Below are positions 1 through 64,000 of a stretch of DNA of 64,000 nucleotides, one piece after another (the stretch's first letter is position 1; each line of letters starts with the position of its first letter). Location of the stretch: NCBI RefSeq assembly GCF_017573465.1, contig NZ_JAGEPF010000003.1, positions 372,001 to 436,000 on the forward strand. The letters run 5' to 3'. Source of the DNA: Actinomadura violacea (GTDB lineage: Bacteria > Actinomycetota > Actinomycetes > Streptosporangiales > Streptosporangiaceae). The notes beneath the pieces are model-generated. The model did not search any database, was not told the DNA's origin, and saw only the letters and a list, made by a program, of their open reading frames with translations. The position numbers and the translations under genes are program-made.

Positions 1-1143
1 CACGATCCCGCGGTTCTCGACCATCTTGCGGTCGGGGGTGTCGGTGAGGGCGCCGACCAGGACGGGGACGCCGACGTCCTTCACGGCGCCGTCGATGGCG
101 CGGTAGGCGTCGGGCTCGGTGTAGGGGTCCAGGTCGCTGGAGTTCTCCGGCCACACCACCAACTGCGGCCGGGCGACCTTGCCGGCGCGGACCTCGGCGG
201 CCAGCTCGTGGGTGGCCTTGACGTGGTTGTTCAGGACGGCCTTGCGCTGGCCGAGGAAGTCCAGGCCGAGGCGGGGCACGTTGCCCTGGATGACGGCGAC
301 GGTGACGTGCTTGCCATCGGTGGGGGTGGGGATGAGCGCGCCCGCGCCGGTGACGGCGCCGGCGACGACCAGGGCGAGGCCCGCGGAGACGGCGGCGCGG
401 CGCCTGCCGGGGCGGCTCGCCGTGCCGCCCGTGCCCTCGCCCGTGCCTTCGTCGTCGGTGGTGCCTTCATCGGCGGCGGTGCCGCGGCGGGGCGGGCGGA
501 GCCGCCAGGCGGCGACGGCGGCGGCGGCGAGCAGCCCGCCGAGCAGCGCGGTCAGGAAGGTGACCAGGGGCGCGCCGCCGACCGAGGCGTAGTGCGTGAG
601 GGGCGTGGCGGTCTGGGAGAAGGCCAGCCGCGCCCACGGGAACCCGCCGAACGGCTCGCGGCCGCGCAGCGCCTCCTGGGCGACCCACAGCGCCGCCGTC
701 CACACCGGCCAGCCGGGCAGCCGGGTGACCAGCGCGATCGCGGCGCCCATGGGGATGAAGTACAGCGCCTGGACGAGGCTCAGCGCGGCCCAGGCGTCCG
801 GGCCGACCGGGATCAGGCCGTCGAGGGTGGGCAGGAAGAACGCGGCGCCGCCGAGGAAGCCGAGCCAGGCGCCGGTGCGGGCCCGCTGCCCGCGCAGCGC
901 GAGGGTGAGGGCGGCGATGGCGACCGGCCCGAGCGGGGTCAGGTCGAACGGCGGGAAGGCCAGGCACAGCAGGGCGCCCGCGGCCACCGCCACGAGGGTG
1001 CGGGGCCAGCCGGCGCGCCCGCCGGTGCGCAGGAAGCGCCGAGCGGCCCGGCCGAGGCGGGCGGCGCGCCCGGGGCGCGCGGCCGCGCCGGCGTCCGCCG
1101 GTCCGCCGACCGGCGGCCGGTCCGGGAGGGTCTCCTGGGCCAC
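1..1143 (-). CDS. lnt: Apolipoprotein N-acyltransferase, 3' end outside the window
   Basis: Membrane enzyme that N-acylates the N-terminal cysteine of lipoproteins. The reading frame is open from 1143 to the window edge: 381 residues with several hydrophobic segments, then the start of a nitrilase-like domain. The segment VVWPENSSDL carries the WPE motif whose Glu is the first member of the family's Glu-Lys-Cys triad; Lys and Cys lie beyond base 1. I chose GTG at 1143 (MAQETLPDRPP) because GAGGGG lies five bases upstream; a GTG two codons earlier (1149) is the alternative. The N-terminal ~40 residues are Ala/Arg/Pro rich, as in other actinomycete Lnt proteins. In many actinomycetes a dolichol-phosphate mannosyltransferase gene follows, which would be off-window. 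Confidence 0.9.
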   Translation of the reverse strand, partial: MAQETLPDRPPVGGPADAGAAARPGRAARLGRAARRFLRTGGRAGWPRTLVAVAAGALLCLAFPPFDLTPLGPVAIAALTLALRGQRARTGAWLGFLGGAAFFLPTLDGLIPVGPDAWAALSLVQALYFIPMGAAIALVTRLPGWPVWTAALWVAQEALRGREPFGGFPWARLAFSQTATPLTHYASVGGAPLVTFLTALLGGLLAAAAVAAWRLRPPRRGTAADEGTTDDEGTGEGTGGTASRPGRRRAAVSAGLALVVAGAVTGAGALIPTPTDGKHVTVAVIQGNVPRLGLDFLGQRKAVLNNHVKATHELAAEVRAGKVARPQLVVWPENSSDLDPYTEPDAYRAIDGAVKDVGVPVLVGALTDTPDRKMVENRGIV

Positions 1144-1775
1144 GTGCACCCCTCGTTCGCTCGATCCGTCCGCCGAACGCTACCGGCCCGCGGCGGCCGG
1201 GGCGACCACGCCCCGGTCACGGTGTTCCCGCTGATGCGGCAACGGTATGCGCTCGCGGACGGCTCCGGGGCGGCACGAAGGCGGAGGGCGTGGCGGGAGA
1301 GGCTGCGGCACCGCGCGGAAAGCGGGCGCGCGGACGCGGAAGAGGGCCCGTGACATCCATCGGGCCGGAGCCGTCCCACAGGCGGTGAGAGCGGGTCTCC
1401 GTTTTCTACTGGATGTCCGGGCCCTTCCCGGGTCCAACCCCCCGCGCGATCGGGCGGCTCCGCCCGGACACCGGCCCCGGACCACCGCGCTGGCTCGGAC
1501 GGGCACGGCGTCGGCCACCGGTGTGGCCCGCTCTCGCCCCGCCGCGGCGCGGTGCCCGGTGGCGACCCGGGCGGCCGATCGGTGAGTCCCGTGCTGGACT
1601 GCAGCAAAACTACCGGCTTCGCGGCCCTTGTCAACCGCCGCATGTTCTGCGGCGACTCTCTGTTCTCCCAGTTCAGCACCATGATCGCAGGTGGCGGCCA
1701 ATTCCGTCCCGGACGAGCGGGTCCGGCCCCGCGGCGCGCGGCGCCGCGGGGCTCGGCAGGCCCGTCCCAGCGGCC
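1144..1775. other. Non-coding interval between lnt and the kal repeat
   Basis: About 630 bases with no reading frame I can support: the long frames here have no recognisable domain and the main one on the minus strand runs into lnt. A small hairpin is visible near 1639-1656 (GCCGC, loop ATGTTCT, GCGGC). The lnt promoter should lie at its left end. Confidence 0.5.
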
Positions 1776-1850
1776 CTGTCAGCCGCCTACCTGTCAGCCG
1801 CCTACCTGTCAGCCGCCTACCTGTCAGCCGCCTACCTGTCAGCCGCCCGC
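1776..1850. repeat. 15-bp direct tandem repeat, five copies, overlapping the kal stop codon
   Basis: Four perfect units CTGTCAGCCGCCTAC (1776-1790, 1791-1805, 1806-1820, 1821-1835) and a fifth unit matching over its first 12 bases (1836-1847). On the minus strand the unit reads GGC GGC TGA CAG GTA in the frame of kal, so the last two codons and the stop of kal are part of the first unit, and each further copy adds another in-frame TGA. Confidence 0.95.
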
Positions 1851-2234
1851 CGAGGGGACGACGACGGTGCCGGTGGCGGTGACCGCGACGATCGGCTCGG
1901 CGAGCACCTCGGCGGACGACTCGCCCTTGTCGGGGCGGCCCCGGCACACCACCCGGGCCTCGAAGTCCAGGGTGCGGCTGCGGGTGCCGACGCGGGTGAC
2001 GACGGCGCTGGCCTCCAGCACGTCGCCGGCCCGGACGGGCGCGCGGAACTGCACGTCGGAGTAGGAGGCGAACAGGCCCTCGTCGCCGTCGGTGCGGATG
2101 CACACCTCCGTCGCCACGTCCCCGAACAGGCCGAGCATGTACGCGCCGTCGACCAGGTCGCCGGCGTAGTGGGCGTGGGCGTAGGGCACGTAGCGGCGGT
2201 GGGTGACGGTCAGGCCCTCGCGGGGGTCGCTCAT
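1839..2234 (-). CDS. kal: 3-aminobutyryl-CoA ammonia-lyase (hotdog fold)
   Basis: 131 residues, the normal length for Kal. The protein has the hotdog-family segments [20 protein letters not shown], then [17 protein letters not shown], which I recognise from Kal of lysine fermenters. Kal releases ammonia from L-3-aminobutyryl-CoA to give crotonyl-CoA, late in the lysine-to-acetate/butyrate pathway. Its ATG (2234-2232) overlaps the kamE stop as ATGA, so it is translationally coupled to kamE. The stop codon sits inside a 15-bp tandem repeat. A general acyl-CoA thioesterase is the alternative, but sequence and context both favour Kal. Confidence 0.88.
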
Positions 2235-3085
2235 CGTCCGTCCTCTCCTTCCTCGCCGGCCGCCTGCCGGGCGTCGTCCACGGCGTGGCCGGGCAGCAGG
2301 GCGTGGACGAGGTAGCTGGCGACCTCGGCGGGGGTGGTGCCCTTGCCGAAGATCCGGTCGACGCCGAGGTCCTCCTCGGTGACGGTGTCGAAGCGCGGCC
2401 CGCCGACGACCAGCAGCGGCCGCCCCACGCCGGCGGCGACGGCGGTCGGGTACTCGGCGTGGAACGCGGCGGCCATCTGCTTGGTGTTGTGCAGGTGCGC
2501 GTTCTTCTGCGTGACGACCTGGGAGACCAGGACGGCGTCGGCGTCCTCGGCCTTGGCGCGCTCGACGAGCTCCTCGACGGTGACCTGGGCGCCCATGTTC
2601 ACCACCTGGATCTCCCGGTAGTACTCCAGGCCCTTCTCCCCCGCGAACCCCTTGACGTTGAGGATCGCGTCGATGCCGACGGTGTGGGCGTCGGTGCCGA
2701 TGCAGGCGCCGACGACGACGAGCCGCCGGTTCAGCGCACCCCGGACGGCGAGGTTGACCTCCTGCGAGGACAGCAGCGGGTAGGCGCGCTCCTCGGGGAC
2801 GGGGATAGAGGCGTAGTCGATGAGGTGGCCGACCCGCCCGTAGACGATGAAGTAGGTGAAGTCGGGGCCCATCGGCTTGGCGTGCACGACACTGGCGGGG
2901 TCAAGGCCCATCTTCCCGGCCAGCTGCAGCGCGGCGGCGTCGGCGCGCTTGCCCGCCGGGATGGGCAGCGTGAACGACATCTGGACCATGCCGTCGCCGG
3001 TGGTGTCGCCGTAGGGGCGGATCACCTGGCGGGTGTCGGCGGGCTGGGCCGGGGCCTGCGTCCCCCCGGTCGTCTCGACGGTCAT
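2231..3085 (-). CDS. kamE: D-lysine/beta-lysine 5,6-aminomutase, beta (cobalamin-binding) subunit
   Basis: 284 residues. The adenosylcobalamin-binding motif is TDAHTVG at 131-137 (D132, H134, G137), and Lys145 sits 11 residues after the His, the same spacing as His133/Lys144 in the clostridial beta subunit, where that Lys binds PLP. With KamD it moves the epsilon-amino group of beta-lysine to C5, giving 3,5-diaminohexanoate. ATG 3085-3083 overlaps the kamD TGA (3084-3082) as ATGA, and the 3' end overlaps kal in the same way, so the three genes form one coupled operon. Confidence 0.95.
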
Positions 3086-4707
3086 GCGGGCACCTCCTGG
3101 CCGGAGTCGGCCGTGGCGTGGCGGGCGTGCGGGTCCTCGCCGTCGAGGATCTCGATGGCGGGGTTGTAGTAGCCGTCGGCGCGCTCGACGACGCCGTCCA
3201 GGCCCTTGCCGCCGTCGGGCGGGCGGCGGGTGACGCCGAAGGTGCCCTCGGCGATCGCGGTGAGCAGCCCCTCGTCGTTGACGCGCTCCAGCAGCTCCAC
3301 CGACTCCGACAGCACCTGCTTGGCCCGCTGGACGATCATCCCGTCCGGGCGGGGCATGAAGTCCTCGGCGAGGGCGCCGCAGGCGTCGCGGACGTACCGG
3401 ACGTTCTCCAGCGCCAGGTCGCGGTCCGACAGCCACGGGGTGTGGATGCCCTCGGTCATCATCCCGATCAGGATGATCGACTGCCCGGTGAGGACCCCGG
3501 CGAGGTTGAAGAAGGCGTCCAGCAGGTAGCCGGCGAAGATGTTGCCGGTCATGTGCTTGGTGGGCGGCATGTACTTCAGCGGCGCGCCGGGGAACAGCTC
3601 CCGGACGAGCTGGGCGTGCGCCAGCTCCAGCCGGAACGAGTCGGGGATCGCCGGGTTGATCTCGAAGGCGTGGCCGAGGCCGAGCTGGGCGTCGGCGAGG
3701 CCCGCCTCGTGCCCGAACCGCTCGTTGAGCAGCTGGCTGACGATCACGGTGTGCGCGGCGTCGACCGCGTCGGCGGTGGTGAGGTAGTTGTCCTCGCCGG
3801 TGTTGATGACGATGCCGGCGCGGGCGTGGATCTGCCGGGAGAAGCGCTGGTCGATGAAGGTGCGGCGGGGGTTGATGTCGCGGAAGATGATGCCGTACAT
3901 GCAGTCGTTCAGCATCATGTCCAGCCGCTCCAGCCCGGCCAGCGTGGCGATCTCCGGCATGCACAGCCCGGAGGCGTAGTTGGTCAGCCGGACGTAGCGG
4001 CCGAGCTCGCGCGAGACGTCGTCCAGCGCCGCGCGCATCAGCCGGAAGTTCTCCTGCGTGGCGTAGGTGCCGGCGTAGCCCTCGCGGGTGGCGCCCTCGG
4101 GGACGAAGTCCAGCAGCGACTGCCCGGTGGAGCGGATCACCGCGACGACGTCGGCGCCCTCGCGGGCGGCGGCCTGCGCCTGCGGGATGTCCTCGTAGAT
4201 GTCGCCGGTCGCGACGATCAGGTAGACGAGGGGACGCGGCGGGTCCGCGGCGTCGGGGGTCGGCAGTTGCACCAGCAGCTCGTCGCGCTCGGCGCGGCGC
4301 CGGTCGATGCGGTCCATGCCGCCGCGGGCGGCGGCGGACGCGGCCTCGCGGGCGTGCGCGGCGTCGGTGCCGGCGGGCAGCCGGAACGACGTCCGGCCGC
4401 GGGCGGCGGCCTCGGCGAGTTCGCGCAGCGTCCGGTGCGGCCCGTTCAGCAGCGCGTCCCACACCGGCAGCGCGAGGCCGTGCTCGAGGCCGACCTGGTC
4501 GCGGACGGCGTCGGCGAGGTGGTTGGCCCACGGCCGGCCCTCGTCGTCGGCGCCCGTCAGCCCGGTCAGCCGCAGCAGCGCCCGCTCAACCGAGACGGTG
4601 GTGTGGGAGCGGGCCATCCGGATGATCGGTTCCGCGGCCCGGGCGGCGAGCCGCCGGGCGGTGTCCACCACCTGCGGATCGAGGTCCAGCTTTCCCTGCG
4701 GCGCCAT
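3082..4707 (-). CDS. kamD: D-lysine/beta-lysine 5,6-aminomutase, alpha subunit
   Basis: 541 residues, slightly longer than clostridial KamD (about 516), with the extra length mainly at the C-terminus. It is the TIM-barrel catalytic subunit that pairs with KamE. Recognisable segments are LIVATGDIYEDIPQAQAAAR, RLTNYASGLCMPEIA and PPTKHMTGNIF. ATG at 4707-4705 is preceded by GGGGAGA at a normal distance. First gene of kamD-kamE-kal, with a 4-base ATGA overlap to kamE. The cofactors of the holoenzyme are adenosylcobalamin and PLP. The beta-lysine it needs would come from KamA, encoded 9 kb away at 14142. Confidence 0.95.
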   Translation of the reverse strand: MAPQGKLDLDPQVVDTARRLAARAAEPIIRMARSHTTVSVERALLRLTGLTGADDEGRPWANHLADAVRDQVGLEHGLALPVWDALLNGPHRTLRELAEAAARGRTSFRLPAGTDAAHAREAASAAARGGMDRIDRRRAERDELLVQLPTPDAADPPRPLVYLIVATGDIYEDIPQAQAAAREGADVVAVIRSTGQSLLDFVPEGATREGYAGTYATQENFRLMRAALDDVSRELGRYVRLTNYASGLCMPEIATLAGLERLDMMLNDCMYGIIFRDINPRRTFIDQRFSRQIHARAGIVINTGEDNYLTTADAVDAAHTVIVSQLLNERFGHEAGLADAQLGLGHAFEINPAIPDSFRLELAHAQLVRELFPGAPLKYMPPTKHMTGNIFAGYLLDAFFNLAGVLTGQSIILIGMMTEGIHTPWLSDRDLALENVRYVRDACGALAEDFMPRPDGMIVQRAKQVLSESVELLERVNDEGLLTAIAEGTFGVTRRPPDGGKGLDGVVERADGYYNPAIEILDGEDPHARHATADSGQEVPA

Positions 4708-5080
4708 TGCCGTCTCCCCTCACGCTGCCGCCCCTCTCAGGCCGGTTGCCGACAATCGTCCTTCTATGCGTGTTGTCTACCGCAGATCTTCCGGCATCTG
4801 AACGGCAAATCGCAAGAACCAACAGCAGATCCCGCGGAGAGGAGCGCCGGGCACCGCCTCCCCGTCAGGCATTCCCCGCGCGCCCGGCCCGCTCCCCCGC
4901 CGCGCGAAAGCCCGGGCGGGGCCAGCCTTTGCTTCCCGCCCCGGACGGTCAGGTCACTTCCAGGTGACGGCCACGGCGAAACCATGTCCGGCCACGCTTG
5001 GTGAGCTTAGAATCACCGACAGTCGCCTGCGGGCGGGGAACCCGGCCCCGCCCCGCACGCCCGGTCCCCCCAGGAGGAAC
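4708..5080. promoter_or_regulatory. Divergent control region of kamD and the DUF4239 gene
   Basis: 373 bases with no gene between the kamD start and the plus-strand gene at 5081. A short dyad, GACAA (4751-4755) and TTGTC (4772-4776), flanks the AT-richer stretch at 4755-4776 and could be an operator for kamDE-kal. No convincing cobalamin riboswitch core is visible. AGGAGG at 5072-5077 is the ribosome site of the gene at 5081. Confidence 0.4.
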
Positions 5081-5851
5081 ATGATCATTTATATTGCGGC
5101 CGCGGTCTGCGCCGTCATCGTCGTGATCCTCGCCAGCCGGCTCGTGCGGCGCGGGCGGCTCGGCGTCGACGACGCCGACCCCGACGGCCCCACCACCGCG
5201 CACACCGGGGCGATGCTGTCCGCGCTGTTCCTGCTCGCGTTCGCCATCGCCATCGTGGTGCCGTGGACCTCCGCCGACTCCGCCCGGTCCAACACCTACG
5301 CCGAGAGCCAGGCCGTCGTCGAGGCGTACTGGGCGGCCTCCAGACTCCCCGCCGCCGACGCCCAGCACATCCAGGCGGGCCTGAGCGACTACGTGCAGTT
5401 CGTCCGCGGTCCAGAATGGCGCCGGATGCGCGACCACGGCCGGCTCAGCGCGACCGGCTGGGCCAAGCTGGACACGCTGCGCCGCGAGGTGATCGCGGTC
5501 AACACCCCCACCGACGAGCTCCAGAACGCCCAGGGCGCCGTCCTGGACCACCTCACCGAGATCTCCGCGGCGCGGCACCAGCGGGAGATGGACGCCAAGA
5601 CCACCCCGCCCGCCGGGCTGCTGGCCGTCACCGTCCTCACCGGCATCGTCGTCATGCTGCTGCCGCTGTTCGCCGGCGCCCGCCCGCGCGGGATGGCGCT
5701 GGTCCCGCTCGGGCTCATGGCGGGGCTGCTCGCCGCGGGCATCTACCTGGTCTTCGACATCGCGCACGTGTTCCGCGGCGGTCTCGCCGTCCATCCCGAC
5801 GCGTTCACGGGCGCGGCGGCCGAATTGCGGCGCATCGCGGGCGGTGGCTGA
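5081..5851 (+). CDS. DUF4239 (bestrophin-like) membrane protein
   Basis: 256 residues starting at ATG 5081, four bases after AGGAGG; the longer in-frame start at 4964 adds a Pro/Arg leader with no ribosome site. There are two N-terminal membrane segments (MIIYIAAAVCAVIVVILASR, then MLSALFLLAFAIAIVVPW), a soluble middle of about 110 residues and two C-terminal membrane segments (LLAVTVLTGIVVMLLPLF, ALVPLGLMAGLLAAGIYLVF). This 2+2 layout is that of DUF4239, distantly related to bestrophin channels. The function is unknown. The stop is two bases before the next gene, so they are co-translated. Confidence 0.75.
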   Translation: MIIYIAAAVCAVIVVILASRLVRRGRLGVDDADPDGPTTAHTGAMLSALFLLAFAIAIVVPWTSADSARSNTYAESQAVVEAYWAASRLPAADAQHIQAGLSDYVQFVRGPEWRRMRDHGRLSATGWAKLDTLRREVIAVNTPTDELQNAQGAVLDHLTEISAARHQREMDAKTTPPAGLLAVTVLTGIVVMLLPLFAGARPRGMALVPLGLMAGLLAAGIYLVFDIAHVFRGGLAVHPDAFTGAAAELRRIAGGG

Positions 5852-5853
5852 GC

Positions 5854-6489
5854 GTGCGCCGCACGCCGCTGCTCCCCGCCGCCCTCTGCGGTGCGCTCGC
5901 CGGCGCGCTGGCCCTGCCGGCCTGCGCGTTCGCCGACCCCGCGCCCGACCCGTCGTCCTCGGTCACGGTCACCGGGGCCGGCGGGGGCGGGGTGAGCGTG
6001 TGCATCGACGGGACCGTGCACGTGAACGTCGGCCCGGGCGCCCCGGGCTGCGCGGAGCCGCCGGCCCCGTCACCGAAGCCGCCGCCCGAGCCGCCCCCGC
6101 ACACGCCGCCGCCGGCGACGCACGCCCCGCCGCCGCCCGAGCCGCCCACGCCGCCGGAGACCCACCCGGCGCCGCCGCCGGCGGCGAAGCCGCCTCCGCA
6201 CGCCGCACCGCCCGTGCACGTCCCGGAGGCGCCGCCGCCCGCACCGGTGCCGAGCCCGCCGGTGCCGGCGCGGCATCCCGTGCGGGCGGCGGCCCCGGCC
6301 CCGGCGGTCCCGGCCGCACCGCACCCGCGGCCGAAGAAGCCGTCGGCCTCGCCGCGCCCGGTCAACCGCGCCGCGACGTCCAAGCCGAAGACGATGCAGC
6401 GGCGCCGCAACCCGCTCAGCACCTCGCTGGTCCTGGTGGTGATCGCGGTCGTGGTCAGCGCCGGCACGGCCATCGCGTTCGCCCGCTGA
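5854..6489 (+). CDS. Secreted proline-rich protein with C-terminal membrane anchor
   Basis: 211 residues from GTG 5854. It has a signal peptide with a cysteine (LLPAALCGALAGALALPACA) and a short segment with two cysteines (SVCIDGTVHVNVGPGAPGC). About 110 residues of Pro-rich low-complexity sequence rich in PPPE, PPPH and AAP steps follow, then a basic stretch and a C-terminal transmembrane helix (TSLVLVVIAVVVSAGTAIAF). The design suggests a wall-spanning stalk with a small N-terminal domain outside the membrane. It is coupled to the DUF4239 gene. The LPACA segment might act as a lipobox, but the match is weak. Function unknown. Confidence 0.7.
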   Translation: MRRTPLLPAALCGALAGALALPACAFADPAPDPSSSVTVTGAGGGGVSVCIDGTVHVNVGPGAPGCAEPPAPSPKPPPEPPPHTPPPATHAPPPPEPPTPPETHPAPPPAAKPPPHAAPPVHVPEAPPPAPVPSPPVPARHPVRAAAPAPAVPAAPHPRPKKPSASPRPVNRAATSKPKTMQRRRNPLSTSLVLVVIAVVVSAGTAIAFAR

Positions 6490-6601
6490 CGCGGTACTCG
6501 AGGGCTGACGCGGGGGCCTCGCGACCAGCGCGTCCCCGCCCGTCCCGCCGCGCCGGGGTCGGGCGGGGGCGCGCCCGCACCCGGCCGCGCCGCGCGCCGG
6601 G

Positions 6602-8950
6602 TCAGGGCAGCCGCGGCTTCAGGTAGGGGGCGGTGCGGCTCGCGGGCGAGGCGGCCACCTGCGCGGGCGTCCCCGCGGCGACGATGCGGCCGCCCTCGCC
6701 GCCGCCGCCCGGCCCGAGGTCGATGACGTGGTCGGCGGACGCGGCCACGTCCATGTCGTGCTCGACCACCACGACGGTGGCGCCGCCGTCCACCAGGGCG
6801 TGCAGCTGCCGGTCCAGCAGCTCGGTGTCGGCCGGGTGCAGGCCGGTGGTCGGCTCGTCCAGCAGGTACAGCACGTGGCCGCGGCGGGCCCGCTGCAGCT
6901 CGGCGGCGAGCTTGATGCGCTGCGCCTCGCCGCCCGACAGCTCCGTCGCCGGCTGGCCGAGCCGCAGGTAGCCGAGGCCGACGTCGCGCAGCGCCGCCAG
7001 GGAGCGGGCGGCGGGCGCGACCTCGGCGAGGAACCCGGTGGCCTCCTCGACCGTCATCGCCAGCACGTCCGCGATGTTCGCGCCGTGCCAGGTGATCTCC
7101 AGCGTCGCGGGGTCGTAGCGGGCGCCGTGGCACACCTCGCAGACCGCGTAGGTGGACGGCAGGAACAGCAGCTCGACCGAGACGTACCCCTCGCCCTGGC
7201 AGTTCTCGCAGCGGCCCTCCGGCATGTTGAAGGAGAACCGCCCGGCGTCGTAGCCGCGCGCCCTCGCCTCGGCGGTGGCGGCGAACCGCTTGCGGACGGC
7301 GTCGAACAGGCCGGTGTAGGTCGCCAGGTTGGAGCGGGGCGTGCGCCCGATCGGCCGCTGGTCGACCCGCACCACCCGCTGCACGTCCTCGCTCGTCTCG
7401 GCGCGCTCGGCGAGGACGTCCACGAACGTCGACTTGCCCGACCCGGACACGCCGGTGACCGCGGTGAACACCCCGAGCGGCACGTCGGCGTCCAGGCCGC
7501 GCAGGTTGTGGCGGGTGACGCCGCGCAGCTCCAGCGTCCCCGACGGCGCCCGCGACTCGCGGCGGGGACGCGTCCGCTCGCCGAACAGGAACCGGCGCGT
7601 CATCGACTCCGGGACGTCGCGCAGGCCCGCGACGGGGCCGCTGTGCAGGACGAGGCCGCCGTGCACGCCCGCGCCGGGGCCGACGTCCACGACCCAGCCG
7701 GCGCGGCGCACGACCTCCATGTCGTGCTCGATGACGAACAGGCTGTTGCCCGCCGCCTTCAGCCGCTCCAGCACCGTCATCAGCGCCTCGGTGTCGGCGG
7801 GGTGCAGCCCGGCGGACGGCTCGTCCAGCACGTACACCACCCCGAACAGCCCGGACCGCAGCTGCGTCGCCAGCCGCAGCCGCTGCAGCTCCCCCGCCGA
7901 CAGCGTCGGCGCCGGGCGGGACGTGGCGAGGTAGCCGAGGCCGAGTTCCTCCAGCACTTCGATGCGGGCGGTCAGGTCGCGGGCGAGGACGGCGGCGGGG
8001 CCGTCCCCGGCCAGGTGCGGGCGCAGCACGTCCGCCAGCGCCGACAGCGGCAGCCCGGCCAGCTCGGCGATGGTGCGGCCGGCGAAGGTGACAGCGAGCG
8101 CCTCCGGCCGCAGCCGCCGCCCGCCGCACACCGGGCACACCGCCGAGACCAGGAACGACTCGGCGCGCCTGCGGCGGCTCTCGCTCTTGGAATCGGCGTA
8201 GGCGCGCAGCACCAGCCTCTTCGCGCTGGAGTAGGTGCCCTGGTAGGGGCGGTGGATGCGGTGCGCCTCGCGGACCGGGTGGACGGTCACGACGGGCTGC
8301 TCGTCGGTGAACAGGATCCAGTCGCGCTGCTCGCGCGGCAGGTCCCGCCAGGGCCGGTCGATGTCGTGGCCGAGCGCGTCCAGGATGTCGCGCAGGTTCT
8401 TGCCCTGCCAGGCGCCCGGCCACGACGCGATCGCGCCGTCGCGGACGCTCAGCGACGGGTCGGGGACCAGCGACTCCTCGGTGACCTCGTGCACCTCGCC
8501 GAGGCCGTGGCAGTTCGGGCACGCGCCTGCGGCGGTGTTCGGCGAGAACGCGTCCGAGTCCAGCCGCTCCGCGCCCGGCGGGTACTCCCCCGCGCGCGAC
8601 AGCAGCATCCGCAGCGAGTTCGACAGGGTCGTCACCGTGCCGACCGACGACCGCGACGACGGCACCGACCGGCGCTGCTCCAGCGCCACCGCCGGCGGCA
8701 GCCCCGTCACCTCCTCGACGGAGGGCGCGGCGACCTGGTGCAGCAGCCGCCGCGCGTACGGCGCGACCGACTCCAGGTAGCGGCGCTGCGCCTCGGCGTA
8801 CAGCGTGCCGAACGCCAGCGACGACTTGCCCGACCCGGACACGCCGGTGAACGCCACCAGCGCGTCGCGCGGGATCGCGGCGTCGACGCCGCGCAGGTTG
8901 TGCTCGCGGGCGCCGCGCACCCGCACGAACGGGTCGTCGGCGGCCTGCAT
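6602..8950 (-). CDS. UvrA-like ABC-type ATPase (short UvrA paralogue)
   Basis: 782 residues, about 150-200 shorter than canonical UvrA (about 950). Two ABC ATPase modules are present: Walker [10 protein letters not shown] near residue 40 and GVSGSGKST near 490, with signature segments [11 protein letters not shown] and [11 protein letters not shown]. Zinc-type Cys pairs are visible in CPNCHG, CPVCGG and CENCQG/CEVCHG. The length suggests that the UvrB-binding region is reduced, as in UvrA2-type proteins linked to drug tolerance rather than core excision repair. I place the start at ATG 8950: there is no ribosome site, but TAGTGT ends eight bases upstream, the geometry of a leaderless transcript. 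GTG 8959 is the alternative. Confidence 0.85.
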
Positions 8951-9005
8951 GATCAGCACACTACCGGCCCGCCGCCGCGGCCGGCCGCCGCGGGGTCACC
9001 GCAGG

Positions 9006-9806
9006 TCAGGGGCGGCGGCCCACCCCGCCGAACACCAGGAACCGCTCGGGGTCGGCGACCTCGTCGCCGTCGTCGGGACGCCACAGCGGCACGTACACCA
9101 GGCCCGGGTCCAGCAGGTCCCAGCCGTCGAAGAAGCGCAGGATCTCCGCATGCGACCGCGACACCGCCGGGGAGGTCGCCCGGTCGTACAGCTTGCCGAT
9201 CGCGGCGGTCTTGCCCGGCTGCGCCTCGTGCGTGAGGTGCGACAGCACCAGGTGGCTGCCCGGCGCGCCCGCGTCGCGCAGCGCCGCCGCGATGCCCGCC
9301 GGATCCTCCTCGTCCTTCACCAGGTGCAGCGCCGCCACCAGCAGGAACGCCACCGGCTTGGCCAGGTCGACGACCCGGTTCAGCTCGCCGTCGGCCAGGA
9401 TCTCCGCGGGCCGGCGCATGTCCGCCTGGATCACCGTGGCGCGCTCGTTGCCCGCCAGGATCGACCGGCTGTGCGCGACGGCCACGTCGTCGTTGTCGAC
9501 GTACACCACCCGCGCGTCCGGGTTGACACTCTGTGCGACCTCGTGCACGTTGCCCTGTGTGGGGATCCCCGACCCGATGTCGACGAACTGGTCGACGCCG
9601 GCCCGCGCCGCCGTGCGGACCGCGCGGCGCAGGAACGCCCGGTTCGCGTGCGCCAGCTCCCGCGCCTGCGGCTCGATCCGCAGCAGCCCGGTCGCCAGGT
9701 CACGATCGGACGCGAAATTGTGCTCTCCTCCGAGCAGGAAGTCGTACACCCGTGCGACGCTTGGTCTCTGACCGTCGACCTCGGGTGGGATCCACTCGGA
9801 GTCCAT
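9006..9806 (-). CDS. S-adenosyl methyltransferase family protein (DUF574)
   Basis: 266 residues, typical for this actinomycete-specific family. The N-terminal signature PSVARVYDFLLGGEHNFASD and the SAM-binding loop FVDIGSGIPTQGNVHEVA are clear, followed by VVYVDNDDVAVAHS and the C-terminal LVFGGVGR. Substrates of the family are not established; genomes commonly carry many copies near regulators. ATG 9806 has GGGAG upstream. It is divergent from the PP2C gene at 9909, with 102 bases between the starts. Confidence 0.9.
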   Translation of the reverse strand: MDSEWIPPEVDGQRPSVARVYDFLLGGEHNFASDRDLATGLLRIEPQARELAHANRAFLRRAVRTAARAGVDQFVDIGSGIPTQGNVHEVAQSVNPDARVVYVDNDDVAVAHSRSILAGNERATVIQADMRRPAEILADGELNRVVDLAKPVAFLLVAALHLVKDEEDPAGIAAALRDAGAPGSHLVLSHLTHEAQPGKTAAIGKLYDRATSPAVSRSHAEILRFFDGWDLLDPGLVYVPLWRPDDGDEVADPERFLVFGGVGRRP

Positions 9807-9908
9807 GCATCGTCTCCCTTTTCAGCCGAGGGGCGTCGTCCGCGGGGGGATTCAGCGTAACGCGAATCACACCGGGACGACCCTGGCGCAGCCGACAGTG
9901 AAGGACCG

Positions 9909-11522
9909 ATGTCAGAGCCACTCGCAGCGCACCCCGGGCCGGTGACCGTCCTGGCGACCCCGGACGGCACGGTCACCGCCTGCAGCGACGGCGCGGCCCG
10001 CCTGTTCGGCCGCGCGGCGCCCGCCGCCGTGGGCGCGCGGCTGGCCGACCTCCTCGGGCGGGCCTGCGCCGAGCCGCTGGCGGCGGCGCTCAAGCAGGCC
10101 GCCGCGGGCCGCCCGTGGCGCGGCGCGCTGCCGCTCGACGGCGGCGCGCTGGAGGTGTCGTGCGACCCGATGGCGGCCGGTTCCGGCCGGACGCTGGTCG
10201 CGCTGACCGTCGCGCCGCCGTGGGCGGACGGCCTGGAGCTGCTGAACGAGGCCGGCCGCCGGATCGGCTCCACCCTGGACCTGCACCGCACCGCCGCGGA
10301 GATCGTCGGGGTGACGGTGCCGCGGTTCGCCGACGCGGGCGCCATCTACGTGCTGGAGGCGCTGCTGGCCGACGGCCGGCCCGCGCCGTCCGCCGCCGGA
10401 CCGGGCGCGAGCTCGGCCGTGGTCCGGCGGCTCGCGGTCGCCTTCGCCGAGGACGACCCGAGCTCCTGGACCCGCGAGTTCCCCGTCAACGAGGTCATCG
10501 TCTACCCGCCCGGCACCCCGTACGCGCGGTGCGTCGCCTCCGGCCGGATGGTGGAGTTCGGCAGCGACGCCATCCCCGACACGATCCTGCACCGCACCCC
10601 CGAGACCGCCGCCGGCCTGCTGGACCACGTGTCGCTGCTGGCGGTGCCGCTGGTCGCGCGGGGCCGGGTGCTGGGGTTCGCGGTGTTCAGCCGCAAGCGC
10701 GGCCGGATGCCGTTCGCGCCCGCCGACACCGCGCTGGCCGCCGAGCTGGCCTCGCGCGCCGCGACCTGCGTCGACAACGCCTGCCTGTACCGGCGCGAGC
10801 ACCGCACGGTGGCGGCGCTGCAGGCGGGCCTGAAGCCGGGCCGCGTCGCCGCCCCCGCCGGGCTGGAGATCGCGCACCGGTACGTGCCGGCGGGCGGCGA
10901 CGTCGGCGGCGACTGGTACGACGTCGTCCCGCTGCCCGACGGACGGGTCGCGGTCGTCATCGGCGACTCGGTCGGGCACGGGGTGACCGCGGCCGCCGCG
11001 ATGGGGCAGCTGCGGATCGCCGCGCACACCCTCGCGCGCGGCGGGCTGCCGCCCGCGCAGGTGCTGGCCCGGCTGGACGCGATCGCGCAGGGCCTGGACG
11101 CCGCGCAGTTCGCCACCTGCCTGTGCCTGGTCTGCGACCCGGTGACGATGCGCTGCGAGCTGGCGTGCGCAGGGCACCCGCCGCCGCTGCTGGCGCTGCC
11201 CGGCGGGACGGCCCGGCACTTCGCCGTCCCGCACGGGCTGCCGCTCGGGGTGTCGGATCCGGCGCACCCGGCCGAGTACGAGCAGGTCTCCGGCACCATC
11301 CCGGCGGGCGCCACCCTCGCGTTCTACACCGACGGGCTGGTGGAGAGCCGGATGCGCAACGTCGACGAGGGCATCGCGCGGCTGGCGTCCGCGCTGGTCG
11401 CCTCGCAGTCGGCGTCGCTGGACGCGACCGCCGACGGCGTCCTGACCCTGCTGGCCGACCAGCAGGGCCACGACGACATCGCCCTCCTCCTCGTCCGCGC
11501 CACCGGCCCCGGAGCCGGCTGA
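9909..11522 (+). CDS. PAS-GAF-PP2C (SpoIIE-type) serine phosphatase
   Basis: 537 residues. A PAS-like domain covers about 5-110, a GAF domain about 120-300, and a SpoIIE/RsbU PP2C domain about 315-530. Metal-binding acidic motifs are visible as GGDVGGDWYDV and VVIGDSVGHG, with FYTDGLVE and GHDDIALLL later. Such enzymes dephosphorylate anti-sigma-factor antagonists in partner-switching networks and sense ligands through GAF. No HATPase kinase domain is fused at the C-terminus. GAAGGA precedes ATG 9909. A divergent DUF574 methyltransferase gene shares the promoter region. Confidence 0.92.
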   Translation: MSEPLAAHPGPVTVLATPDGTVTACSDGAARLFGRAAPAAVGARLADLLGRACAEPLAAALKQAAAGRPWRGALPLDGGALEVSCDPMAAGSGRTLVALTVAPPWADGLELLNEAGRRIGSTLDLHRTAAEIVGVTVPRFADAGAIYVLEALLADGRPAPSAAGPGASSAVVRRLAVAFAEDDPSSWTREFPVNEVIVYPPGTPYARCVASGRMVEFGSDAIPDTILHRTPETAAGLLDHVSLLAVPLVARGRVLGFAVFSRKRGRMPFAPADTALAAELASRAATCVDNACLYRREHRTVAALQAGLKPGRVAAPAGLEIAHRYVPAGGDVGGDWYDVVPLPDGRVAVVIGDSVGHGVTAAAAMGQLRIAAHTLARGGLPPAQVLARLDAIAQGLDAAQFATCLCLVCDPVTMRCELACAGHPPPLLALPGGTARHFAVPHGLPLGVSDPAHPAEYEQVSGTIPAGATLAFYTDGLVESRMRNVDEGIARLASALVASQSASLDATADGVLTLLADQQGHDDIALLLVRATGPGAG

Positions 11523-11543
11523 CCGGACCGGGGCCGGGGGCCG

Positions 11544-12875
11544 CTACAGGCCGGGGAGCTGGTGGTTGCGGAACGCGTCGACGAAGTACTCGTGGTCGCG
11601 GCGGACGATCTCGGCGTAGCCGGTGCCGAACGCGACCATGTCCTCCACGAACGCCGACTCGTCGTCGCCGATCACCGCGTTGATGGCGTCCTCGACCTGG
11701 AACCCGACCAGGGTGTGGTCGGAGTCGGTGTCGGACACGCAGTGCACCTTCGCGGTCGCGCGGCCGAGGTCGTCCAGGACCGACAACATGTCCTCCGGCT
11801 CGGTGAGGCCGCCCCAGTCCAGGTCCTCCTCGTAGGGCGACAGCTCCTGCACCACGTAGCCGACCCCGTCGATCTGGGTGTATCCGAGCCACGGGTCGGT
11901 GTTGGCCTGCAGCGCCCGCCGCGACACCGCGGTGCGGTGCCCGTGGTGCTGGAAGTACTCGCGGATCCGCTCGTCGTCGACGACGCGGCTCGGCGCGGCG
12001 ACGTTGCCCTGCTTCATCGACAGGATGACGTCGTTCTCCAGCGCCTGGGTGTTGCCCTCCACCAGGATGTTGTAGGCCGACAGCCCCGCCGACCCGATGC
12101 CGAAGCCGGACGCGCCGACGATGTCCTTCACCTGGTAGGTGAGGCTGCCGAACCGCTTCTCGCTCGGGATGGTGCGCAGGTAGTCCTGGTAGGCGGCCTC
12201 GACCTTGGCGCGCTCGGCGTCGTCGAGGCGGCGGACGCCGGCGCGGTCGCGGAACCTGCGGTCGGGCCCGTCCACGACCGTCATGCCCTCCAGCAGCCCG
12301 ATGCGGGTGCCGCCCATCGCCTCGACCAGCACCTCGCGCACGTAGCCGTCGGAGTTGTCCAGGGTCAGCGCGAACTTCTCGTCGCCCTCATGCGCGGCGA
12401 ACTGGCGGACCTGGTCGACGTAGGCGCGCACGTAGGCCTCGATGAGCCGCCGGATGTCGGCGTCGGAGATCGCCTTCTGCCAGGCCAGCAGCGCCAGGCT
12501 CGCCACGAGCCGCTTGACGTCCCAGGTGAAGTGCCCGACGTAGGCCTCGTCGAAGTCGTTGACGTCGAACACGAACACGCCGTCGTCGTTCATGTAGGTG
12601 CCGAAGTTCTGCGCGTGCAGGTCGCCCTGGATCCACACGCGGCCCGTCCGCTCGTCGGCCCACCGGTCGTCGTCGTGCTGGACGTCGGCGTAGAACAGGC
12701 ACGCGCTGCCCCGGTAGAACGCGAACGGGTCGGAGGCCATCTTGCGGAACCGGCGGCGGAACTCGGCCGGGCTGCGCTCCATCAGGTCCGCGAACGCCTG
12801 GACCAGCACGTCCACGATCTGGGTCTGCCGCTCCTTCGGATCGCGCCCGCGCAGTTCCCCGATGACGCTCGCCAT
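11544..12875 (-). CDS. DUF2252 family protein (kinase-like fold)
   Basis: 443 residues. The family core is visible as FYRGSACLFYAD, then WIQGDLHAQNFGTY and FDVNDFDEAYVGHFTWDVKR. The HxxN and D-x-N-D spacing resembles the catalytic loop and metal site of aminoglycoside-phosphotransferase-like kinases, so phosphotransfer on an unknown substrate is possible but unproven. It is convergent with the PP2C gene (21 bases between stops) and upstream of kdd on the same strand (52 bases apart), so co-transcription with kdd cannot be excluded. Confidence 0.85.
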   Translation of the reverse strand: MASVIGELRGRDPKERQTQIVDVLVQAFADLMERSPAEFRRRFRKMASDPFAFYRGSACLFYADVQHDDDRWADERTGRVWIQGDLHAQNFGTYMNDDGVFVFDVNDFDEAYVGHFTWDVKRLVASLALLAWQKAISDADIRRLIEAYVRAYVDQVRQFAAHEGDEKFALTLDNSDGYVREVLVEAMGGTRIGLLEGMTVVDGPDRRFRDRAGVRRLDDAERAKVEAAYQDYLRTIPSEKRFGSLTYQVKDIVGASGFGIGSAGLSAYNILVEGNTQALENDVILSMKQGNVAAPSRVVDDERIREYFQHHGHRTAVSRRALQANTDPWLGYTQIDGVGYVVQELSPYEEDLDWGGLTEPEDMLSVLDDLGRATAKVHCVSDTDSDHTLVGFQVEDAINAVIGDDESAFVEDMVAFGTGYAEIVRRDHEYFVDAFRNHQLPGL

Positions 12876-12927
12876 GTCTCTCCTTCGATGATCGCCCGAT
12901 CCCCGCCGCTTCCGGGGGATTAGACGA

Positions 12928-13983
12928 TCATTCTGCCGAATCCGCTCCCGCCCGGGCGGTGAACAGCGGGAGAAGGGCGGGTTCCGACCGGAGCAGGCCG
13001 AGCGCGGTCTCGGCGTGCCCCGGGACGTAGCCGTTCCCGATCAGCATGGTGACGTCGGCGGCGAGGCCCTCGGCGCCGAGCGCGGCGGCGGAGAACGAGG
13101 TCGCCATCGAGAAGAACACCACGGTCCCGCCGGGCGCGGTGGCGAGGATCGCGCCGTGCTCGCAGCCGGGCACGTCCACGCAGACCACGGTGACGTCGGC
13201 GGGCTCGCCGAGTGCGGCGGCGACCGCGACCGGGTCGCGGGCGTCGGCGCGCACCACGGCGTCGGCCAGGCCGGTCGCGGCCAGCCGCTCCTCCTCCTCG
13301 GCGGTCGGGACGAGCCCGATCGTGCGGGACGCGCCGGCGCGGCGCGCCGCGGCCAGCGACAGCGAGCCGCTCTTGCCGGCGCCGCCGAGCACCGCGACGA
13401 CCGGCCGCTCGCGGGACGCGACGACCCGCTCGGTGAGCGCGGGCGCGCCGCACACGTCCATGACCGCGAGCGCGACCGGCACCGGCAGGTCGCTCGGCAG
13501 GACGGCGGCGATGGAGCGGGCGAACAGGATCGCGTGGCCGTCGGCGGGGATCTGCTCGGAGCGCCCGTCCCAGCGGGCCAGGCCGTCACTGATCGCCAGC
13601 GGGGTCAGGGTGAGGGAGACGAGGGTGGCGATGCGGTCGCCGGGCTCCAGCCCGAGCGGCGAGTCGGGCCCGGCCTCCTCGACGGTGCCGACGAGCATGC
13701 CGCCCGACCCGGTCACGGGGTTGTGCATCTTGCCGCGCTCGCCGATGATCCGCAGCACGTCGGCGCGGATCGCGTCCGGGTCGCCGCCGTGCGCGGTGTG
13801 CAGCTGCCGGTAGGACGCGGCGTCCAGGTTGAGCCGCTCCACCCGGACGCGCACCTCGTCGGGGCGGATCGCCGGGTCGGTGTCCAGCCGCGCCGCCGCC
13901 TGCGGGAGCACGCCCGCCGGCTCCAGCACCCGGTGCAGTCCCACCGCGGTCCCCGCCCCCGCCGCCGTCCCGGTTCCGCTCAT
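12928..13983 (-). CDS. kdd: L-erythro-3,5-diaminohexanoate dehydrogenase
   Basis: 351 residues, the size of clostridial Kdd (about 345). It oxidises 3,5-diaminohexanoate to 5-amino-3-oxohexanoate with NAD(P), the step after KamDE. The recognised family segments are EVRVRVERLNLDAAS, HNPVTGSGGMLVGTVEE, AVMDVCGAPALTERV and the nucleotide-binding VVAVLGGAGKSGSLSLAAAR. Late segments CVDVPGCEHGAI and LIGNGYVPGHAE also fit. I chose ATG 13983 because GGAGGGG lies seven bases upstream; the longer frame to 14100 runs into the kamA promoter. It is divergent from kamA, sharing a 158-base control region. Confidence 0.9.
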   Translation of the reverse strand: MSGTGTAAGAGTAVGLHRVLEPAGVLPQAAARLDTDPAIRPDEVRVRVERLNLDAASYRQLHTAHGGDPDAIRADVLRIIGERGKMHNPVTGSGGMLVGTVEEAGPDSPLGLEPGDRIATLVSLTLTPLAISDGLARWDGRSEQIPADGHAILFARSIAAVLPSDLPVPVALAVMDVCGAPALTERVVASRERPVVAVLGGAGKSGSLSLAAARRAGASRTIGLVPTAEEEERLAATGLADAVVRADARDPVAVAAALGEPADVTVVCVDVPGCEHGAILATAPGGTVVFFSMATSFSAAALGAEGLAADVTMLIGNGYVPGHAETALGLLRSEPALLPLFTARAGADSAE

Positions 13984-14141
13984 GCGCGCGCCCCTCCGCC
14001 AACGTCCGTGTCCGGTGCCGTCCAATGGTGATGTCCCGGAAGATATACCGAGCACCCCTGGTTTCAGTGGAAGTCTTCCCGTAACGTCGGCTCCATACAA
14101 GACTTTTATGCGATCGATGTGACGCGAGGAGGCGGTCGACG
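13984..14141. promoter_or_regulatory. Divergent kdd/kamA control region
   Basis: 158 bases separate the kdd and kamA starts. An 11-base palindrome, GGAAGTCTTCC, lies at 14069-14079, and a related half, GGAAGATATACC, at 14038-14049. Together they could be a regulator site controlling both genes. GAGGAGG upstream of kamA is a strong ribosome site. No regulator gene is adjacent. Confidence 0.45.
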
Positions 14142-15542
14142 ATGACCACTGCCCTGCATCCGGACCCGGACGCGGCCGTCCGGACCCCGGTGGCCGGCCG
14201 GGACGCGGCGGGCCAGCCCTACGGCTACCGGCGCCGGCCGCTGGAGGAGCCCGACTGGCGGCGGCTGCCCGGGTGGCGCGAGGTCACGGACGCGGAGTGG
14301 GAGTCGGCGCAGTGGCAGCGGGCGCACTGCGTGAAGAACCTCCGCCAGCTCCGCGCGGTCATGGGCGACCTGCTGGACGAGTCGTTCTACGCCGACCTCG
14401 AGCGCGACCAGGCGGAGCGGGCGACGATGTCGATGCTGCTGCCACCGCAGATGCTCAACACGATGGACACCTCGTCCACCGAGGCCTTCTACGCCGACCC
14501 GGTGCGCCGCTACATGCTCCCGGTGTTCAGCGACCGGCGCACCGACTGGCCGTCGCACCCCTACGCCACGCGCGACTCGCTCCACGAGGCGGAGATGTGG
14601 GCCGTGGAGGGGCTGACCCACCGCTACCCCACCAAGGTGCTGGCGGAGCTGCTGCCGACCTGCCCGCAGTACTGCGGGCACTGCACGCGGATGGACCTGG
14701 TCGGCAACTCCACGCCGAACGTCGACAAGCACAAGTTCACCATCCGGCCGACCGACCGGCACGAGGCGATGCTGGACTACCTGCGCCGCACGCCGGGCGT
14801 CCGCGACGTCGTGGTGTCGGGCGGCGACGTGGCGAACCTGCCGTGGCCGCGGCTGGAGTCGTTCGTCGACGCGCTGCTGGACATCGACAACATCCGCGAC
14901 ATCCGGCTGGCGAGCAAGGCGCTCATGGGCCTGCCGCAGCACTGGCTGCAGGACGAGGTCCGCGCCGGCATGGAGCGGCTGGCGGCCAAGGCGCACGGGC
15001 GCGGCGCGCAGATCGCGATCCACACCCACGTCAACGCCGCCTCGTCGGTGACGCCATTGGTCGCGAAGGCGGCGCGGGCGATGCTCGACACCGGCATCCG
15101 CGACGTCCGCAACCAGGGGGTGCTGCTGCGCGGCGTCAACGACTCCCCCGCCGCGCTGCTCGACCTGTCGTTCGCGCTGCTCGACGAGGCCGGGATCATG
15201 CCGTACTACCTCTACATGTGCGACATGATCCCGGGCAGCGAGCACTGGCGGCTCGCCGTCTGGGAGGCGCAGGAGCTGCAGCACGCGATCATGGGGTACC
15301 TGCCCGGCTTCGCGACGCCGCGCATCGTGTGCGACGTCCCCTACGTCGGCAAGCGCTGGGTGCACCAGCTGTCGGACTACGACCGCGAGCGCGGCGTCTC
15401 CTACTGGACGAAGAACTACCGCACCGGGCTGGAGATGTCGGACCCGGACGCGCTGACGCGCCAGTACGAGTACTACGACCCGATCCACACGCTGCCCGAG
15501 CGTGGACGCGAGTGGTGGCGGGAGCGGGCCGAGGCGGCGTGA
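14142..15542 (+). CDS. kamA: L-lysine 2,3-aminomutase, radical SAM
   Basis: 466 residues, about 50 longer than clostridial KamA, with the extra length at the N-terminus. Radical SAM [4Fe-4S] cysteines are C174, C178 and C181 in CPQYCGHC. YMCDMIPGSEHWR aligns with the clostridial segment holding Asp293, and IVCDVPYVGKRWV with the segment holding Asp330 and the PLP-binding Lys337. Both lysine-binding aspartates appear conserved, but the glycine-rich run before the PLP lysine is replaced by YV and is one residue shorter. The product, beta-lysine, is the substrate of KamDE. A beta-lysine role in a natural product is an alternative, but kdd next door and kamDE-kal nearby favour catabolism. Confidence 0.88.
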   Translation: MTTALHPDPDAAVRTPVAGRDAAGQPYGYRRRPLEEPDWRRLPGWREVTDAEWESAQWQRAHCVKNLRQLRAVMGDLLDESFYADLERDQAERATMSMLLPPQMLNTMDTSSTEAFYADPVRRYMLPVFSDRRTDWPSHPYATRDSLHEAEMWAVEGLTHRYPTKVLAELLPTCPQYCGHCTRMDLVGNSTPNVDKHKFTIRPTDRHEAMLDYLRRTPGVRDVVVSGGDVANLPWPRLESFVDALLDIDNIRDIRLASKALMGLPQHWLQDEVRAGMERLAAKAHGRGAQIAIHTHVNAASSVTPLVAKAARAMLDTGIRDVRNQGVLLRGVNDSPAALLDLSFALLDEAGIMPYYLYMCDMIPGSEHWRLAVWEAQELQHAIMGYLPGFATPRIVCDVPYVGKRWVHQLSDYDRERGVSYWTKNYRTGLEMSDPDALTRQYEYYDPIHTLPERGREWWRERAEAA

Positions 15543-15550
15543 CCGCCCGA

Positions 15551-15570
15551 CGCCTTTACAATGTAGATCA
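15551..15570 (+). promoter_or_regulatory. Near-palindromic element, copy A (upstream of P450)
   Basis: CGCCTTTACAATGTAGATCA. The centre is TACAATGTA, and the right arm TGTAGATCA is partly mirrored on the left. It differs by one base from 41038-41057. It ends 36 bases upstream of the P450 start, where an activator or repressor would sit. The TACA-TGTA core resembles BlaI/MecI-family operators (inference). Confidence 0.6.
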
Positions 15571-15606
15571 GGTAGCGGGGCGTCCGGGCGGAATATCCTC
15601 GGACGG

Positions 15607-16788
15607 GTGACCTCTGATCCGACGTCCCGTTTCCCGATCGGCGCCGCGGCGAGCGTGGCCGAACTGGAGGACGACCCGCACCCGCTCCTCGCCCGCCTGC
15701 GCGCCGCCGAGCCCGTCTCCTGGCTGCCCGCCCTCGGCGGCTGGCTGGTGACCTCGCGCGAGCTCGCGCAGCGGGTGATGCGGGACGCGGCCGCGTTCAC
15801 CGTCGACGACCCGCGCTTCTCCACGGCGCGGGTCGTCGGGCCGAGCATGCTGTCGCTGGACGGGCCCGTCCACACCCGGCACCGCGACCCGTTCGCCCGG
15901 CCGTTGCGGCCCGCGCGGACCCGCGAGCGGTTCACCGCGTTCGTCGAGGCGGAGGTCGCGCGGCTGGTCGGCGGGCTCGCGCCGGCGGGCCGCGCGGAGC
16001 TGCGCGGCGAGCTGGCCGGGCCGCTGGCCGTCGCGGTCGTCGCCGAGGCGCTCGGGCTGGAGGGCGTCGACGCCGCGACGATCCGGTCCTGGTACGGCGC
16101 GTTCGTCGACGCCGTCTCCGCCATCACCGCGGGAGGCGACGCGCCCGCGCGCGCGGACGAGGCGTACGCGCTGCTGCGCGCGGCCGTAGAGAAAGCGATC
16201 ACCGCGGACGGGCCCGGGTCGCTGCTGGCCGAGGCCGCCGCCGACGAGGCGGGCCTGACCACCGCCGAGGTCGTGGCGAACGCGGCGATCCTGATGTTCG
16301 GCGGCATCGACACCACCGAGGGGATGATCGCCAACACGGCGCTGCACCTGCTCGGCCACCCCGATCAGCTGCGGCTCGTCCTGGACGACCCCGGCCTGCT
16401 GCCCGCCGCGATCGAGGAGTCGCTGCGGCTGGAGCCGTCGGCGTCGGTCGTCGACCGCTACGCCACCCGTGACACCGCGCTCGGCGGCGTCACGGTGCGC
16501 GCGGGCGACCTGGTGCGGGTGTCGCTCGCGGGCGCGAACCGCGACCCCGCCGTGTTCCCCGACCCCGACCGGTTCGACGTGCGGCGCGCCAACGCAGGCG
16601 AGCACCTGGCGTTCGCGCACGGCCCGCACTTCTGCTTCGGCGCGCATCTGGCCAGGCTGGAGGCCCGCACCGCGGTCGCCGCGCTGCTGGAGCTGCCCGG
16701 ACTGCGGCTCGACCCGTCCAGCGCCCCGCGCGCGCACGGGCTGGTCTTCCGCAAGCCGCCGCATCTGCATGTCCTGTGGGACCGGTAG
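15607..16788 (+). CDS. Cytochrome P450
   Basis: 393 residues, normal for a soluble bacterial class I P450. The I-helix motif is MFGGIDTTE, the ExxR motif is EESLR, and the heme loop is FAHGPHFCFGAHLARLE with Cys343 as thiolate ligand. No ferredoxin or reductase gene is nearby. GTG 15607 is chosen: TATCCT at 15594-15599 ends eight bases upstream and there is no good ribosome site, consistent with a leaderless mRNA; the longer frame from 15502 overlaps kamA and adds low-complexity sequence. The substrate cannot be predicted. Confidence 0.9.
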   Translation: MTSDPTSRFPIGAAASVAELEDDPHPLLARLRAAEPVSWLPALGGWLVTSRELAQRVMRDAAAFTVDDPRFSTARVVGPSMLSLDGPVHTRHRDPFARPLRPARTRERFTAFVEAEVARLVGGLAPAGRAELRGELAGPLAVAVVAEALGLEGVDAATIRSWYGAFVDAVSAITAGGDAPARADEAYALLRAAVEKAITADGPGSLLAEAAADEAGLTTAEVVANAAILMFGGIDTTEGMIANTALHLLGHPDQLRLVLDDPGLLPAAIEESLRLEPSASVVDRYATRDTALGGVTVRAGDLVRVSLAGANRDPAVFPDPDRFDVRRANAGEHLAFAHGPHFCFGAHLARLEARTAVAALLELPGLRLDPSSAPRAHGLVFRKPPHLHVLWDR

Positions 16789-16801
16789 CGGCCGTCCGAG
16801 G

Positions 16802-16834
16802 ACGGGCGCGGCGGGCCGGAACGGCGCCCGTTTT
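16802..16834 (+). terminator. Rho-independent terminator after P450
   Basis: Stem arms ACGGGCGC (16802-16809) and GCGCCCGT (16824-16831), a 14-base GC-rich loop, then T residues to 16834. Confidence 0.75.
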
Positions 16835-16851
16835 ATGGGAGCATTCCGCTC

Positions 16852-17931
16852 ATGATCGTGGAACGCCAGGTCGAGCTGCGCTTCGGGCTCGAGAGCCGGG
16901 AAGCCGGGACGCACACCAACCTGTCCGCCGTGCGCCAGGACGGCCGCTGCCTGTGGGTGGCGGGCGACGAGACGGCCACCATCGAGCGGCTCACCGCGAC
17001 GCTCGACGCGGACGGGCTCGTCACCGGCTACGAGGGCCACACCACGGTCGCGCTCGCCGACCTGGTCGACCTGCCCGCCGGCCCCGACGAGGAGGCCGAC
17101 ATCGAGGGCCTGGCGCGCAGCAACGGATGGCTGTGGGCGATCGGCTCGCACAGCCTCAAACGCAAGAAGATCAAGCCGGGGCAGAGCGGCGCGAAGGCCC
17201 GCAAGCGGCTCGGCTCCGTCGTGCGCGAGGACAACCGCTTCGTGCTGGCCCGCCTCCCGCTGGCCGCCGGCGCGGACGGGCTGCCCGAGGTCGTCCGCGA
17301 GGACGGCGAGCGCACCGCCGCCGTGCTCGGGCTGCACGGCGACTCCGTCACCGACCTGCTGAAGGACGACCCGCACCTGGCGCCGTTCCTGTCGATCCCC
17401 AGCAAGGACAACGGCATCGACATCGAGGGCATCGCCGCGCACCGCGACCGGCTCTACATCGGGCTGCGCGGGCCGGTGCTGCGCGGCTGGGCCGTCCTGG
17501 TGGAGATCCGCCCGGACACCGACCCCGAGGAGCCGGGCCGGCTGCGGCTGCTGCCGGTCGGCGACGGCAGGGCGCTGTACCGCACGCACTTCCTGGACCT
17601 CGGCGGCCTCGGCATCCGCGACCTGTGCCCGCAGGGCGACGACCTGCTGATCCTCACCGGCCCGAGCATGGACCTGGACGGCCCGGCGCGGGTGCACCGC
17701 TGGCCGGGGATCGCCGCGGTCGACGCGCCCGAGATCGTCACCGCCGAGCAGCTCCCCCGGCTCGCCGACCTGCCCTACGGCGACGGCGACGACCACCCCG
17801 AGGGCCTGGCCGTCCTGGACGGCCTGCACGGGGAGGGCGCCCGGCTGATGATCGTCCACGACAGCCCGTCGGCCAAGCGGCTCACCGCGGACGGCGGCGT
17901 GCTGGCCGACGTGGTCCGGCTACCCGAATAA
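16852..17931 (+). CDS. DUF3616 family protein
   Basis: 359 residues. The pattern of repeated beta-strands with DIEGLARSNGWLWAIGSHS, IDIEGIAAHRDRLYIGLRGP and DDHPEGLAVLD is that of DUF3616, a family resembling beta-propeller phytase/esterase-like folds. No signal peptide is present, so it is probably cytoplasmic. A lysine-rich loop (LKRKKIKPGQSGAKARKR) separates two parts. The function is unknown. It follows the P450 terminator, so it should have its own promoter; ATG 16852 lacks a strong ribosome site. Confidence 0.8.
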   Translation: MIVERQVELRFGLESREAGTHTNLSAVRQDGRCLWVAGDETATIERLTATLDADGLVTGYEGHTTVALADLVDLPAGPDEEADIEGLARSNGWLWAIGSHSLKRKKIKPGQSGAKARKRLGSVVREDNRFVLARLPLAAGADGLPEVVREDGERTAAVLGLHGDSVTDLLKDDPHLAPFLSIPSKDNGIDIEGIAAHRDRLYIGLRGPVLRGWAVLVEIRPDTDPEEPGRLRLLPVGDGRALYRTHFLDLGGLGIRDLCPQGDDLLILTGPSMDLDGPARVHRWPGIAAVDAPEIVTAEQLPRLADLPYGDGDDHPEGLAVLDGLHGEGARLMIVHDSPSAKRLTADGGVLADVVRLPE

Positions 17932-17998
17932 GCGCTCGCTTGCCCGATCTGCTTGGATGGTGGCCGCAACCTGCGGGAACCGAAAGGGCGAAGCGAGC

Positions 17999-19216
17999 AT
18001 GATCGAGTGGTCCGAGGAAGACCTGATGATCCGGGACGCCGTGCGCGGCTGGATCGACGCGGAGGTCCGGCCGAACCTGGACGCGCTGGACTCCGGTGAG
18101 CTGCCGCCCTACGACCTGATCCGGAGCCTGTACAAGACGTTCGGGATGGACGAGATGGCGCGCTCGTCCTTCCAGGCGCGGATCGCCAAGGAGCGCGAGG
18201 GCGACGCGGGGAAGGCGGACAAGAAGGACGCCGACGGCCCCGGCGGCGGCAACGCGGCGATGGCCATGCTGCCGGTCATCGAGCTGTGCAAGGTGGCCCC
18301 CGGCATGGTCTCGGCGATGGGCGTCGGCCTCGGCCTCGCCGCCGGGACCATCATGAAGCGGGGCACGCCCGACCAGAAGGAGCGCTGGGCGCTGCCGCTG
18401 CTGACCATGGAGAAGGTCGGCGCGTGGGCGATCACCGAGCCGAACTCCGGGTCGGACGCGTTCGGCGGCATGCAGGCCACCGCCAAGAAGGTCGGCGACG
18501 AGTACGTCATCAACGGCAGCAAGACCTTCATCACCAACGGCCCCTACGCCGACACGATCGTCTTCTACTGCAAGCTCGACGACGGCCGCGAGCCCCGCGA
18601 CCGCGAGATCCTGACGTTCGTCCTCGACCGCGGGATGGAGGGCCTGGAGCAGAGCAAGCCGCTGCGCAAGATGGGCCTGCACTCCTCCCCCACCGGCGAG
18701 CTGTTCCTCAACGACGTGCGCGCCGGCGCCGACCGGCTGCTGGCGTCCGGCTCGCAGGGCGGCAAGGAGTCGGCCAAGCAGAACTTCGTCACCGAGCGCG
18801 CCGGCGTCGCCGCGATGGCCCTCGGCGTCATCGAGGAGTGCCTGAAGCTGTCGGTGGAGTACGCCAAGACCCGCGAGCTGTGGGGCCAGCGGATCGGCGA
18901 CTTCCAGCTCATCCAGCTCAAGCTCGCCAAGATGGAGGTGGCCCGCCTCAACGTGCAGAACCTGGTGTTCCGGCACGTGGAGATGCAGCGGACGGGCCGC
19001 ACCCCGACGCTCGCCGAGGCGTCGGCGATGAAGCTGTACGCCGCGCAGGCCGCCAGCGAGGTCGCACAGGAGGCGGTCCAGCTGTTCGGCGGCAACGGCT
19101 ACATGAGCGAGTACCGGGTGGAGCAGCTGGCGCGCGACGCCAAGTCGTTCCAGATCTACGCCGGCACCGACGAGATCCAGATCACCCACATCGCGCGCGA
19201 CCTGCTGTCCCGCTGA
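17999..19216 (+). CDS. Acyl-CoA dehydrogenase
   Basis: 405 residues. FAD-dependent alpha,beta-dehydrogenation of an acyl-CoA. Family motifs are WAITEPNSGSDA, INGSKTFITNGP, RAGVAAMALGV, QLFGGNGYMSEY and the C-terminal YAGTDEIQITHIAR, where the Glu is at the usual position of the catalytic base. An unusual hydrophilic insertion rich in Lys/Asp/Gly (about residues 60-82) sits in the N-terminal helical domain. ATG 17999 follows AAAGGG; the longer frame from 17957 has no support. Substrate length is unknown. It could in principle oxidise short-chain intermediates of lysine degradation, but no linkage shows that. Confidence 0.9.
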   Translation: MIEWSEEDLMIRDAVRGWIDAEVRPNLDALDSGELPPYDLIRSLYKTFGMDEMARSSFQARIAKEREGDAGKADKKDADGPGGGNAAMAMLPVIELCKVAPGMVSAMGVGLGLAAGTIMKRGTPDQKERWALPLLTMEKVGAWAITEPNSGSDAFGGMQATAKKVGDEYVINGSKTFITNGPYADTIVFYCKLDDGREPRDREILTFVLDRGMEGLEQSKPLRKMGLHSSPTGELFLNDVRAGADRLLASGSQGGKESAKQNFVTERAGVAAMALGVIEECLKLSVEYAKTRELWGQRIGDFQLIQLKLAKMEVARLNVQNLVFRHVEMQRTGRTPTLAEASAMKLYAAQAASEVAQEAVQLFGGNGYMSEYRVEQLARDAKSFQIYAGTDEIQITHIARDLLSR

Positions 19217-19233
19217 CCCGGCACGGCACCGGG

Positions 19234-19261
19234 GATCCCCGCGGCGGACGCCGCGGGGATC
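19234..19261. terminator. Hairpin terminator after acyl-CoA dehydrogenase
   Basis: Perfect 12-bp stem GATCCCCGCGGC / GCCGCGGGGATC with a four-base loop GGAC, 18 bases after the stop codon. There is no T tract, as is common in high-GC actinomycetes. Confidence 0.75.
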
Positions 19262-19306
19262 TTCGCTGAAAGTCCCCGAACTTCCGGCGACCGCGCGGCA
19301 TCGAAA

Positions 19307-19346
19307 AGGTGGAGGGCGGGTGAGGGCGATCGCCCGCCCTCCACCT
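19307..19346. repeat. Second hairpin, 14-bp perfect stem
   Basis: AGGTGGAGGGCGGG (19307-19320) and its exact complement CCCGCCCTCCACCT (19333-19346) around a 12-base loop. It lies between the terminator above and the FHA gene start, so it may be a second terminator or a structured leader of the FHA mRNA. Confidence 0.7.
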
Positions 19347-19392
19347 GACGGCCTTCTGGACAGCCGACGACGGGGACTGGATACTCACAGCC

Positions 19393-19932
19393 ATGGACGG
19401 TCAGCCCTCTTACCCGGTGCGAGCGTCCGACACCGAGCGGGACCGGGTGCTGCGCGTCCTCAGCGACCGCGTGTCCGAGGGCCGGATGTCGCACGAGACG
19501 TTCGAGCGCCGCGTCGACCAGGTACTGCAGGCGCGCAGCCGCGCCGAGCTGGACGACATCGTGCACGACCTGCCGCCGACCAGCCGCGTCGTCGGCCGGC
19601 TCACCGGCCTGGTGGCGACCGTCTCGCAGGTGACCGCGCGGATCGAGGCGGCCTGGCGCGGCCCCCGGCTGCCGCGCTTCGTCCTGCCGCCCGCCGAGTC
19701 GACGCGGATCGTGGTCGGCCGCGCCCCCGCCTGCCAGTTCGTGCTGACGGACCTGACGGTCTCGCGCTTCCACGCCGAGCTGTACCGGGCCGAGGAGGGC
19801 TGGATGGTCTCGGACCTGGGGTCGATGAACGGCACCCGGGTGAACGGCTGGCGGCTCACCGGCCCGGCCCGGGTGCGTCCCGGCGACGAGATCGGGTTCG
19901 GCAGCGTCGGCTTCATCGTCGCCGCCCCCTGA
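19393..19932 (+). CDS. DUF1707-FHA domain protein
   Basis: 179 residues. The N-terminal DUF1707 domain (about 8-60) has the family pattern RASDTERDRVLRVLSDRVSE and TFERRVDQVLQARSRAELDD. The C-terminal FHA domain (about 100-178) has IVVGRAPACQFVLTDLTVSRFHA and DLGSMNGTRVNG, with the Arg, Ser-x-x-His and Asn-Gly residues that bind phosphothreonine. It probably reads Ser/Thr kinase signals; partner kinases are not in the window. No membrane segment. Confidence 0.9.
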   Translation: MDGQPSYPVRASDTERDRVLRVLSDRVSEGRMSHETFERRVDQVLQARSRAELDDIVHDLPPTSRVVGRLTGLVATVSQVTARIEAAWRGPRLPRFVLPPAESTRIVVGRAPACQFVLTDLTVSRFHAELYRAEEGWMVSDLGSMNGTRVNGWRLTGPARVRPGDEIGFGSVGFIVAAP

Positions 19933-20048
19933 CTCACCCGCCGGCGCCTTTCCCGGCCCTCCTCGGGCTCCTGCGAACCCGCCCTGCCCGGAACCGGACC
20001 GCCTCAGGGTCTTGACGTGTTCGTTAAGAGTCCTTACTTTCTCCTCCA

Positions 20049-20069
20049 AGTTAGGAAACCTTCTTAACT
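20049..20069. promoter_or_regulatory. ROK-type operator upstream of the sugar operon
   Basis: Dyad AGTTA-GGAAACCTTC-TTAACT at 20049-20069: arms AGTTAxGAA and TTCxTAACT around three bases, close to the TTAGGAAA/TTTCCTAA type sites bound by ROK repressors. A second, weaker dyad TAAG-AGTC-CTTA lies just upstream, around 20024-20036. Both precede the ROK gene, suggesting autoregulation. Confidence 0.65.
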
Positions 20070-20082
20070 CCGAGGAGCCGCC

Positions 20083-21321
20083 GTGCCCGCGCCCGTCCCC
20101 GGGACCCCGAGCCTGCTGCGCGCCATCAACGACCGCGCCGCGCTGGAGGCGCTGCTCGCCCGCGGCCCGCTGACCCGCCCGCAGATCTCCGACCTCACCG
20201 GAATCTCCAAGCCGACCGCCTCGCAGCTGCTCGCCCGCCTCGAGGAGGCCGGGCTGGTCGTGCGGGACGGCCTGCGCGAGGGGCTGCCGGGGCGGACCGC
20301 CGAGCTGTACCGGATCAACGGGGCGGCCGCGCACGTCGCCGGCGCCGACGTCACCCCGACCCGCATCAGGGCCAGTGTCGCCGACCTCACCGGGACGGTC
20401 GTCGGCGAGCACACCCTGCCCACGCCCGCCCGCACCGGCGTGGACGTCGTCGCCCGGATGTCCGAGGCGCTCGACAAGGCCGCCGCGGCGGCCGGCCTCG
20501 CCCGCACCGCGCTGCACCGGGCCGTCATCGGCATCCAGGGCGCGATCGACCCGGCCACCGGGCGGCTCGGCTACGCCGCGCACATCCCCGGCTGGCACAT
20601 CCCCGACCTCGCCGGCACGCTCGCCGGCGGCCTCGGCGTCCGCATCGCCATCGAGAACGACGTCAACCTCGCCGCGCTCGCCGAGCGCGCGGGCGGGCAG
20701 GCCGCCGGAACGCGCGACTTCGTGCTGCTGTGGGTCGCCGACGGCGTCGGCATGGCCGTCGTCCTGGACGGCGCGCTGCACCGCGGCGCGACCGGCGGCG
20801 CCGGCGAGATCGGCTACGCGCCCGCGGTCGGCGCGCCGCTGATGCGCGACGTCCGCCGCACCCACACGGGCGGCGTGCACAGCCTCACCGGCGGCGCGGC
20901 CGTGCTCAAGCTGATGCGCGAGCACGGGTTCCGCGGCCGCGACGCCGCCACCGCGCTCGGCCGCGCCGCGGCGGAGGTCGGCGCCGGCCGCGCGGGGACG
21001 CGCACCGCCTCCGACGCCGGCGCGCGCGCCGAGCGCGCCCTCACCGAACTCGCGACCCGGCTCGGCGCCACTTTGGCCACCGTCGTCGCCGTCCTCGACC
21101 CGGCCCTGGTCGTGCTCACCGGCGACGTCCTGCGCGCCGGCGGCGAGCCGCTGCGCGCGCGCGTCGAGCAGCACCTGCACAGCCTGACGATCCCGCGCCC
21201 CAAGGTGCGGCTCAGCTCCCTGCAGGGCAACCCGGTCCTGGCCGGCGCCCTGCAGCAGGCGCTCCAGGAGACCCGCGACGAGGTGTTCTCCACCACCGTC
21301 CCCGACACGACCCGTTCCTGA
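20083..21321 (+). CDS. ROK family transcriptional repressor
   Basis: 412 residues from GTG 20083, with GAGGAG at the right distance. An N-terminal winged helix (RGPLTRPQISDLTGISKPTA and SQLLARLEEAGLVVRDG) is followed by a ROK sugar-kinase-like domain. Segments VIGIQGAIDPATGRL and AIENDVNLAALAER are typical, but the Cys-rich zinc motif of many ROK proteins is absent, so metal binding is doubtful. It probably controls the importer, kinase and glycosidase genes directly downstream in response to a sugar or sugar phosphate. Confidence 0.9.
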   Translation: MPAPVPGTPSLLRAINDRAALEALLARGPLTRPQISDLTGISKPTASQLLARLEEAGLVVRDGLREGLPGRTAELYRINGAAAHVAGADVTPTRIRASVADLTGTVVGEHTLPTPARTGVDVVARMSEALDKAAAAAGLARTALHRAVIGIQGAIDPATGRLGYAAHIPGWHIPDLAGTLAGGLGVRIAIENDVNLAALAERAGGQAAGTRDFVLLWVADGVGMAVVLDGALHRGATGGAGEIGYAPAVGAPLMRDVRRTHTGGVHSLTGGAAVLKLMREHGFRGRDAATALGRAAAEVGAGRAGTRTASDAGARAERALTELATRLGATLATVVAVLDPALVVLTGDVLRAGGEPLRARVEQHLHSLTIPRPKVRLSSLQGNPVLAGALQQALQETRDEVFSTTVPDTTRS

Positions 21322-21413
21322 ACCGCCCCGTTCCCGACCCGCACCCATCCCACCCCCCACTCCCCCACAGCGGACGGCGGCACCGGCCGTCCCTCCCCCG
21401 AAGGAGAACCGGA

Positions 21414-22742
21414 GTGCGCACATCGACAACGCGCCGGCTCGCCGCGGCCCTCGCCGCCGCCGGGCTCGGCCTCACGGCCTGCACGGCCGGCGGAAGCGGC
21501 GGCGGCCCGTCCGGCGGCCCGAAGGCCGGGGAGAAGCAGACGATCGAGGTCTGGCACGGCTGGAGCGCCCCGCACGAGGTGAAGGCGTTCCAAGACGCCG
21601 TCGCGGGCTTCCACCGGCTGCACCCCAACATCACCGTCAAGCTCGTCAAGGACCAGACCGACGACCGCATCACCAACGCCATCCGCGGCGGCAACCCGCC
21701 CGACGTGGTGTCGTCGTTCACCACCGACAGCGTCGGGCAGTGGTGCCAGAGCGGCTCGTGGCAGGACCTGTCCGGCGACATATCCGGGTCCAAGCTCGAC
21801 ATGAACCAGTTCCCCAAGCCGGTGCAGCAGTACACCCGGTACAAGGGCCGCCGGTGCGCGATGCCGCTGCTCGCCGACGCCTACGGCCTCTACTACAACA
21901 AGGCGCTGATGAAGGGCGAGCAGCCGCCGCGCACCTTCTCCGAGCTGACGGCGCTGGCCAAGAAGCTCACCGTCCGCAACCCCGACGGGACCATCAAGGT
22001 CGCCGGGTTCATGCCGTCCGCGCAGTACTACGAGCACCAGGTGCAGCACCTCGCCACCCAGTTCGGAGCGAAGTGGCTCACGCCCGACGGGCGCGCCGAC
22101 TTCGCCGCCGACCCCGCCGTCAAGGCGTACCTGCAGTGGGACAAGAGCCTCATCGACTGGTACGGCTACGACAACGTCAAGAAGTTCCTGCACTCGATGG
22201 GCCAGGAGTTCGAGTCCTCCAACCCGTTCGAGAAGGGCAAGGTCGCCATGGCCGTCGACGGCGAGTGGCGCACCAAGTTCATGCAGGAGGAGGCGCCGAA
22301 GGTCGACTACGGGACCGCGCCCGCGCCCGTCCCCGACGGGCAGGACGCCCGCTACGGCGGCGGCTTCGTCACCGGCACCGTCATCGGCATCCCGCGCGGC
22401 GCCAAGCACCGCGCCGCCGCGTGGGAGTTCATCCGGTACCTCACGACCGACACCGGCGCGCTCGTCACCTTCGCCAACGCGCTCGGCAACGTCCCGACGA
22501 CGATCGCGTCGCTGTCGTCGCCGGATCTGAGGCTGCCGCCGCAGTTCAAGACGTTCCTCGACGTCTTCAAGAACCCCGCGAGCGCCACGACGCCGCCCAC
22601 CCCGAACGGCAACGACTACGTCGTGAAGTTCCAGCAGTTCGTCCAGGACCAGTGGGAGCCCGGCAAGGCCGGCGACCTCGGCAAGGCGCTCGCCGGGCTC
22701 GACGGGAAGGTCGACGCGTCGCTGAAGCTGGCCGGGGGCTGA
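21414..22742 (+). CDS. Sugar ABC transporter substrate-binding lipoprotein
   Basis: 442 residues from GTG 21414, with AAGGAG seven bases upstream. The signal peptide ends in the lipobox LTAC, followed by a Gly/Ser linker. The mature part is a family-1 extracellular solute-binding protein (TIEVWHGWSAPHEVKAFQDA, NPPDVVSSF, PLLADAYGLYYNKALM). First structural gene of an operon with two permeases, a GH4 enzyme and a BadF-type kinase. The ligand is probably a beta-linked disaccharide or glycoside, inferred from the downstream enzymes. Confidence 0.92.
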   Translation: MRTSTTRRLAAALAAAGLGLTACTAGGSGGGPSGGPKAGEKQTIEVWHGWSAPHEVKAFQDAVAGFHRLHPNITVKLVKDQTDDRITNAIRGGNPPDVVSSFTTDSVGQWCQSGSWQDLSGDISGSKLDMNQFPKPVQQYTRYKGRRCAMPLLADAYGLYYNKALMKGEQPPRTFSELTALAKKLTVRNPDGTIKVAGFMPSAQYYEHQVQHLATQFGAKWLTPDGRADFAADPAVKAYLQWDKSLIDWYGYDNVKKFLHSMGQEFESSNPFEKGKVAMAVDGEWRTKFMQEEAPKVDYGTAPAPVPDGQDARYGGGFVTGTVIGIPRGAKHRAAAWEFIRYLTTDTGALVTFANALGNVPTTIASLSSPDLRLPPQFKTFLDVFKNPASATTPPTPNGNDYVVKFQQFVQDQWEPGKAGDLGKALAGLDGKVDASLKLAGG

Positions 22743-22746
22743 CGCC

Positions 22747-23721
22747 GTGGCCTCCGGCTCGCTGCGCCTGCCGCTGCGGCGCGGCCGGCTCGGGACGGTG
22801 TCCCGGGCCGGCCGCCGCCGGCGGCTGCGGGTGCTGGCGTTCCTGTCGCCGTGGCTGGCCGGGTTCGGGCTGTTCTTCGCCTACCCGCTCGCCGCGACCG
22901 TCTACTTCTCCTTCACCCGCTACAACCTGTTCACGCTGAAGTACGTCGGCCTGGACAACTACAAGTACCTGCTGCACGACGACGACGCCTGGACGGCGAT
23001 GCGCAACACGCTGTGGCTGGTCGCGGTGCTCGTCCCGCTGCGGGTGCTGTTCGGCCTCGGCGTCGCGCAGCTGCTCACCAGGATCCGGCGCGGCGGGAAC
23101 CTGCTGCGCGCGGTGTTCTACGTCCCCTACCTGATCCCGCCGGTGTCGGCGACCGTCGCGTTCGTGTTCGTGCTGAACCCCGGCACCGGCCCGTTCCCGG
23201 TGATCGCCCGGCACCTGGGGTTCTCGCTGCCGGACTTCTTCAACGACTCCGCGTGGGCCAAGCCCGGCCTGTCGCTGCTCGGGCTGTGGGCGGTCGGCGA
23301 CGTCATGATCATTCTGCTGGCGGCGCTGCTGAACGTGCCGCGGTCGCTGTACGAGGCCGCCGCCATCGACGGCGCCGGTGCCTGGGCGCGGTTCCGGCAC
23401 ATCACGCTGCCGACCGTCTCGCCCGTCCTGGCGTTCGCCGCCGTCACCGGCGTGATCGAGACGCTGCAGTACTTCACTCAGGCGATGGTCGCCGGGAAGG
23501 TCGCCGCCGGGCAGGCGGACCTGCCCGGCTCCCAGTTCGCCCCCGGCTACCCCGGCGGGTCGACGCTGACGTTCCCGCAGTGGCTCTACGACGAGGGATT
23601 CCGGCAGTTCAACATGGGATACGCGTGCGTGCTCGCGCTCGTCATGTTCGTCATCGCGATGGCGTTCACGCTGCTGCTGCTGCGGCGGTTCCGCGCGTTC
23701 GCCGGAGAGGAGGCGCAGTGA
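22747..23721 (+). CDS. Sugar ABC transporter permease (MalF type)
   Basis: 324 residues from GTG 22747, four bases after the previous stop. Six or so membrane segments; the first begins near FLSPWLAGFGLFFAYPLAAT. The EAA loop that contacts the ATPase reads LYEAAAIDGAGAWARFRHIT. Its stop overlaps the next gene as GTGA, so it is coupled to the second permease. No ATPase gene follows in this operon. Confidence 0.92.
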   Translation: MASGSLRLPLRRGRLGTVSRAGRRRRLRVLAFLSPWLAGFGLFFAYPLAATVYFSFTRYNLFTLKYVGLDNYKYLLHDDDAWTAMRNTLWLVAVLVPLRVLFGLGVAQLLTRIRRGGNLLRAVFYVPYLIPPVSATVAFVFVLNPGTGPFPVIARHLGFSLPDFFNDSAWAKPGLSLLGLWAVGDVMIILLAALLNVPRSLYEAAAIDGAGAWARFRHITLPTVSPVLAFAAVTGVIETLQYFTQAMVAGKVAAGQADLPGSQFAPGYPGGSTLTFPQWLYDEGFRQFNMGYACVLALVMFVIAMAFTLLLLRRFRAFAGEEAQ

Positions 23722-24560
23722 CCGCCCCCATCGCCTACGGCGGCCGGTCCCGGCGCACGCTGATGTGGATCGCCACGCACGCCGCCGCGATCGTCCTGGC
23801 GCTGATCTTCCTGGCGCCGCTGGCGTTCATGTTCCTGACCGCGGTGATGAGCGACTCGCAGGCGCTCAGCACGTCGCTGTGGCCGAAGCAGTGGCACTTC
23901 GAGAACTTCCGCCGCGCGTTCAGCGGCGACATGGTGCGCTGGACGGTCAACAGCACCGTGTACGCGGCGCTGTCGACCGTGCTGATGCTGGTGTCGAGCG
24001 TCCCGGTCGCCTACGCGCTGGCCCGGTTCCGGTTCCGCGGCCGCAACCTCGCGCTCGTCGTCGTGATCTCGGCGATGATGCTGCCGCCGCAGGTGACGAT
24101 GGTGCCGCTGTACATCGTGTGGTCCCGCTTCCACCTGACCGGGACGCTCTGGCCGCTGATCATCCCGCAGGCGTTCGGGGACGCGTTCTCCATCTTCCTG
24201 CTGCGCCAGTTCCTCGTCACGATCCCGCGCGAGTACGCCGACGCGGCGCGGGTCGACGGCTGCGGGGAGCTGCGCACCATGCTGCGGGTCGTGCTGCCGA
24301 TGGCCAAGCCCGCGCTCGCGGCCGTAGCGCTGTTCCAGTTCTTCTACTGCTGGAACGACTACTACGGGCCGCTGGTGTACGCCAAGCCGGAGAACTGGAC
24401 CCTCGCGATCGGCGTGGCGACGTTCCGCGCCGCGCACCACGTCGAGTGGAACCTCACGATGGCGGCGACGCTGCTGACCATCATGCCGGTGCTGGTGGTG
24501 TTCTTCCTCGCCCAGCGCGTGTTCATCCAGGGTGTGACGTTGACGGGAGTGAAGGGTTGA
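23718..24560 (+). CDS. Sugar ABC transporter permease (MalG type)
   Basis: 280 residues from GTG 23718, overlapping the upstream stop. The membrane segments start with AAAIVLALIFLAPLAFMFLT. The EAA loop EYADAARVDGCGELRTMLRV is conserved. The gene ends in TTGA, where TTG appears to start the GH4 gene. It forms the transmembrane heterodimer with the permease encoded at 22747. Confidence 0.92.
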   Translation: MTAPIAYGGRSRRTLMWIATHAAAIVLALIFLAPLAFMFLTAVMSDSQALSTSLWPKQWHFENFRRAFSGDMVRWTVNSTVYAALSTVLMLVSSVPVAYALARFRFRGRNLALVVVISAMMLPPQVTMVPLYIVWSRFHLTGTLWPLIIPQAFGDAFSIFLLRQFLVTIPREYADAARVDGCGELRTMLRVVLPMAKPALAAVALFQFFYCWNDYYGPLVYAKPENWTLAIGVATFRAAHHVEWNLTMAATLLTIMPVLVVFFLAQRVFIQGVTLTGVKG

Positions 24561-25813
24561 AGCTGACGGTCATCGGGGGCGGGTCCACCTACACCCCGGA
24601 GCTGGTCGACGGGATCGCCCGCGAGCGCGCCGCGCTGCCGGTGTCGGAGCTGGTCCTCGCCGACCCGGACGCGCGGCGGCTGGAGCTCGTCGGCGGCCTC
24701 GCCGCGCGGATGCTGGCCCGCGCCGGGCATCCGGCGAAGGTCGTCACGACGGGCGACCTCGACGAGGCCGTCACCGGCGCCGCGGTGGTGCTGGTCCAGC
24801 TGCGGGTCGGCGGGCAGGCGGCCCGGCGGGTCGACGAGACGCTGCCACTGGAGTGCGGCTGCGTCGGGCAGGAGACCACCGGGGCGGGCGGGCTCGCCAA
24901 GGCGCTGCGGACCGTCCCGGTGGTGCTGGACATCGCCGAGCGCGTCGCCGCCCGTGCACCGGACGCGTGGATCATCGACTTCACCAACCCCGTCGGCATC
25001 GTCACCCGCGCCCTGCTGGACGCCGGGCACCGCGCCGTCGGCCTGTGCAACGTCGCGATCGGCGTGCAGCGCCGCGCCGCCGCGCTGCTGGACGCGGCGC
25101 CCGAGCGGATCGCGCTCGGCCACGCCGGCCTCAACCACCTGACCTGGGTGCGCTCGCTCGAGCTGGACGGGCGCGACGTCCTGCCCGGCCTGCTGGACGG
25201 GCACGCCGCCGAGCTGGCCGCGATGGCGGGGCTGCCCGAGCCGTTCCTGCGGCGGCTTGGCGCCCTCCCCTCCTACTACCTGCGCTACTTCTACGAGCAC
25301 GACCGCGTCGTGCGGGAGCAGCGCGGCGCGCCGACGCGCGCCGAGGAGGTCGCCGCGCTGGAGCGCGACCTGCTCGCCATGTACGCCGACCCGGCGCTCG
25401 ACACCAAGCCCGCACGGCTGGAGGAGCGCGGTGGCGCCTACTACTCCGAGGCCGCCGTGCAGCTCGCGGTGTCGCTGCTCGCCGGCCGCGGCGACGCGCA
25501 GGTCGTCAACGTCCGCAACAACGGCGCGCTCCCGTTCCTGGACGACCGGGCCGTGATCGAGGTGCCCGCGCGGATCACCTCGTCCGGCCCGGTCCCGCTG
25601 CCCGTCCCGCCGCTCGAGCCGCTGTTCTCCGGCCTGGTCGCGCACGTGGCCGGCTACGAGGAGCTGGCGCTGGACGCGGCGCTGCGCGGCGGCGTCGGCC
25701 GGGTCGCGGACGCGCTGCTGGCGCACCCGCTCGTCGGGCAGCTCGACACCGCCGACCGGCTGGCCCGCGACCTCGTCGCCGCCAACCGCGCCCACCTGCC
25801 GTGGGCCGCCTGA
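24557..25813 (+). CDS. GH4 family 6-phospho-glycosidase (6-phospho-beta-glucosidase type)
   Basis: 418 residues. The N-terminal dinucleotide site is VIGGGSTYTPELVDGI. CNVAIGVQRR and GLNHLTW supply the Cys and His that bind Mn2+ in GH4 enzymes, which use NAD and Mn for a redox-assisted hydrolysis of phosphorylated disaccharides. The start is a rare TTG at 24557 overlapping the permease stop; no other start gives the complete nucleotide site. The substrate must be phosphorylated, and the downstream kinase could supply that. Confidence 0.9.
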   Translation: MKLTVIGGGSTYTPELVDGIARERAALPVSELVLADPDARRLELVGGLAARMLARAGHPAKVVTTGDLDEAVTGAAVVLVQLRVGGQAARRVDETLPLECGCVGQETTGAGGLAKALRTVPVVLDIAERVAARAPDAWIIDFTNPVGIVTRALLDAGHRAVGLCNVAIGVQRRAAALLDAAPERIALGHAGLNHLTWVRSLELDGRDVLPGLLDGHAAELAAMAGLPEPFLRRLGALPSYYLRYFYEHDRVVREQRGAPTRAEEVAALERDLLAMYADPALDTKPARLEERGGAYYSEAAVQLAVSLLAGRGDAQVVNVRNNGALPFLDDRAVIEVPARITSSGPVPLPVPPLEPLFSGLVAHVAGYEELALDAALRGGVGRVADALLAHPLVGQLDTADRLARDLVAANRAHLPWAA

Positions 25814-26820
25814 TGGCGGCCGCGCCGGCGCGCCGCCGGGACGGGGTGCTGGTCGCCGTCGACGGCGGCAACAGCAAGATCGACGCGGCCGTCGCGGGGA
25901 CCGGCGGGGAGCTGCTGGCGACCGTGCGCGGCGCCGGGTTCCGGCCGCACGTCGCCGGGCTCGACGGCGCGCTGGACGCGCTGGCGGCCGTCATCGGCGC
26001 CGCGCTCGCCGAGGCCGGCGTCCCGCCGGGCGAGGTCGTCCACCTCGCCGCCTACATGGCCAACGTCGATCTGCCGGGCGAGGAAGAGCGGCTCGAAGGG
26101 CTGCTGCTGGACCGGGGGCTCGCGCCCACCGCGGTCGTCGGCAACGACACGTTCGCGCTGCTGCGCAGCGCGGTCACCGAGGGGTGGGGCGTCGCGGTCG
26201 TCTGCGGCGCCGGCATCAACTGCGCCGGTGTCGCCCCCGACGGCCGCACCGCCCGCTTCCCCTCGCTCGGCGAGCACACCGGCGACTGGGGCGGCGGCGG
26301 CGCGCTCGGCCGCGCCGCGCTCTGGCACGCCATCCGCGGCGAGGACGGCCGCGGCCCCGCCACCGCGCTGACCGGGGCGGTCGCCGCGCACTTCGGCGTG
26401 GACCGTGCCATCGACGTCGGGCTCGGCGTCCACCTCGGCGAGTTCGACGAGGGCCGGCTCACCGCCCTCGCCCCGGTCCTGATCGGCACCGCCGAGGCGG
26501 GCGACGCGGTCGCCCGCGGCGTCGTGCTGCGCCTCGCCGAGGAGATCGCCCTGCTCGGCTCCGTCGCGCTGCGCCGCCTCGGCCTGCTGGACGCCCCCGC
26601 CGACGTGGTGCTCGGCGGCGGCGTGCTCGCCGCCCGCCGCCCGCTGCTCATGGACGCGGTCGCCGAGCGCTACGCCGCGCTCGCGCCGCGCGCCCGGCTG
26701 ATCGTCCCCGACGACCCGCCGCTGCTCGGCGCCGCGCTGCTCGGGCTGGACCACCTGGGCGCCCCGCCCGCCGCGCACGAGGCGCTGCGGAACGCGTTCC
26801 GGCGGCCGCGAGTCCGGTAG
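25813..26820 (+). CDS. BadF/BadG-type sugar kinase (N-acetylglucosamine kinase-like)
   Basis: 335 residues from ATG 25813, overlapping the previous TGA as TGATG. The ASKHA ATPase fold is visible as LVAVDGGNSKIDAAVAG (phosphate 1), VVGNDTFALLRSAV, VAVVCGAGINCAGV and VVLGGGVLAA. Relatives phosphorylate GlcNAc, glucosamine or muropeptide sugars. In this operon it most simply phosphorylates the imported glycoside before GH4 cleavage, giving a PTS-free route to a 6-phospho-disaccharide. The precise sugar is not known. Confidence 0.85.
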   Translation: MAAAPARRRDGVLVAVDGGNSKIDAAVAGTGGELLATVRGAGFRPHVAGLDGALDALAAVIGAALAEAGVPPGEVVHLAAYMANVDLPGEEERLEGLLLDRGLAPTAVVGNDTFALLRSAVTEGWGVAVVCGAGINCAGVAPDGRTARFPSLGEHTGDWGGGGALGRAALWHAIRGEDGRGPATALTGAVAAHFGVDRAIDVGLGVHLGEFDEGRLTALAPVLIGTAEAGDAVARGVVLRLAEEIALLGSVALRRLGLLDAPADVVLGGGVLAARRPLLMDAVAERYAALAPRARLIVPDDPPLLGAALLGLDHLGAPPAAHEALRNAFRRPRVR

Positions 26821-26908
26821 ATTCGGCGCTTCGACCGAGCCGCGGCAGTGCCGTGCCGCCGCCGCCCTTGACGTTGTAAGGTGCGGCCCGACGAGGAGGA
26901 GCAACGCC

Positions 26909-27838
26909 GTGCAGATCGGGTTCGCGGTACCGGTGTCGGGGGCGTGGTCCACCCCGGCCAACCAGGTGCTGATCGCGCAGCGGGCCGAGGAGCTCGGCTA
27001 CCACTCCCTGTGGACGCTCCAGCGCGTCGTCAACCCGGCCGGCTCGGCCGACCAGACCTACCGCAACGTGCCCGACCCGCTCGTCACGCTGGCCTACCTC
27101 GCGGGCTACACCGGCCGGGTGCGGCTGGGCGTCGCCGTGGCGAACATGCCGTTCTACTCCCCCGCCATGCTCGCCAAGCAGGCGATCACCCTCGACCACG
27201 TCACCGGCGGCCGGCTCGACCTCGGGCTCGGCAACGGCTGGATGCCCGAGGAGTTCGCCGCGGTCGGCGCGTCCATGGACCGGCGCGGCGCCCGCGCCGA
27301 AGAGTTCCTCGCCGCGCTGCGCGCGATGTGGACGGGCGAGCCCGGCGAGGTCAGCGAGTTCCACGGCGAGTTCCACGACGTCCCGCCCGTCACCATGGAC
27401 CCGCGGCCGCTGCAGCGGCCCGAGCCGCCGATCCTGCTCGGCGGGGCGTCGGAGGGGGCGCTGCGCCGCGCCGGGCGGCTCGCCGCCGGCTGGGTCAGCT
27501 CCAGCCGCGCCGACCTGGCCGAGATCGGCCGCTCGATCCAGGTCGTCCGGGACGCCGCGGACGAGGCGGGCCGCGACTCGGCCGCGCTGCGGTTCGTGTG
27601 CCGGGGCGCGGTGCGGGTGCGCACCGAGGAGGCCGCGCCGCCCGAGGGCGGGCGGCGCCCGCTCACCGGCACCTACGAGCAGATCATCGCCGACTTCGCC
27701 GCACTGGAGGAGCAGGGCGTCACCGAGCTGTTCGTCGACCTGAACTTCGACCCGGAGCTGACCGGGCCGGACGCCGACCCGTGGGACTCGATGTACCTGG
27801 CCCGCGAGGCGCTGGAGGCGTTCGCCCCGCGTTCGTGA
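26909..27838 (+). CDS. LLM-class flavin/F420-dependent oxidoreductase
   Basis: 309 residues from GTG 26909, preceded by GAGGAGGAG. A luciferase-like TIM barrel: FAVPVSGAWSTPANQVLIAQ, RLGVAVANMPFYSPAMLAKQ, ITLDHVTGGRLDLGLGNGWM. The last segment is typical of F420-dependent members in actinomycetes. The substrate is unknown. It stands alone between the sugar operon and a convergent Lrp gene. The upstream TTGACGTTGTAAGG (26868-26881) looks like a promoter or a weak relative of the element at 15551. Confidence 0.88.
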   Translation: MQIGFAVPVSGAWSTPANQVLIAQRAEELGYHSLWTLQRVVNPAGSADQTYRNVPDPLVTLAYLAGYTGRVRLGVAVANMPFYSPAMLAKQAITLDHVTGGRLDLGLGNGWMPEEFAAVGASMDRRGARAEEFLAALRAMWTGEPGEVSEFHGEFHDVPPVTMDPRPLQRPEPPILLGGASEGALRRAGRLAAGWVSSSRADLAEIGRSIQVVRDAADEAGRDSAALRFVCRGAVRVRTEEAAPPEGGRRPLTGTYEQIIADFAALEEQGVTELFVDLNFDPELTGPDADPWDSMYLAREALEAFAPRS

Positions 27839-27875
27839 GCGCCGCGGCGCCGCGGCGGGGGCGCCGCGTGCCCGG

Positions 27876-28316
27876 TCACAGCGCCGGGCGGCGGCCCTCC
27901 CACGGGGTGCTGAGCACCACGGTGGTCCGGGTGGCGACGTTCGCCGCCGCCCGGATCTGCTGCAGCAGGTCCTCCAGCTCGTTGGGAGAGGCGACCCGGA
28001 CCTTCAGGATGTAGCTCTCGTCGCCCGCCACCGAGTGGCACGCCTCGATCGCCTCCAGGTGGGCCAGCCGGTCGGGCGCGTCGTCGGGCGCCGCCGGGTC
28101 GATCGGCTTGATCGACACGAACGCGGTGAGCGGCAGCCCGATCTGCCCGTTGTCGAGCTGGGCGGTGAAGCCCCGGATGACGCCGCGCTTCTGCAGCCGC
28201 CGCACCCGCTGGTGCACCGCCGACACCGACAGGCCCGTCCGCTTGGCCAGATCGGTGAAGCTCATCCGCCCGTCGTCGGCCAGCAGCGCCATGATCTGAC
28301 GATCGATCTCCTCCAC
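27876..28316 (-). CDS. Lrp/AsnC family transcriptional regulator
   Basis: 146 residues. N-terminal HTH (MSFTDLAKRTGLSVSAVHQR) and C-terminal RAM ligand domain (CHSVAGDESYILKVRVAS). Lrp proteins sense amino acids. GTG 28316 has no ribosome site, but TAGATT ends seven bases upstream, so the mRNA may be leaderless. No amino-acid gene is adjacent; the lysine genes at 2-15 kb are plausible but unproven targets. Confidence 0.9.
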   Translation of the reverse strand: MEEIDRQIMALLADDGRMSFTDLAKRTGLSVSAVHQRVRRLQKRGVIRGFTAQLDNGQIGLPLTAFVSIKPIDPAAPDDAPDRLAHLEAIEACHSVAGDESYILKVRVASPNELEDLLQQIRAAANVATRTTVVLSTPWEGRRPAL

Positions 28317-28424
28317 GCGGGAAATCTAGCGTGCCGCGGCGCGTGCACGTGACCCGGGCAGATCACAGATCAGTTCTAATCACCCGCACATGGGGCGGAC
28401 CGGTACCGTCCGGGCCCGCGGCGG

Positions 28425-29465
28425 TCACCGCCGGGAGCCGCGCAGCGCGCCGCAGCTGCCCCGCACCACCAGCTCCGTCGGCAGCAGCAGCGGCGCGCCC
28501 CGGCCGCGCCGGGCCCGGTCGCGCAGCAGCAGCTCGCAGGCCCGGTGGCCGATGTCGCGGCCCGGCCGCGCCACCGCCGTCAGCGGCGGGTCGCACAGCT
28601 CCGCCCACGCCACGTCGTCCACCATCGCGATCGACACGTCGGCGGGGACGCGCAGGTCCAGCTCGCGGGCCACCAGCACGGCGGCCTCGCCCAGCAGGTG
28701 GCCGGCGGCCAGCACGGCGGTCACGTCCGCGCGGCGCTGCAGCAGCCCCGCCGCGGCGGCGTACGCGGCGTCCCGCGCGGACCGCGCCGCGACGACCAGG
28801 TCCTCCTCCACCGGGACGCCGAGCCGGGCCAGCGCGTCGCGGAACGCCCGCTCCCGCACGCCGGGCCGCTCGCCGGGCGCGGCGCCGCCGAGGAAGGCGA
28901 TCCGCCGGTGCCCGAGCCCGGCGAGGTACTCCACCAGGGACCGGACGCCGCCGGCGTCGTCGGCGAGCACCGCGGGGATCTCCGGCAGCCCGGGCAGCAC
29001 CCGGTCGGCGAACACGACGCTGGAGCACACCCGGACGGCGGCGCGCCAGTCGGCCTCGTCACCGGCGGGCAGCGCGATGATGCCGTCCACCCGCTGCTCG
29101 ACGAGCCGGTCGACGATCTCCGCCTCCTGCGCGGGGTCCCCGCCGGACGCCTCCACGATGACGTGCCCGCCGAGCGTGCGGGCGCTGGCCAGCACGCCCG
29201 CGACCAGCTCGGCGTGGAAGGGGTCGGTGACGCCGGGCAGCACGAGGCCGATGCCGCCGCTGCGGCGCAGCTTGAGGCCGCGGCCGAGGGCGCTCGGCCG
29301 GTAGTCCAGCTCGGCGGCGGCGGCCAGCACCCGCTCTCGGGTCGCCGGGCTGACCGAGCCGCCGGAGAACACCCGGGACACCGTCGCGATCCCGACGCCC
29401 GCCGCGGCCGCCACGTCCTTGATCGTCGCCGACCGTCCGTCCGCCACCGGTGCCCGCCCCTCCAT
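28425..29465 (-). CDS. LacI family transcriptional regulator
   Basis: 346 residues. HTH and hinge: [20 protein letters not shown] with the hinge [13 protein letters not shown]. The periplasmic-binding-like sensor domain begins at [20 protein letters not shown]. It is divergent from the ATPase gene at 29596, and two LacI-type palindromes lie between them, so it most likely represses both genes and is released by a sugar. ATG 29465 is the first plausible start. Confidence 0.92.
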
Positions 29466-29502
29466 ATCCGCAGTTCTCCGACCTTATCCTGATCAACTCT
29501 CC

Positions 29503-29520
29503 CATGGAAACGATTCCATG
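29503..29520. promoter_or_regulatory. LacI-type operator 1
   Basis: CATGGAAACGATTCCATG: arms CATGGAA and TTCCATG with a central CG, 38 bases from the LacI start. The central CG is characteristic of LacI/GalR operators. Confidence 0.75.
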
Positions 29521-29569
29521 TTGTTTACTCCAGCCATTGAGCGAAAGCCCTGCTGGGGCAGGGTGCGAC

Positions 29570-29581
29570 GGAAACGTTTCC
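29570..29581. promoter_or_regulatory. LacI-type operator 2
   Basis: GGAAACGTTTCC is a perfect 12-base palindrome with central CG, 14 bases before the ATPase start. Binding here would block the ribosome site region, and together with operator 1 it could form a repression loop. Confidence 0.75.
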
Positions 29582-29595
29582 ACGAAGGGGCGGGG

Positions 29596-30846
29596 ATGGC
29601 CGAGATCAAGCTGGACCAGGTGGACAAGATCTACTCGGGCGGCGTCAAGGCGGTGGACGGCCTGGACCTGACCATCCAGGACGGCGAGTTCATGGTGCTG
29701 GTCGGGCCGTCCGGCTGCGGCAAGTCCACCGCGCTGCGGATGATCGCCGGCCTGGAGGAGATCAGCGGCGGCAAGATCTCCATCGGCGGCCAGGTCGTCA
29801 ACGACCTGGCTCCCAAGGACCGCGACATCGCGATGGTGTTCCAGAACTACGCGCTCTACCCGCACATGACCGTCGAGCAGAACCTGGCGTTCGGCCTGAA
29901 GCTGCGCGGCACGCCGAAGGCGGAGATCAAGCAGAAGGTGCGCGAGGCCGCCAAGATGCTCGGCCTCGAGCAGTTCCTGTCCCGCAAGCCCGCCGCCCTG
30001 TCCGGCGGCCAGCGCCAGCGCGTGGCGATGGGCCGCGCGATCGTCCGCGAGCCGCAGGCGTTCCTGATGGACGAGCCGCTGTCCAACCTGGACGCCAAGC
30101 TGCGCGTGTCCATGCGGGCCTCGCTGAGCCAGCTGCACGAGCGGCTCGGCGTCACCACCGTCTACGTCACCCACGACCAGATCGAGGCGATGACCCTCGG
30201 CTCGCGGGTGTGCGTGCTGCGCGAGGGCAAGCTGCAGCAGGTCGACACCCCGCAGCGGCTGTTCGACAACCCCGTCAACATGTTCGTCGCCGGGTTCATC
30301 GGCTCGCCCGCGATGAACTTCGTCTCCGCGCAGCTCGTCCAGGGCGACGGCGGCGCGCAGGTCTCCTTCGCCGGCTTCACGCTGCCGGTGCCGGACGCGA
30401 TCCTCGACGACCGGCCCGCGCTGCGCGACTACCTCGGCCGCGAGGTGATCCTCGGCATCCGCCCGTCGGACTTCGAGGACGCCGCGCACGCCAACCCCGA
30501 CTGGGCGCCGATGTCGGTGAAGAGCAGCGTCACCGAGGAGCTCGGCAGCGAGATCAACGTCATCTTCACCATCGACGCCCCGCCGGTCGAGCACAAGGAC
30601 ACCGCCGACCTCGCCGAGGACGCCGCCGAGGGCGACGCCGACATGGCGATCCCGCTGGTGGACAACAAGGCGCTGTGGACCGCCCGCGTCAACTCCCGCT
30701 CGCACGTGCGGCCCGGGCAGGACATCGACCTGGCCGTGGACACCCGGCGGCTGCAGTTCTTCGACCCGGCCAGCGGCCTCGCGATCGGCCACCCGGACGC
30801 CGCGGCCGCCGTCGTGCCGGACCTGACGAAGAAGAGCGACGACTGA
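29596..30846 (+). CDS. ugpC: Sugar ABC transporter ATPase (UgpC/MsiK type), unlinked to permeases
   Basis: 416 residues from ATG 29596. Walker [10 protein letters not shown], signature [15 protein letters not shown], Walker [13 protein letters not shown], then a C-terminal regulatory TOBE-type domain (about 240-416) with an acidic insertion near 340-365. It has no SBP or permease genes beside it in its own transcription unit and is under a LacI-type control region. In streptomycetes a shared ATPase, MsiK, powers several sugar importers; this gene may do the same for the ATPase-less systems at 21414 and 62341 (inference). Confidence 0.92.
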
Positions 30847-30859
30847 CCGGACCGTCCGC

Positions 30860-30911
30860 GGATGTGAGAAGGCCCGTGCGGGGCGCGCCCCGCACGGGCC
30901 TTCTCACATCC
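30860..30911. terminator. Bidirectional terminator, 26-bp perfect inverted repeat
   Basis: Bases 30860-30885 are exactly complementary to 30886-30911 (start GGATGTGAGAAGG, end CCTTCTCACATCC), with no unpaired centre beyond what loop closure needs. It lies between two convergent genes, 13 bases after one stop and 10 after the other. Confidence 0.9.
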
Positions 30912-30921
30912 TTTGATCGGG

Positions 30922-31920
30922 CTACTTCACCGAGCCGGCGAGGACGCCCTGGACGAAGTAGCGCTGGAAGGCGAAGAACACGACCAGCGGCACCAGCAGC
31001 GACAGGAACGCGCCCGGCGCGAGGATGTCGATGTTGCCGGTGAACTGGCGCATCTGCGACTGCAGCCACTTGGTCATCGGCTGCGCGCCGGTGTTGGCGA
31101 ACACCAGCGCGACCAGCAGGTCGTTCCACACCCACAGGAACTGGAAGATGCCGAGCGAGGCGATCGCCGGGCCGCCCAGCGGGAAGATCACCCGCCGGAA
31201 GATCGTCCACTCCGAGCCGCCGTCCATCCGCGCCGCCTCCAGCAGATCCCGGGGGATCGCGGCGAAGAAGTTGCGCAGCAGGAAGATCGCGAACGGCAGG
31301 CCGAACGCGACGTGGAACAGCACCACGCCGGTGATCGACCCGTACATCTTGAACCCGCCGATGTCGATGTTCCCGTAGAGCTTGGCGACCGGCAGCAGCG
31401 CGACCTGCACCGGCACCACCAGCAGCGCGACGACGATCAGGAACAGCCAGTCGCGGCCGGGGAACTCCAGCCACGCGAACGCGTACGCCGCCAGCGACGC
31501 GATCGCGACCACCAGCACCGTCGCCGGCACCGTGATCAGCACGGTGTTCCAGAACGAGTCGACGAAGTCGGGCTTGTCCAGCAGCGAGCTGTAGGCGCTG
31601 GTCGTGATCTGCGACGGGTGGGAGAAGATCTTCCACCAGCCGCCGGCGCCGTTGTCCTCGGTGGAGCGCAGCGACTCCACGAACAGGCCGAACGTCGGCA
31701 CCAGCCAGAACAGCGCGACCAGCACCAGCAGCACCTGCACGACGGTGCCGCCGGCCCGGCCCACCAGGCGGGACGCCACGCTCCGGCGCGGCGCGCCGGC
31801 CGCCCCGTTCGCCGCGCCGTCCTTGCCCGGCGCGGCGGCCACGGCCGCGGTGCCGGTTCCGGTGCCGCCGTCGTCCGGCGCGCCGTCGGGGGTGACGTCA
31901 GTGCCGTCCGCGGTGCTCAT
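30922..31920 (-). CDS. Sugar ABC transporter permease (MalG type)
   Basis: 332 residues. A disordered N-terminal tail of about 50 residues rich in Gly/Ala/Thr precedes the first membrane segment (VVQVLLVLVALFWLVPTFGL). The EAA loop reads LLEAARMDGGSEWTIFRRVI. ATG 31920 overlaps the upstream permease stop (ATGA). Last gene of a four-gene ABC operon (ATPase, SBP, permease, permease). Confidence 0.92.
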   Translation of the reverse strand: MSTADGTDVTPDGAPDDGGTGTGTAAVAAAPGKDGAANGAAGAPRRSVASRLVGRAGGTVVQVLLVLVALFWLVPTFGLFVESLRSTEDNGAGGWWKIFSHPSQITTSAYSSLLDKPDFVDSFWNTVLITVPATVLVVAIASLAAYAFAWLEFPGRDWLFLIVVALLVVPVQVALLPVAKLYGNIDIGGFKMYGSITGVVLFHVAFGLPFAIFLLRNFFAAIPRDLLEAARMDGGSEWTIFRRVIFPLGGPAIASLGIFQFLWVWNDLLVALVFANTGAQPMTKWLQSQMRQFTGNIDILAPGAFLSLLVPLVVFFAFQRYFVQGVLAGSVK

Positions 31921-33296
31921 TTCCGCTCCTGCCGCAGTCGCCGGATGTTGAACAGCATGGCGGGCAGCACCAGCAGGAACAGCAGCACCGCGATCGCGCT
32001 GCCGGAGCCGGGGTCGTTGCCGCCGCCGAACGACTTGGTCCACATCTCCAGCGCCAGCACGTTGGCGTTCGGATCGCCGCCGCCGATGATGAACACCAGG
32101 TCGAAGACCTTCAGCACGTTGATGACGAGCGTGACCAGCACGACGACCAGCACCGGCGCGAGCAGCGGGATCGTCACCCGCCGGAACACCTGCCACTCGG
32201 TCGCGCCGTCCACCCGGGCCGCCTCCAGCGCGTCGCGCGGGATCGCGGCCAGGCCCGCGGCGATCAGCACCATCGCGAACCCGGACCACACCCACAGGTA
32301 CGACCCGATGATCGCCGGGGTGATCAGGGTGGTGCCGAGCCATTCGGCGCCGCCGTAGGAGGCGGTGAAGTTGCCCTTCGGCAGCCGCAGCGTCACCGCG
32401 CCCGACGGCACCTTCTTCAGCGTGAACGTGCCGTCCTTGCCGGTGGTGGCCTTCGCGACGACCTTCCCGCCGCGCAGCGCCTCCACCTTGATGCCGGGCA
32501 GGCCGGCCTCGCCGGCGTTCGGCTTGTTCTGCTCGCCGCCGCCGCCCTTGGTGAAGTCGAACCAGACCGTCCCGGTCACCTGCCCGGCCTTCGCGGCCGG
32601 CGGCTGCGCGGCCGGCTTGGCGTCCTTCGGCAGGTACTCGGGCTTGACCTTCACCAGCGGCAGCAGCGCGGTCTGCCCCGCCGACACCGGAGCCGACCCG
32701 AGCACCGCGCCGCCCTGCTCGTGGACGAGCTGGTCGCCGCCGGTGCGCGGGCCCGCGCCCGGATAGGTGGTGCCGGACTTGAAGGTGTCGTGGATCGCGA
32801 CCAGCGCCGCGTTCGCCACGCCCTGGTCGGGGTCCTGCTGGTAGACCAGCCGGAAGATGACGCCGGAGGCGAGGAACGAGATCGCCATCGGCATGAACAC
32901 GACGAGCTTGAACGCCGTCGCCCACCGGATCCGCTCGGTGAGGACGGCGAAGAACAGCCCGACGATGGTGACGAGCGTGGGCGCGACCACCACCCACACC
33001 ACGGTGTTGCGCACCGCGACGAGGTCGTCGTGCCCCTGGAACACCCCGGTGTAGTTGTCGAAGCCGACGAACGAGCCGCCCGAGGCGTCGAAGAAGCTGC
33101 GGATCACCGAGTACACGATCGGGTACACGACCAGGAACCCGAGCAGCAGCAGCGCGGGCAGCAGGAACAGCAGCGCCAGCCAGGACGGCGGCGTCAGCCG
33201 CTCCCGGGCGCCGCGCCGGGGCGCGGCCGGGCCGGTGACGGCGGCGGCGCCGCCGGCCGTCGCGGCCGGCGGCACCCCCTCATGCGTGGGCTTCAT
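31917..33296 (-). CDS. Sugar ABC transporter permease with large extracytoplasmic insertion
   Basis: 459 residues, about 150 more than a normal MalF-type permease. After membrane segments LLFLLPALLLLGFLVVYPIV and the following ones, an inserted region at about 165-315 contains a Pro/Ala/Lys linker and a beta-rich domain (GLPGIKVEALRGGKVVAKAT, TGKDGTFTLKKVPSG) that resembles CarboxypepD_reg/Cna-B-type Ig-like folds. The permease then resumes with TTLITPAIIGSYLWVWSGFA and the EAA loop ALEAARVDGATEWQVFRRV. It should lie outside the membrane, where it may dock the binding protein or wall glycans. The MalF P2 loop is a functional analogue but not obviously the same fold. Confidence 0.88.
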   Translation of the reverse strand: MKPTHEGVPPAATAGGAAAVTGPAAPRRGARERLTPPSWLALLFLLPALLLLGFLVVYPIVYSVIRSFFDASGGSFVGFDNYTGVFQGHDDLVAVRNTVVWVVVAPTLVTIVGLFFAVLTERIRWATAFKLVVFMPMAISFLASGVIFRLVYQQDPDQGVANAALVAIHDTFKSGTTYPGAGPRTGGDQLVHEQGGAVLGSAPVSAGQTALLPLVKVKPEYLPKDAKPAAQPPAAKAGQVTGTVWFDFTKGGGGEQNKPNAGEAGLPGIKVEALRGGKVVAKATTGKDGTFTLKKVPSGAVTLRLPKGNFTASYGGAEWLGTTLITPAIIGSYLWVWSGFAMVLIAAGLAAIPRDALEAARVDGATEWQVFRRVTIPLLAPVLVVVLVTLVINVLKVFDLVFIIGGGDPNANVLALEMWTKSFGGGNDPGSGSAIAVLLFLLVLPAMLFNIRRLRQERK

Positions 33297-33314
33297 CCGG
33301 GGTCGTCAGCTCCC

Positions 33315-34661
33315 CTACTTGAAGGCCTTGGCGGCCGCGGCCTCCAGCGTGGCCTGCGTCCCCTTGACGTCGGTGGGCTTGCTCACGAACTGGCGCAGCG
33401 CCTCCCACTCGCCGGCGCCCGGCGTCGCGCCGAACGCGGCGGGCGCGAGGTCCGACATGTCGTAGCGGGCGCTGTCGCCGGCCTGCTGCATCTGCTGGAT
33501 CAGCTGCTTGGCGATCGGGTCGGAGTAGGCGTCCGGCGACACCGCCTTGTTGGGCGTGAGGTAGCCGCCGAGCCCGGCCCAGACCTTCCCGGCCTCCGGG
33601 GAGGCGAGGAACTTCATCAGCGCCTGCGCGCCCTTGCCGTCCTTCATCGCGACCGCGACGTCGCCGCCGATGACCGCCGGGGCGGTGTCGCCGGCCTTCG
33701 GGAAGGCGAACACCTTGGCGTCGGTGCCGACCTTGGCCTTGGTGGTGGCGATGTTCGCCGCGGCGAAGTCGCCGCCGTAGGCCATCGCGGCCTTGTTCTG
33801 GCCGAACACCTGCGTGATCGACTCGTCGAACTTGGTCTTGGTCGCGGTGGCGACGCCGCCGTTGAGGAACTGCGGCTTGCCCCAGATCTCGGCGAGCGTC
33901 TGCAGCGCCTTGGCGACCGTCGGGTCGGTCCACTTGATCTCGTGCTTGGCCAGCTTGTCGTAGTTGTCCGGGCCGGCCTGCGAGAGGTAGACGTTCTCGA
34001 ACCAGTCGGTCAGGGTCCAGGAGTCCTGCGGGCCGGCGGCCAGCGTGAACGGGGTGGTGCCCGAGTCCTGCAGGGTGCCGGCGTCCTTCACCAGGTCCGC
34101 CCAGGCGGCCGGCGGCTGCTGCACGCCCGCGTCGGAGAACGCCTGCGGCCGGTACCAGATGATCGACTTGTAGGCCGCCTTGGCGATCACGCCGTAGGTC
34201 TTGCCCTGGTAGGAGCCGAGGTCCTTCCAGTACGGCGAGAAGTTCTGCGACACCTCCGACACCACGTCGGGCTCCAGCGGCTTCAGCTGGCCCTTGGCGG
34301 CGTACTGCTGCATCAGGCCCGGCTGCGGCAGGATCGCCACGTCCGGCGGGTTGTGCGCGGCGAGCTTCGGCCCGAGGTAGGCGTCGGTGTTCTCACCGGT
34401 CGAGGCGTACTGGACGGTCGCGCCCGTCTGCTTCTCGAACGCCTGCAGGACCTTGCGGAAGTTGGTCTCCTCCGTCCCGGTCCACTTGGCGGCCACCGAG
34501 ACGGTGACGCCCTTCAGCTCCGTCCCCCCGGCCGAGGTCTTCGAGCCGCCGCCCTTGTCGTCGTCGCCACCGCCGCACGCGGCCGCGGCCGACAGCAGCA
34601 GTCCCGCCGCGACGGCGGCGCCCACCGCCCGGCGGCTCGTCACGCCTCTGCTGACCCTCAT
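33315..34661 (-). CDS. Sugar ABC transporter substrate-binding lipoprotein
   Basis: 448 residues with the signal peptide and lipobox SAAAAC, then a Gly/Asp/Lys linker. The binding domain includes VSVAAKWTGTEETNFRKVLQ, NPPDVAILPQPGLM and FTLAAGPQDSWTLTDWFENV, as in alpha-glucoside-type (AglE-like) binding proteins. ATG 34661 overlaps the stop of the ATPase gene (ATGA). The ligand is probably an alpha-glucoside or maltodextrin, supported weakly by the CTTG/CAAG palindromes upstream of the operon. Confidence 0.9.
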   Translation of the reverse strand: MRVSRGVTSRRAVGAAVAAGLLLSAAAACGGGDDDKGGGSKTSAGGTELKGVTVSVAAKWTGTEETNFRKVLQAFEKQTGATVQYASTGENTDAYLGPKLAAHNPPDVAILPQPGLMQQYAAKGQLKPLEPDVVSEVSQNFSPYWKDLGSYQGKTYGVIAKAAYKSIIWYRPQAFSDAGVQQPPAAWADLVKDAGTLQDSGTTPFTLAAGPQDSWTLTDWFENVYLSQAGPDNYDKLAKHEIKWTDPTVAKALQTLAEIWGKPQFLNGGVATATKTKFDESITQVFGQNKAAMAYGGDFAAANIATTKAKVGTDAKVFAFPKAGDTAPAVIGGDVAVAMKDGKGAQALMKFLASPEAGKVWAGLGGYLTPNKAVSPDAYSDPIAKQLIQQMQQAGDSARYDMSDLAPAAFGATPGAGEWEALRQFVSKPTDVKGTQATLEAAAAKAFK

Positions 34662-35887
34662 CCCTCATCCTTCCTGAGCGGACCCGCCGCGGCCGATCCC
34701 CAGATCGACGCGCCGGACTCGATATCGAAGAAGTGCAGACGACCGGTGTCGACGCGGATCGCCACCGGGTCGCCCACCTTCACGCGGGTGCGGGGGCTGA
34801 ACCTCGCGACGAGGTCCGTGCGGGGGCGCTCCATGTGCCCCAGCACGTCGGTCCCCGCGTCGCGGGCGAGCTCCTTGGTGTCCTCGGTGACGACCTGGGC
34901 GGCCTCGACCGCGAAATGGACCAGCACGTCCGAGCCCATCGCCTCCACGAGGTCGGCGGTGGAGGTCAGCCCGGACCCTTCGGGCGCGTCCACGAGCTCG
35001 GAGTCCTCCATGTCCTCGGGACGGATGCCGACGACGACGTCCCGCCCGAGGTAGGACGCGAGGCCGGGGCGCTCGTGCAGCGCCGCGGCCGGCAGCGTCA
35101 GGGTCTGGCCGCCGATCTCCAGGCGCGGGTTCGCCGCGTCCCCGGACAGCGTGCCGTGCAGCAGGTTCATGGCGGGTGAGCCGATGAAGCCGGCGACGAA
35201 CAGGTTCGCCGGCCGGTCGTAGAGCTCCTGCGGCGGTGCCACCTGCTGGAGCTGGCCCTTCTTCATCACCGCGACCCGGTCGCCGAGCGTCATCGCCTCG
35301 GTCTGGTCGTGCGTGACGTAGATCGTGGTGACGCCGAGGTCGCGCTGGATGCGGGCGATCTCCGCGCGCATCTGGACGCGCAGCTTGGCGTCGAGGTTGG
35401 ACAGCGGCTCGTCCATCAGGAACGCCTGCGGCTCGCGGACGATCGCGCGGCCCATCGCGACCCGCTGCCGCTGGCCGCCCGACAGGTTGCGCGGCTTGCG
35501 GTCCAGGTGGTCGGTGAGGCCGAGGATCTGCGCGGCGTGGTCGACCTTCTCGCGGATCTCCCGCTTCGGCATCTTGCGCAGCGACAGCCCGAACCCGATG
35601 TTGTCGCGCACCGACAGGTGCGGGTAGAGCGCGTAGCTCTGGAAGACCATGGCGACGTCGCGGTCGCGGGCGGGGACCCGGTTGACGGCGCGGCCGCCGA
35701 TCGTGACGGTGCCCTCGGAGATGTCCTCCAGGCCGGCGACCATCCGCAGCGCGGTGGTCTTGCCGCAGCCGGACGGCCCGACCAGCACCAGGAACTCGCC
35801 GTCGGCGATGCTGAGGTTCAGGTCGGTCACGGCCCGCGTCCCGTCGGGATAGACCTTCCCGACGCTGGTCAGGTCGACCTCTGCCAC
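34658..35887 (-). CDS. ugpC: Sugar ABC transporter ATPase (UgpC/MalK type)
   Basis: 409 residues. Walker A GPSGCGKTT, signature [15 protein letters not shown], Walker [13 protein letters not shown] and a C-terminal TOBE-type domain. I chose GTG 35887 because AGAGGAG lies five bases upstream; the ATG at 35908 lacks one. First gene of the complete ABC operon 35887 to 30922. It is closely similar in architecture to the orphan ATPase at 29596, so the two may be interchangeable. Confidence 0.92.
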   Translation of the reverse strand: MAEVDLTSVGKVYPDGTRAVTDLNLSIADGEFLVLVGPSGCGKTTALRMVAGLEDISEGTVTIGGRAVNRVPARDRDVAMVFQSYALYPHLSVRDNIGFGLSLRKMPKREIREKVDHAAQILGLTDHLDRKPRNLSGGQRQRVAMGRAIVREPQAFLMDEPLSNLDAKLRVQMRAEIARIQRDLGVTTIYVTHDQTEAMTLGDRVAVMKKGQLQQVAPPQELYDRPANLFVAGFIGSPAMNLLHGTLSGDAANPRLEIGGQTLTLPAAALHERPGLASYLGRDVVVGIRPEDMEDSELVDAPEGSGLTSTADLVEAMGSDVLVHFAVEAAQVVTEDTKELARDAGTDVLGHMERPRTDLVARFSPRTRVKVGDPVAIRVDTGRLHFFDIESGASIWGSAAAGPLRKDEG

Positions 35888-35899
35888 GGCGTCTCCTCT

Positions 35900-35936
35900 G
35901 CTTGACAAGCACTACCCCGGCGTAACTTGAAACAAG
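35900..35936. promoter_or_regulatory. Paired CTTG/CAAG palindromes upstream of the ABC operon
   Basis: GCTTGACAAGC at 35900-35910 and CTTGAAACAAG at 35926-35936. Both have CTTG and CAAG arms, as in operators of MalR/AglR-type LacI regulators of maltose and alpha-glucoside genes in streptomycetes. They sit directly upstream of the ribosome site of the ATPase gene. Confidence 0.6.
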
Positions 35937-36010
35937 GTGGTACAGGGCGGGAAGGCCGGACCGCAATACGCGCGGCACCGGCTGGCGCATTTAGTACAGA
36001 GATCGTTACC

Positions 36011-36032
36011 GACCCGTTTCCGGGTCATTTTT
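36011..36032 (+). terminator. Hairpin with T tract, plus orientation
   Basis: GACCCG-TTTC-CGGGTC (36011-36026) followed by ATTTTT. It has the form of an intrinsic terminator for plus-strand transcription, although both flanking genes lie on the minus strand. It may block antisense transcription. Confidence 0.5.
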
Positions 36033-36118
36033 CGCCGACCGAAAACAAGCGGAAGGCGCGGACGAAAAACGCCCACGCCTTCGCGCCCTTATGCCCCGGA
36101 GGCCCGGGGGCCGGATGT

Positions 36119-37228
36119 TCAGCCGACGACCACCAGGCCCCGCTCGGTCACGTTCATCGGCTCGTGGCCGTCCTCGGTGCACACGACGATGTCCTCGATG
36201 CGCGCGCCGTGCGGGCCCGGGTAGATGCCCGGCTCGATCGAGAACGCCATCCCCGGCTCCAGCGGCTCGCGGTTGCCCGCCACGATGTAGGGGTCCTCGT
36301 GCGACTCCAGGCCGATGCCGTGCCCGGTGCGGTGGAAGAAGTGCTCGCCGTGCCCCGCCGCCGCGATGACGTCGCGGGCCGCCGCGTCCACCGCCTCCGG
36401 CGTCACGCCCGGGCGGACCGCCTCCCGCGACAGCCGCTGCGCCTCCTCCAGCACCGCGAAGTACGCGGCGTACTCGGCGGGCGGCTCCCCCACGCAGTAG
36501 TTGCGCGTGGAGTCCGAGCAGTAGCCGCTCGGCATCGTCCCGCCGATGTCGACCACCACCGGCTCGCCCTCGCCGATCACCCGGTCCGACAGCTCGGCGT
36601 GCGGGTTCGCGCCGTTCGGCCCGGACCCGACGATGACGAAGTCGACGACCTCGTGGCCCTCGGCGATGATCGCGTCGGCGATGTCCCGGCCGACCTCGCG
36701 CTCGGTCCGGCCGGCGCGCAGGAACTCCGGGACGCGCCGGTGCACCCGGTCGATCGCCGCGCCCGCCTCGCGCAGCGCCGCCACCTCCGCCGCGCTCTTG
36801 CGCATCCGCAGCTCCCGCAGCACGCCGCCCGCGGCGACCTGCTCGGCGCCCGGCATCGCGGCACGGAACCGCAGCGCCATCACCGCCCACATCCGGTCGG
36901 CCACCCCCACCGACGCCGGGCCGCCCGGCAGGCGGCGGGCGACCAGCGCGTACGGGTCGTCGGTCTCGTCCCACGGGACCAGCTCGACGCCGAGCGAGCC
37001 CGCGGGCGACTCCTGCGCCGCCGGCAGCTCCAGCCGCGGCACGACCAGGAACGCCTCGCCGTCCGCCGGCACCACCAGGCAGGTGAGCCGCTCGAGCTGC
37101 TTGGCGTCGTACCCGGTGACGTAGCGCAGGTCCGGGCCGGGCGTCAGCAGGACCGCGCCGAGGCCCGCCTTCGCGGTCGCCTCGCGCACCCGCCCCAGCC
37201 GCTCGCGCGGATACAACTCCGTTGTCAC
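36119..37228 (-). CDS. M24 family Xaa-Pro aminopeptidase
   Basis: 369 residues. Creatinase-like N-terminal domain, then a pita-bread metallopeptidase domain. Likely metal ligands are visible in VVVDIGGTMPSGYCSD (two Asp), HRTGHGIGLESHEDPY (His), FSIEPGIYPG (Glu) and GARIEDIVV (Glu). It removes N-terminal residues before proline, in the cytoplasm. I chose GTG 37228 (MTTELYPRERL) because GGAG lies seven bases upstream; ATG 37240 adds four residues. Confidence 0.9.
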   Translation of the reverse strand: MTTELYPRERLGRVREATAKAGLGAVLLTPGPDLRYVTGYDAKQLERLTCLVVPADGEAFLVVPRLELPAAQESPAGSLGVELVPWDETDDPYALVARRLPGGPASVGVADRMWAVMALRFRAAMPGAEQVAAGGVLRELRMRKSAAEVAALREAGAAIDRVHRRVPEFLRAGRTEREVGRDIADAIIAEGHEVVDFVIVGSGPNGANPHAELSDRVIGEGEPVVVDIGGTMPSGYCSDSTRNYCVGEPPAEYAAYFAVLEEAQRLSREAVRPGVTPEAVDAAARDVIAAAGHGEHFFHRTGHGIGLESHEDPYIVAGNREPLEPGMAFSIEPGIYPGPHGARIEDIVVCTEDGHEPMNVTERGLVVVG

Positions 37229-37445
37229 ATCCGTCTCCATACCGGTCGCGGTGCCGGGCCGCCCCGCCGCCGGGCGTGGGCCGCGCCGCGGATCACCGCT
37301 TCCTCCTCCCCTGTGACCTGCTCCTGTTACATTCTGTCCGTGCTCCGACACAGTTCGCACCGCCTCGGATACCGCACCAGGATCCCAACAGCGCCGTCCC
37401 GGCGCCGCCCCGGCCCGCCCGCGCCGGTCCGCCGCGGCTGAGCCG

Positions 37446-38927
37446 ATGCGGCGCACCCGAGACACCGCCGGACGCGAGGATACGGCGATTGCCCAGGTCC
37501 CCGCCGCGGCGGCGCCCGCCGAGCACGCGCGGGCGGCCGTCGAGCAGGCGAAGGGCGTGCTGGCCGAGCGGTTCGGCTGCGACGTGGAGACCGCCTACGA
37601 CCGGCTGCTGGAACTCGCCGCCGGAGCCGGGGTCGAGCCGGAGGCGGCCGCCGCGCTGCTGCTCGGCGCCACGCCCGAGACGCCCGAGCGCGCGCGCCCC
37701 GGGTCCGCGGCGGAGGGCAGCGACGTGCCGCGCCCGCGCCCGCCGGACCGCGACGACGACGGCCCGCCCGGCCCCGCCGCGCAGCTCGCGCAGATGGAGC
37801 GCCTCGGCGGCCTCGGCTGGGGCCGCTGGGACCTGGCCACCGGCGAGGCACGCTGGTCCGCCGGGCTGTACGCGCTGCTCGGGCGGGACCCCGCCGCCGG
37901 TCCCGCGCCGCTGGACCGGCTCGCCGAGCAGGTCGTCGGCGCCGACCTGCCGCACGCCCGGCACTTCCTGCGCGTCCTGCTCCGCCGCCGCGAACCCGCC
38001 GACGCCGGGCTGCGCGTCCGCGCCGGCGGCGCCGTCCGGCACCTGCGGGCGATGGCCGAGCCCGTCCTGGACGCCCGCGGCGAACCGGTCGCGGTCCAGA
38101 TCGTCTTCCAGGACGCCTCGCGCGGGCGCGGCGACGAGCTGCTCGCCGCGACCCGCCTGCAGCTGATGCGGCAGCGCCGCCGCATCGCCGAGGAGCGGCG
38201 CACCGCCGTCGAACTGCAGCGCGCGCTGCTGCCGCTGCCGCGCGGCCCCCGCGACCTTCCGGGGCTGCGCGCCGCCGTCCGCTACCTGCCCGCGTGCGGC
38301 GGGACGCGGGTCGGCGGTGACTGGTACGAGGCGACCGCGCTGTCGGACGGCGAGGTCTTCCTGGCGATCGGCGACGTCGCCGGGCACGGGCCGCCCGCCG
38401 CGGCCGGGATGGCGCGCGTCCGCAACGCGCTGAGCGGCCTGGCCTGCACCGGCGCCGCGCCGGACCGGATGCTGGCGGCGCTGAACCGGATGCTGCTCAG
38501 CCCAGAGCCGCTGGAGGCGCGCGGGCGCGGCCCGGCACCGACCGCGGGCGCGGTCGCGGCCCGCTACGACCCCGGTCCCCGCGTGCTGACGTGGGCGCGG
38601 GCCGGGCACCCGCCGCCGCTGCTGGTCCGCGACGGCGCCGCCGCGCTGCTGGAGGCGCCCGAGGGCGTGCTGCTCGGCGCGGTCGACGCACCGGACCTGG
38701 AGTCGGTCATCACCCGGCTGCACCGCGGCGACCTGCTGCTGTTCTACACCGACGGGCTCGTCGAGCGGCGCGACCGCGACCTCGCCGACGGGTTCCGGAT
38801 GCTGCTGACCACCGCCGCGGAGCGCCCGGGTGCCGGGCCCGACGCGGTCGCCGACCACGTGCTGCGCTCGCTCGGCGGCGCCAACCCCGACGACGACACC
38901 TGCGTCCTGGCCGTCCAGGTCGTCTGA
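37446..38927 (+). CDS. ANTAR-PAS-PP2C (SpoIIE-type) phosphatase
   Basis: 493 residues. The N-terminal segment at about 27-60 (AVEQAKGVLAERFGCDVETA) matches the ANTAR fold, which binds paired RNA hairpins to prevent termination. A PAS-like region covers about 95-210 (GLGWGRWDLATGEARWSAGL). The PP2C domain at about 245-490 has GGTRVGGDWYEATAL, FLAIGDVAGHG, FYTDGLVERRDRD and NPDDDTCVL. ANTAR with a phosphatase output could couple RNA-level and partner-switching control. It is divergent from the M24 gene. The ANTAR call rests on this short motif. Confidence 0.88.
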   Translation: MRRTRDTAGREDTAIAQVPAAAAPAEHARAAVEQAKGVLAERFGCDVETAYDRLLELAAGAGVEPEAAAALLLGATPETPERARPGSAAEGSDVPRPRPPDRDDDGPPGPAAQLAQMERLGGLGWGRWDLATGEARWSAGLYALLGRDPAAGPAPLDRLAEQVVGADLPHARHFLRVLLRRREPADAGLRVRAGGAVRHLRAMAEPVLDARGEPVAVQIVFQDASRGRGDELLAATRLQLMRQRRRIAEERRTAVELQRALLPLPRGPRDLPGLRAAVRYLPACGGTRVGGDWYEATALSDGEVFLAIGDVAGHGPPAAAGMARVRNALSGLACTGAAPDRMLAALNRMLLSPEPLEARGRGPAPTAGAVAARYDPGPRVLTWARAGHPPPLLVRDGAAALLEAPEGVLLGAVDAPDLESVITRLHRGDLLLFYTDGLVERRDRDLADGFRMLLTTAAERPGAGPDAVADHVLRSLGGANPDDDTCVLAVQVV

Positions 38928-38990
38928 GCCGTCGCGGGCGGGCTGCCGTGGCTCCGCCGGGATGTCGGGGGCGCGTGGGAGCATGAGTCC

Positions 38991-39911
38991 ATGAGCGGGC
39001 TGATGCTGCTGGACACGCCGTCGTTGTACTTCCGCGCCTTCTACGGGGTGCCCGAGTCGGTGACGGCGCCGGACGGCACGCCCGTGAACGCCGTCCGCGG
39101 CCTCATCGACATGATCGCCCGGCTCGTCCAGGACCGCTCCCCCGACCGCCTCGTCTGCTGCATGGACGCCGACTGGCGGCCGGCGTTCCGGGTCGAGGCG
39201 CTGCCGTCGTACAAGGCGCACCGCGTCGCCGAGGACGGCGGCGACCAGACCCCCGACGCGCTGGAGGCGCAGCTCCCGGTCATCGACGAAGTGCTGGACG
39301 CGTTCGGGCTGGCCCGCGTCGGCGTCGCCGGCTACGAGGCCGACGACGTCATCGGCACGCTCGCGGTACGCGGCGCGGCGGACGGCCCGGTCGACATCGT
39401 CACCGGCGACCGCGACCTGTTCCAGCTCGTCGACGACGCCGGGCCGGTGTCGGTGCTGTACACCGCGCGCGGCATCCGGAACCTGCAGATCATGGGCGAG
39501 GCGGAGGTGGCGGCCAAGTACGGCATCCCCGGCCGCGGCTACGGCGACTACGCGACGCTGCGCGGCGACCCCAGCGACGGGCTGCCGGGCGTGCCGGGCG
39601 TCGGCGACAAGACCGCCGCCGCGCTGATCACCCGGTTCGGGTCGGTCGACGGGATCCTGGCGGCGCTGGACGCGGGGATCACCGACGGATTCCCGGCGGG
39701 CGCCCGCAAGCGGATGGAGGCGGCGCGCGAGTACCTGGCGTCCGCCGAGACGGTGGTCCGGGTCGTCACCGACATCGACGCGCCGGAGCTGGCGAAGCTG
39801 GACGACCGGCTGCCCGCCGAGCCGCGCGACGCCGGGGCGCTGGTGGAGCTCGCCGACGCCTGGAACCTGTCCAGTCCCGTCAACCGGCTGCTGAACGCCC
39901 TCGCCCGCTAG
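38991..39911 (+). CDS. 5'-3' exonuclease (PolA 5'-nuclease-like, stand-alone)
   Basis: 306 residues, a free-standing form of the N-terminal nuclease of DNA polymerase I. Acidic metal ligands are in MLLDTPSLYFRAFY, CCMDADWRPAFR, YEADDVIGTLA and VTGDRDLFQLVDD; the H3TH DNA-binding motif is DGLPGVPGVGDKTAAALI. It cleaves 5' flaps and RNA/DNA ends in repair or Okazaki processing. Stand-alone copies are common in actinomycetes beside a full PolA. Single-gene unit. Confidence 0.92.
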   Translation: MSGLMLLDTPSLYFRAFYGVPESVTAPDGTPVNAVRGLIDMIARLVQDRSPDRLVCCMDADWRPAFRVEALPSYKAHRVAEDGGDQTPDALEAQLPVIDEVLDAFGLARVGVAGYEADDVIGTLAVRGAADGPVDIVTGDRDLFQLVDDAGPVSVLYTARGIRNLQIMGEAEVAAKYGIPGRGYGDYATLRGDPSDGLPGVPGVGDKTAAALITRFGSVDGILAALDAGITDGFPAGARKRMEAAREYLASAETVVRVVTDIDAPELAKLDDRLPAEPRDAGALVELADAWNLSSPVNRLLNALAR

Positions 39912-40293
39912 CCCGGCGCTCGCGGGTCCGGGGCGGAACGAAATTGCGCGCCGGGCCTTGGCCGCCGGTGATTCCGAGCTGCAATTTTCCGCGAAAGTGT
40001 CAGATGACGCAGACGCGGTGCGCCCGCGCGCGCAGCATGTGGATCAATGAGGGGTTCTCCTAGGGACATGCGGAGAGCACGCACGCCGCCGCGGGACGGG
40101 CGATGACGGCCGTCGACCGGGCACCGGGTCCGGCCGCGGCGGCCGCACGAGCGGACCGGTATCCGCGGCACTGGGCCTCACCGCCCCACTCCCCCCATCT
40201 GCCGCGGGTACCGGTTCACCAGCCGGCGCGCACCGGCGCGCGCCCGTCCGTCCCGACCCGTGAGCCCCGCGGGGCTCGGAAAGCCGGCACCCC
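39912..40293. other. Long 5' region of the Crp-like gene
   Basis: 382 bases with no gene I can support; a 64-codon frame at 40103-40297 is low complexity. An inverted pair, AAATTGC near 39941 and GCAATTT near 39981, is AT-rich against the background and could contain the promoter. The rest is GC-rich leader up to GTG 40294. Confidence 0.45.
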
Positions 40294-41028
40294 GTGAACA
40301 CCAGGACCCCACCGCGCGGCGGTCTCGCCGCGCCGTCCGCGCCCGGCGGCGACGGCTTCTGGACCGAGCTCGATCCGGCGCAGCGCGTCGCGCTGGAGGC
40401 GGCGGCCCGCCCGCGCAACTACGCCCCGCGGGCGCCCCTGTGCTACCAGGGCGAGGACTCCGACCACATCATCGTCATCCGGTCGGGCTGGGCGAAGGTG
40501 ACGTCCACGACGCCGGACGGCCACGAGGTGGTGCTGGCCGTGCGCGGCCCGGGCGACCTGGTCTGCGAGAGCGCGGTGCTCGGCAGCCGGCACCGGTCGG
40601 CGACCGTCACGGCGCTCACCCCGGTCCGCGGGCTGGTGGTCCCGGCGGGCCGCTTCACCGCGTTCCTGGACGCCCATCCGGCCGTGTGGCGGCTGGTGAG
40701 CGGCATGTTCGTGCGGCGGCTGGACGACGCGGGCCGGCGGGTGCAGGCGAACGTGTCGGCGCAGGGCGCGCGGCGGCTGGCGATGCTGCTGGCGCATCTG
40801 GCCGAGCTGTCGGCCGCGTACGCGCCGCCGGCCGCGGACGGGTCGGTGGACATCGGCCCGCCGCTGTCGCAGGAGGAGCTCGGCAGCTGGATGGACGCCT
40901 CGCGCGAGACCGTCGCCCGCGCGCTGGCGGTGCTGCGCCGCGCGGGCCTGGTCCGGACGGGCCGCCGGCGGATCACCGTGGTGGCGCCGGGCGCGCTGCG
41001 CGCGTTCGCGCGCGACCCCGCCGCGTGA
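40294..41028 (+). CDS. Crp/Fnr family transcriptional regulator
   Basis: 244 residues. Cyclic-nucleotide-binding-like beta-roll at about 30-140 (PLCYQGEDSDHIIVIRSGWA, GPGDLVCESAVL) and a C-terminal winged HTH (LSQEELGSWMDASRETVARA). The phosphate-cassette arginine of true cAMP receptors is not obvious: the segment reads CESAVLGSRHRSATV rather than FGE-x8-RxA, so another effector is possible. No Fnr-type cysteine cluster is present. Its targets are unknown. Confidence 0.88.
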   Translation: MNTRTPPRGGLAAPSAPGGDGFWTELDPAQRVALEAAARPRNYAPRAPLCYQGEDSDHIIVIRSGWAKVTSTTPDGHEVVLAVRGPGDLVCESAVLGSRHRSATVTALTPVRGLVVPAGRFTAFLDAHPAVWRLVSGMFVRRLDDAGRRVQANVSAQGARRLAMLLAHLAELSAAYAPPAADGSVDIGPPLSQEELGSWMDASRETVARALAVLRRAGLVRTGRRRITVVAPGALRAFARDPAA

Positions 41029-41037
41029 CCGGCCCGT

Positions 41038-41057
41038 CGCCTTTACATTGTAGATCA
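41038..41057 (+). promoter_or_regulatory. Near-palindromic element, copy B (after the Crp-like gene)
   Basis: CGCCTTTACATTGTAGATCA, one base different from 15551-15570. Upstream flanks are also alike: both loci read GCGTGACCG then CCCG just before, where TGA is the stop of the preceding gene. It lies between converging genes, so it cannot be a simple promoter operator for either annotated neighbour. Confidence 0.6.
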
Positions 41058-41124
41058 CGAACGCGCGGCCGTGGCGGCCGCGGAACGGCCCCACGGCGGT
41101 GCGGCGGGCGAAGACGGGGCGTGG

Positions 41125-41313
41125 TCAGCGGCGCCGCCGGCGGCGGGTGTAGTGGCGCCAGTCCCGGCCGGTGCCGACGCCCGCGAAGTGCAGCGACAGG
41201 AGCAGCAGCCCGAGGACGGTCAGCGTCCCGTTGTTGATGGCGTCCGACGACACGTCGGCGAGGTCGAAGAGCAGGGCGAGGGCGAAGACGATCGCGGCGA
41301 CGATCGCGAGCAT
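41125..41313 (-). CDS. Small membrane protein, 62 residues
   Basis: ATG 41313 is preceded by GGAGGA four bases away. The protein has two hydrophobic helices (LAIVAAIVFALALLFDLADV and LTVLGLLLLSLHFAGVG) and a strongly basic tail of arginines, implying both ends inside. It resembles the small hypothetical membrane proteins common in actinomycetes. No function can be given. Confidence 0.7.
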   Translation of the reverse strand: MLAIVAAIVFALALLFDLADVSSDAINNGTLTVLGLLLLSLHFAGVGTGRDWRHYTRRRRRR

Positions 41314-41417
41314 GGCGTCCTCCGAGGGGGTTCGGGACGCGCCGGGCGCCCCGCGGGTACCGTCCCGATCACCGTTCGCGCGCCCGCGAAACGGCGTCCC
41401 GGTTTCGGACGCCCGAA

Positions 41418-42341
41418 TCAGCCGCCGGAGGCCTGTCCCGAGCCGGTGCCCTCTCCGGAGCCGGTGTCCCGCCCGGAGCCGAAGTCGTCCGCGATGCCGG
41501 GGTACACGCGCATCGCGTTGCCGCCGAGGACGAGGGAGACGATCTCCTCGTCCAGCCCGAGGCCGGCGACGGCCCGCGCGTTGCGGGCGATGCCGGGGAC
41601 GCCGGGCCAGTCGGTGCCGAAGACGAACTTGCGGGCCAGCCGCTTCAGGTCGTACCGGGCGTAGTACTCGGGGAGGCGGCGGGGCGGCAGCCCCGACAGC
41701 TCGATCCAGACCTCCTCGCGGGACAGCGCGAGGAACGCGGCGGCGTCGTACCACCAGCCGCGCCCGCCGTGCGCCAGCACGAACGTCAGGCCGGGGAACA
41801 GCCGGAGCACGTCGTCGATCGGGGTCGGGTCGGCGTACCGGTTGGCGGAGCCGGGGAAGGAGCTGGTGCCGCAGTGCACGACGACCGGGATGCCCGCATC
41901 CCGGCACAGCGCGTACGCCGGGTACAGCTCGGGGTCGGCGACGGAGAACCCGCCGTGGACCGGGTGCAGCTTCAGCGCGACGGCGCCGAACCCGAGCTGG
42001 CGCTCCAGCTCGGCGTCGATCGGGTAGTGCAGGTGCGGGTTGAGGTTGGCGACCGGCTTGAAGCGGCGCGGGTTGTGCTTGACCAGCGGCACCAGATCCT
42101 CGATGGGCTGGTACCCGGTGGTCTTCGGGCTGTACTCGCACAGCAGCAGCGCGACGTCCACGCCCTCGGCCTCGAAGTAGGCGTCGACGCGGTCGGGGAC
42201 GAGGGCGCCGGAGTCGTCGTAGAGGTCCTGCCAGGGGTGCGCGGAGCCGAACTCCTCGGCCCACTGCCGCCACGCCGGGGGCAGCGTCGGCAGCCGCGCG
42301 GTGTGGACGTGGGCGTCGACCAGCGGACGTCCGTCGAGCAT
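41418..42341 (-). CDS. Amidohydrolase-family (ACMSD-like) metal-dependent hydrolase
   Basis: 307 residues. The N-terminal metal motif is VDAHVHTAR, later ligands are ALKLHPVHGGF and VVVHCGTSSFPG, and the final Asp is in FVFGTDWPG. This layout is COG2159, which contains decarboxylases and hydrolases of aromatic or lactone substrates. The substrate is not predictable. The Gly/Ser-rich C-terminal tail is unusual. ATG 42341 has GGGAGG upstream. The gamma-carbonic-anhydrase gene ends 16 bases upstream, so the two are probably co-transcribed. Confidence 0.88.
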   Translation of the reverse strand: MLDGRPLVDAHVHTARLPTLPPAWRQWAEEFGSAHPWQDLYDDSGALVPDRVDAYFEAEGVDVALLLCEYSPKTTGYQPIEDLVPLVKHNPRRFKPVANLNPHLHYPIDAELERQLGFGAVALKLHPVHGGFSVADPELYPAYALCRDAGIPVVVHCGTSSFPGSANRYADPTPIDDVLRLFPGLTFVLAHGGRGWWYDAAAFLALSREEVWIELSGLPPRRLPEYYARYDLKRLARKFVFGTDWPGVPGIARNARAVAGLGLDEEIVSLVLGGNAMRVYPGIADDFGSGRDTGSGEGTGSGQASGG

Positions 42342-42357
42342 GTGCGCCTCCCCCGCG

Positions 42358-42879
42358 TCAGTCCCGGATCCGCTTCAGCTCGGCCGCGTAGCGGCGGCCG
42401 TTGGCGACGTACATCGCGACCGCCTCGGCGTGCCACTTCTCGTCGATGCCGCCGGGCCTGGGCTTGGCGGGGATACCGAGCGCGGTGTGCCCGGACGGGA
42501 CGACGGCGCCCTCGGTGACGACGGCGCCCGCCCCCACGACGGCGCGGGTCTCGACGCGGACGCGGTTGAGCACGACGGACCCGGAACCGATGAGGCAGCG
42601 GTCCTCGACCACGCAGCCCTCGAGGTGGACGTTGTGGCCGACGACGCAGTCGGCGCCGATGACGGTCGGCCACTCCTCTGTGGTGTGCACTACGGTGCCG
42701 TCCTGCACCGACGTGCGGGCGCCGACGGTGATCGTCCCGTAGTCGCCGCGCAGGACGGCGCCGGGCCAGACGGTGGCGCCCTCGCCGAGGACCACCGACC
42801 CGATGACGGTCGCGCCCGGATGGACGTACGCGGTCGGATGGATGTCGGGGACCTGGTCTCCCAGCGCGTAGACGGCCAT
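42358..42879 (-). CDS. Gamma-carbonic anhydrase family protein
   Basis: 173 residues of left-handed beta-helix hexapeptide repeats (ATVIGSVVLGEGATVWPGAV). Zinc histidines are visible in GTVVHTTEEWP and VVGHNVHLEG, the family's H-x(~35)-H-x4-H pattern. The Trp/Glu loop residues of the archaeal Cam enzyme are not clearly present, so activity may be weak or different. It lies 10 bases downstream of the TetR stop on the same strand and may be read from the MFS promoter. Confidence 0.9.
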   Translation of the reverse strand: MAVYALGDQVPDIHPTAYVHPGATVIGSVVLGEGATVWPGAVLRGDYGTITVGARTSVQDGTVVHTTEEWPTVIGADCVVGHNVHLEGCVVEDRCLIGSGSVVLNRVRVETRAVVGAGAVVTEGAVVPSGHTALGIPAKPRPGGIDEKWHAEAVAMYVANGRRYAAELKRIRD

Positions 42880-42889
42880 GCGGCGGAGC

Positions 42890-43480
42890 CTACCGGCCGG
42901 TCCCCGCCGGTCCGCCGCCGAGGGCGCCCATGATCGTCGCGACCAGCGTCTCCGCGGCCTCCGCGGCGTCCAGCCGCCCCTCGTCCACCTCCTGCGCGGC
43001 GGCGTGCATCAGCGTGTAGACGGCGGTGGCCTGCCATCCGGGCGGCGCGTCCGCGAAGACGCCCTCGTCACGGCCGCGGCGCAGCAGGCGCTCGACGCGG
43101 GCGAGGACGGCGGCGTGCCGGTCGCGGACCCGCTCGGGGCCGAGCACCCGCAGCGCGACCGTGAGCACGGTCCGCTGCCGGTCCAGGACGCGCCAGGACG
43201 AGCGGACGAGGCGGGCGAGGGCCTCGTCCGCGCGCCCGGCGTCGACGTCGACGGCGCCGAGGACGGTGCCGGCGTCGGCCAGCGACCGGTCGAACAGGGT
43301 GTCCACGAGCGCCTCGCGGGACGGGAAGTGCCCGTAGAGGGTGACCCGCCCGACCCCCGCGGCCTTGGCGATCTCGGTCATGCTGGCCGAGGGGTCGCGG
43401 CCGAGGCGGGTGAGGGCGGCGTCGAGGATGGCCTCGATGTTGCGCTCGGCGTCGGCGCGGCGGCGGGTCGCGGAGGTCAT
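42890..43480 (-). CDS. TetR family transcriptional regulator
   Basis: 196 residues. HTH: MTEIAKAAGVGRVTLYGHF. The C-terminal ligand-binding domain is helical and Arg/Ala-rich. It lies 21 bases downstream of the MFS gene in the same direction, so pump and repressor form one operon. Two palindromes upstream of the MFS gene are its likely operators, which would make it autoregulated. Confidence 0.9.
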   Translation of the reverse strand: MTSATRRRADAERNIEAILDAALTRLGRDPSASMTEIAKAAGVGRVTLYGHFPSREALVDTLFDRSLADAGTVLGAVDVDAGRADEALARLVRSSWRVLDRQRTVLTVALRVLGPERVRDRHAAVLARVERLLRRGRDEGVFADAPPGWQATAVYTLMHAAAQEVDEGRLDAAEAAETLVATIMGALGGGPAGTGR

Positions 43481-43501
43481 GGGATCCAGCGTAGGGGCCG
43501 G

Positions 43502-44950
43502 TCAGTGGGCGAACACCGGGCCGTCGCCGAGGTCCGGGCGTCCGCGTGGCACGAGGACGAGCGCGAGCAGCGCGACGGCGGCGGCGGCGACGCCGAAGGC
43601 CGTGAACGCGGTGTGGAACCCGCCGGCGGTGCGCCCGCCGATGCTCGCGCCGGCGAGGGCGGTGGCGAGCGCGACGCCGAGGGCCCCGCCGATCTCGTGG
43701 CCGGTGCTGACGACGCCGGACGCGAGGCCGGCCTCCTCGTGGCCGATCCCGCTCATCGCGGTCGTGGTGGCGCAGACGAACCCGGCCCCCGCGCCGAGGG
43801 CCAGCAGGACGAACCCGGGCAGCACGTCGGGCAGGACGTGGCCCGCCGCGGGCGCCCGCGACAGCAGCAGCGCCCCGGCCGCGGCGGCGAGGAAGCCGGC
43901 GGCCGCGACGGGCCGGGTGCCGGTCCTGCCCGCCAGGTGCGAGGCGAGGTGGGCGCCGGCGATCGTCGCCGCGGCGGCCGGCAGGAACGCCAGCCCGGTC
44001 TCGACCGCGGAGAACCCCAGCAGGTTCTGCAGGTACTGCGAGCACAGGAAGAACCCCGACAGCAGCAGCGCGGACGCGGCCGGCATGAGCACGTTGCCGG
44101 ACGCGATGGTCCGGCGCCGCAGCAGGGCGGGCGGGACGAGCGGTGTCCGGACGGCCCGCTCGATCAGGAGGAACGCGAGGGCGAGGACGACGGCGGCGGC
44201 GAGCGGGATCAGCGCCCGCGCCGAGCCCCACCCGTGCTCCCCCGCCTGGACCAGGCCGTAGATGAGCGCGGCGGCGGCGAGGGTGGCGGTGACGGCGCCG
44301 CCGGGGTCCAGCGGGCGGCGCACCGGCGCGACGGGCGGCACGGCCGCCGGCAGCAGCGCGAGCACGGCCAGCCCTACCGGGACGTTGACGAAGAACACCC
44401 ACTCCCAGCCGGGTCCGCTGGTGAGCAGCCCGCCGGCCAGGACGCCGACGGCGGCGCCGGTGCCGCCGATGGCCGCCCAGACGCCGAGGGCCCGGTTGCG
44501 CTCGGCGCCGTGGAACGTCGTGGTGACGATCGACAGGGCGGCCGGGGACAGCAGCGCCGCGGCGACGCCCTGGGCGGCGCGCCCGGCGATGAGCACGCCG
44601 CCGGTCGCGGCGAGGCCGGAGATGAGGGACGCGGCGGTGAACAGCGCGAGGCCGAGCAGGAAGGCGCGCCTGCGGCCGAGCGCGTCGGCGAGCCGGCCGC
44701 CGAGCAGCAGCAGGCCGCCGAAGCACAGCGAGTAGGCGGTGACGACCCAGGTCTGGCCGCCGCGGCCGAGGTGCAGGTCGGCGGCGACGGAGGGGAGGGC
44801 GACGTTCACCACGGTGATGTCGATGATCAGCATGGACTGGGCGGCGCACAGCAGGGCGAGGGCCCGCCACCGGCGGGGGTCGGCGGGCGGGGCGGGCGGG
44901 TGCCCGTGCGGCGGGTGCGCGGGGGACGGCGCGGTCGCGCGGTCGTGCAT
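43502..44950 (-). CDS. MFS drug/H+ antiporter (DHA2, 14-TM type)
   Basis: 482 residues. The opening membrane segment has the DHA2 motif MLIIDITVVNVALPSVAADL, followed by GGRLADALGRRRAFLLG (motif A) and GPGWEWVFFVNVPVGL (motif C region). Fourteen hydrophobic segments can be counted. It probably exports a lipophilic compound that also releases the TetR. ATG 44950 is preceded by AGGAG; the longer frame to 45016 runs across the operators. Confidence 0.92.
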   Translation of the reverse strand: MHDRATAPSPAHPPHGHPPAPPADPRRWRALALLCAAQSMLIIDITVVNVALPSVAADLHLGRGGQTWVVTAYSLCFGGLLLLGGRLADALGRRRAFLLGLALFTAASLISGLAATGGVLIAGRAAQGVAAALLSPAALSIVTTTFHGAERNRALGVWAAIGGTGAAVGVLAGGLLTSGPGWEWVFFVNVPVGLAVLALLPAAVPPVAPVRRPLDPGGAVTATLAAAALIYGLVQAGEHGWGSARALIPLAAAVVLALAFLLIERAVRTPLVPPALLRRRTIASGNVLMPAASALLLSGFFLCSQYLQNLLGFSAVETGLAFLPAAAATIAGAHLASHLAGRTGTRPVAAAGFLAAAAGALLLSRAPAAGHVLPDVLPGFVLLALGAGAGFVCATTTAMSGIGHEEAGLASGVVSTGHEIGGALGVALATALAGASIGGRTAGGFHTAFTAFGVAAAAVALLALVLVPRGRPDLGDGPVFAH

Positions 44951-44960
44951 GACGGCTCCT

Positions 44961-44984
44961 AACTCGAACATCATTGTTCGGGTT
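44961..44984. promoter_or_regulatory. TetR operator 2
   Basis: AACTCGAACA and TGTTCGGGTT around TCAT: nine of ten arm positions pair. It lies ten bases upstream of the MFS start, over the ribosome site region. Confidence 0.8.
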
Positions 44985-45005
44985 AGCGTAGCTCGCGATC
45001 TCGAT

Positions 45006-45029
45006 AACTTGAACACCTTTGTTCAAGTT
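45006..45029. promoter_or_regulatory. TetR operator 1, perfect 10-4-10 palindrome
   Basis: Arms AACTTGAACA and TGTTCAAGTT are exact complements around CCTT. Centre-to-centre distance to operator 2 is 45 bases. It starts 56 bases upstream of the MFS start and ends seven bases before the stop of the nitrite operon. Confidence 0.88.
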
Positions 45030-45035
45030 CATGCT

Positions 45036-46508
45036 TTAGGCGTCCACCGACTCCTGCTCGTCCAGCCAGGACACGATCCCCTCCAGCGCGTCGCGGCAGC
45101 TCCCGCAGCCGGTCCCCGCACGGGTCCGCCGGGAGACCTCGCCGGCGGTGCGGGCGCCGTCCTGCCAGCAGGCGCGGATCTGCCCCTTGGTGACGTTGTT
45201 GCAGGTGCAGACCGTCGCCGCGTCCGGCATCCGCACCGGCGAGGCGGCCTCGGCCGCGCCGCCGAGCCCCGGGAACAGCAGGTCGAGGCGCTCGGACGGC
45301 AGCGGCGAGGCCCGGTCGTAGAGCTGGGTGAGCGTCCCGGCGGCGGACGTCTCGCCGAGCAGGATCGCGCCGATCAGCCGGCCGTCCCGGATCACCGCCT
45401 TCTTGTAGGTGCCGCGCGCCGCGTCGGTGAACCGGACGACCTCCACGCCGTCGTCGTCGTCGCCGAAGTGCGTCTCCCCCATCGACGCCAGCTCGATGCC
45501 GGCCGCCTTCAGCCGGGTGATCTGCCGGGCGCCGGTGAACCGCGCGGCGGGGTCGGTCCCGGCGAGCAGCCCGGCCAGCACCGTCGCCTGCTCCCACGCG
45601 GGCGCGACCAGGCCGTACACCTCGTCGCGGTGCTCCGAGCACTCCCCGATCGCGCGGACGGACGGGTCGGTGACCGACCGCAGCTCGTCGTCCACGATCA
45701 CCGCCCGGCCGATCGCCAGGCCGGCGTCGCGGGCCAGCGACACCTCGGGCCGCACCCCGCAGGACAGGACGACCAGGTCGGTGTCGAGGACCTCCCGCCC
45801 GCCGTCCGGCACCGCCAGCTCGACGCCGGCCACCGTCCGGTCCTCGCCGGTGCCGGTGGTGCGCAGGCCGGCGACGTTCGCCTGCACGCGGGTGCCGATG
45901 CCGAGCCTCGCGAGCGTCCGCGCGAGGACCTTGCCGGCGGCCGGGTCGAGCTGGCGTTCCATCAGGTGCCCGGCCAGGTGCAGCACCGTCACCTCCAGCC
46001 CGCGGCCCGCCAGCCCGCGCGCCGCCTCGATCCCGAGCAGCCCGCCGCCGACGACCACGGCCCGCTTCGCCGAGTCGGCCAGCTCGGAGATCCGGCGGCA
46101 GTCGTCGAGCGTGCGGAACACCAGCGCGCCGCGCGGCAGCCCGTCCTCCAGGCCGGGCATCGGCGGGACGAACGCGGTGCTGCCCGTCGCCAGGACGAGC
46201 GTCCCGTAGCGGGTGACGGTGCCGTCGGAGGCGTGCACGGCGCGCGCCTCCCGGTCGATGCGGACGGCCTCGACGCCGAGCCTGGCGTCCACGCCGTGCG
46301 AGGCGTACCAGGCCGCGTCGACGAGGCTGATGTGGTCGGGCCTGGTCACCCCGGCGAGGACGTTCGACAGCAGCACCCGGTTGTAGGGCCGCTGCGTCTC
46401 CGCCCCGAACACCGTGACCGGCACGGCCGGGTCGCGGGAGCGCAGCTCCCCGACGAGCCGGGCCCCGGCCATCCCGTTCCCGACGACGACGATCCGTTCG
46501 CGGTTCAC
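45036..46508 (-). CDS. FAD/NAD(P)H oxidoreductase with C-terminal BFD-like [2Fe-2S] domain
   Basis: 490 residues starting with GTG 46508, which overlaps the nirB stop as GTGA. Two dinucleotide sites (IVVVGNGMAGARLVGELR and VVVGGGLLGIEAARGLAG) are followed by a C-terminal BFD-like cluster: VCTCNNVTKGQIRACW and GTGCGSC. It resembles the N-terminal half of NirB and the electron-transfer subunit of assimilatory nitrate reductase (NasB/NasC type). It most likely passes NAD(P)H electrons to NirB or to a nitrate reductase encoded elsewhere. Confidence 0.85.
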   Translation of the reverse strand: MNRERIVVVGNGMAGARLVGELRSRDPAVPVTVFGAETQRPYNRVLLSNVLAGVTRPDHISLVDAAWYASHGVDARLGVEAVRIDREARAVHASDGTVTRYGTLVLATGSTAFVPPMPGLEDGLPRGALVFRTLDDCRRISELADSAKRAVVVGGGLLGIEAARGLAGRGLEVTVLHLAGHLMERQLDPAAGKVLARTLARLGIGTRVQANVAGLRTTGTGEDRTVAGVELAVPDGGREVLDTDLVVLSCGVRPEVSLARDAGLAIGRAVIVDDELRSVTDPSVRAIGECSEHRDEVYGLVAPAWEQATVLAGLLAGTDPAARFTGARQITRLKAAGIELASMGETHFGDDDDGVEVVRFTDAARGTYKKAVIRDGRLIGAILLGETSAAGTLTQLYDRASPLPSERLDLLFPGLGGAAEAASPVRMPDAATVCTCNNVTKGQIRACWQDGARTAGEVSRRTRAGTGCGSCRDALEGIVSWLDEQESVDA

Positions 46509-49009
46509 CTGACCTCCAGCGGCAGGAGCACGGGCTTGATCTGCTCGCGCTCGACCTCGAACTCGATGCTCGGGTCGGGGGTCTTCGGCGCGTTGACGAA
46601 CGAGACGAACCGGCGGAGCCGGTCGGGGTCGGCGAGGGTGTCGCGCCACTCGTCGGAGTAGGCGGCGACGTGCCGCTCCATCGCGTCGTCGAGGTCGGCG
46701 CAGATGCCGAGCCGGTCGTCGACGATCACCTCGCGCAGGTAGCCGACGCCGCCGTCGAGGGCCTCCAGCCAGCTCGCGGTGCGCTGCAGCCGGTCGGCGG
46801 TGCGGATGTAGAACATCAGGAACCGGTCGATGGTGCGGACGAGCTCCTCGTCGGTCAGGTCGGTGGCGAACAGGTCGGCGTGCCGGGGCCGCATGCCGCC
46901 GTTGCCGGCGAGGTAGAGGTTCCAGCCGTTCTCGGTGGCGATGACGCCGAAGTCCTTGCTCTGCGCCTCCGCGCACTCGCGGGCGCAGCCCGACACCGCC
47001 GACTTCAGCTTGTGCGGGGCGCGCAGCCCCCGGTACCGCAGCTCCAGCCGGATCGCCATCGCGACCGAGTCCTGCACGCCGTAGCGGCACCAGGTGGAGC
47101 CGACGCACGACTTCACCGTCCGCAGCGCCTTGCCGTAGGCGTGCCCGGACTCGAACCCGGCGTCGACGAGCCGCTTCCAGATCTCCGGGAGCTGCTCGAC
47201 GCGGGCGCCGAACAGGTCGATCCGCTGCCCGCCGGTGATCTTGGTGTAGAGGCCGAAGTCGCGCGCCACCTCCCCGATCACGATCAGCTTCTCCGGGGTG
47301 ATCTCCCCGCCGGGGACGCGCGGGACGACCGAGTACGTGCCGTTCTTCTGCAGGTTGGCCAGGAAGTGGTCGTTGGTGTCCTGCAGCGCGGCCTGCTCGC
47401 CCTCCAGGATGTGCCCGGTGCCGAGGCTCGCCAGGATGGACGCGACCGCCGGCTTGCAGATGTCGCAGCCCCGGCCCCGGCCGTGCTCCTCGATGAGCCG
47501 CGTGAAGCTGGTGACCCGGCCGGCGCGGACGATGTCGAACAGCTCGGCGCGGCTGTAGTCGAAGTGCTCGCAGATCGCCTTGCTGACCTCGATGCCGGCG
47601 GCGGTCAGCTCCGCGTCCAGGATCCGCTTGACCAGCGGGACGCAGCTGCCGCAGCTCGTCCCGGCCTTCGTGCAGCCCTTCACCGCGCCGACGTCGGTGA
47701 GGGAGTCCTCCGCGATCGCGCCGCGGATCGTCTCGGCGGTGACGTTGTTGCAGGAGCATATGACGGTGGCGCCCGGCAGGTCGCCGCCCGCCGCCTCGGT
47801 GCCGCCGAACAGCATCTGCTCGGGCGCGCCGGGCAGGTTCCCGCCGACGTAGGCGCGCAGCGTCCCGTACGACTCGGCGTCGCCGACCAGCACGCCGCCG
47901 AGCAGCGTCGCCGCGTCGTCGCTGACGACCAGCCTCTTGTAGACGCCGGCGACCGGGTCGGTGTAGGTGACGCCGAGCGCACCCTGCTCCGGGCCCGCGA
48001 ACGGGTCGCCGAAGCTGGCGACGTCCACGCCCATCAGCTTCAGCTTCGTCGACATGTCGGCACCCTCGAACACCGCCGTGCTCGCCGGGTTCAGCAGCCG
48101 GTCGGCGACGGTCTCCGCCATCGAGAAGCACGGCCCGACCAGCCCGTACACCGTCCCGCCGATGAGCGCGCACTCGCCGATCGCCCAGATCGCGGGGTCC
48201 TCGGTGCGGCAGGCGGCGTCCACGACGATCCCGCCGCGCTCCCCCACCGGCAGCCCGCAGCCGCGGGCCAGCTCGTCGCGCGGCCGGATGCCCGCGGAGA
48301 ACACCACGACCTCCGCGCCGATCCGCTCCCCGCCGGCGAGCGCGATGCCCGCGACGGCGCCGTCCGCGCCCGCCTCGAGCCGCTCCATCGGCGCGCCGGC
48401 GTGCACGGCCATGCCGAGCGCCTCGATGTGGCGGCGCAGCATCGCGCCGCCGCCCTCGTCCAGCTGGCGCGGCATCAGCCACGGCGCGACCTCCACGACC
48501 CCGCTGCGCAGGCCGAGGCCCTGGATCGCGCGGGCCGCCTCCAGGCCGAGCAGCCCGCCGCCGACGACCGCGCCGGTCTCCCGGCCGCGCGCGTAGTCGC
48601 GGATCGCGTCCAGGTCGTCGATGGTGCGGTAGACGAACACGCCGGGCAGGTCCCGGCCCTCCACCGGCGGCACGAACGGCGCCGACCCGGTGGCCAGCAC
48701 CAGCGCGTGGTAGCCGACGGTGCGTCCGGCCGAGGTCGTCACGGTACGGGCGGCGCGGTCGATCGCGGTGACCTGCTCGCCGGTGATGACGGAGACCCCC
48801 GCGCCGTGCGCGGGGTAGGCGAGGTCGGCGCCCTCCAGGTGGGTGGTCAGCGCCACCCGGTCGTAGGCGGTGCGCGGCTCCTCGCCGATGACGGTGACCG
48901 TCCACGTCCCGGCGGCGTCGCGCTCGCGCAGGGCCTCCACCAGGCGGTGCGAGGCCGGGCCGTGGCCGACCACGACCAGGTGCGTGTCCGGTTCGTTGCG
49001 GGCTTCCAT
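46505..49009 (-). CDS. nirB: Assimilatory nitrite reductase, large subunit
   Basis: 834 residues, full length. FAD/NAD domains at about 1-400, then a BFD-like [2Fe-2S] site (C418, C420, C446/C453, C456). The sulfite/nitrite reductase half has siroheme-[4Fe-4S] ligands C635, C641, C675 and C679 in SCVGSTWC and SGCARECAEA. It reduces nitrite to ammonium with NAD(P)H and six electrons, in the cytoplasm. ATG 49009 has AGGA upstream. The small subunit NirD is not in the window; the coupled flavoprotein follows instead. Confidence 0.93.
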   Translation of the reverse strand: MEARNEPDTHLVVVGHGPASHRLVEALRERDAAGTWTVTVIGEEPRTAYDRVALTTHLEGADLAYPAHGAGVSVITGEQVTAIDRAARTVTTSAGRTVGYHALVLATGSAPFVPPVEGRDLPGVFVYRTIDDLDAIRDYARGRETGAVVGGGLLGLEAARAIQGLGLRSGVVEVAPWLMPRQLDEGGGAMLRRHIEALGMAVHAGAPMERLEAGADGAVAGIALAGGERIGAEVVVFSAGIRPRDELARGCGLPVGERGGIVVDAACRTEDPAIWAIGECALIGGTVYGLVGPCFSMAETVADRLLNPASTAVFEGADMSTKLKLMGVDVASFGDPFAGPEQGALGVTYTDPVAGVYKRLVVSDDAATLLGGVLVGDAESYGTLRAYVGGNLPGAPEQMLFGGTEAAGGDLPGATVICSCNNVTAETIRGAIAEDSLTDVGAVKGCTKAGTSCGSCVPLVKRILDAELTAAGIEVSKAICEHFDYSRAELFDIVRAGRVTSFTRLIEEHGRGRGCDICKPAVASILASLGTGHILEGEQAALQDTNDHFLANLQKNGTYSVVPRVPGGEITPEKLIVIGEVARDFGLYTKITGGQRIDLFGARVEQLPEIWKRLVDAGFESGHAYGKALRTVKSCVGSTWCRYGVQDSVAMAIRLELRYRGLRAPHKLKSAVSGCARECAEAQSKDFGVIATENGWNLYLAGNGGMRPRHADLFATDLTDEELVRTIDRFLMFYIRTADRLQRTASWLEALDGGVGYLREVIVDDRLGICADLDDAMERHVAAYSDEWRDTLADPDRLRRFVSFVNAPKTPDPSIEFEVEREQIKPVLLPLEVR

Positions 49010-49293
49010 GCCTTGATCCTCGGAGAGCCTTATTTCCCGTATGGGTCCCGAACGTCACCCCCGCGTTAACTGCCCCTCACACCCCGTGCGGGGGCCTGCG
49101 GGCGTCGCCCGGGCGGCGGCGTCGCGCCCCGTCGCCGGGCACAAACCCCGGCGGCCGGCGGTGGGCGGCCGCACAAATTTTCGCTTTCCCGAGCGCATGC
49201 ATTCATTTCGCCGCCTTCTTGGCGGACGATGTGCGGACCGGGCACCGGCCCGGTGGTCGGGGGCGGGGAGCCGGGAACGACGAGGAGGCGGCA
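49010..49293. promoter_or_regulatory. nirB / DUF3068 divergent region with possible GlnR half-sites
   Basis: GTTAAC at 49065-49070 and GTCAC at 49054-49058 (reading TTAAC, six bases, GTGAC toward nirB) resemble GlnR half-sites spaced as in actinomycete nitrogen genes; the match is incomplete. On the other side, GAGGAGG at 49282-49288 serves the gene at 49294. Confidence 0.35.
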
Positions 49294-50268
49294 TTGCGCA
49301 ACGTCATCGGCATGGTGCTCACGGGTCTGGGCGCGTTCCTCCTGATCATGGCCGTGCTGGTCCGCTTCTACGTCGCCCCCCGGCTGATCGCGGCGCCGAC
49401 GGACGTCTACCAGGTCACGCGGCTGCGCGCCGACAACGCCACCTACTTCGACGCAAAGTCCGTCAAGCAGGTGACCGGCGCGACGGTCGTCGCCACCAAC
49501 ACCGTCCGCGGGGACGTGACGTCCTCGCACGGCGACATCGCCGTCTGGGACTCGGCGACGATGATCCAGGACGTCACGCGCGGCACCACGATCGAGATCC
49601 AGAACCAGCGGGTCGCCTTCGACCGCCGGACCGCGCGCCTCACCACCTGCTGCGGCGCCTCGGTCGACGGCGACGTGTCCGCGCCGCAGTCGGGGGTCGG
49701 GCTGTTCTGGCCCGTGAACGCCACCAAGAAGAGCAAGCAGGTCTACGACCCCGCGACGCGCCGGGCCTGGCCCGCGGTCTATGCGGGCCAGGAGCGCGTG
49801 CACGGGATCCTCGCCTGGCGGTTCGTGCAGCACATCCCGTACACCAAGGTGGAGGGGACGCAGCTTCCTGACGTGCCCGGGGATCTGCTCGGGCGCGGCA
49901 AGGGCGGCCCGGCGGTCCCCGTCGACCGCTACTACCAGGCGGACGCGACGTACTGGGTGGACCCGCGCACCGGCGCGCCGATCGACCAGGAGCAGAAGGT
50001 ACTGTCCACCCTTCAGCCGAAGAGCGGCCCGGGCCGCCTCGTCGTCGGGCAGATGGACCTGCGGATGACGCCGGAGTCGCAGCGGTCGCTGCGGCACACC
50101 TCCTCGGACGGCGCGGCGAAGATCGACCTGCTGCGGACCGCCGTCCCGATCGGGACCGCGGCGGTGGGCGCGGTGCTGCTGGCGGCCGGGGCGTTCGCCG
50201 GACGGGCCCGGCGGCGGCGCCCGCCGGGGAGCCCGCAGCGCGGCGAGCCGCTCGCCACCACCCGCTGA
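49294..50268 (+). CDS. DUF3068 membrane-anchored surface protein
   Basis: 324 residues. I chose TTG 49294 because GAGGAGG lies just upstream and the protein then begins with the family's membrane anchor (VIGMVLTGLGAFLLIMAVLV). ATG 49219 would add 25 charged residues. The large extracytoplasmic part (about 35-285) contains DRYYQADATYWVDPRTGAPI, and a second membrane helix near 288-310 precedes an Arg/Pro tail. DUF3068 proteins are actinomycete envelope proteins related to PorA family members; the function is unknown. Confidence 0.82.
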   Translation: MRNVIGMVLTGLGAFLLIMAVLVRFYVAPRLIAAPTDVYQVTRLRADNATYFDAKSVKQVTGATVVATNTVRGDVTSSHGDIAVWDSATMIQDVTRGTTIEIQNQRVAFDRRTARLTTCCGASVDGDVSAPQSGVGLFWPVNATKKSKQVYDPATRRAWPAVYAGQERVHGILAWRFVQHIPYTKVEGTQLPDVPGDLLGRGKGGPAVPVDRYYQADATYWVDPRTGAPIDQEQKVLSTLQPKSGPGRLVVGQMDLRMTPESQRSLRHTSSDGAAKIDLLRTAVPIGTAAVGAVLLAAGAFAGRARRRRPPGSPQRGEPLATTR

Positions 50269-50366
50269 CCTGCCCGTTAAGCCTGAAATGTATGGGTACG
50301 TCCTCCTGAGCGCCCGGGCCGGCCCGGTCCGCGGCGCCGAACGCACGAGCGAAGAGGGGGACCCCG

Positions 50367-50738
50367 ATGGGCGGGCAGAACCACCCGATCCGCGGCGAGC
50401 ACAAGTACGACCGGCGGATCACCTCACCGGACCAGCACGAGCAGCGCCCCGGCCAGAGCCTGGTCACCACGGACCACGACGTGATCCGCCAGTGGGCCGA
50501 CGAGCGCGGCGCGGCGCCGTCGAGCGTGCCCGGCAGCGACTACGGGGGCAGGCCCGGCCGGCTGCTGTTCGACTTCCCCGGGTACGGCGGGGAGAACCTG
50601 GAGCACATCTCCTGGGACGCCTGGTTCCGCACCTTCGACGACCGCGAGCTCGACTTCATCTACCAGGAGCACAAGAAGGACGGGGCGCAGAGCAACTTCT
50701 TCCAGCTGGAGAACCCGGGACGCGGCTCCGGCGGCTGA
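50367..50738 (+). CDS. Small conserved hypothetical protein
   Basis: 123 residues, acidic and soluble. The core TTDHDVIRQWADERGAAPSS, the later LLFDFPGYGGENLEHISWD and the C-terminal IYQEHKKDGAQSNFFQLE match a family I recognise in actinomycetes and proteobacteria that is sometimes mislabelled 1,4-alpha-glucan branching enzyme; it has no catalytic motif of such enzymes. The function is unknown. Single-gene unit closed by a strong hairpin. Confidence 0.75.
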   Translation: MGGQNHPIRGEHKYDRRITSPDQHEQRPGQSLVTTDHDVIRQWADERGAAPSSVPGSDYGGRPGRLLFDFPGYGGENLEHISWDAWFRTFDDRELDFIYQEHKKDGAQSNFFQLENPGRGSGG

Positions 50739-50752
50739 CCTGGCACGACGCG

Positions 50753-50780
50753 CAGGGGGACGCCTGCCGGCGTCCCCCTG
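50753..50780. terminator. Hairpin terminator
   Basis: CAGGGGGACGCC (50753-50764) and GGCGTCCCCCTG (50769-50780) pair perfectly over 12 bp with loop TGCC, 14 bases after the stop of the small gene. Confidence 0.8.
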
Positions 50781-50869
50781 GCCGCACGGGTCGCGCCGCA
50801 GGCGGAGATCACCGGATCTGAGTGGATCTTCAGCGGCCTTCCAGGCGTCTGAGCCGCGTGAGAACACCG

Positions 50870-51487
50870 ATGAAGAGCCGCACCACCGCGCTGGCGCTGG
50901 CGGGCCTCGCGCTGGGCGCGACGCTCACCGGCTGCAAGGTGAGCGGAACGAGAACGAACCCCGGCGGGTCCGGGGCGACCCCGGGAGCCGCGGCAGGCGA
51001 CGGCGGAGGCGCCGCACAGGGGGCCGGCGGCGGGCAGGGAACAGGCGGGGGCGCAGGGGCGCTCGACCGCTGCCACACCGCCGGCCTCTCGGCGCGGCTC
51101 GGCCGCCTCGACGGGGCCGCCGGATCGCGCTCGTCCACGATCGTCCTGACCAACACCTCCGGCCGCGCGTGCCGGGTCTACGGGTATCCGGGCGTCGGCA
51201 TCGCCGTCGAGGACGGCTCGGCGCTGCCGAGCAGCGACCAGAGGGTGGGCGGCCCGCCGCCGCACCTGGTGCTCAAGCCGGGCGGGAACGCCTACGCCGA
51301 GATCGACTGGGCCGCGCCGGGCGGCGCCGACCCGCAGTCGCAGTCCGAGGCGGCCCTGCCCCGCCTGCTGACGGTCATACCGCCGGACGAGACGCGGGCA
51401 CTGCGCGCCCCGTGGAGCTTCGGGAAGGTCGCGGAGCAGGGGAACTTCCGGGTCTCGCCCCTCAAGCCGGGCGCCGGACCGGCCTGA
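50870..51487 (+). CDS. DUF4232 lipoprotein
   Basis: 205 residues from ATG 50870. The lipobox is LTGC after a short signal peptide (LALAGLALGATLTGC), then a Gly/Ala linker of about 40 residues. The globular part has the DUF4232 pattern: CHTAGLSARLG, IVLTNTSGRACRVYGYPGVG and GGNAYAEIDWA. These are actinomycete surface proteins of unknown role. GTG 50858 is a possible earlier start; neither has a strong ribosome site. Confidence 0.82.
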   Translation: MKSRTTALALAGLALGATLTGCKVSGTRTNPGGSGATPGAAAGDGGGAAQGAGGGQGTGGGAGALDRCHTAGLSARLGRLDGAAGSRSSTIVLTNTSGRACRVYGYPGVGIAVEDGSALPSSDQRVGGPPPHLVLKPGGNAYAEIDWAAPGGADPQSQSEAALPRLLTVIPPDETRALRAPWSFGKVAEQGNFRVSPLKPGAGPA

Positions 51488-51517
51488 TCCCCGCGGCCCT
51501 CGCCCCGGGATCCGCCG

Positions 51518-52780
51518 TCAGGCGGGGGTGAGGACGAGCGCGGCGTCGTGGCCGCCGAACCCGAACGAGTTCGACAGCACCGGCGCCGCCGCCGCAATCG
51601 CGCGCGCCTCGCCGTGCACCACGTCGATCAGCCTGGTCTCCGCGTCGGCGCCGGCGAAGTTCGCGGTCGGCGGGACGAGCCCGGCGGCGGCGCAGCGCAG
51701 CGCGACGATCGCCTCCACCGCGCCGCCCGCGCCCAGGATGTGGCCGGTGACGCCCTTGGTGGCGGTGACGGGCGGGGCGTCGCCGCCGAAGCAGCGGTCG
51801 ATCGCCAGGGCCTCGGCGCCGTCGTTGCTCCGGGTGCCGGTGGCGTGCGCCGAGACGTGCCCGACGTCGCGCGGGCCGAGGCGCGCGTCGGCGAGGGCGG
51901 CGGTCATGCAGCGGGCGGCGACGCGGCCGTCCTTGCGGGGCGCGACGATGTGCGCGGCGTCGCTCGCGGCGGCGTACCCGGCGATCTCGCCGTGCACCCG
52001 GGCGCCGCGCGCGGCGGCGCGGTCGGCGCGCTCCAGCACGAGGAACGCGGCGGCCTCCCCGACGACGAACCCGTCCCGGCCGGCGTCGAACGGGCGGCTC
52101 GCGGTGTGCGGCGCGTCGTCGCGGCGGGCGAGCGTGCCGATGCGCGCGAACGCCGCCATCACGAACGGCGTCAGGATCGCGTCGACGCCGCCCGCCACGG
52201 CGGCGTCGATCCGGCCGGCGCGGATCGCGAGCGCGGCCTCCCCGATCGCGGTGGCGCCGCTGGCGCAGCCGGTCGAGTACGTCGGGCACGGGCCCTCGCA
52301 GCCGTGCCGGATGGAGATGTTCGCGGCGGTCGCGTTCGGCATGATCATCGGCACGGCGGGGACCGGGACGCGGTGCAGCGTCCCCGCGTGCTCGTGCCCG
52401 CCGAGCGCGACCACCGACGCGAGGTTCGCGGCGGCGGTCCCGACGTACACGCCGCGCCGCCCCGGCTCGGGGGCGTCCGGCCCGCACAGGTCCGCGTCGG
52501 CGATCGCGTCCTCGGCGGCGGCGACGCCGAGCCGCGTCATGCGGTCGAGCCGCCGCAGCTCGGCCCGGGTGAAGTAGCGCTCCTCGTCGAACGGCTGCGC
52601 GGGGCATCCGTAGGAGACGGACGTCCCCGCCTCCAATAACTCCTGGACGTGGACGGCCTGCGACTTCCCGGACAGGACGGTGGCGAGGAGGTCGTCCACG
52701 GTGCCGCCCGCCGGGCTCTTCACGCCGAACCCGGTCACCACCACCCGGGGAGTTCCGTCGGTCCGGCGCGCTGCTGTCAT
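51518..52780 (-). CDS. Beta-ketoacyl-ACP synthase II-like ketosynthase, orphan
   Basis: 420 residues. The thiolase-fold catalytic residues are present: Cys172 in STGCASGA, His312 in SAHATGTRSND and Lys342/His347 in TKGVTGHILGAGG. The His motif reads HATGT instead of the usual HGTGT. It condenses an acyl chain with malonyl-ACP. No ACP, acyltransferase, ketoreductase or second ketosynthase gene is adjacent, so it is not part of a visible fatty acid or polyketide cluster. GAGGTG precedes ATG 52780. Confidence 0.9.
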   Translation of the reverse strand: MTAARRTDGTPRVVVTGFGVKSPAGGTVDDLLATVLSGKSQAVHVQELLEAGTSVSYGCPAQPFDEERYFTRAELRRLDRMTRLGVAAAEDAIADADLCGPDAPEPGRRGVYVGTAAANLASVVALGGHEHAGTLHRVPVPAVPMIMPNATAANISIRHGCEGPCPTYSTGCASGATAIGEAALAIRAGRIDAAVAGGVDAILTPFVMAAFARIGTLARRDDAPHTASRPFDAGRDGFVVGEAAAFLVLERADRAAARGARVHGEIAGYAAASDAAHIVAPRKDGRVAARCMTAALADARLGPRDVGHVSAHATGTRSNDGAEALAIDRCFGGDAPPVTATKGVTGHILGAGGAVEAIVALRCAAAGLVPPTANFAGADAETRLIDVVHGEARAIAAAAPVLSNSFGFGGHDAALVLTPA

Positions 52781-52980
52781 CCGTCACCTCGCGGTCGTCT
52801 CGGAAACGCAAGGATTGGAAGCTAGCGGCCGCCCGCGCGCCGCCACTTGCCCCTCAGGGCACATTTCCCGCAGGCGTTTTTGTCACCACCACGCGAGAAC
52901 AGGGAAAAGGCCTTCACGGTGCTCCGAATGAGGGGACGCTTGTCCTTTTCCCGATTCTCCCCGCGACGGGCGAGGTCACG

Positions 52981-53832
52981 TCACCGTTCGCGGCCGGCGG
53001 CCGAGGTCATCGGCAGCCGCGGGTCGTGCCTCTCGTCGGCCCAGGTGCCGCGCACCCAGGCGTGCGCGGGGTCGTCGCAGATCCGCCAGGCCCGCTCCTC
53101 CCCCGGGCCCGCCATCACGTTCAGGTAGTACAGGTCGTAGCCGGGCACCGCCATCGACGGGCCGTGCCAGCCGTGCGGGATCAGCACGACGTCGCCGGTG
53201 CGGACCTCCTCCAGCACGTCGACCGGGCGGTCCGCGGTGCCGTACACGCGCTGGTACCCCATGCCGGGACGGCCGCCCGGGCCGTCCGCGACCTCGAAGT
53301 AGTAGATCTCCTCCAGCACCGACTCGGTGGCCGTCGGCTCGTCGTGCTTGTGCGGCGGGTAGGACGACCAGTTCCCGCCGGGCGTCAGCACCTCGCAGGC
53401 GATCAGCCGGTCCGCCTCGAACGCCTCCGGGGTGCAGAAGTTGTTCACCTGCCGGCTCGCCGAGCCGGCGCCGCGCAACTCGACCGGCACCCCTTCGGCG
53501 GGGCCGTAGCGCGGCGGCAGGCGGCGCTCGCAGCGGGCCGACGGCAGCGCGAACCGGCCGCCGTCCCGCGACGACACGACCACCGTGGCGTCGCGCGGCA
53601 CATACGCGAAGTCGGTGACGCGGGAGAAGACGTCGGCGCGCCCGTGCAGGTCGAACGTCACCGCCGCCTCGCCCGGGACGGTCACGGCGGCGCGGCACGC
53701 ACCGGCGAGCGGCAGCACGAGGGTCTCGGCGTCGCCCGTCTCGACGGTCGCCTCCTCGCCCGGGCCGAGCGTCAGCACGCGCAGCCCCGAGTACGTCCAG
53801 CCGGCGTCCGCCGGCGCGATGTCCACGGTCAT
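52981..53832 (-). CDS. iolB: 5-deoxy-glucuronate isomerase
   Basis: 283 residues, the normal IolB length. A bicupin with family segments VNNFCTPEAFEADRLIACEV, YPPHKHDEPTATESVLEEIYYF (metal-binding His/Glu) and LIPHGWHGPSMAVPGYDLYY. It isomerises 5-deoxy-glucuronate to 2-deoxy-5-keto-gluconate, substrate of IolC. ATG 53832 has AGGAGG five bases upstream. Last visible gene of the inositol operon; 20 bases separate it from the aldolase gene. Confidence 0.93.
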   Translation of the reverse strand: MTVDIAPADAGWTYSGLRVLTLGPGEEATVETGDAETLVLPLAGACRAAVTVPGEAAVTFDLHGRADVFSRVTDFAYVPRDATVVVSSRDGGRFALPSARCERRLPPRYGPAEGVPVELRGAGSASRQVNNFCTPEAFEADRLIACEVLTPGGNWSSYPPHKHDEPTATESVLEEIYYFEVADGPGGRPGMGYQRVYGTADRPVDVLEEVRTGDVVLIPHGWHGPSMAVPGYDLYYLNVMAGPGEERAWRICDDPAHAWVRGTWADERHDPRLPMTSAAGRER

Positions 53833-53852
53833 TCGGTCCTCCTCACGGGTGT

Positions 53853-54743
53853 TCACAGCACCGCCACCGCCGCGTCGACCGCCGCGGCGACGTCGCCGTC
53901 CGGCGGGTAGAGCAGGCTGCGGCCGATGACCAGGCCGCGGACGGTCGGCAGCCGCAGCGCCTTCTGCCAGCCGGCGAGCGCGGCGCCGGGGTCGGCGGGC
54001 ACCTCGCCGCCGAGCAGCAGCGCGGGCAGCGTCGAGGCCGCCATGACCCGCTCCATCTCCGGCACGACCGGCACCTTGAGCCAGGTATGGGCGGACGTGG
54101 CGCCGAGCCCTGAGGCGATCGCGACGGCGCGGATCATCGCCTCCGGGGTGAGCTCGTTGCGGATCCGCCCGTCCTCGCCCCGCGCGGACATGAACGGCTC
54201 GACCATCGCCATCAGCCCGTGCGCGGCCAGGTCGGTCACCGCGCGCCCGCACGCCTCCAGCGTCCGGACGGTCGCCGGGTCGTCCGGGTCGACGCGCAGC
54301 AGCATCTTGCCGCCGTCGAGCCCGGCCGCCGCGATCGCGGGCGCGCTGTAGGCGGTGAACCGGTCGTCGATCTCGAACGACGCGCCGGCGAGCCCGCCGC
54401 GGTTCATCGACCCGACGGCGAGCCTGCCGTCCAGCGCGCCGAGCAGCAGCAGGTCCTCCAGCACGTCGGGGGTGCCGAGGACGCCGTTCACGCCCGGCCG
54501 CGCCAGCGCCGCGCACATCCGCTCCAGCAGGTCGCGGCGGTCGGCCATGGCGAGCGGGTCGGACCCGGCGCGCAGCGCGCCGCGCGCCGGATGGTCCGCC
54601 GCGATGATCATCAGCGGGCCGGACGCGCCGGGCGGGCCGGGCGGCCGGACCCGCGCGGCGGCGGCCCGCGCCACCGCCTCCGGGTGCGCCGCCCTGATCT
54701 CGGCGAGGGCGGCGTAGCGCTCGGCGAACGTTCCCGCGCTCAC
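53853..54743 (-). CDS. Aldolase-like (beta/alpha)8 protein of the actinomycete inositol clusters
   Basis: 296 residues from GTG 54743, overlapping the iolC stop as GTGA. Segments MIIAADHPARGALRAG, GLDGGKMLLRVDPDDPATV and THTWLKVP-like HTWLKVPVVPEMERV place the likely Schiff-base Lys in a TIM barrel of the Cgl0159/DeoC-like family found next to iolC in actinomycetes. It probably cleaves 2-deoxy-5-keto-gluconate 6-phosphate, taking the place of IolJ (inference from position). Confidence 0.75.
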   Translation of the reverse strand: MSAGTFAERYAALAEIRAAHPEAVARAAAARVRPPGPPGASGPLMIIAADHPARGALRAGSDPLAMADRRDLLERMCAALARPGVNGVLGTPDVLEDLLLLGALDGRLAVGSMNRGGLAGASFEIDDRFTAYSAPAIAAAGLDGGKMLLRVDPDDPATVRTLEACGRAVTDLAAHGLMAMVEPFMSARGEDGRIRNELTPEAMIRAVAIASGLGATSAHTWLKVPVVPEMERVMAASTLPALLLGGEVPADPGAALAGWQKALRLPTVRGLVIGRSLLYPPDGDVAAAVDAAVAVL

Positions 54744-55729
54744 GCGGTGACCTCCTTGTCGGGGCCCGGCGCCGCAGGGGCGGCGAGCAGCCGCTCGACC
54801 TCGCCGGCGTCGGGCATGGCGTCGGCGCACGCCAGCCGGGACGCCACGATGGCGCCGGCGGCGCCGGCGAACCGCACGATCCGTTCCAGGTCCCAGCCGC
54901 TGAGCAGCCCGTGGCAGAGCGCGCCGCCGAACGCGTCGCCGGCGCCGAGCCCGTTGACCACCTCCACGGGCGTCGGCGGGACCTCGACGGCGCCGTCGGC
55001 AGACGCGGCGAGGACGCCGCGCGGGCCCTGCTTGACGACGGCGACCGACACGCCCCGGTCCAGCAGCGCGCGGGCGGCGGCGCGCGGCTCGCGCTCGCCG
55101 ACCGCGACCTCGCACTCGTCGAGGTTGCCGACCGCGACGGTCGTGTGCCCGAGCGCCTCCCGCACGCGCACGCGGGCCGCGTCCGGCGACTCCCAGAACA
55201 TCGGCCGGTAGTCCAGGTCGAGGACGGTCGTGCCGGGGTGCGCGGCCAGCGCGGCGACCGTCGCCTCGCGGCTCGGCTCCTGCGACAGCCCGGTGACCGT
55301 CGCCCAGAAGATCCGCGCGGCGGCGATCGCGCCCAGGTCCAGCTCGCCCGCCCGGATCTCCATGTCGGGCGCCTTGGGGTAGCGGTAGAAGTACAGCGGG
55401 AAGTCGTCCGGCGGGAAGATCTCGCAGAACGCCAGGGGCGTCGGCAGGCCCGGCACCTCGGTGACGAACCGGTCGTCCACGCCGTAGCCCTTGAGCGCCT
55501 TGTGGACGAACCGCCCGAACGGGTCGGCGCCCGTGCGGGTGATGACCGCGGTGCGGCGCCCGTACCGGGCGGCGGCGACGGCCACGTTGGTGGGGCTGCC
55601 GCCGAGGTACTTGCCGAACGACTCGACGTCCTCCAGCGGGACGCCGGTCTGCTGCGGGTAGACGTCGACGCTCACGCGGCCCATCGTGATGAGGTCGTGC
55701 GGCGCCGCGCCCGGCGGCGGGGACGTCAT
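54740..55729 (-). CDS. iolC: 5-dehydro-2-deoxygluconokinase (PfkB family)
   Basis: 329 residues. The PfkB signatures are GGSPTNVAVAAARYG (N-terminal) and VNGLGAGDAFGGALCHGLLS (C-terminal, catalytic Asp in GAGDAF). The opening ITMGRVSVDVYPQQTGVPLE is typical of IolC. It phosphorylates 2-deoxy-5-keto-gluconate with ATP. ATG 55729 overlaps the upstream dehydrogenase stop as ATGA. Confidence 0.92.
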   Translation of the reverse strand: MTSPPPGAAPHDLITMGRVSVDVYPQQTGVPLEDVESFGKYLGGSPTNVAVAAARYGRRTAVITRTGADPFGRFVHKALKGYGVDDRFVTEVPGLPTPLAFCEIFPPDDFPLYFYRYPKAPDMEIRAGELDLGAIAAARIFWATVTGLSQEPSREATVAALAAHPGTTVLDLDYRPMFWESPDAARVRVREALGHTTVAVGNLDECEVAVGEREPRAAARALLDRGVSVAVVKQGPRGVLAASADGAVEVPPTPVEVVNGLGAGDAFGGALCHGLLSGWDLERIVRFAGAAGAIVASRLACADAMPDAGEVERLLAAPAAPGPDKEVTA

Positions 55730-56724
55730 CGGCGCACCTCCTCGATCGTGACGGTACGCCGCTCGCGGCGGGAGATCCCGCACGCCTCCGCCACGTAGAG
55801 CGCCTCCAGGCTCTCCTCGGGCGGGCACGGGCTGGCCGTGCCGTCGGCGACCATCCGGACGAACGCCGCCAGCTCGGCCGCGTACGCGTCGGCGAACCGC
55901 TCCAGGAACCCGGTGTGCGCCGGCCCGGCCGGGCGGATGCCTCCGGCGGCCGGGGACAGCGGCGTCCCGTCGTCGAGCCCGGCGACGACGCCGCCCTGCG
56001 AGCCGAGGACCTCCAGCCGCACGTCGTAGCCGGCCGCGTTGTAGCGGGTCGCGGACACGAGCGCGAGCGTCCCGTCGTCGAGGGTCAGCACCGCCGCGCC
56101 GGTGTCGACGTCGCCGGCCTCGGCGAAGACCGCCGACCCGCGGTTGGCGCCGGTCGCGGTCACCTCGGTCACCTGCCGGCCGGTGACGAACCGGACGGCG
56201 TCGAAGTCGTGCACCGAGCAGTCGCGGAACAGCCCGCCGGAGCCGGGGATGTAGTCGTCCGGCGGCGGCACCGGGTCCAGCGTGCACGAGCGGACGGTGT
56301 GCACCCAGCCGAGCCGGCCCGAGCGCACCGCGTCCCGCGCCGCGACGTGGCCGGGGTCGAAGCGGCGCTGGAAGCCCACCTGCACGGGCACGCCCGCGCC
56401 GCGGACCGCCTCCAGCACCTCGATCGTCCCGGCCAGGTCGGGGGCGACGGGCTTCTCCACGAACACCGGCGTCCCCGCCTCGACCGCGCGCATCACCAGG
56501 CCGGCGTGCGCGTCCGTCGGGGCGGCGACGACCAGCGCGTCCAGCCCGGCGGCGAACAGCGCGCCGACGTCGTCGGCGGCAGTGACGCCGAGCTTGGCGG
56601 CCGCCTCCCGCGCCCGGCGGAGGTCGGCGTCGGCGACGACGACCTCCGCGACCCCGGGCAGCGCGCGCAGCGTCTCCGCGTGCGCGGTCCCGATCCGTCC
56701 CGCTCCAGCGAGCCCGATCCTCAT
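55726..56724 (-). CDS. Inositol 2-dehydrogenase-like oxidoreductase (Gfo/Idh/MocA)
   Basis: 332 residues. Rossmann motif GLAGAGRIGTAHAETL, then the family motif VFVEKPVAPDL (catalytic Lys in EKP) and DCSVHDFDAVRF with the Asp and His expected at the active site. In this operon it should oxidise myo- or scyllo-inositol with NAD. ATG 56724 is preceded by AAGGGG. First gene of the operon, divergent from the GntR regulator. Confidence 0.87.
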   Translation of the reverse strand: MRIGLAGAGRIGTAHAETLRALPGVAEVVVADADLRRAREAAAKLGVTAADDVGALFAAGLDALVVAAPTDAHAGLVMRAVEAGTPVFVEKPVAPDLAGTIEVLEAVRGAGVPVQVGFQRRFDPGHVAARDAVRSGRLGWVHTVRSCTLDPVPPPDDYIPGSGGLFRDCSVHDFDAVRFVTGRQVTEVTATGANRGSAVFAEAGDVDTGAAVLTLDDGTLALVSATRYNAAGYDVRLEVLGSQGGVVAGLDDGTPLSPAAGGIRPAGPAHTGFLERFADAYAAELAAFVRMVADGTASPCPPEESLEALYVAEACGISRRERRTVTIEEVRR

Positions 56725-56788
56725 CGCACCCCTTCCGGCCGTGAATCGCGACCGAGTCTCATGGAACGATCCAACATCTGTCAACACA

Positions 56789-56806
56789 ATGTCCTGACAT
56801 AAGGAC
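56789..56806. promoter_or_regulatory. Overlapping palindromes, likely GntR operator
   Basis: ATGTCCTGACAT (56789-56800) has arms ATGTC and GACAT; overlapping it, GTCCT and AGGAC pair at 56791-56806. The site lies between the divergent dehydrogenase and GntR genes, in an AT-richer stretch that probably holds both promoters. Confidence 0.65.
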
Positions 56807-56869
56807 TTAAATATCTCCGGACGGCCGGTGGACTAAGCTGCGTCCCGACCCCCGCGAAAGGAGCCCCGC

Positions 56870-57607
56870 GTGCACGGACCCACGGTGACGCTGGACCGCG
56901 GCAGCCCGGTGCCGCTGTACTTCCAGGTCGCCCAGCAGCTCGAGGCGGCCATCCGGTCCGGCGAGCTGCCGCCCGGCGCCCGGCTGGACAACGAGCTGGA
57001 CCTCGCCGCCCGCTACCGGCTGTCGCGGCCGACCGTCCGGCAGGCGATCCAGCACCTGGTCGACAAGGGGCTGCTCGTCCGCAAGCGCGGCGTCGGCACC
57101 CAGGTCGTCCAGGCGCAGGTCCGGCGGCCGATCGAGCTGACGAGCCTGCACGACGACCTCGCCGCGGCCGGCGCCGAACCGCGCACCCGCGTGCTGGAGT
57201 TCGGCCCCGCTCCGGCCGGCGACGAGGCCGCCGAGCGGCTCGGCGTCCCGGCCGGCACCGAGGTGCTGCGGCTGCGCCGGCTGCGGCTCACCGGCGGCGA
57301 GCCGCTGGCGCTGCTGACCAACGTGCTGCCCGCCGGGCTGATCGACGTCACCGCCGAGCACCTCGCCGAGCACGGCCTGTACGAGACGCTGCGCGCCGCC
57401 GGGGTGAACCTGCGGATCGCGCACCAGACGATCGGCGCGCGGGCCGCGACCGCCGCGGAGGCGCGGCTGCTGGACGAGCGGAGCGGCACGCCGCTGCTCA
57501 CCATGACCCGCACCGCCTTCGACGACAACGGCACCGCCGTCGAGTACGGCGACCACGTCTACCGGGCCGACCGGTACTCCTTCTCGCACACGCTCGTCGG
57601 CCGCTGA
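56870..57607 (+). CDS. GntR family regulator (HutC subfamily)
   Basis: 245 residues from GTG 56870. Winged helix at about 10-75 (NELDLAARYRLSRPTVRQAI, HLVDKGLLVRKRGVGTQV), then a UTRA effector domain (LRLRRLRLTGGEPLALLTNV and AVEYGDHVYRADRYSF). By position it represses the inositol operon and is relieved by an inositol intermediate. A 16-bp hairpin follows the stop. Confidence 0.92.
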   Translation: MHGPTVTLDRGSPVPLYFQVAQQLEAAIRSGELPPGARLDNELDLAARYRLSRPTVRQAIQHLVDKGLLVRKRGVGTQVVQAQVRRPIELTSLHDDLAAAGAEPRTRVLEFGPAPAGDEAAERLGVPAGTEVLRLRRLRLTGGEPLALLTNVLPAGLIDVTAEHLAEHGLYETLRAAGVNLRIAHQTIGARAATAAEARLLDERSGTPLLTMTRTAFDDNGTAVEYGDHVYRADRYSFSHTLVGR

Positions 57608-57643
57608 CCGGCCGGCGCCCCGCCGGTGCGGGGCGCCGGCCGG
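57608..57643. terminator. Bidirectional hairpin terminator
   Basis: CCGGCCGGCGCCCCGC (57608-57623) pairs perfectly with GCGGGGCGCCGGCCGG (57628-57643) around CGGT. It starts at the base after the GntR stop codon and faces the convergent deacetylase gene. Confidence 0.85.
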
Positions 57644-57684
57644 ATGCCGCCGCGCCGGGCGCGGGCCCGGCGCGGCGGCGCCGC

Positions 57685-60396
57685 TCACCGGCTCAGCCGG
57701 GCGATGCTGCTCGCCGTGCCCCCCTTCTTCGCCTCGAACGCGACGGCGAGCAGGCCACTGGCACCCGTGACCGTCACCGACCGGCTGCCGGCGCGCTTCA
57801 CCTCGACCGTCTTGGTGCCGAGCACCTTGCCGTCCCACACCGTCACGTGGGCCGTGCCGGGGCCGGTCGACTGCAGCCGGAAGGTGACCGACCCGCCGGA
57901 CACCTTCGGCTTACCGCTGATGCGCGCGCTGTCGGAGCGCGGCGCCGCCGGGCCGCCCGCGAGCGGGATCCCGGTCCGGACGGCCTGCTCGATCGACTCC
58001 GGCGAGTTCACCGAGGCCGCCGCGTCGGTCGGCATCACCGGCGCGGGCGGGGTGGTGGGCAGGCTCGGGTCGGGGGTGTAGCCGGGCAGGGCCGTCTGGC
58101 CCCACCGGTACGGGTCGCCCTGCACGCCGCCCCAGGTCGACCAGCCGATCCGGGTCTGGCCGGTCTTGTCCTGGGTGTCGGAGTCGTAGACGAAGATGTT
58201 CAGGCCCATCCGCGCCGGGTCCACGGCGGTCGGCAGGTCCTTGAACGGGATCTTCGCCTCGATGGTGTAGCCGTCGTAGGGCTTGTTCACCACCGCGGCG
58301 ACCTGCATGCCGGGCGCCGTGTCGGAGCCGCCCTGGTGGGCGTCGGCGTCGCGCTCGAAGCACGGCTTGCCGTCCGACATCTGCGGGAAGATGCCGGTCT
58401 TGAAGGTGGTCGAGGTGTTCTCCGAGCCGCCACGCGGGTCGATCCCGATCTCGACCGAGTCGCTGCGCCAGTGCCGCTTGCAGTCGTCGGCGCCGAGGAT
58501 CGTGCCCTGCTTGTCGTCGCGGACCTTGACCAGCACGTTCAGCGCGTCGTCGGTCCAGGTCACCTTGCCGGTGGCCGAGCAGTCGTCGGCCGAGGTGCAG
58601 GCGTCGCCCTCCCACACCCGCGACAGGTTCAGCTCGGTGCCGGAGTACTCGCCGGGCTCCTCCTTGCCGTCGATCTTCGGGGCGGCGGACGCCTTGGGGA
58701 TCTCGGCGACCGGGACCAGCTCCAGCGCCGCCTTCTCCACGTCGGCCGGGCCGGACGAGGGGGTGGTGGTGATGGTGTAGTCGTAGTCGCCGCCGGAGCC
58801 GCCCTGGTTGGAGGTCGGCAGCGAGGCGTCGGTGTTGGTCACCTTGAAGGTGGCGGTGCCCTTCGCGCCGGCCGCGAGCGTGTACGGCTTGGACGCGGCG
58901 TCGGCGGAGAAGCCCTTCGGCAGGTCCAGCTTCACCGTGCCCGACTGCGCGGACGAGGTGGTGTTCACCAGGTCCACCCGGACGTCGCGCGACTTGCCGG
59001 TGCCGACCGTCAGCACGCGCTTCATCTGGCCGATGAGCGCGGGCACGCCGGTCTTGGTCGCCCAGCCGTCGAAGTCCTCGACGCGGGGCAGCGGCTCCTG
59101 CTGTCCGGTGACCGGCGGCTGGACGCCCACCATCGTCGCGGTCTGGCCGGTGGCGCTGCCGGAGGTGAGCGTCGCGGAGATCTGCGCGCGGCCCACCGAG
59201 GCGCCGGCGGCCGGCGTCACCGTGAACGTCGCCGTCCGCTCGTTCGACCCGACCTTGCCCAGGTCACCGCTGCCTGTCACGTTCCAACCGGACGGCACCG
59301 AGAGCGCGGCGCGCGCGTTCTTCAGCTGCGCGGGCGCGCTCGCGTGCGCCGTCACCTTGAACGCCGTCCCCGGCGTCACCCCGTACGACTGCGTCGTCAG
59401 GAAGAACTGCGTGCCGAGCGGCAGGCCGCCCTTGCCGGGCGTGACCGCGCCCTCCAGCGCCGCGGAGGGGTCGGTGTTGCCGAGCGTGAACGGCACCCGG
59501 CTCGCGATCTGCGTCAGGTAGTCGCAGCCGATCTTGGACGGGTCGGACGGTGCGTCCGGGAACCCGGCCCAGCCCTGGCTGACGTACAGCCGCTGCGCCT
59601 CCCGCTCGACCTGCGCCCACGTCTTGCCGCCGTTGCGGGCCGACGTCCGGCCGCCCCACACCCCGTACGCCACCGACGCCGGCGTGCTCGGGGTCAGCTT
59701 GGCGGCGCAGTCCTGCCCGGTCGGGCCGGACGCCCCGCCGCCCTGGAACAGCCGTCCCGGCGCCCAGGTCTTCAGGCCCTCCTTGCCGAGCTGGGTGGGG
59801 AACGCCTTGGGGTCGGCCGCGGCGTAGTACGCCTCGGTCGCCAGCCGCGCGGCCTCCTGGTGGTTGCCGTGCTGGCCGGGCAGCGGCGCCGGGTTCATCG
59901 TCACGATCACCTTGGGCCGGGTCTCGCGGACGATCCGCACGACCTTCGCGAGGGTGTCGTCGTGGCCCCAGGTGTCCTCGGTGAGCGGGGCGCTCACCGT
60001 GTAGTAGAAGTCGACCTTGTCGAGGTTGTGGACGTCGGTGACGCCCGCCTTGCCGACCGCGCGCCGCTCCTCGTCCTCGCGGAGCAGGCCGAGCGCCGGG
60101 CCCTCCTCCGTGCCCGCGGCGTTGCCGCCGCCCTCGCCGCGGGTGACGGTCAGCACTCCTGTCTTCGCCCCGCCTGTTTTCGAAGCGGCGAACTCGTTCC
60201 ACTGCCCGAGCGTCGACAGGGTTCCGGACTCGTCGTCGGGATGCGCCCCGACGAAGAGCACGTCCAACCGGCCCTGTTCCGACTGTGCCGTGCGGTCGGA
60301 CGGTGCCGTCCGCGCCTGCGCGGGCGGGCCGGCCAGCGCGATGGCCGAGCCCGCCAGCGCGGCGGACAGGACGGCGGGTAGGGCGAGTCTTCGCAT
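57685..60396 (-). CDS. Secreted PIG-L family deacetylase with C-terminal carbohydrate-binding region
   Basis: 903 residues from ATG 60396 (AGGAG upstream). Signal peptide LPAVLSAALAGSAIALAGPP, then a PIG-L zinc domain at about 43-310 with H52-P-D-D-E56 in VGAHPDDESG and the second ligand region PGQHGNHQEAARLA. A beta-sandwich middle resembling NEW3/CARDB repeats follows, then at about 600-810 a CBM9-like domain (KIDGKEEPGEYSGTEL, HWRSDSVEIGIDPRGG). It probably removes N-acetyl groups from an extracellular amino sugar. It lies downstream of the sugar permeases, so the product may be imported. Confidence 0.88.
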   Translation of the reverse strand: MRRLALPAVLSAALAGSAIALAGPPAQARTAPSDRTAQSEQGRLDVLFVGAHPDDESGTLSTLGQWNEFAASKTGGAKTGVLTVTRGEGGGNAAGTEEGPALGLLREDEERRAVGKAGVTDVHNLDKVDFYYTVSAPLTEDTWGHDDTLAKVVRIVRETRPKVIVTMNPAPLPGQHGNHQEAARLATEAYYAAADPKAFPTQLGKEGLKTWAPGRLFQGGGASGPTGQDCAAKLTPSTPASVAYGVWGGRTSARNGGKTWAQVEREAQRLYVSQGWAGFPDAPSDPSKIGCDYLTQIASRVPFTLGNTDPSAALEGAVTPGKGGLPLGTQFFLTTQSYGVTPGTAFKVTAHASAPAQLKNARAALSVPSGWNVTGSGDLGKVGSNERTATFTVTPAAGASVGRAQISATLTSGSATGQTATMVGVQPPVTGQQEPLPRVEDFDGWATKTGVPALIGQMKRVLTVGTGKSRDVRVDLVNTTSSAQSGTVKLDLPKGFSADAASKPYTLAAGAKGTATFKVTNTDASLPTSNQGGSGGDYDYTITTTPSSGPADVEKAALELVPVAEIPKASAAPKIDGKEEPGEYSGTELNLSRVWEGDACTSADDCSATGKVTWTDDALNVLVKVRDDKQGTILGADDCKRHWRSDSVEIGIDPRGGSENTSTTFKTGIFPQMSDGKPCFERDADAHQGGSDTAPGMQVAAVVNKPYDGYTIEAKIPFKDLPTAVDPARMGLNIFVYDSDTQDKTGQTRIGWSTWGGVQGDPYRWGQTALPGYTPDPSLPTTPPAPVMPTDAAASVNSPESIEQAVRTGIPLAGGPAAPRSDSARISGKPKVSGGSVTFRLQSTGPGTAHVTVWDGKVLGTKTVEVKRAGSRSVTVTGASGLLAVAFEAKKGGTASSIARLSR

Positions 60397-60445
60397 GAAC
60401 TCTCCTGTTCCGTTGCGGGGCCGCTGGGGGGCGGCCCCGGACTCC

Positions 60446-61240
60446 CTACTCCTTGATGGCCCCCGAGAGCATCCCTGCAATGAACCGCCGTTGCAGGAAG
60501 ACATAGACGATCACGATGGGCGCGGCGATGATCAGCGCACCCGCCATGAGCAGCGAGTAGTCGGTCTTGTGCGCGCCCTGGAAGAACGACAGCCCGAGCG
60601 GCGCGGTGCGCAGCCCCTCGTCGGAGTTGACGATCACCAGCGGCAGCAGGAACTCGTTCCAGGTCCACATGGTGATCAGCACGACCATCGTGAGGATGGC
60701 GGGCCGGCCGACCGGCACCAGCACCCGCCACAGGGTCGTCCAGCTCGACGCGCCGTCCATCCGGGCCGCCTCCATCAGCGACGGGGGGACGCTGCGGAAG
60801 TAGGCGCGCATCCAGAACGTGCCGAACGCGACCGACATGGCGACCTGCGGCAGGATCAGCCCGGCATAGGAGTTGTCCAGCCCGGCCGAGCGCAGGTCGA
60901 AGTACAGCGGCACGACGACGGCCTCGGTGGGGATGGTGAGGCCGGCGAGGAACAGCAGGAACACCGCGCCCGCGCCGCGGAACCGCATGACGCCGAGCGC
61001 GTACCCGGCCATGATCGAGAAGGTGCTCGCCAGCACCACCGTGACGGCGGTGACGATCACGCTGTTGCGCAGGTAGGCGGCGAAGTGCCCCTCGTTCCAG
61101 GCGACCCGGAAGGTGTCGAACGACAGGTTCCCGGGCAGCTGCAGCGCCTGCGCGACGATGCCGATCATCGGGAACAGCGCGACCACCGCGAACAGCGCCA
61201 GCACGGCGTGGTTCAGGATGCGCTCGTAACGCCTGCTCAT
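60446..61240 (-). CDS. Sugar ABC transporter permease (MalG type)
   Basis: 264 residues. First membrane segment AVLALFAVVALFPMIGIVAQ, EAA loop LMEAARMDGASSWTTLWRVL. ATG 61240 overlaps the upstream permease stop (ATGA). It is followed 49 bases later by the secreted deacetylase gene on the same strand. Confidence 0.92.
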   Translation of the reverse strand: MSRRYERILNHAVLALFAVVALFPMIGIVAQALQLPGNLSFDTFRVAWNEGHFAAYLRNSVIVTAVTVVLASTFSIMAGYALGVMRFRGAGAVFLLFLAGLTIPTEAVVVPLYFDLRSAGLDNSYAGLILPQVAMSVAFGTFWMRAYFRSVPPSLMEAARMDGASSWTTLWRVLVPVGRPAILTMVVLITMWTWNEFLLPLVIVNSDEGLRTAPLGLSFFQGAHKTDYSLLMAGALIIAAPIVIVYVFLQRRFIAGMLSGAIKE

Positions 61241-62211
61241 TCGCCCTTCCCCTCGACGAGGCGGCCGATGCCCGCGGTGATCGCGAACGCCAGCACGGCC
61301 AGCGTGACGCCGATGGCGCAGCCGAGCCCGACCTCGCCGGTGTTGAACGTGCGGTTGTAGACCTCGTAGGCGGGCACCTTCGTGGAGTCGCCCGGCCCGC
61401 CGGCGGTCGCCATGTAGATGAGGTCGAAGTTGCGCACCGCCATGATCGTGGTGAGCGTCAGCGCGACCGACAGCTCGCGGCGCAGCCCCGGCAGGGTGAC
61501 GGTGAAGAACTCCCGGATCGCGCCGGCGCCGTCGATCCGCGCCGCCTCGTACAGCTCCCGCGGGATCTTCTGCACGCCGGCGAGGAACAGCACCAGCGCG
61601 AGGCCGATCTCCACCCAGGTGCCGACGAGCCCGATGGCGGGCAGCGCGAAGGTGAAGTCGCCGAGCCAGCCGTGCCGCCAGTCCGGCAGCCCGAGGGCGT
61701 GCAGCCAGCCGAGGACGGTGTTGACCGGCCCGTGCGTCGAGTAAACCCACTGCCACGCCACCGCGACCGCGACCATCGCGATCACCTGCGGCATGAACAG
61801 CACGGTGCGGAAGAACGTCAGGCCGCGGATCTTCGTCCGGGACATGACGGCGACCAGCACGAACGCGATGCAGCACGGCAGGATCGCGTAGAACACGATC
61901 AGCACCAGCAGGTGCCCGAAGGCGCCGCGCAGCGTCGGGTCGGTCCAGGTGGCGGTGTAGTTGGACAGCCCCGCCCAGGTCGCCTGGCCGATGCCGTCCC
62001 AGTGGTAGAGGGAGAACTGCGCCCCCCGCACCAGCGGCCACAGCAGGAACGCGCCGTACACCACCAGGGCGGGCAGCACGTACAGCCAGCCGACGGCGCG
62101 GGGCTCCCCCGGCGGCCGGGACCTGGCCCGGCGGCCCGCGGGCCGCGCGTTGCTCGAGCCGGACGCCTCGGGTCCCGGTTCGGGGGTCTTCTGCCGCGCG
62201 ACGGTCGTCAT
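61237..62211 (-). CDS. Sugar ABC transporter permease (MalF type)
   Basis: 324 residues from ATG 62211, chosen because AGGAG lies seven bases upstream; GTG 62232 is the longer alternative. Basic, Pro-rich N-terminus, then VGWLYVLPALVVYGAFLLWP and further membrane segments; EAA loop LYEAARIDGAGAIREFFTVT. The two permeases form one channel; no ATPase gene is seen in this cluster. Confidence 0.92.
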   Translation of the reverse strand: MTTVARQKTPEPGPEASGSSNARPAGRRARSRPPGEPRAVGWLYVLPALVVYGAFLLWPLVRGAQFSLYHWDGIGQATWAGLSNYTATWTDPTLRGAFGHLLVLIVFYAILPCCIAFVLVAVMSRTKIRGLTFFRTVLFMPQVIAMVAVAVAWQWVYSTHGPVNTVLGWLHALGLPDWRHGWLGDFTFALPAIGLVGTWVEIGLALVLFLAGVQKIPRELYEAARIDGAGAIREFFTVTLPGLRRELSVALTLTTIMAVRNFDLIYMATAGGPGDSTKVPAYEVYNRTFNTGEVGLGCAIGVTLAVLAFAITAGIGRLVEGKGE

Positions 62212-62340
62212 CTGCGCGCTCCTCGCTGTCACCTCGTCGGCGCGGGCCGCCCGCCGCGTGCGCGGCGGCGGCCGGTGCCCCGCCGCCGCGCCGGGGGTGC
62301 CGGTGCGGCGGCGGGACCGGCGGTCACGCCGGGGCCGTCA

Positions 62341-63696
62341 CTACTTCTTCTTCTGGAAGGCGGTGTAGTCGTCCTGCGCCGCCTTCATGGCGTCCTGGGC
62401 GGACTTCTTGCCGGCGACGAGGCCCTGCAGCGGACCGCCGAACGCGTCGGTGAACGTCGGCGTCGTGTAGTCGATGTAGGGCGTGGTGCCGTCGTTCTTG
62501 CTGAGCTCGGCCCAGGCCGCCGACACCTCCTTCATCAGCGGCTTGTCCGGCTCGGTGGAGGCGGGCAGGACGGGAAGGCTGCCGGCCTGCACCGCCACGT
62601 TCATCGCCTCGGGCGAGGTGATGAAGTTGATGTAGGCGGCCGCGACGTCGGCGTGCTTGGACTTGGAGGTGATCGACCACGGCAGGCTCTCGCCGCCCAT
62701 GGTCGCCACCGGCGCGCCCGCCTGCGGCGCGGGCGGCAGCATGAAGCCGACCTTGTCCTTCATCCGGTCGTTCAGGTCCGGCGCCCACCAGGTGCCGCCG
62801 AACATGAACAGCCCCTCGCCCTTGGCGAAGTTCACCGGGGTGTCGTCCCACTTCACCGCGTTGGAGTCCTTGGTGAGGTAGCCCTTCTTCGCCCAGTCCG
62901 CGAGCTTCTGCGCGGCCTGCACGTTGGGCCCGTCCGTCCAGGAGCCGCCGCTGCCGAACACCAGCTTGCGGACGGCCTCCTTCCCGGTCGCGGCGTCCTG
63001 CAGGATGCCGTACAGCTGCATCGCGGGCAGCTTCTCCAGGTTGCCGAACGCGATCGGCACCTCGCCCTTGCCCTTGGCGGTCGCGAGCGCCTGCTCGAAC
63101 TCGTCCCAGGTCTTCGGCGGCTGGATGCCCAGCTTGGCGAGCTTCTCCTTGTTGTAGTAGAGCCCGACGATCTCGCCGTTCAGGGACACCCCGTACAGGT
63201 CGCCCGAGCCGATGAGCTTGCCGTCCTTGGTGACGCTGTTCAGGTCGAGCAGGCCCTTCGGGTACCGCTTGGACCACCCGTACGCCTGGTCGTAGGCGCC
63301 GAGGGGCAGCAGCATGCCGTCCTTGACGTACTGGGCCATGGACGCGTAGCCCTGGTTGGCCTCGACGACGTCGGGCGGGTTGCTGCCCGACAGCGCGAGC
63401 CGCAGCGTCTTCTGCAGGTCGCTGAAGGAGCGCGACACCCGCTTGATCTTCACGTTCGGGTACTTGGCCTCGAACTGGGCGTTGAGCTTCTCGATCTGCT
63501 CCTTCAGTCCGCCCTGGACCTCCTGGTCCCAGACGGTGAGCGTCACGTTGCCGGCCTTGGCGACGTCGGTGCTGACCGCCGCGGGCGCCTTGCTCGCCGG
63601 CTTGTCGTTCGACGAGCCCGGCGCGCAGGCGGCGGCGAGCGCGGTCACCAGGACCGCCGCCGCGGCGACCGTGCCCCGTCTCATGAGCGTCGGCAT
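62341..63696 (-). CDS. Sugar ABC transporter substrate-binding lipoprotein
   Basis: 451 residues. The lipobox is LAAAC after the signal peptide (VAAAAVLVTALAAAC). Family-1 solute-binding features: VTLTVWDQEVQGGLKEQIEK, NPPDVVEANQGYASMAQYV and FMFGGTWWAPDL. The ligand may be an amino-sugar oligosaccharide, judged only from the deacetylase downstream. ATG 63696 follows AGGAG-CCGCAGGA; a second Met at 63684 is possible. Confidence 0.9.
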   Translation of the reverse strand: MPTLMRRGTVAAAAVLVTALAAACAPGSSNDKPASKAPAAVSTDVAKAGNVTLTVWDQEVQGGLKEQIEKLNAQFEAKYPNVKIKRVSRSFSDLQKTLRLALSGSNPPDVVEANQGYASMAQYVKDGMLLPLGAYDQAYGWSKRYPKGLLDLNSVTKDGKLIGSGDLYGVSLNGEIVGLYYNKEKLAKLGIQPPKTWDEFEQALATAKGKGEVPIAFGNLEKLPAMQLYGILQDAATGKEAVRKLVFGSGGSWTDGPNVQAAQKLADWAKKGYLTKDSNAVKWDDTPVNFAKGEGLFMFGGTWWAPDLNDRMKDKVGFMLPPAPQAGAPVATMGGESLPWSITSKSKHADVAAAYINFITSPEAMNVAVQAGSLPVLPASTEPDKPLMKEVSAAWAELSKNDGTTPYIDYTTPTFTDAFGGPLQGLVAGKKSAQDAMKAAQDDYTAFQKKK

Positions 63697-63790
63697 TCCT
63701 GCGGCTCCTTTCTGTGCTGCTGTCCCGGGCCGGCGCGGGGGGCCGCGCCGGCTCGGGTCCTGGGGTGGGGCGGGGGGCTGGGGCGAACCG

Positions 63791-64000
63791 TCAGGACGAG
63801 TGCTGCAGGTCGTCGCGGAGCGTCGGCTCGGCGCGCACCACGGTGTCGGTCGCCGAGTCCGGAATGTAGTCGACGACGAACGCGTACGGTTCCAGCGCCT
63901 CCTCGGGGACCTCGCCGGACTCGCCGAACGCGGCGATCTCCCCCCAGCAGGGGGCGCCGAGCGAGCCGCTGCGGTGCCGGACCGACAGGCCCGCGCACAG
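63791..64000 (-). CDS. C-terminal end of an unidentified protein
   Basis: Sixty-nine residues of an open frame that enters from the right edge and stops at 63791. The end reads APCWGEIAAFGESGEVPEEA and later YAFVVDYIPDSATD. It lies 94 bases upstream of the SBP gene in the same direction and is probably part of the same sugar operon. I do not recognise the family from this fragment. Confidence 0.7.
   Translation of the reverse strand: MCAGLSVRHRSGSLGAPCWGEIAAFGESGEVPEEALEPYAFVVDYIPDSATDTVVRAEPTLRDDLQHSS

Follow-up and report, generated by a model that had tools for sequence, protein, structure and literature searches.

Permease F, encoded in an operon of the order K-E-F-G, carries an inserted extracytoplasmic domain of about 145 residues (residues about 173-318; 32343..32780, on the minus strand, as are all parts of F given below), which is absent from insert-less relatives. 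The models described below make us confident that the insert is a folded domain facing outward. A MalF-type subunit with an outer domain is an already known kind of protein; a prealbumin-like insert in the loop between transmembrane helices TM3 and TM4 is a new variation on it. The insertion is a clade-wide feature of AglF-like permeases, of which we recognised no description among the titles and opening abstract lines of open-licence papers. By analogy with MalF, we propose that the domain helps to dock or position the binding protein E, a mechanism that could equally well prove right or wrong.

The window, which is the whole stretch of 64,000 nucleotides analysed, belongs to the 11.17 Mb genome of Actinomadura violacea. 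The reading frame, Pfam and the presence of six TM helices identify F (459 aa; 31917..33296) as a MalF-type permease of the CUT1 class, and the nearest named F genes, among the best 80 of 580 relatives from a scan of genome contigs, are from Actinomadura. The first gene upstream of F encodes the solute-binding protein E (SBP_bac_1 in Pfam; 33315..34661, minus strand), which reads as a lipoprotein, as the preliminary description had said of the gene at 33315. Its start overlaps by four bases the gene of a MalK/UgpC-like ATPase (K1; Pfam; 34658..35908, minus strand), and a four-base overlap also joins the end of F to the gene of the MalG-type permease G (Pfam; 30922..31920, minus strand). The four genes, K1-E-F-G, all lie on the minus strand. 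Convergent with G is a second ATPase gene, K2 (Pfam; 29596..30846, plus strand), and beyond G there is also a LacI-family regulator (Pfam; 28425..29465, minus strand). F thus belongs to a CUT1 sugar ABC importer, encoded by a K-E-F-G operon, whose substrates are probably alpha-glucosides (AglF-like kind).

Two separate MalK/UgpC-like ATPase genes thus flank a single E-F-G set, and both K1 and K2 score above the NCBI cut-off for the UgpC subfamily. K1 adjoins E in all eight Actinomadura loci (L001-L008), whereas the search for K2 succeeded in five, L004, L007 and L008 being the exceptions. The window holds two more permease pairs of the same superfamily (about 22810-24536 and 60479-62166), whose F-like genes have no insert and leave ~32 residues between the matched arms, or 16 for L140 in the permease alignment.

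The permease core of F is conventional. Pfam detects BPD_transp_1 at residues 318-448 (E 2e-18; 67.2 bits against a curated cut-off of 26.4), and F has six TM helices. The EAA-type coupling motif EAARVDG (residues 358-364; 32205..32225) follows TM4, with E358, A359, D363 and G364 invariant in 74 rows. This motif is cytoplasmic in this permease family. Because three TM helices precede the insert, which sits between core helices TM3 and TM4, and the cytoplasmic EAA motif follows TM4, the insert is placed outside. The preliminary description had claimed an extracytoplasmic insertion of about 150 residues between the helices of a MalF-type permease, and both its size and its side of the membrane agree with our results. 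The loop itself retains ancestral parts: a short helix (residues 159-172; 32781..32822) and W319-L320 in the junction to TM4 (residues 307-322; 32331..32378) are assigned to the ancestral loop, since insert-less relatives keep counterparts of both. The TM core of F also fits the solved CUT1 permeases, best of all mycobacterial SugA of LpqY-SugABC (7cad_A, tied with other SugA chains; Z 23.6, 270 residues aligned, rmsd 3.9). The SugA chains, of 305-307 residues, are too short to hold an insert of the F type.

In the full-length AlphaFold2 model (74 rows), block-mean pLDDT was 88-97 over residues 181-310, and the pTM of 0.66 leaves uncertain how the domain sits on the core. The insert modelled alone (35 rows), as the preliminary description had suggested, gave a pTM of 0.79 and a mean pLDDT of 85.0, with 106 of 167 residues at pLDDT of at least 90; the possibility it had raised, that nothing folds here, was thus not borne out. 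The gene segment is also unlikely to reflect a frameshift or an assembly artefact, because its GC3 (0.986) resembles that of the core (0.978-1.0) and two further genomes of this genus carry 96% identical genes; the distribution of loop lengths among the aligned permeases, given below, led to the same judgement.

The insert has two halves. The N-terminal, beta-rich half (residues 173-238; 32583..32780; strands 191-194, 197-200 and 209-215) folds confidently in the model and has no clear match. The second half (about 239-306; 32379..32582) is prealbumin-like as judged by sequence profiles, with weak structural support. Pfam matches in F are CarboxypepD_reg at residues 263-310 (E 6.5e-5; 23.7 bits, curated cut-off 32.3) and SdrD_B at 243-308 (E 0.0024; 18.5 bits, cut-off 29.7); since both scores are below the cut-offs, we class this half as prealbumin-like kin rather than as a member of either Pfam family. 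Among 28 homologues, CarboxypepD_reg was found at E<=0.01 in 26 (best 2.8e-9) and SdrD_B in 23 (best 6.9e-10), and a profile of the inserts matches SdrD (10ps_A) in the PDB with an E of 1.8e-13. All 50 rows shown for the full-length model in VIA-align match over the TM core, which tests the insert poorly, and we therefore searched with the insert alone. SdrD 10ps then came top (Z 5.1; 70 of 167 residues aligned, rmsd 2.5), tied with the MG1 domain of a bacterial macroglobulin (Z 5.0), values around 5 being weak matches by the tool's own note. Foldseek returned no match for the insert model at E<=0.001.

These comparisons sharpen the earlier reading of an Ig-like domain with a CarboxypepD_reg/Cna-B-like strand pattern: kinship with CarboxypepD_reg and SdrD B holds for the second half, whereas a classical Ig domain is disfavoured, as both profiles and structure matches favour prealbumin-like folds. 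A conserved lysine defines the isopeptide bond of Cna-B/SpaA pilin domains; among 53 insert rows (21 near-copies dropped from the 74, the set used for all conservation counts), no column of residues 173-322 has lysine in at least half, and an isopeptide-bonded pilin domain was rejected. The likeness to the prealbumin-like domains of SdrD B, CarboxypepD_reg and SpaA lies in the sequence profile, with SdrD top in the structure ranking. Unlike them, the insert occurs as one domain within a membrane protein and has, in addition, an N-terminal half and a loop rich in glycine. SdrD B repeats bind calcium. By alignment with SdrD, the loop D247...N260...E263 (32508..32558) occupies the position of the B-repeat D..E loop, and calcium binding there is our guess.

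Among the outer domains of type I importers, P2 of MalF is the best known. E. coli MalF of MalFGK2 likewise has a large outer domain in the MalF-type subunit, and its TM core aligns well with that of F (best MalF row 9nxc_H; Z 21.8, 277 residues aligned, rmsd 4.2). A figure legend gives P2 as residues 91-271, and the same paper describes a direct contact of part of this domain with MalE (PMC3150292). In an alignment with MalF and MalG, P2 falls between F residues 66 and 90, in core loop TM1-TM2, whereas at the place where F has its domain MalF has about ten residues (351-361) and no insert. On this difference of place we rejected homology between the F insert and P2. Lying in different loops, the two most likely arose separately, and any likeness between them would be convergent. 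The MalF analogy of the preliminary description thus stands as regards an outer domain in a MalF-type subunit and fails as regards the loop.

To describe the spread of the insert we aligned 138 permeases, dropping copies of the query itself, L035, L039, identical rows and any row that did not match both arms, and took as loop length the stretch between the positions of F residues 166 and 320. L039, a record labelled Acidobacteria, has a sequence that ends before the insert position. The loop measures 148-160 residues in 74 rows, where the insert is present, and 7-18 residues in 59, so that 133 of 138 rows show one of two states; the other five have inserts of 84, 89, 90, 131 and 204 residues. 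In the own genome, all 18 other permeases matching over both arms have no insert and are among the 59 short-loop rows. A tree restricted to the TM core (107 of the 138 rows, 31 near-copies dropped; quick method, midpoint-rooted, with long branches among the own-genome rows) placed all 53 insert rows in one clade (SH-aLRT 99), requiring one change. No loss of the insert was seen inside the clade; part of the rows were retrieved with the insert itself, so losses there could be missed. On present evidence, the sequences point to a single insertion into the TM3-TM4 loop.

Next to the insert clade on this midpoint-rooted tree are 39 insert-less rows from among L040-L080, which we take to be AglF-like from the agl gene order; they have 11-12 residues at the insert site and, in the loci examined, the same E-F-G order. 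The loci L037 and L038, of the order EFG-GH13-K, are also close to the insert clade, but have two TM-like segments at the site. The TM3-TM4 loop contains two or three TM-like segments in L036 (4965-6233), L037 (4785-6122), L038 (4818-6110) and L042 (4338-6284), and about 200 soluble residues in L047 (4926-6482); BPD_transp_1 was the only domain found by Pfam in L036, L037, L042 and L047. It appears that this loop has received insertions repeatedly. A frame of 594 aa in the same genus (L098, 832-2613) matches query residues 93-141 twice, as if a TM segment had been duplicated.

Of 23 other genomes of the genus, 16 match at E<=1e-30, and in seven no match was found. In a sample of the phylum, the insert profile matches 28 of 396 genomes, or 24, own genome included, after discounting four (G294, G376 and G074, with partial matches in frames of 824-2279 residues, and G151, with a frame of 112 residues). 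It matches 100 of 101 genomes of genus g16, which we infer to be Streptomyces from its named tree neighbours, and 38 of these have two or more places. The phylogenetic spread, which the preliminary description had proposed to survey, was thus followed mainly within Actinomycetota.

E and G adjoin F in L001-L034 and L160-L168 wherever the contig extends (L017 starts at F and L028 ends at F). Streptomycetaceae loci are of two kinds. In the first, a binding protein and a GH13 enzyme precede E, F and G, an arrangement seen in 11 of L001-L034, in L160 and L161 and in the plasmid loci L169 and L170. A second binding-protein gene together with GH13 lies directly upstream of E-F-G in L013, L160, L161, L169 and L170, and in loci of the GH13 type a single permease pair may work with two binding proteins. 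In the second kind, FHA/FtsK genes precede E, F and G and TagF-like or Stealth genes follow, as seen in L009 (named Streptomyces) and in three g16 genomes (L162, L163 and L164); this copy may connect the uptake of sugar with the making of wall polymers. Neither GH13 nor TagF/Stealth markers were found in ~5 kb flanks of the Actinomadura loci L001-L008.

Two studies assign S. coelicolor aglFG (SCO2979/2980) in silico as an alpha-glucoside permease (PMC7581861) and SCO2981-2983 as wall teichoic acid glycosyltransferases (PMC3937824). The order SCO2979-2983 fits the E-F-G-TagF order of L162-L164, and the insert clade, judged by gene order and locus-tag numbers, seems to include S. coelicolor AglF (SCO2979). 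The preliminary description had reckoned with a loop common to all actinomycete orthologues of known function; the insert is indeed a trait of the whole clade, seemingly AglF included, but the function of AglF is an in silico assignment.

A beta-rich segment and a prealbumin-like sandwich, together ~145 residues, entered the outer TM3-TM4 loop and have been retained by the clade. As to what the domain does, it would rise over the membrane next to the entrance of the translocation path and provide an extra contact surface for E, so that E is held or oriented on F-G through the transport cycle. In this way it would serve as MalF P2 does, from another loop, and the sandwich might be stiffened by calcium, as the B repeats of SdrD suggest. 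The docking reading is based on the precedent of P2, part of which contacts MalE. Insert-less relatives work in similar E-F-G units, which counts against it. A distance-matrix test over 33 operons gave a partial r of 0.32 between insert and E (0/2000 permutations) and of 0.16 between insert and G (91/2000 permutations). Set beside control windows of the core, the insert gave 0.33 with E, and partial r with E was 0.43-0.52 for core windows 38-97, 60-119, 67-97 and 383-455, and 0.26, 0.05, 0.16 and 0.31 for windows 98-158, 323-382, 350-409 and 400-432, respectively. As four of the eight core windows score above the insert, the test does not single it out, and we dropped the claim of insert-E co-evolution. 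The net charge of the insert, which ranges from -23 to +9 over the 74 rows, correlates with that of E (r 0.91) and not with that of the TM core (r -0.17; 29 loci, kinship ignored); this link is positive, not complementary, and speaks for exposure rather than docking. The insert changes fast, with dN/dS of 0.20-0.87 in its halves versus 0.09-0.27 in the core (eight within-genus comparisons), which fits a partner-specific surface and weak constraint alike.

A less probable but still credible alternative is that the domain packs on F, G or lipid and stabilises the outer end of TM3-TM4 as an element of assembly or rigidity, contact with E being immaterial. In its favour, residues 273-306 track G (partial r 0.33) rather than E (-0.14), and the junction residues F310, G316, W319 and L320 are kept in 53/53 rows, in contrast to a drifting first half, residues 173-238 being the most variable region compared (mean pairwise identity 32% over the 53 rows). 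However, W319-L320 has a counterpart in insert-less relatives, so that keeping it needs no insert, and these relatives presumably assemble without the domain.

It is unlikely that the domain binds glycan, holding substrate oligosaccharide or wall polymer near the transporter. Such a role would suit the GH13 genes that neighbour E-F-G (11 of the 34 loci L001-L034, plus L160 and L161) and the TagF-like or Stealth genes near it in L009 and L162-L164, but these markers were not found in the ~5 kb flanks of the Actinomadura loci, and the range of net charge makes it unlikely that the domain has one constant charged ligand, for example teichoic acid. Within residues 173-238, A229 is the sole residue present in 53/53 rows, and three of the seven mostly aromatic columns (178, 245, 248, 291, 310, 314 and 319) sit at the junction, both of which also argue against this reading. 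Least likely of all is a tolerated ornament without positive function, easier to keep than to remove: its rapid evolution and the five rows with different inserts, which mark the site as permissive, are in keeping with it, but the length is held at 148-160 residues in 74 rows, D247 and G289 are present in 53/53, E263 in 49/53 and D, N or E at 260 in 51/53, and no loss was seen in the clade, subject to the retrieval of part of the rows with the insert itself.

Recognising a domain insertion in AglF-like permeases fills an annotation blank: of the 11 plasmid records with a relative, eight name an "ABC transporter permease subunit", one a "sugar ABC transporter permease" and two no gene. The domain has been conserved in a wide range of soil bacteria, and its deletion in Streptomyces would be a simple functional test. 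We advance as a speculation, which we regard as doubtful, that a second outer docking module for ABC sugar importers, an adhesin-type sandwich in the TM3-TM4 loop of the MalF-type subunit, arose independently in Actinobacteria; that this loop is a general site for unrelated modules, TM segments and soluble domains among them, tuning contact with the binding protein; and that one streptomycete copy, being linked with wall teichoic acid genes, may connect the recovery of sugar with wall construction. If a second, unrelated outer domain in another loop is indeed what F carries, such modules would arise repeatedly.
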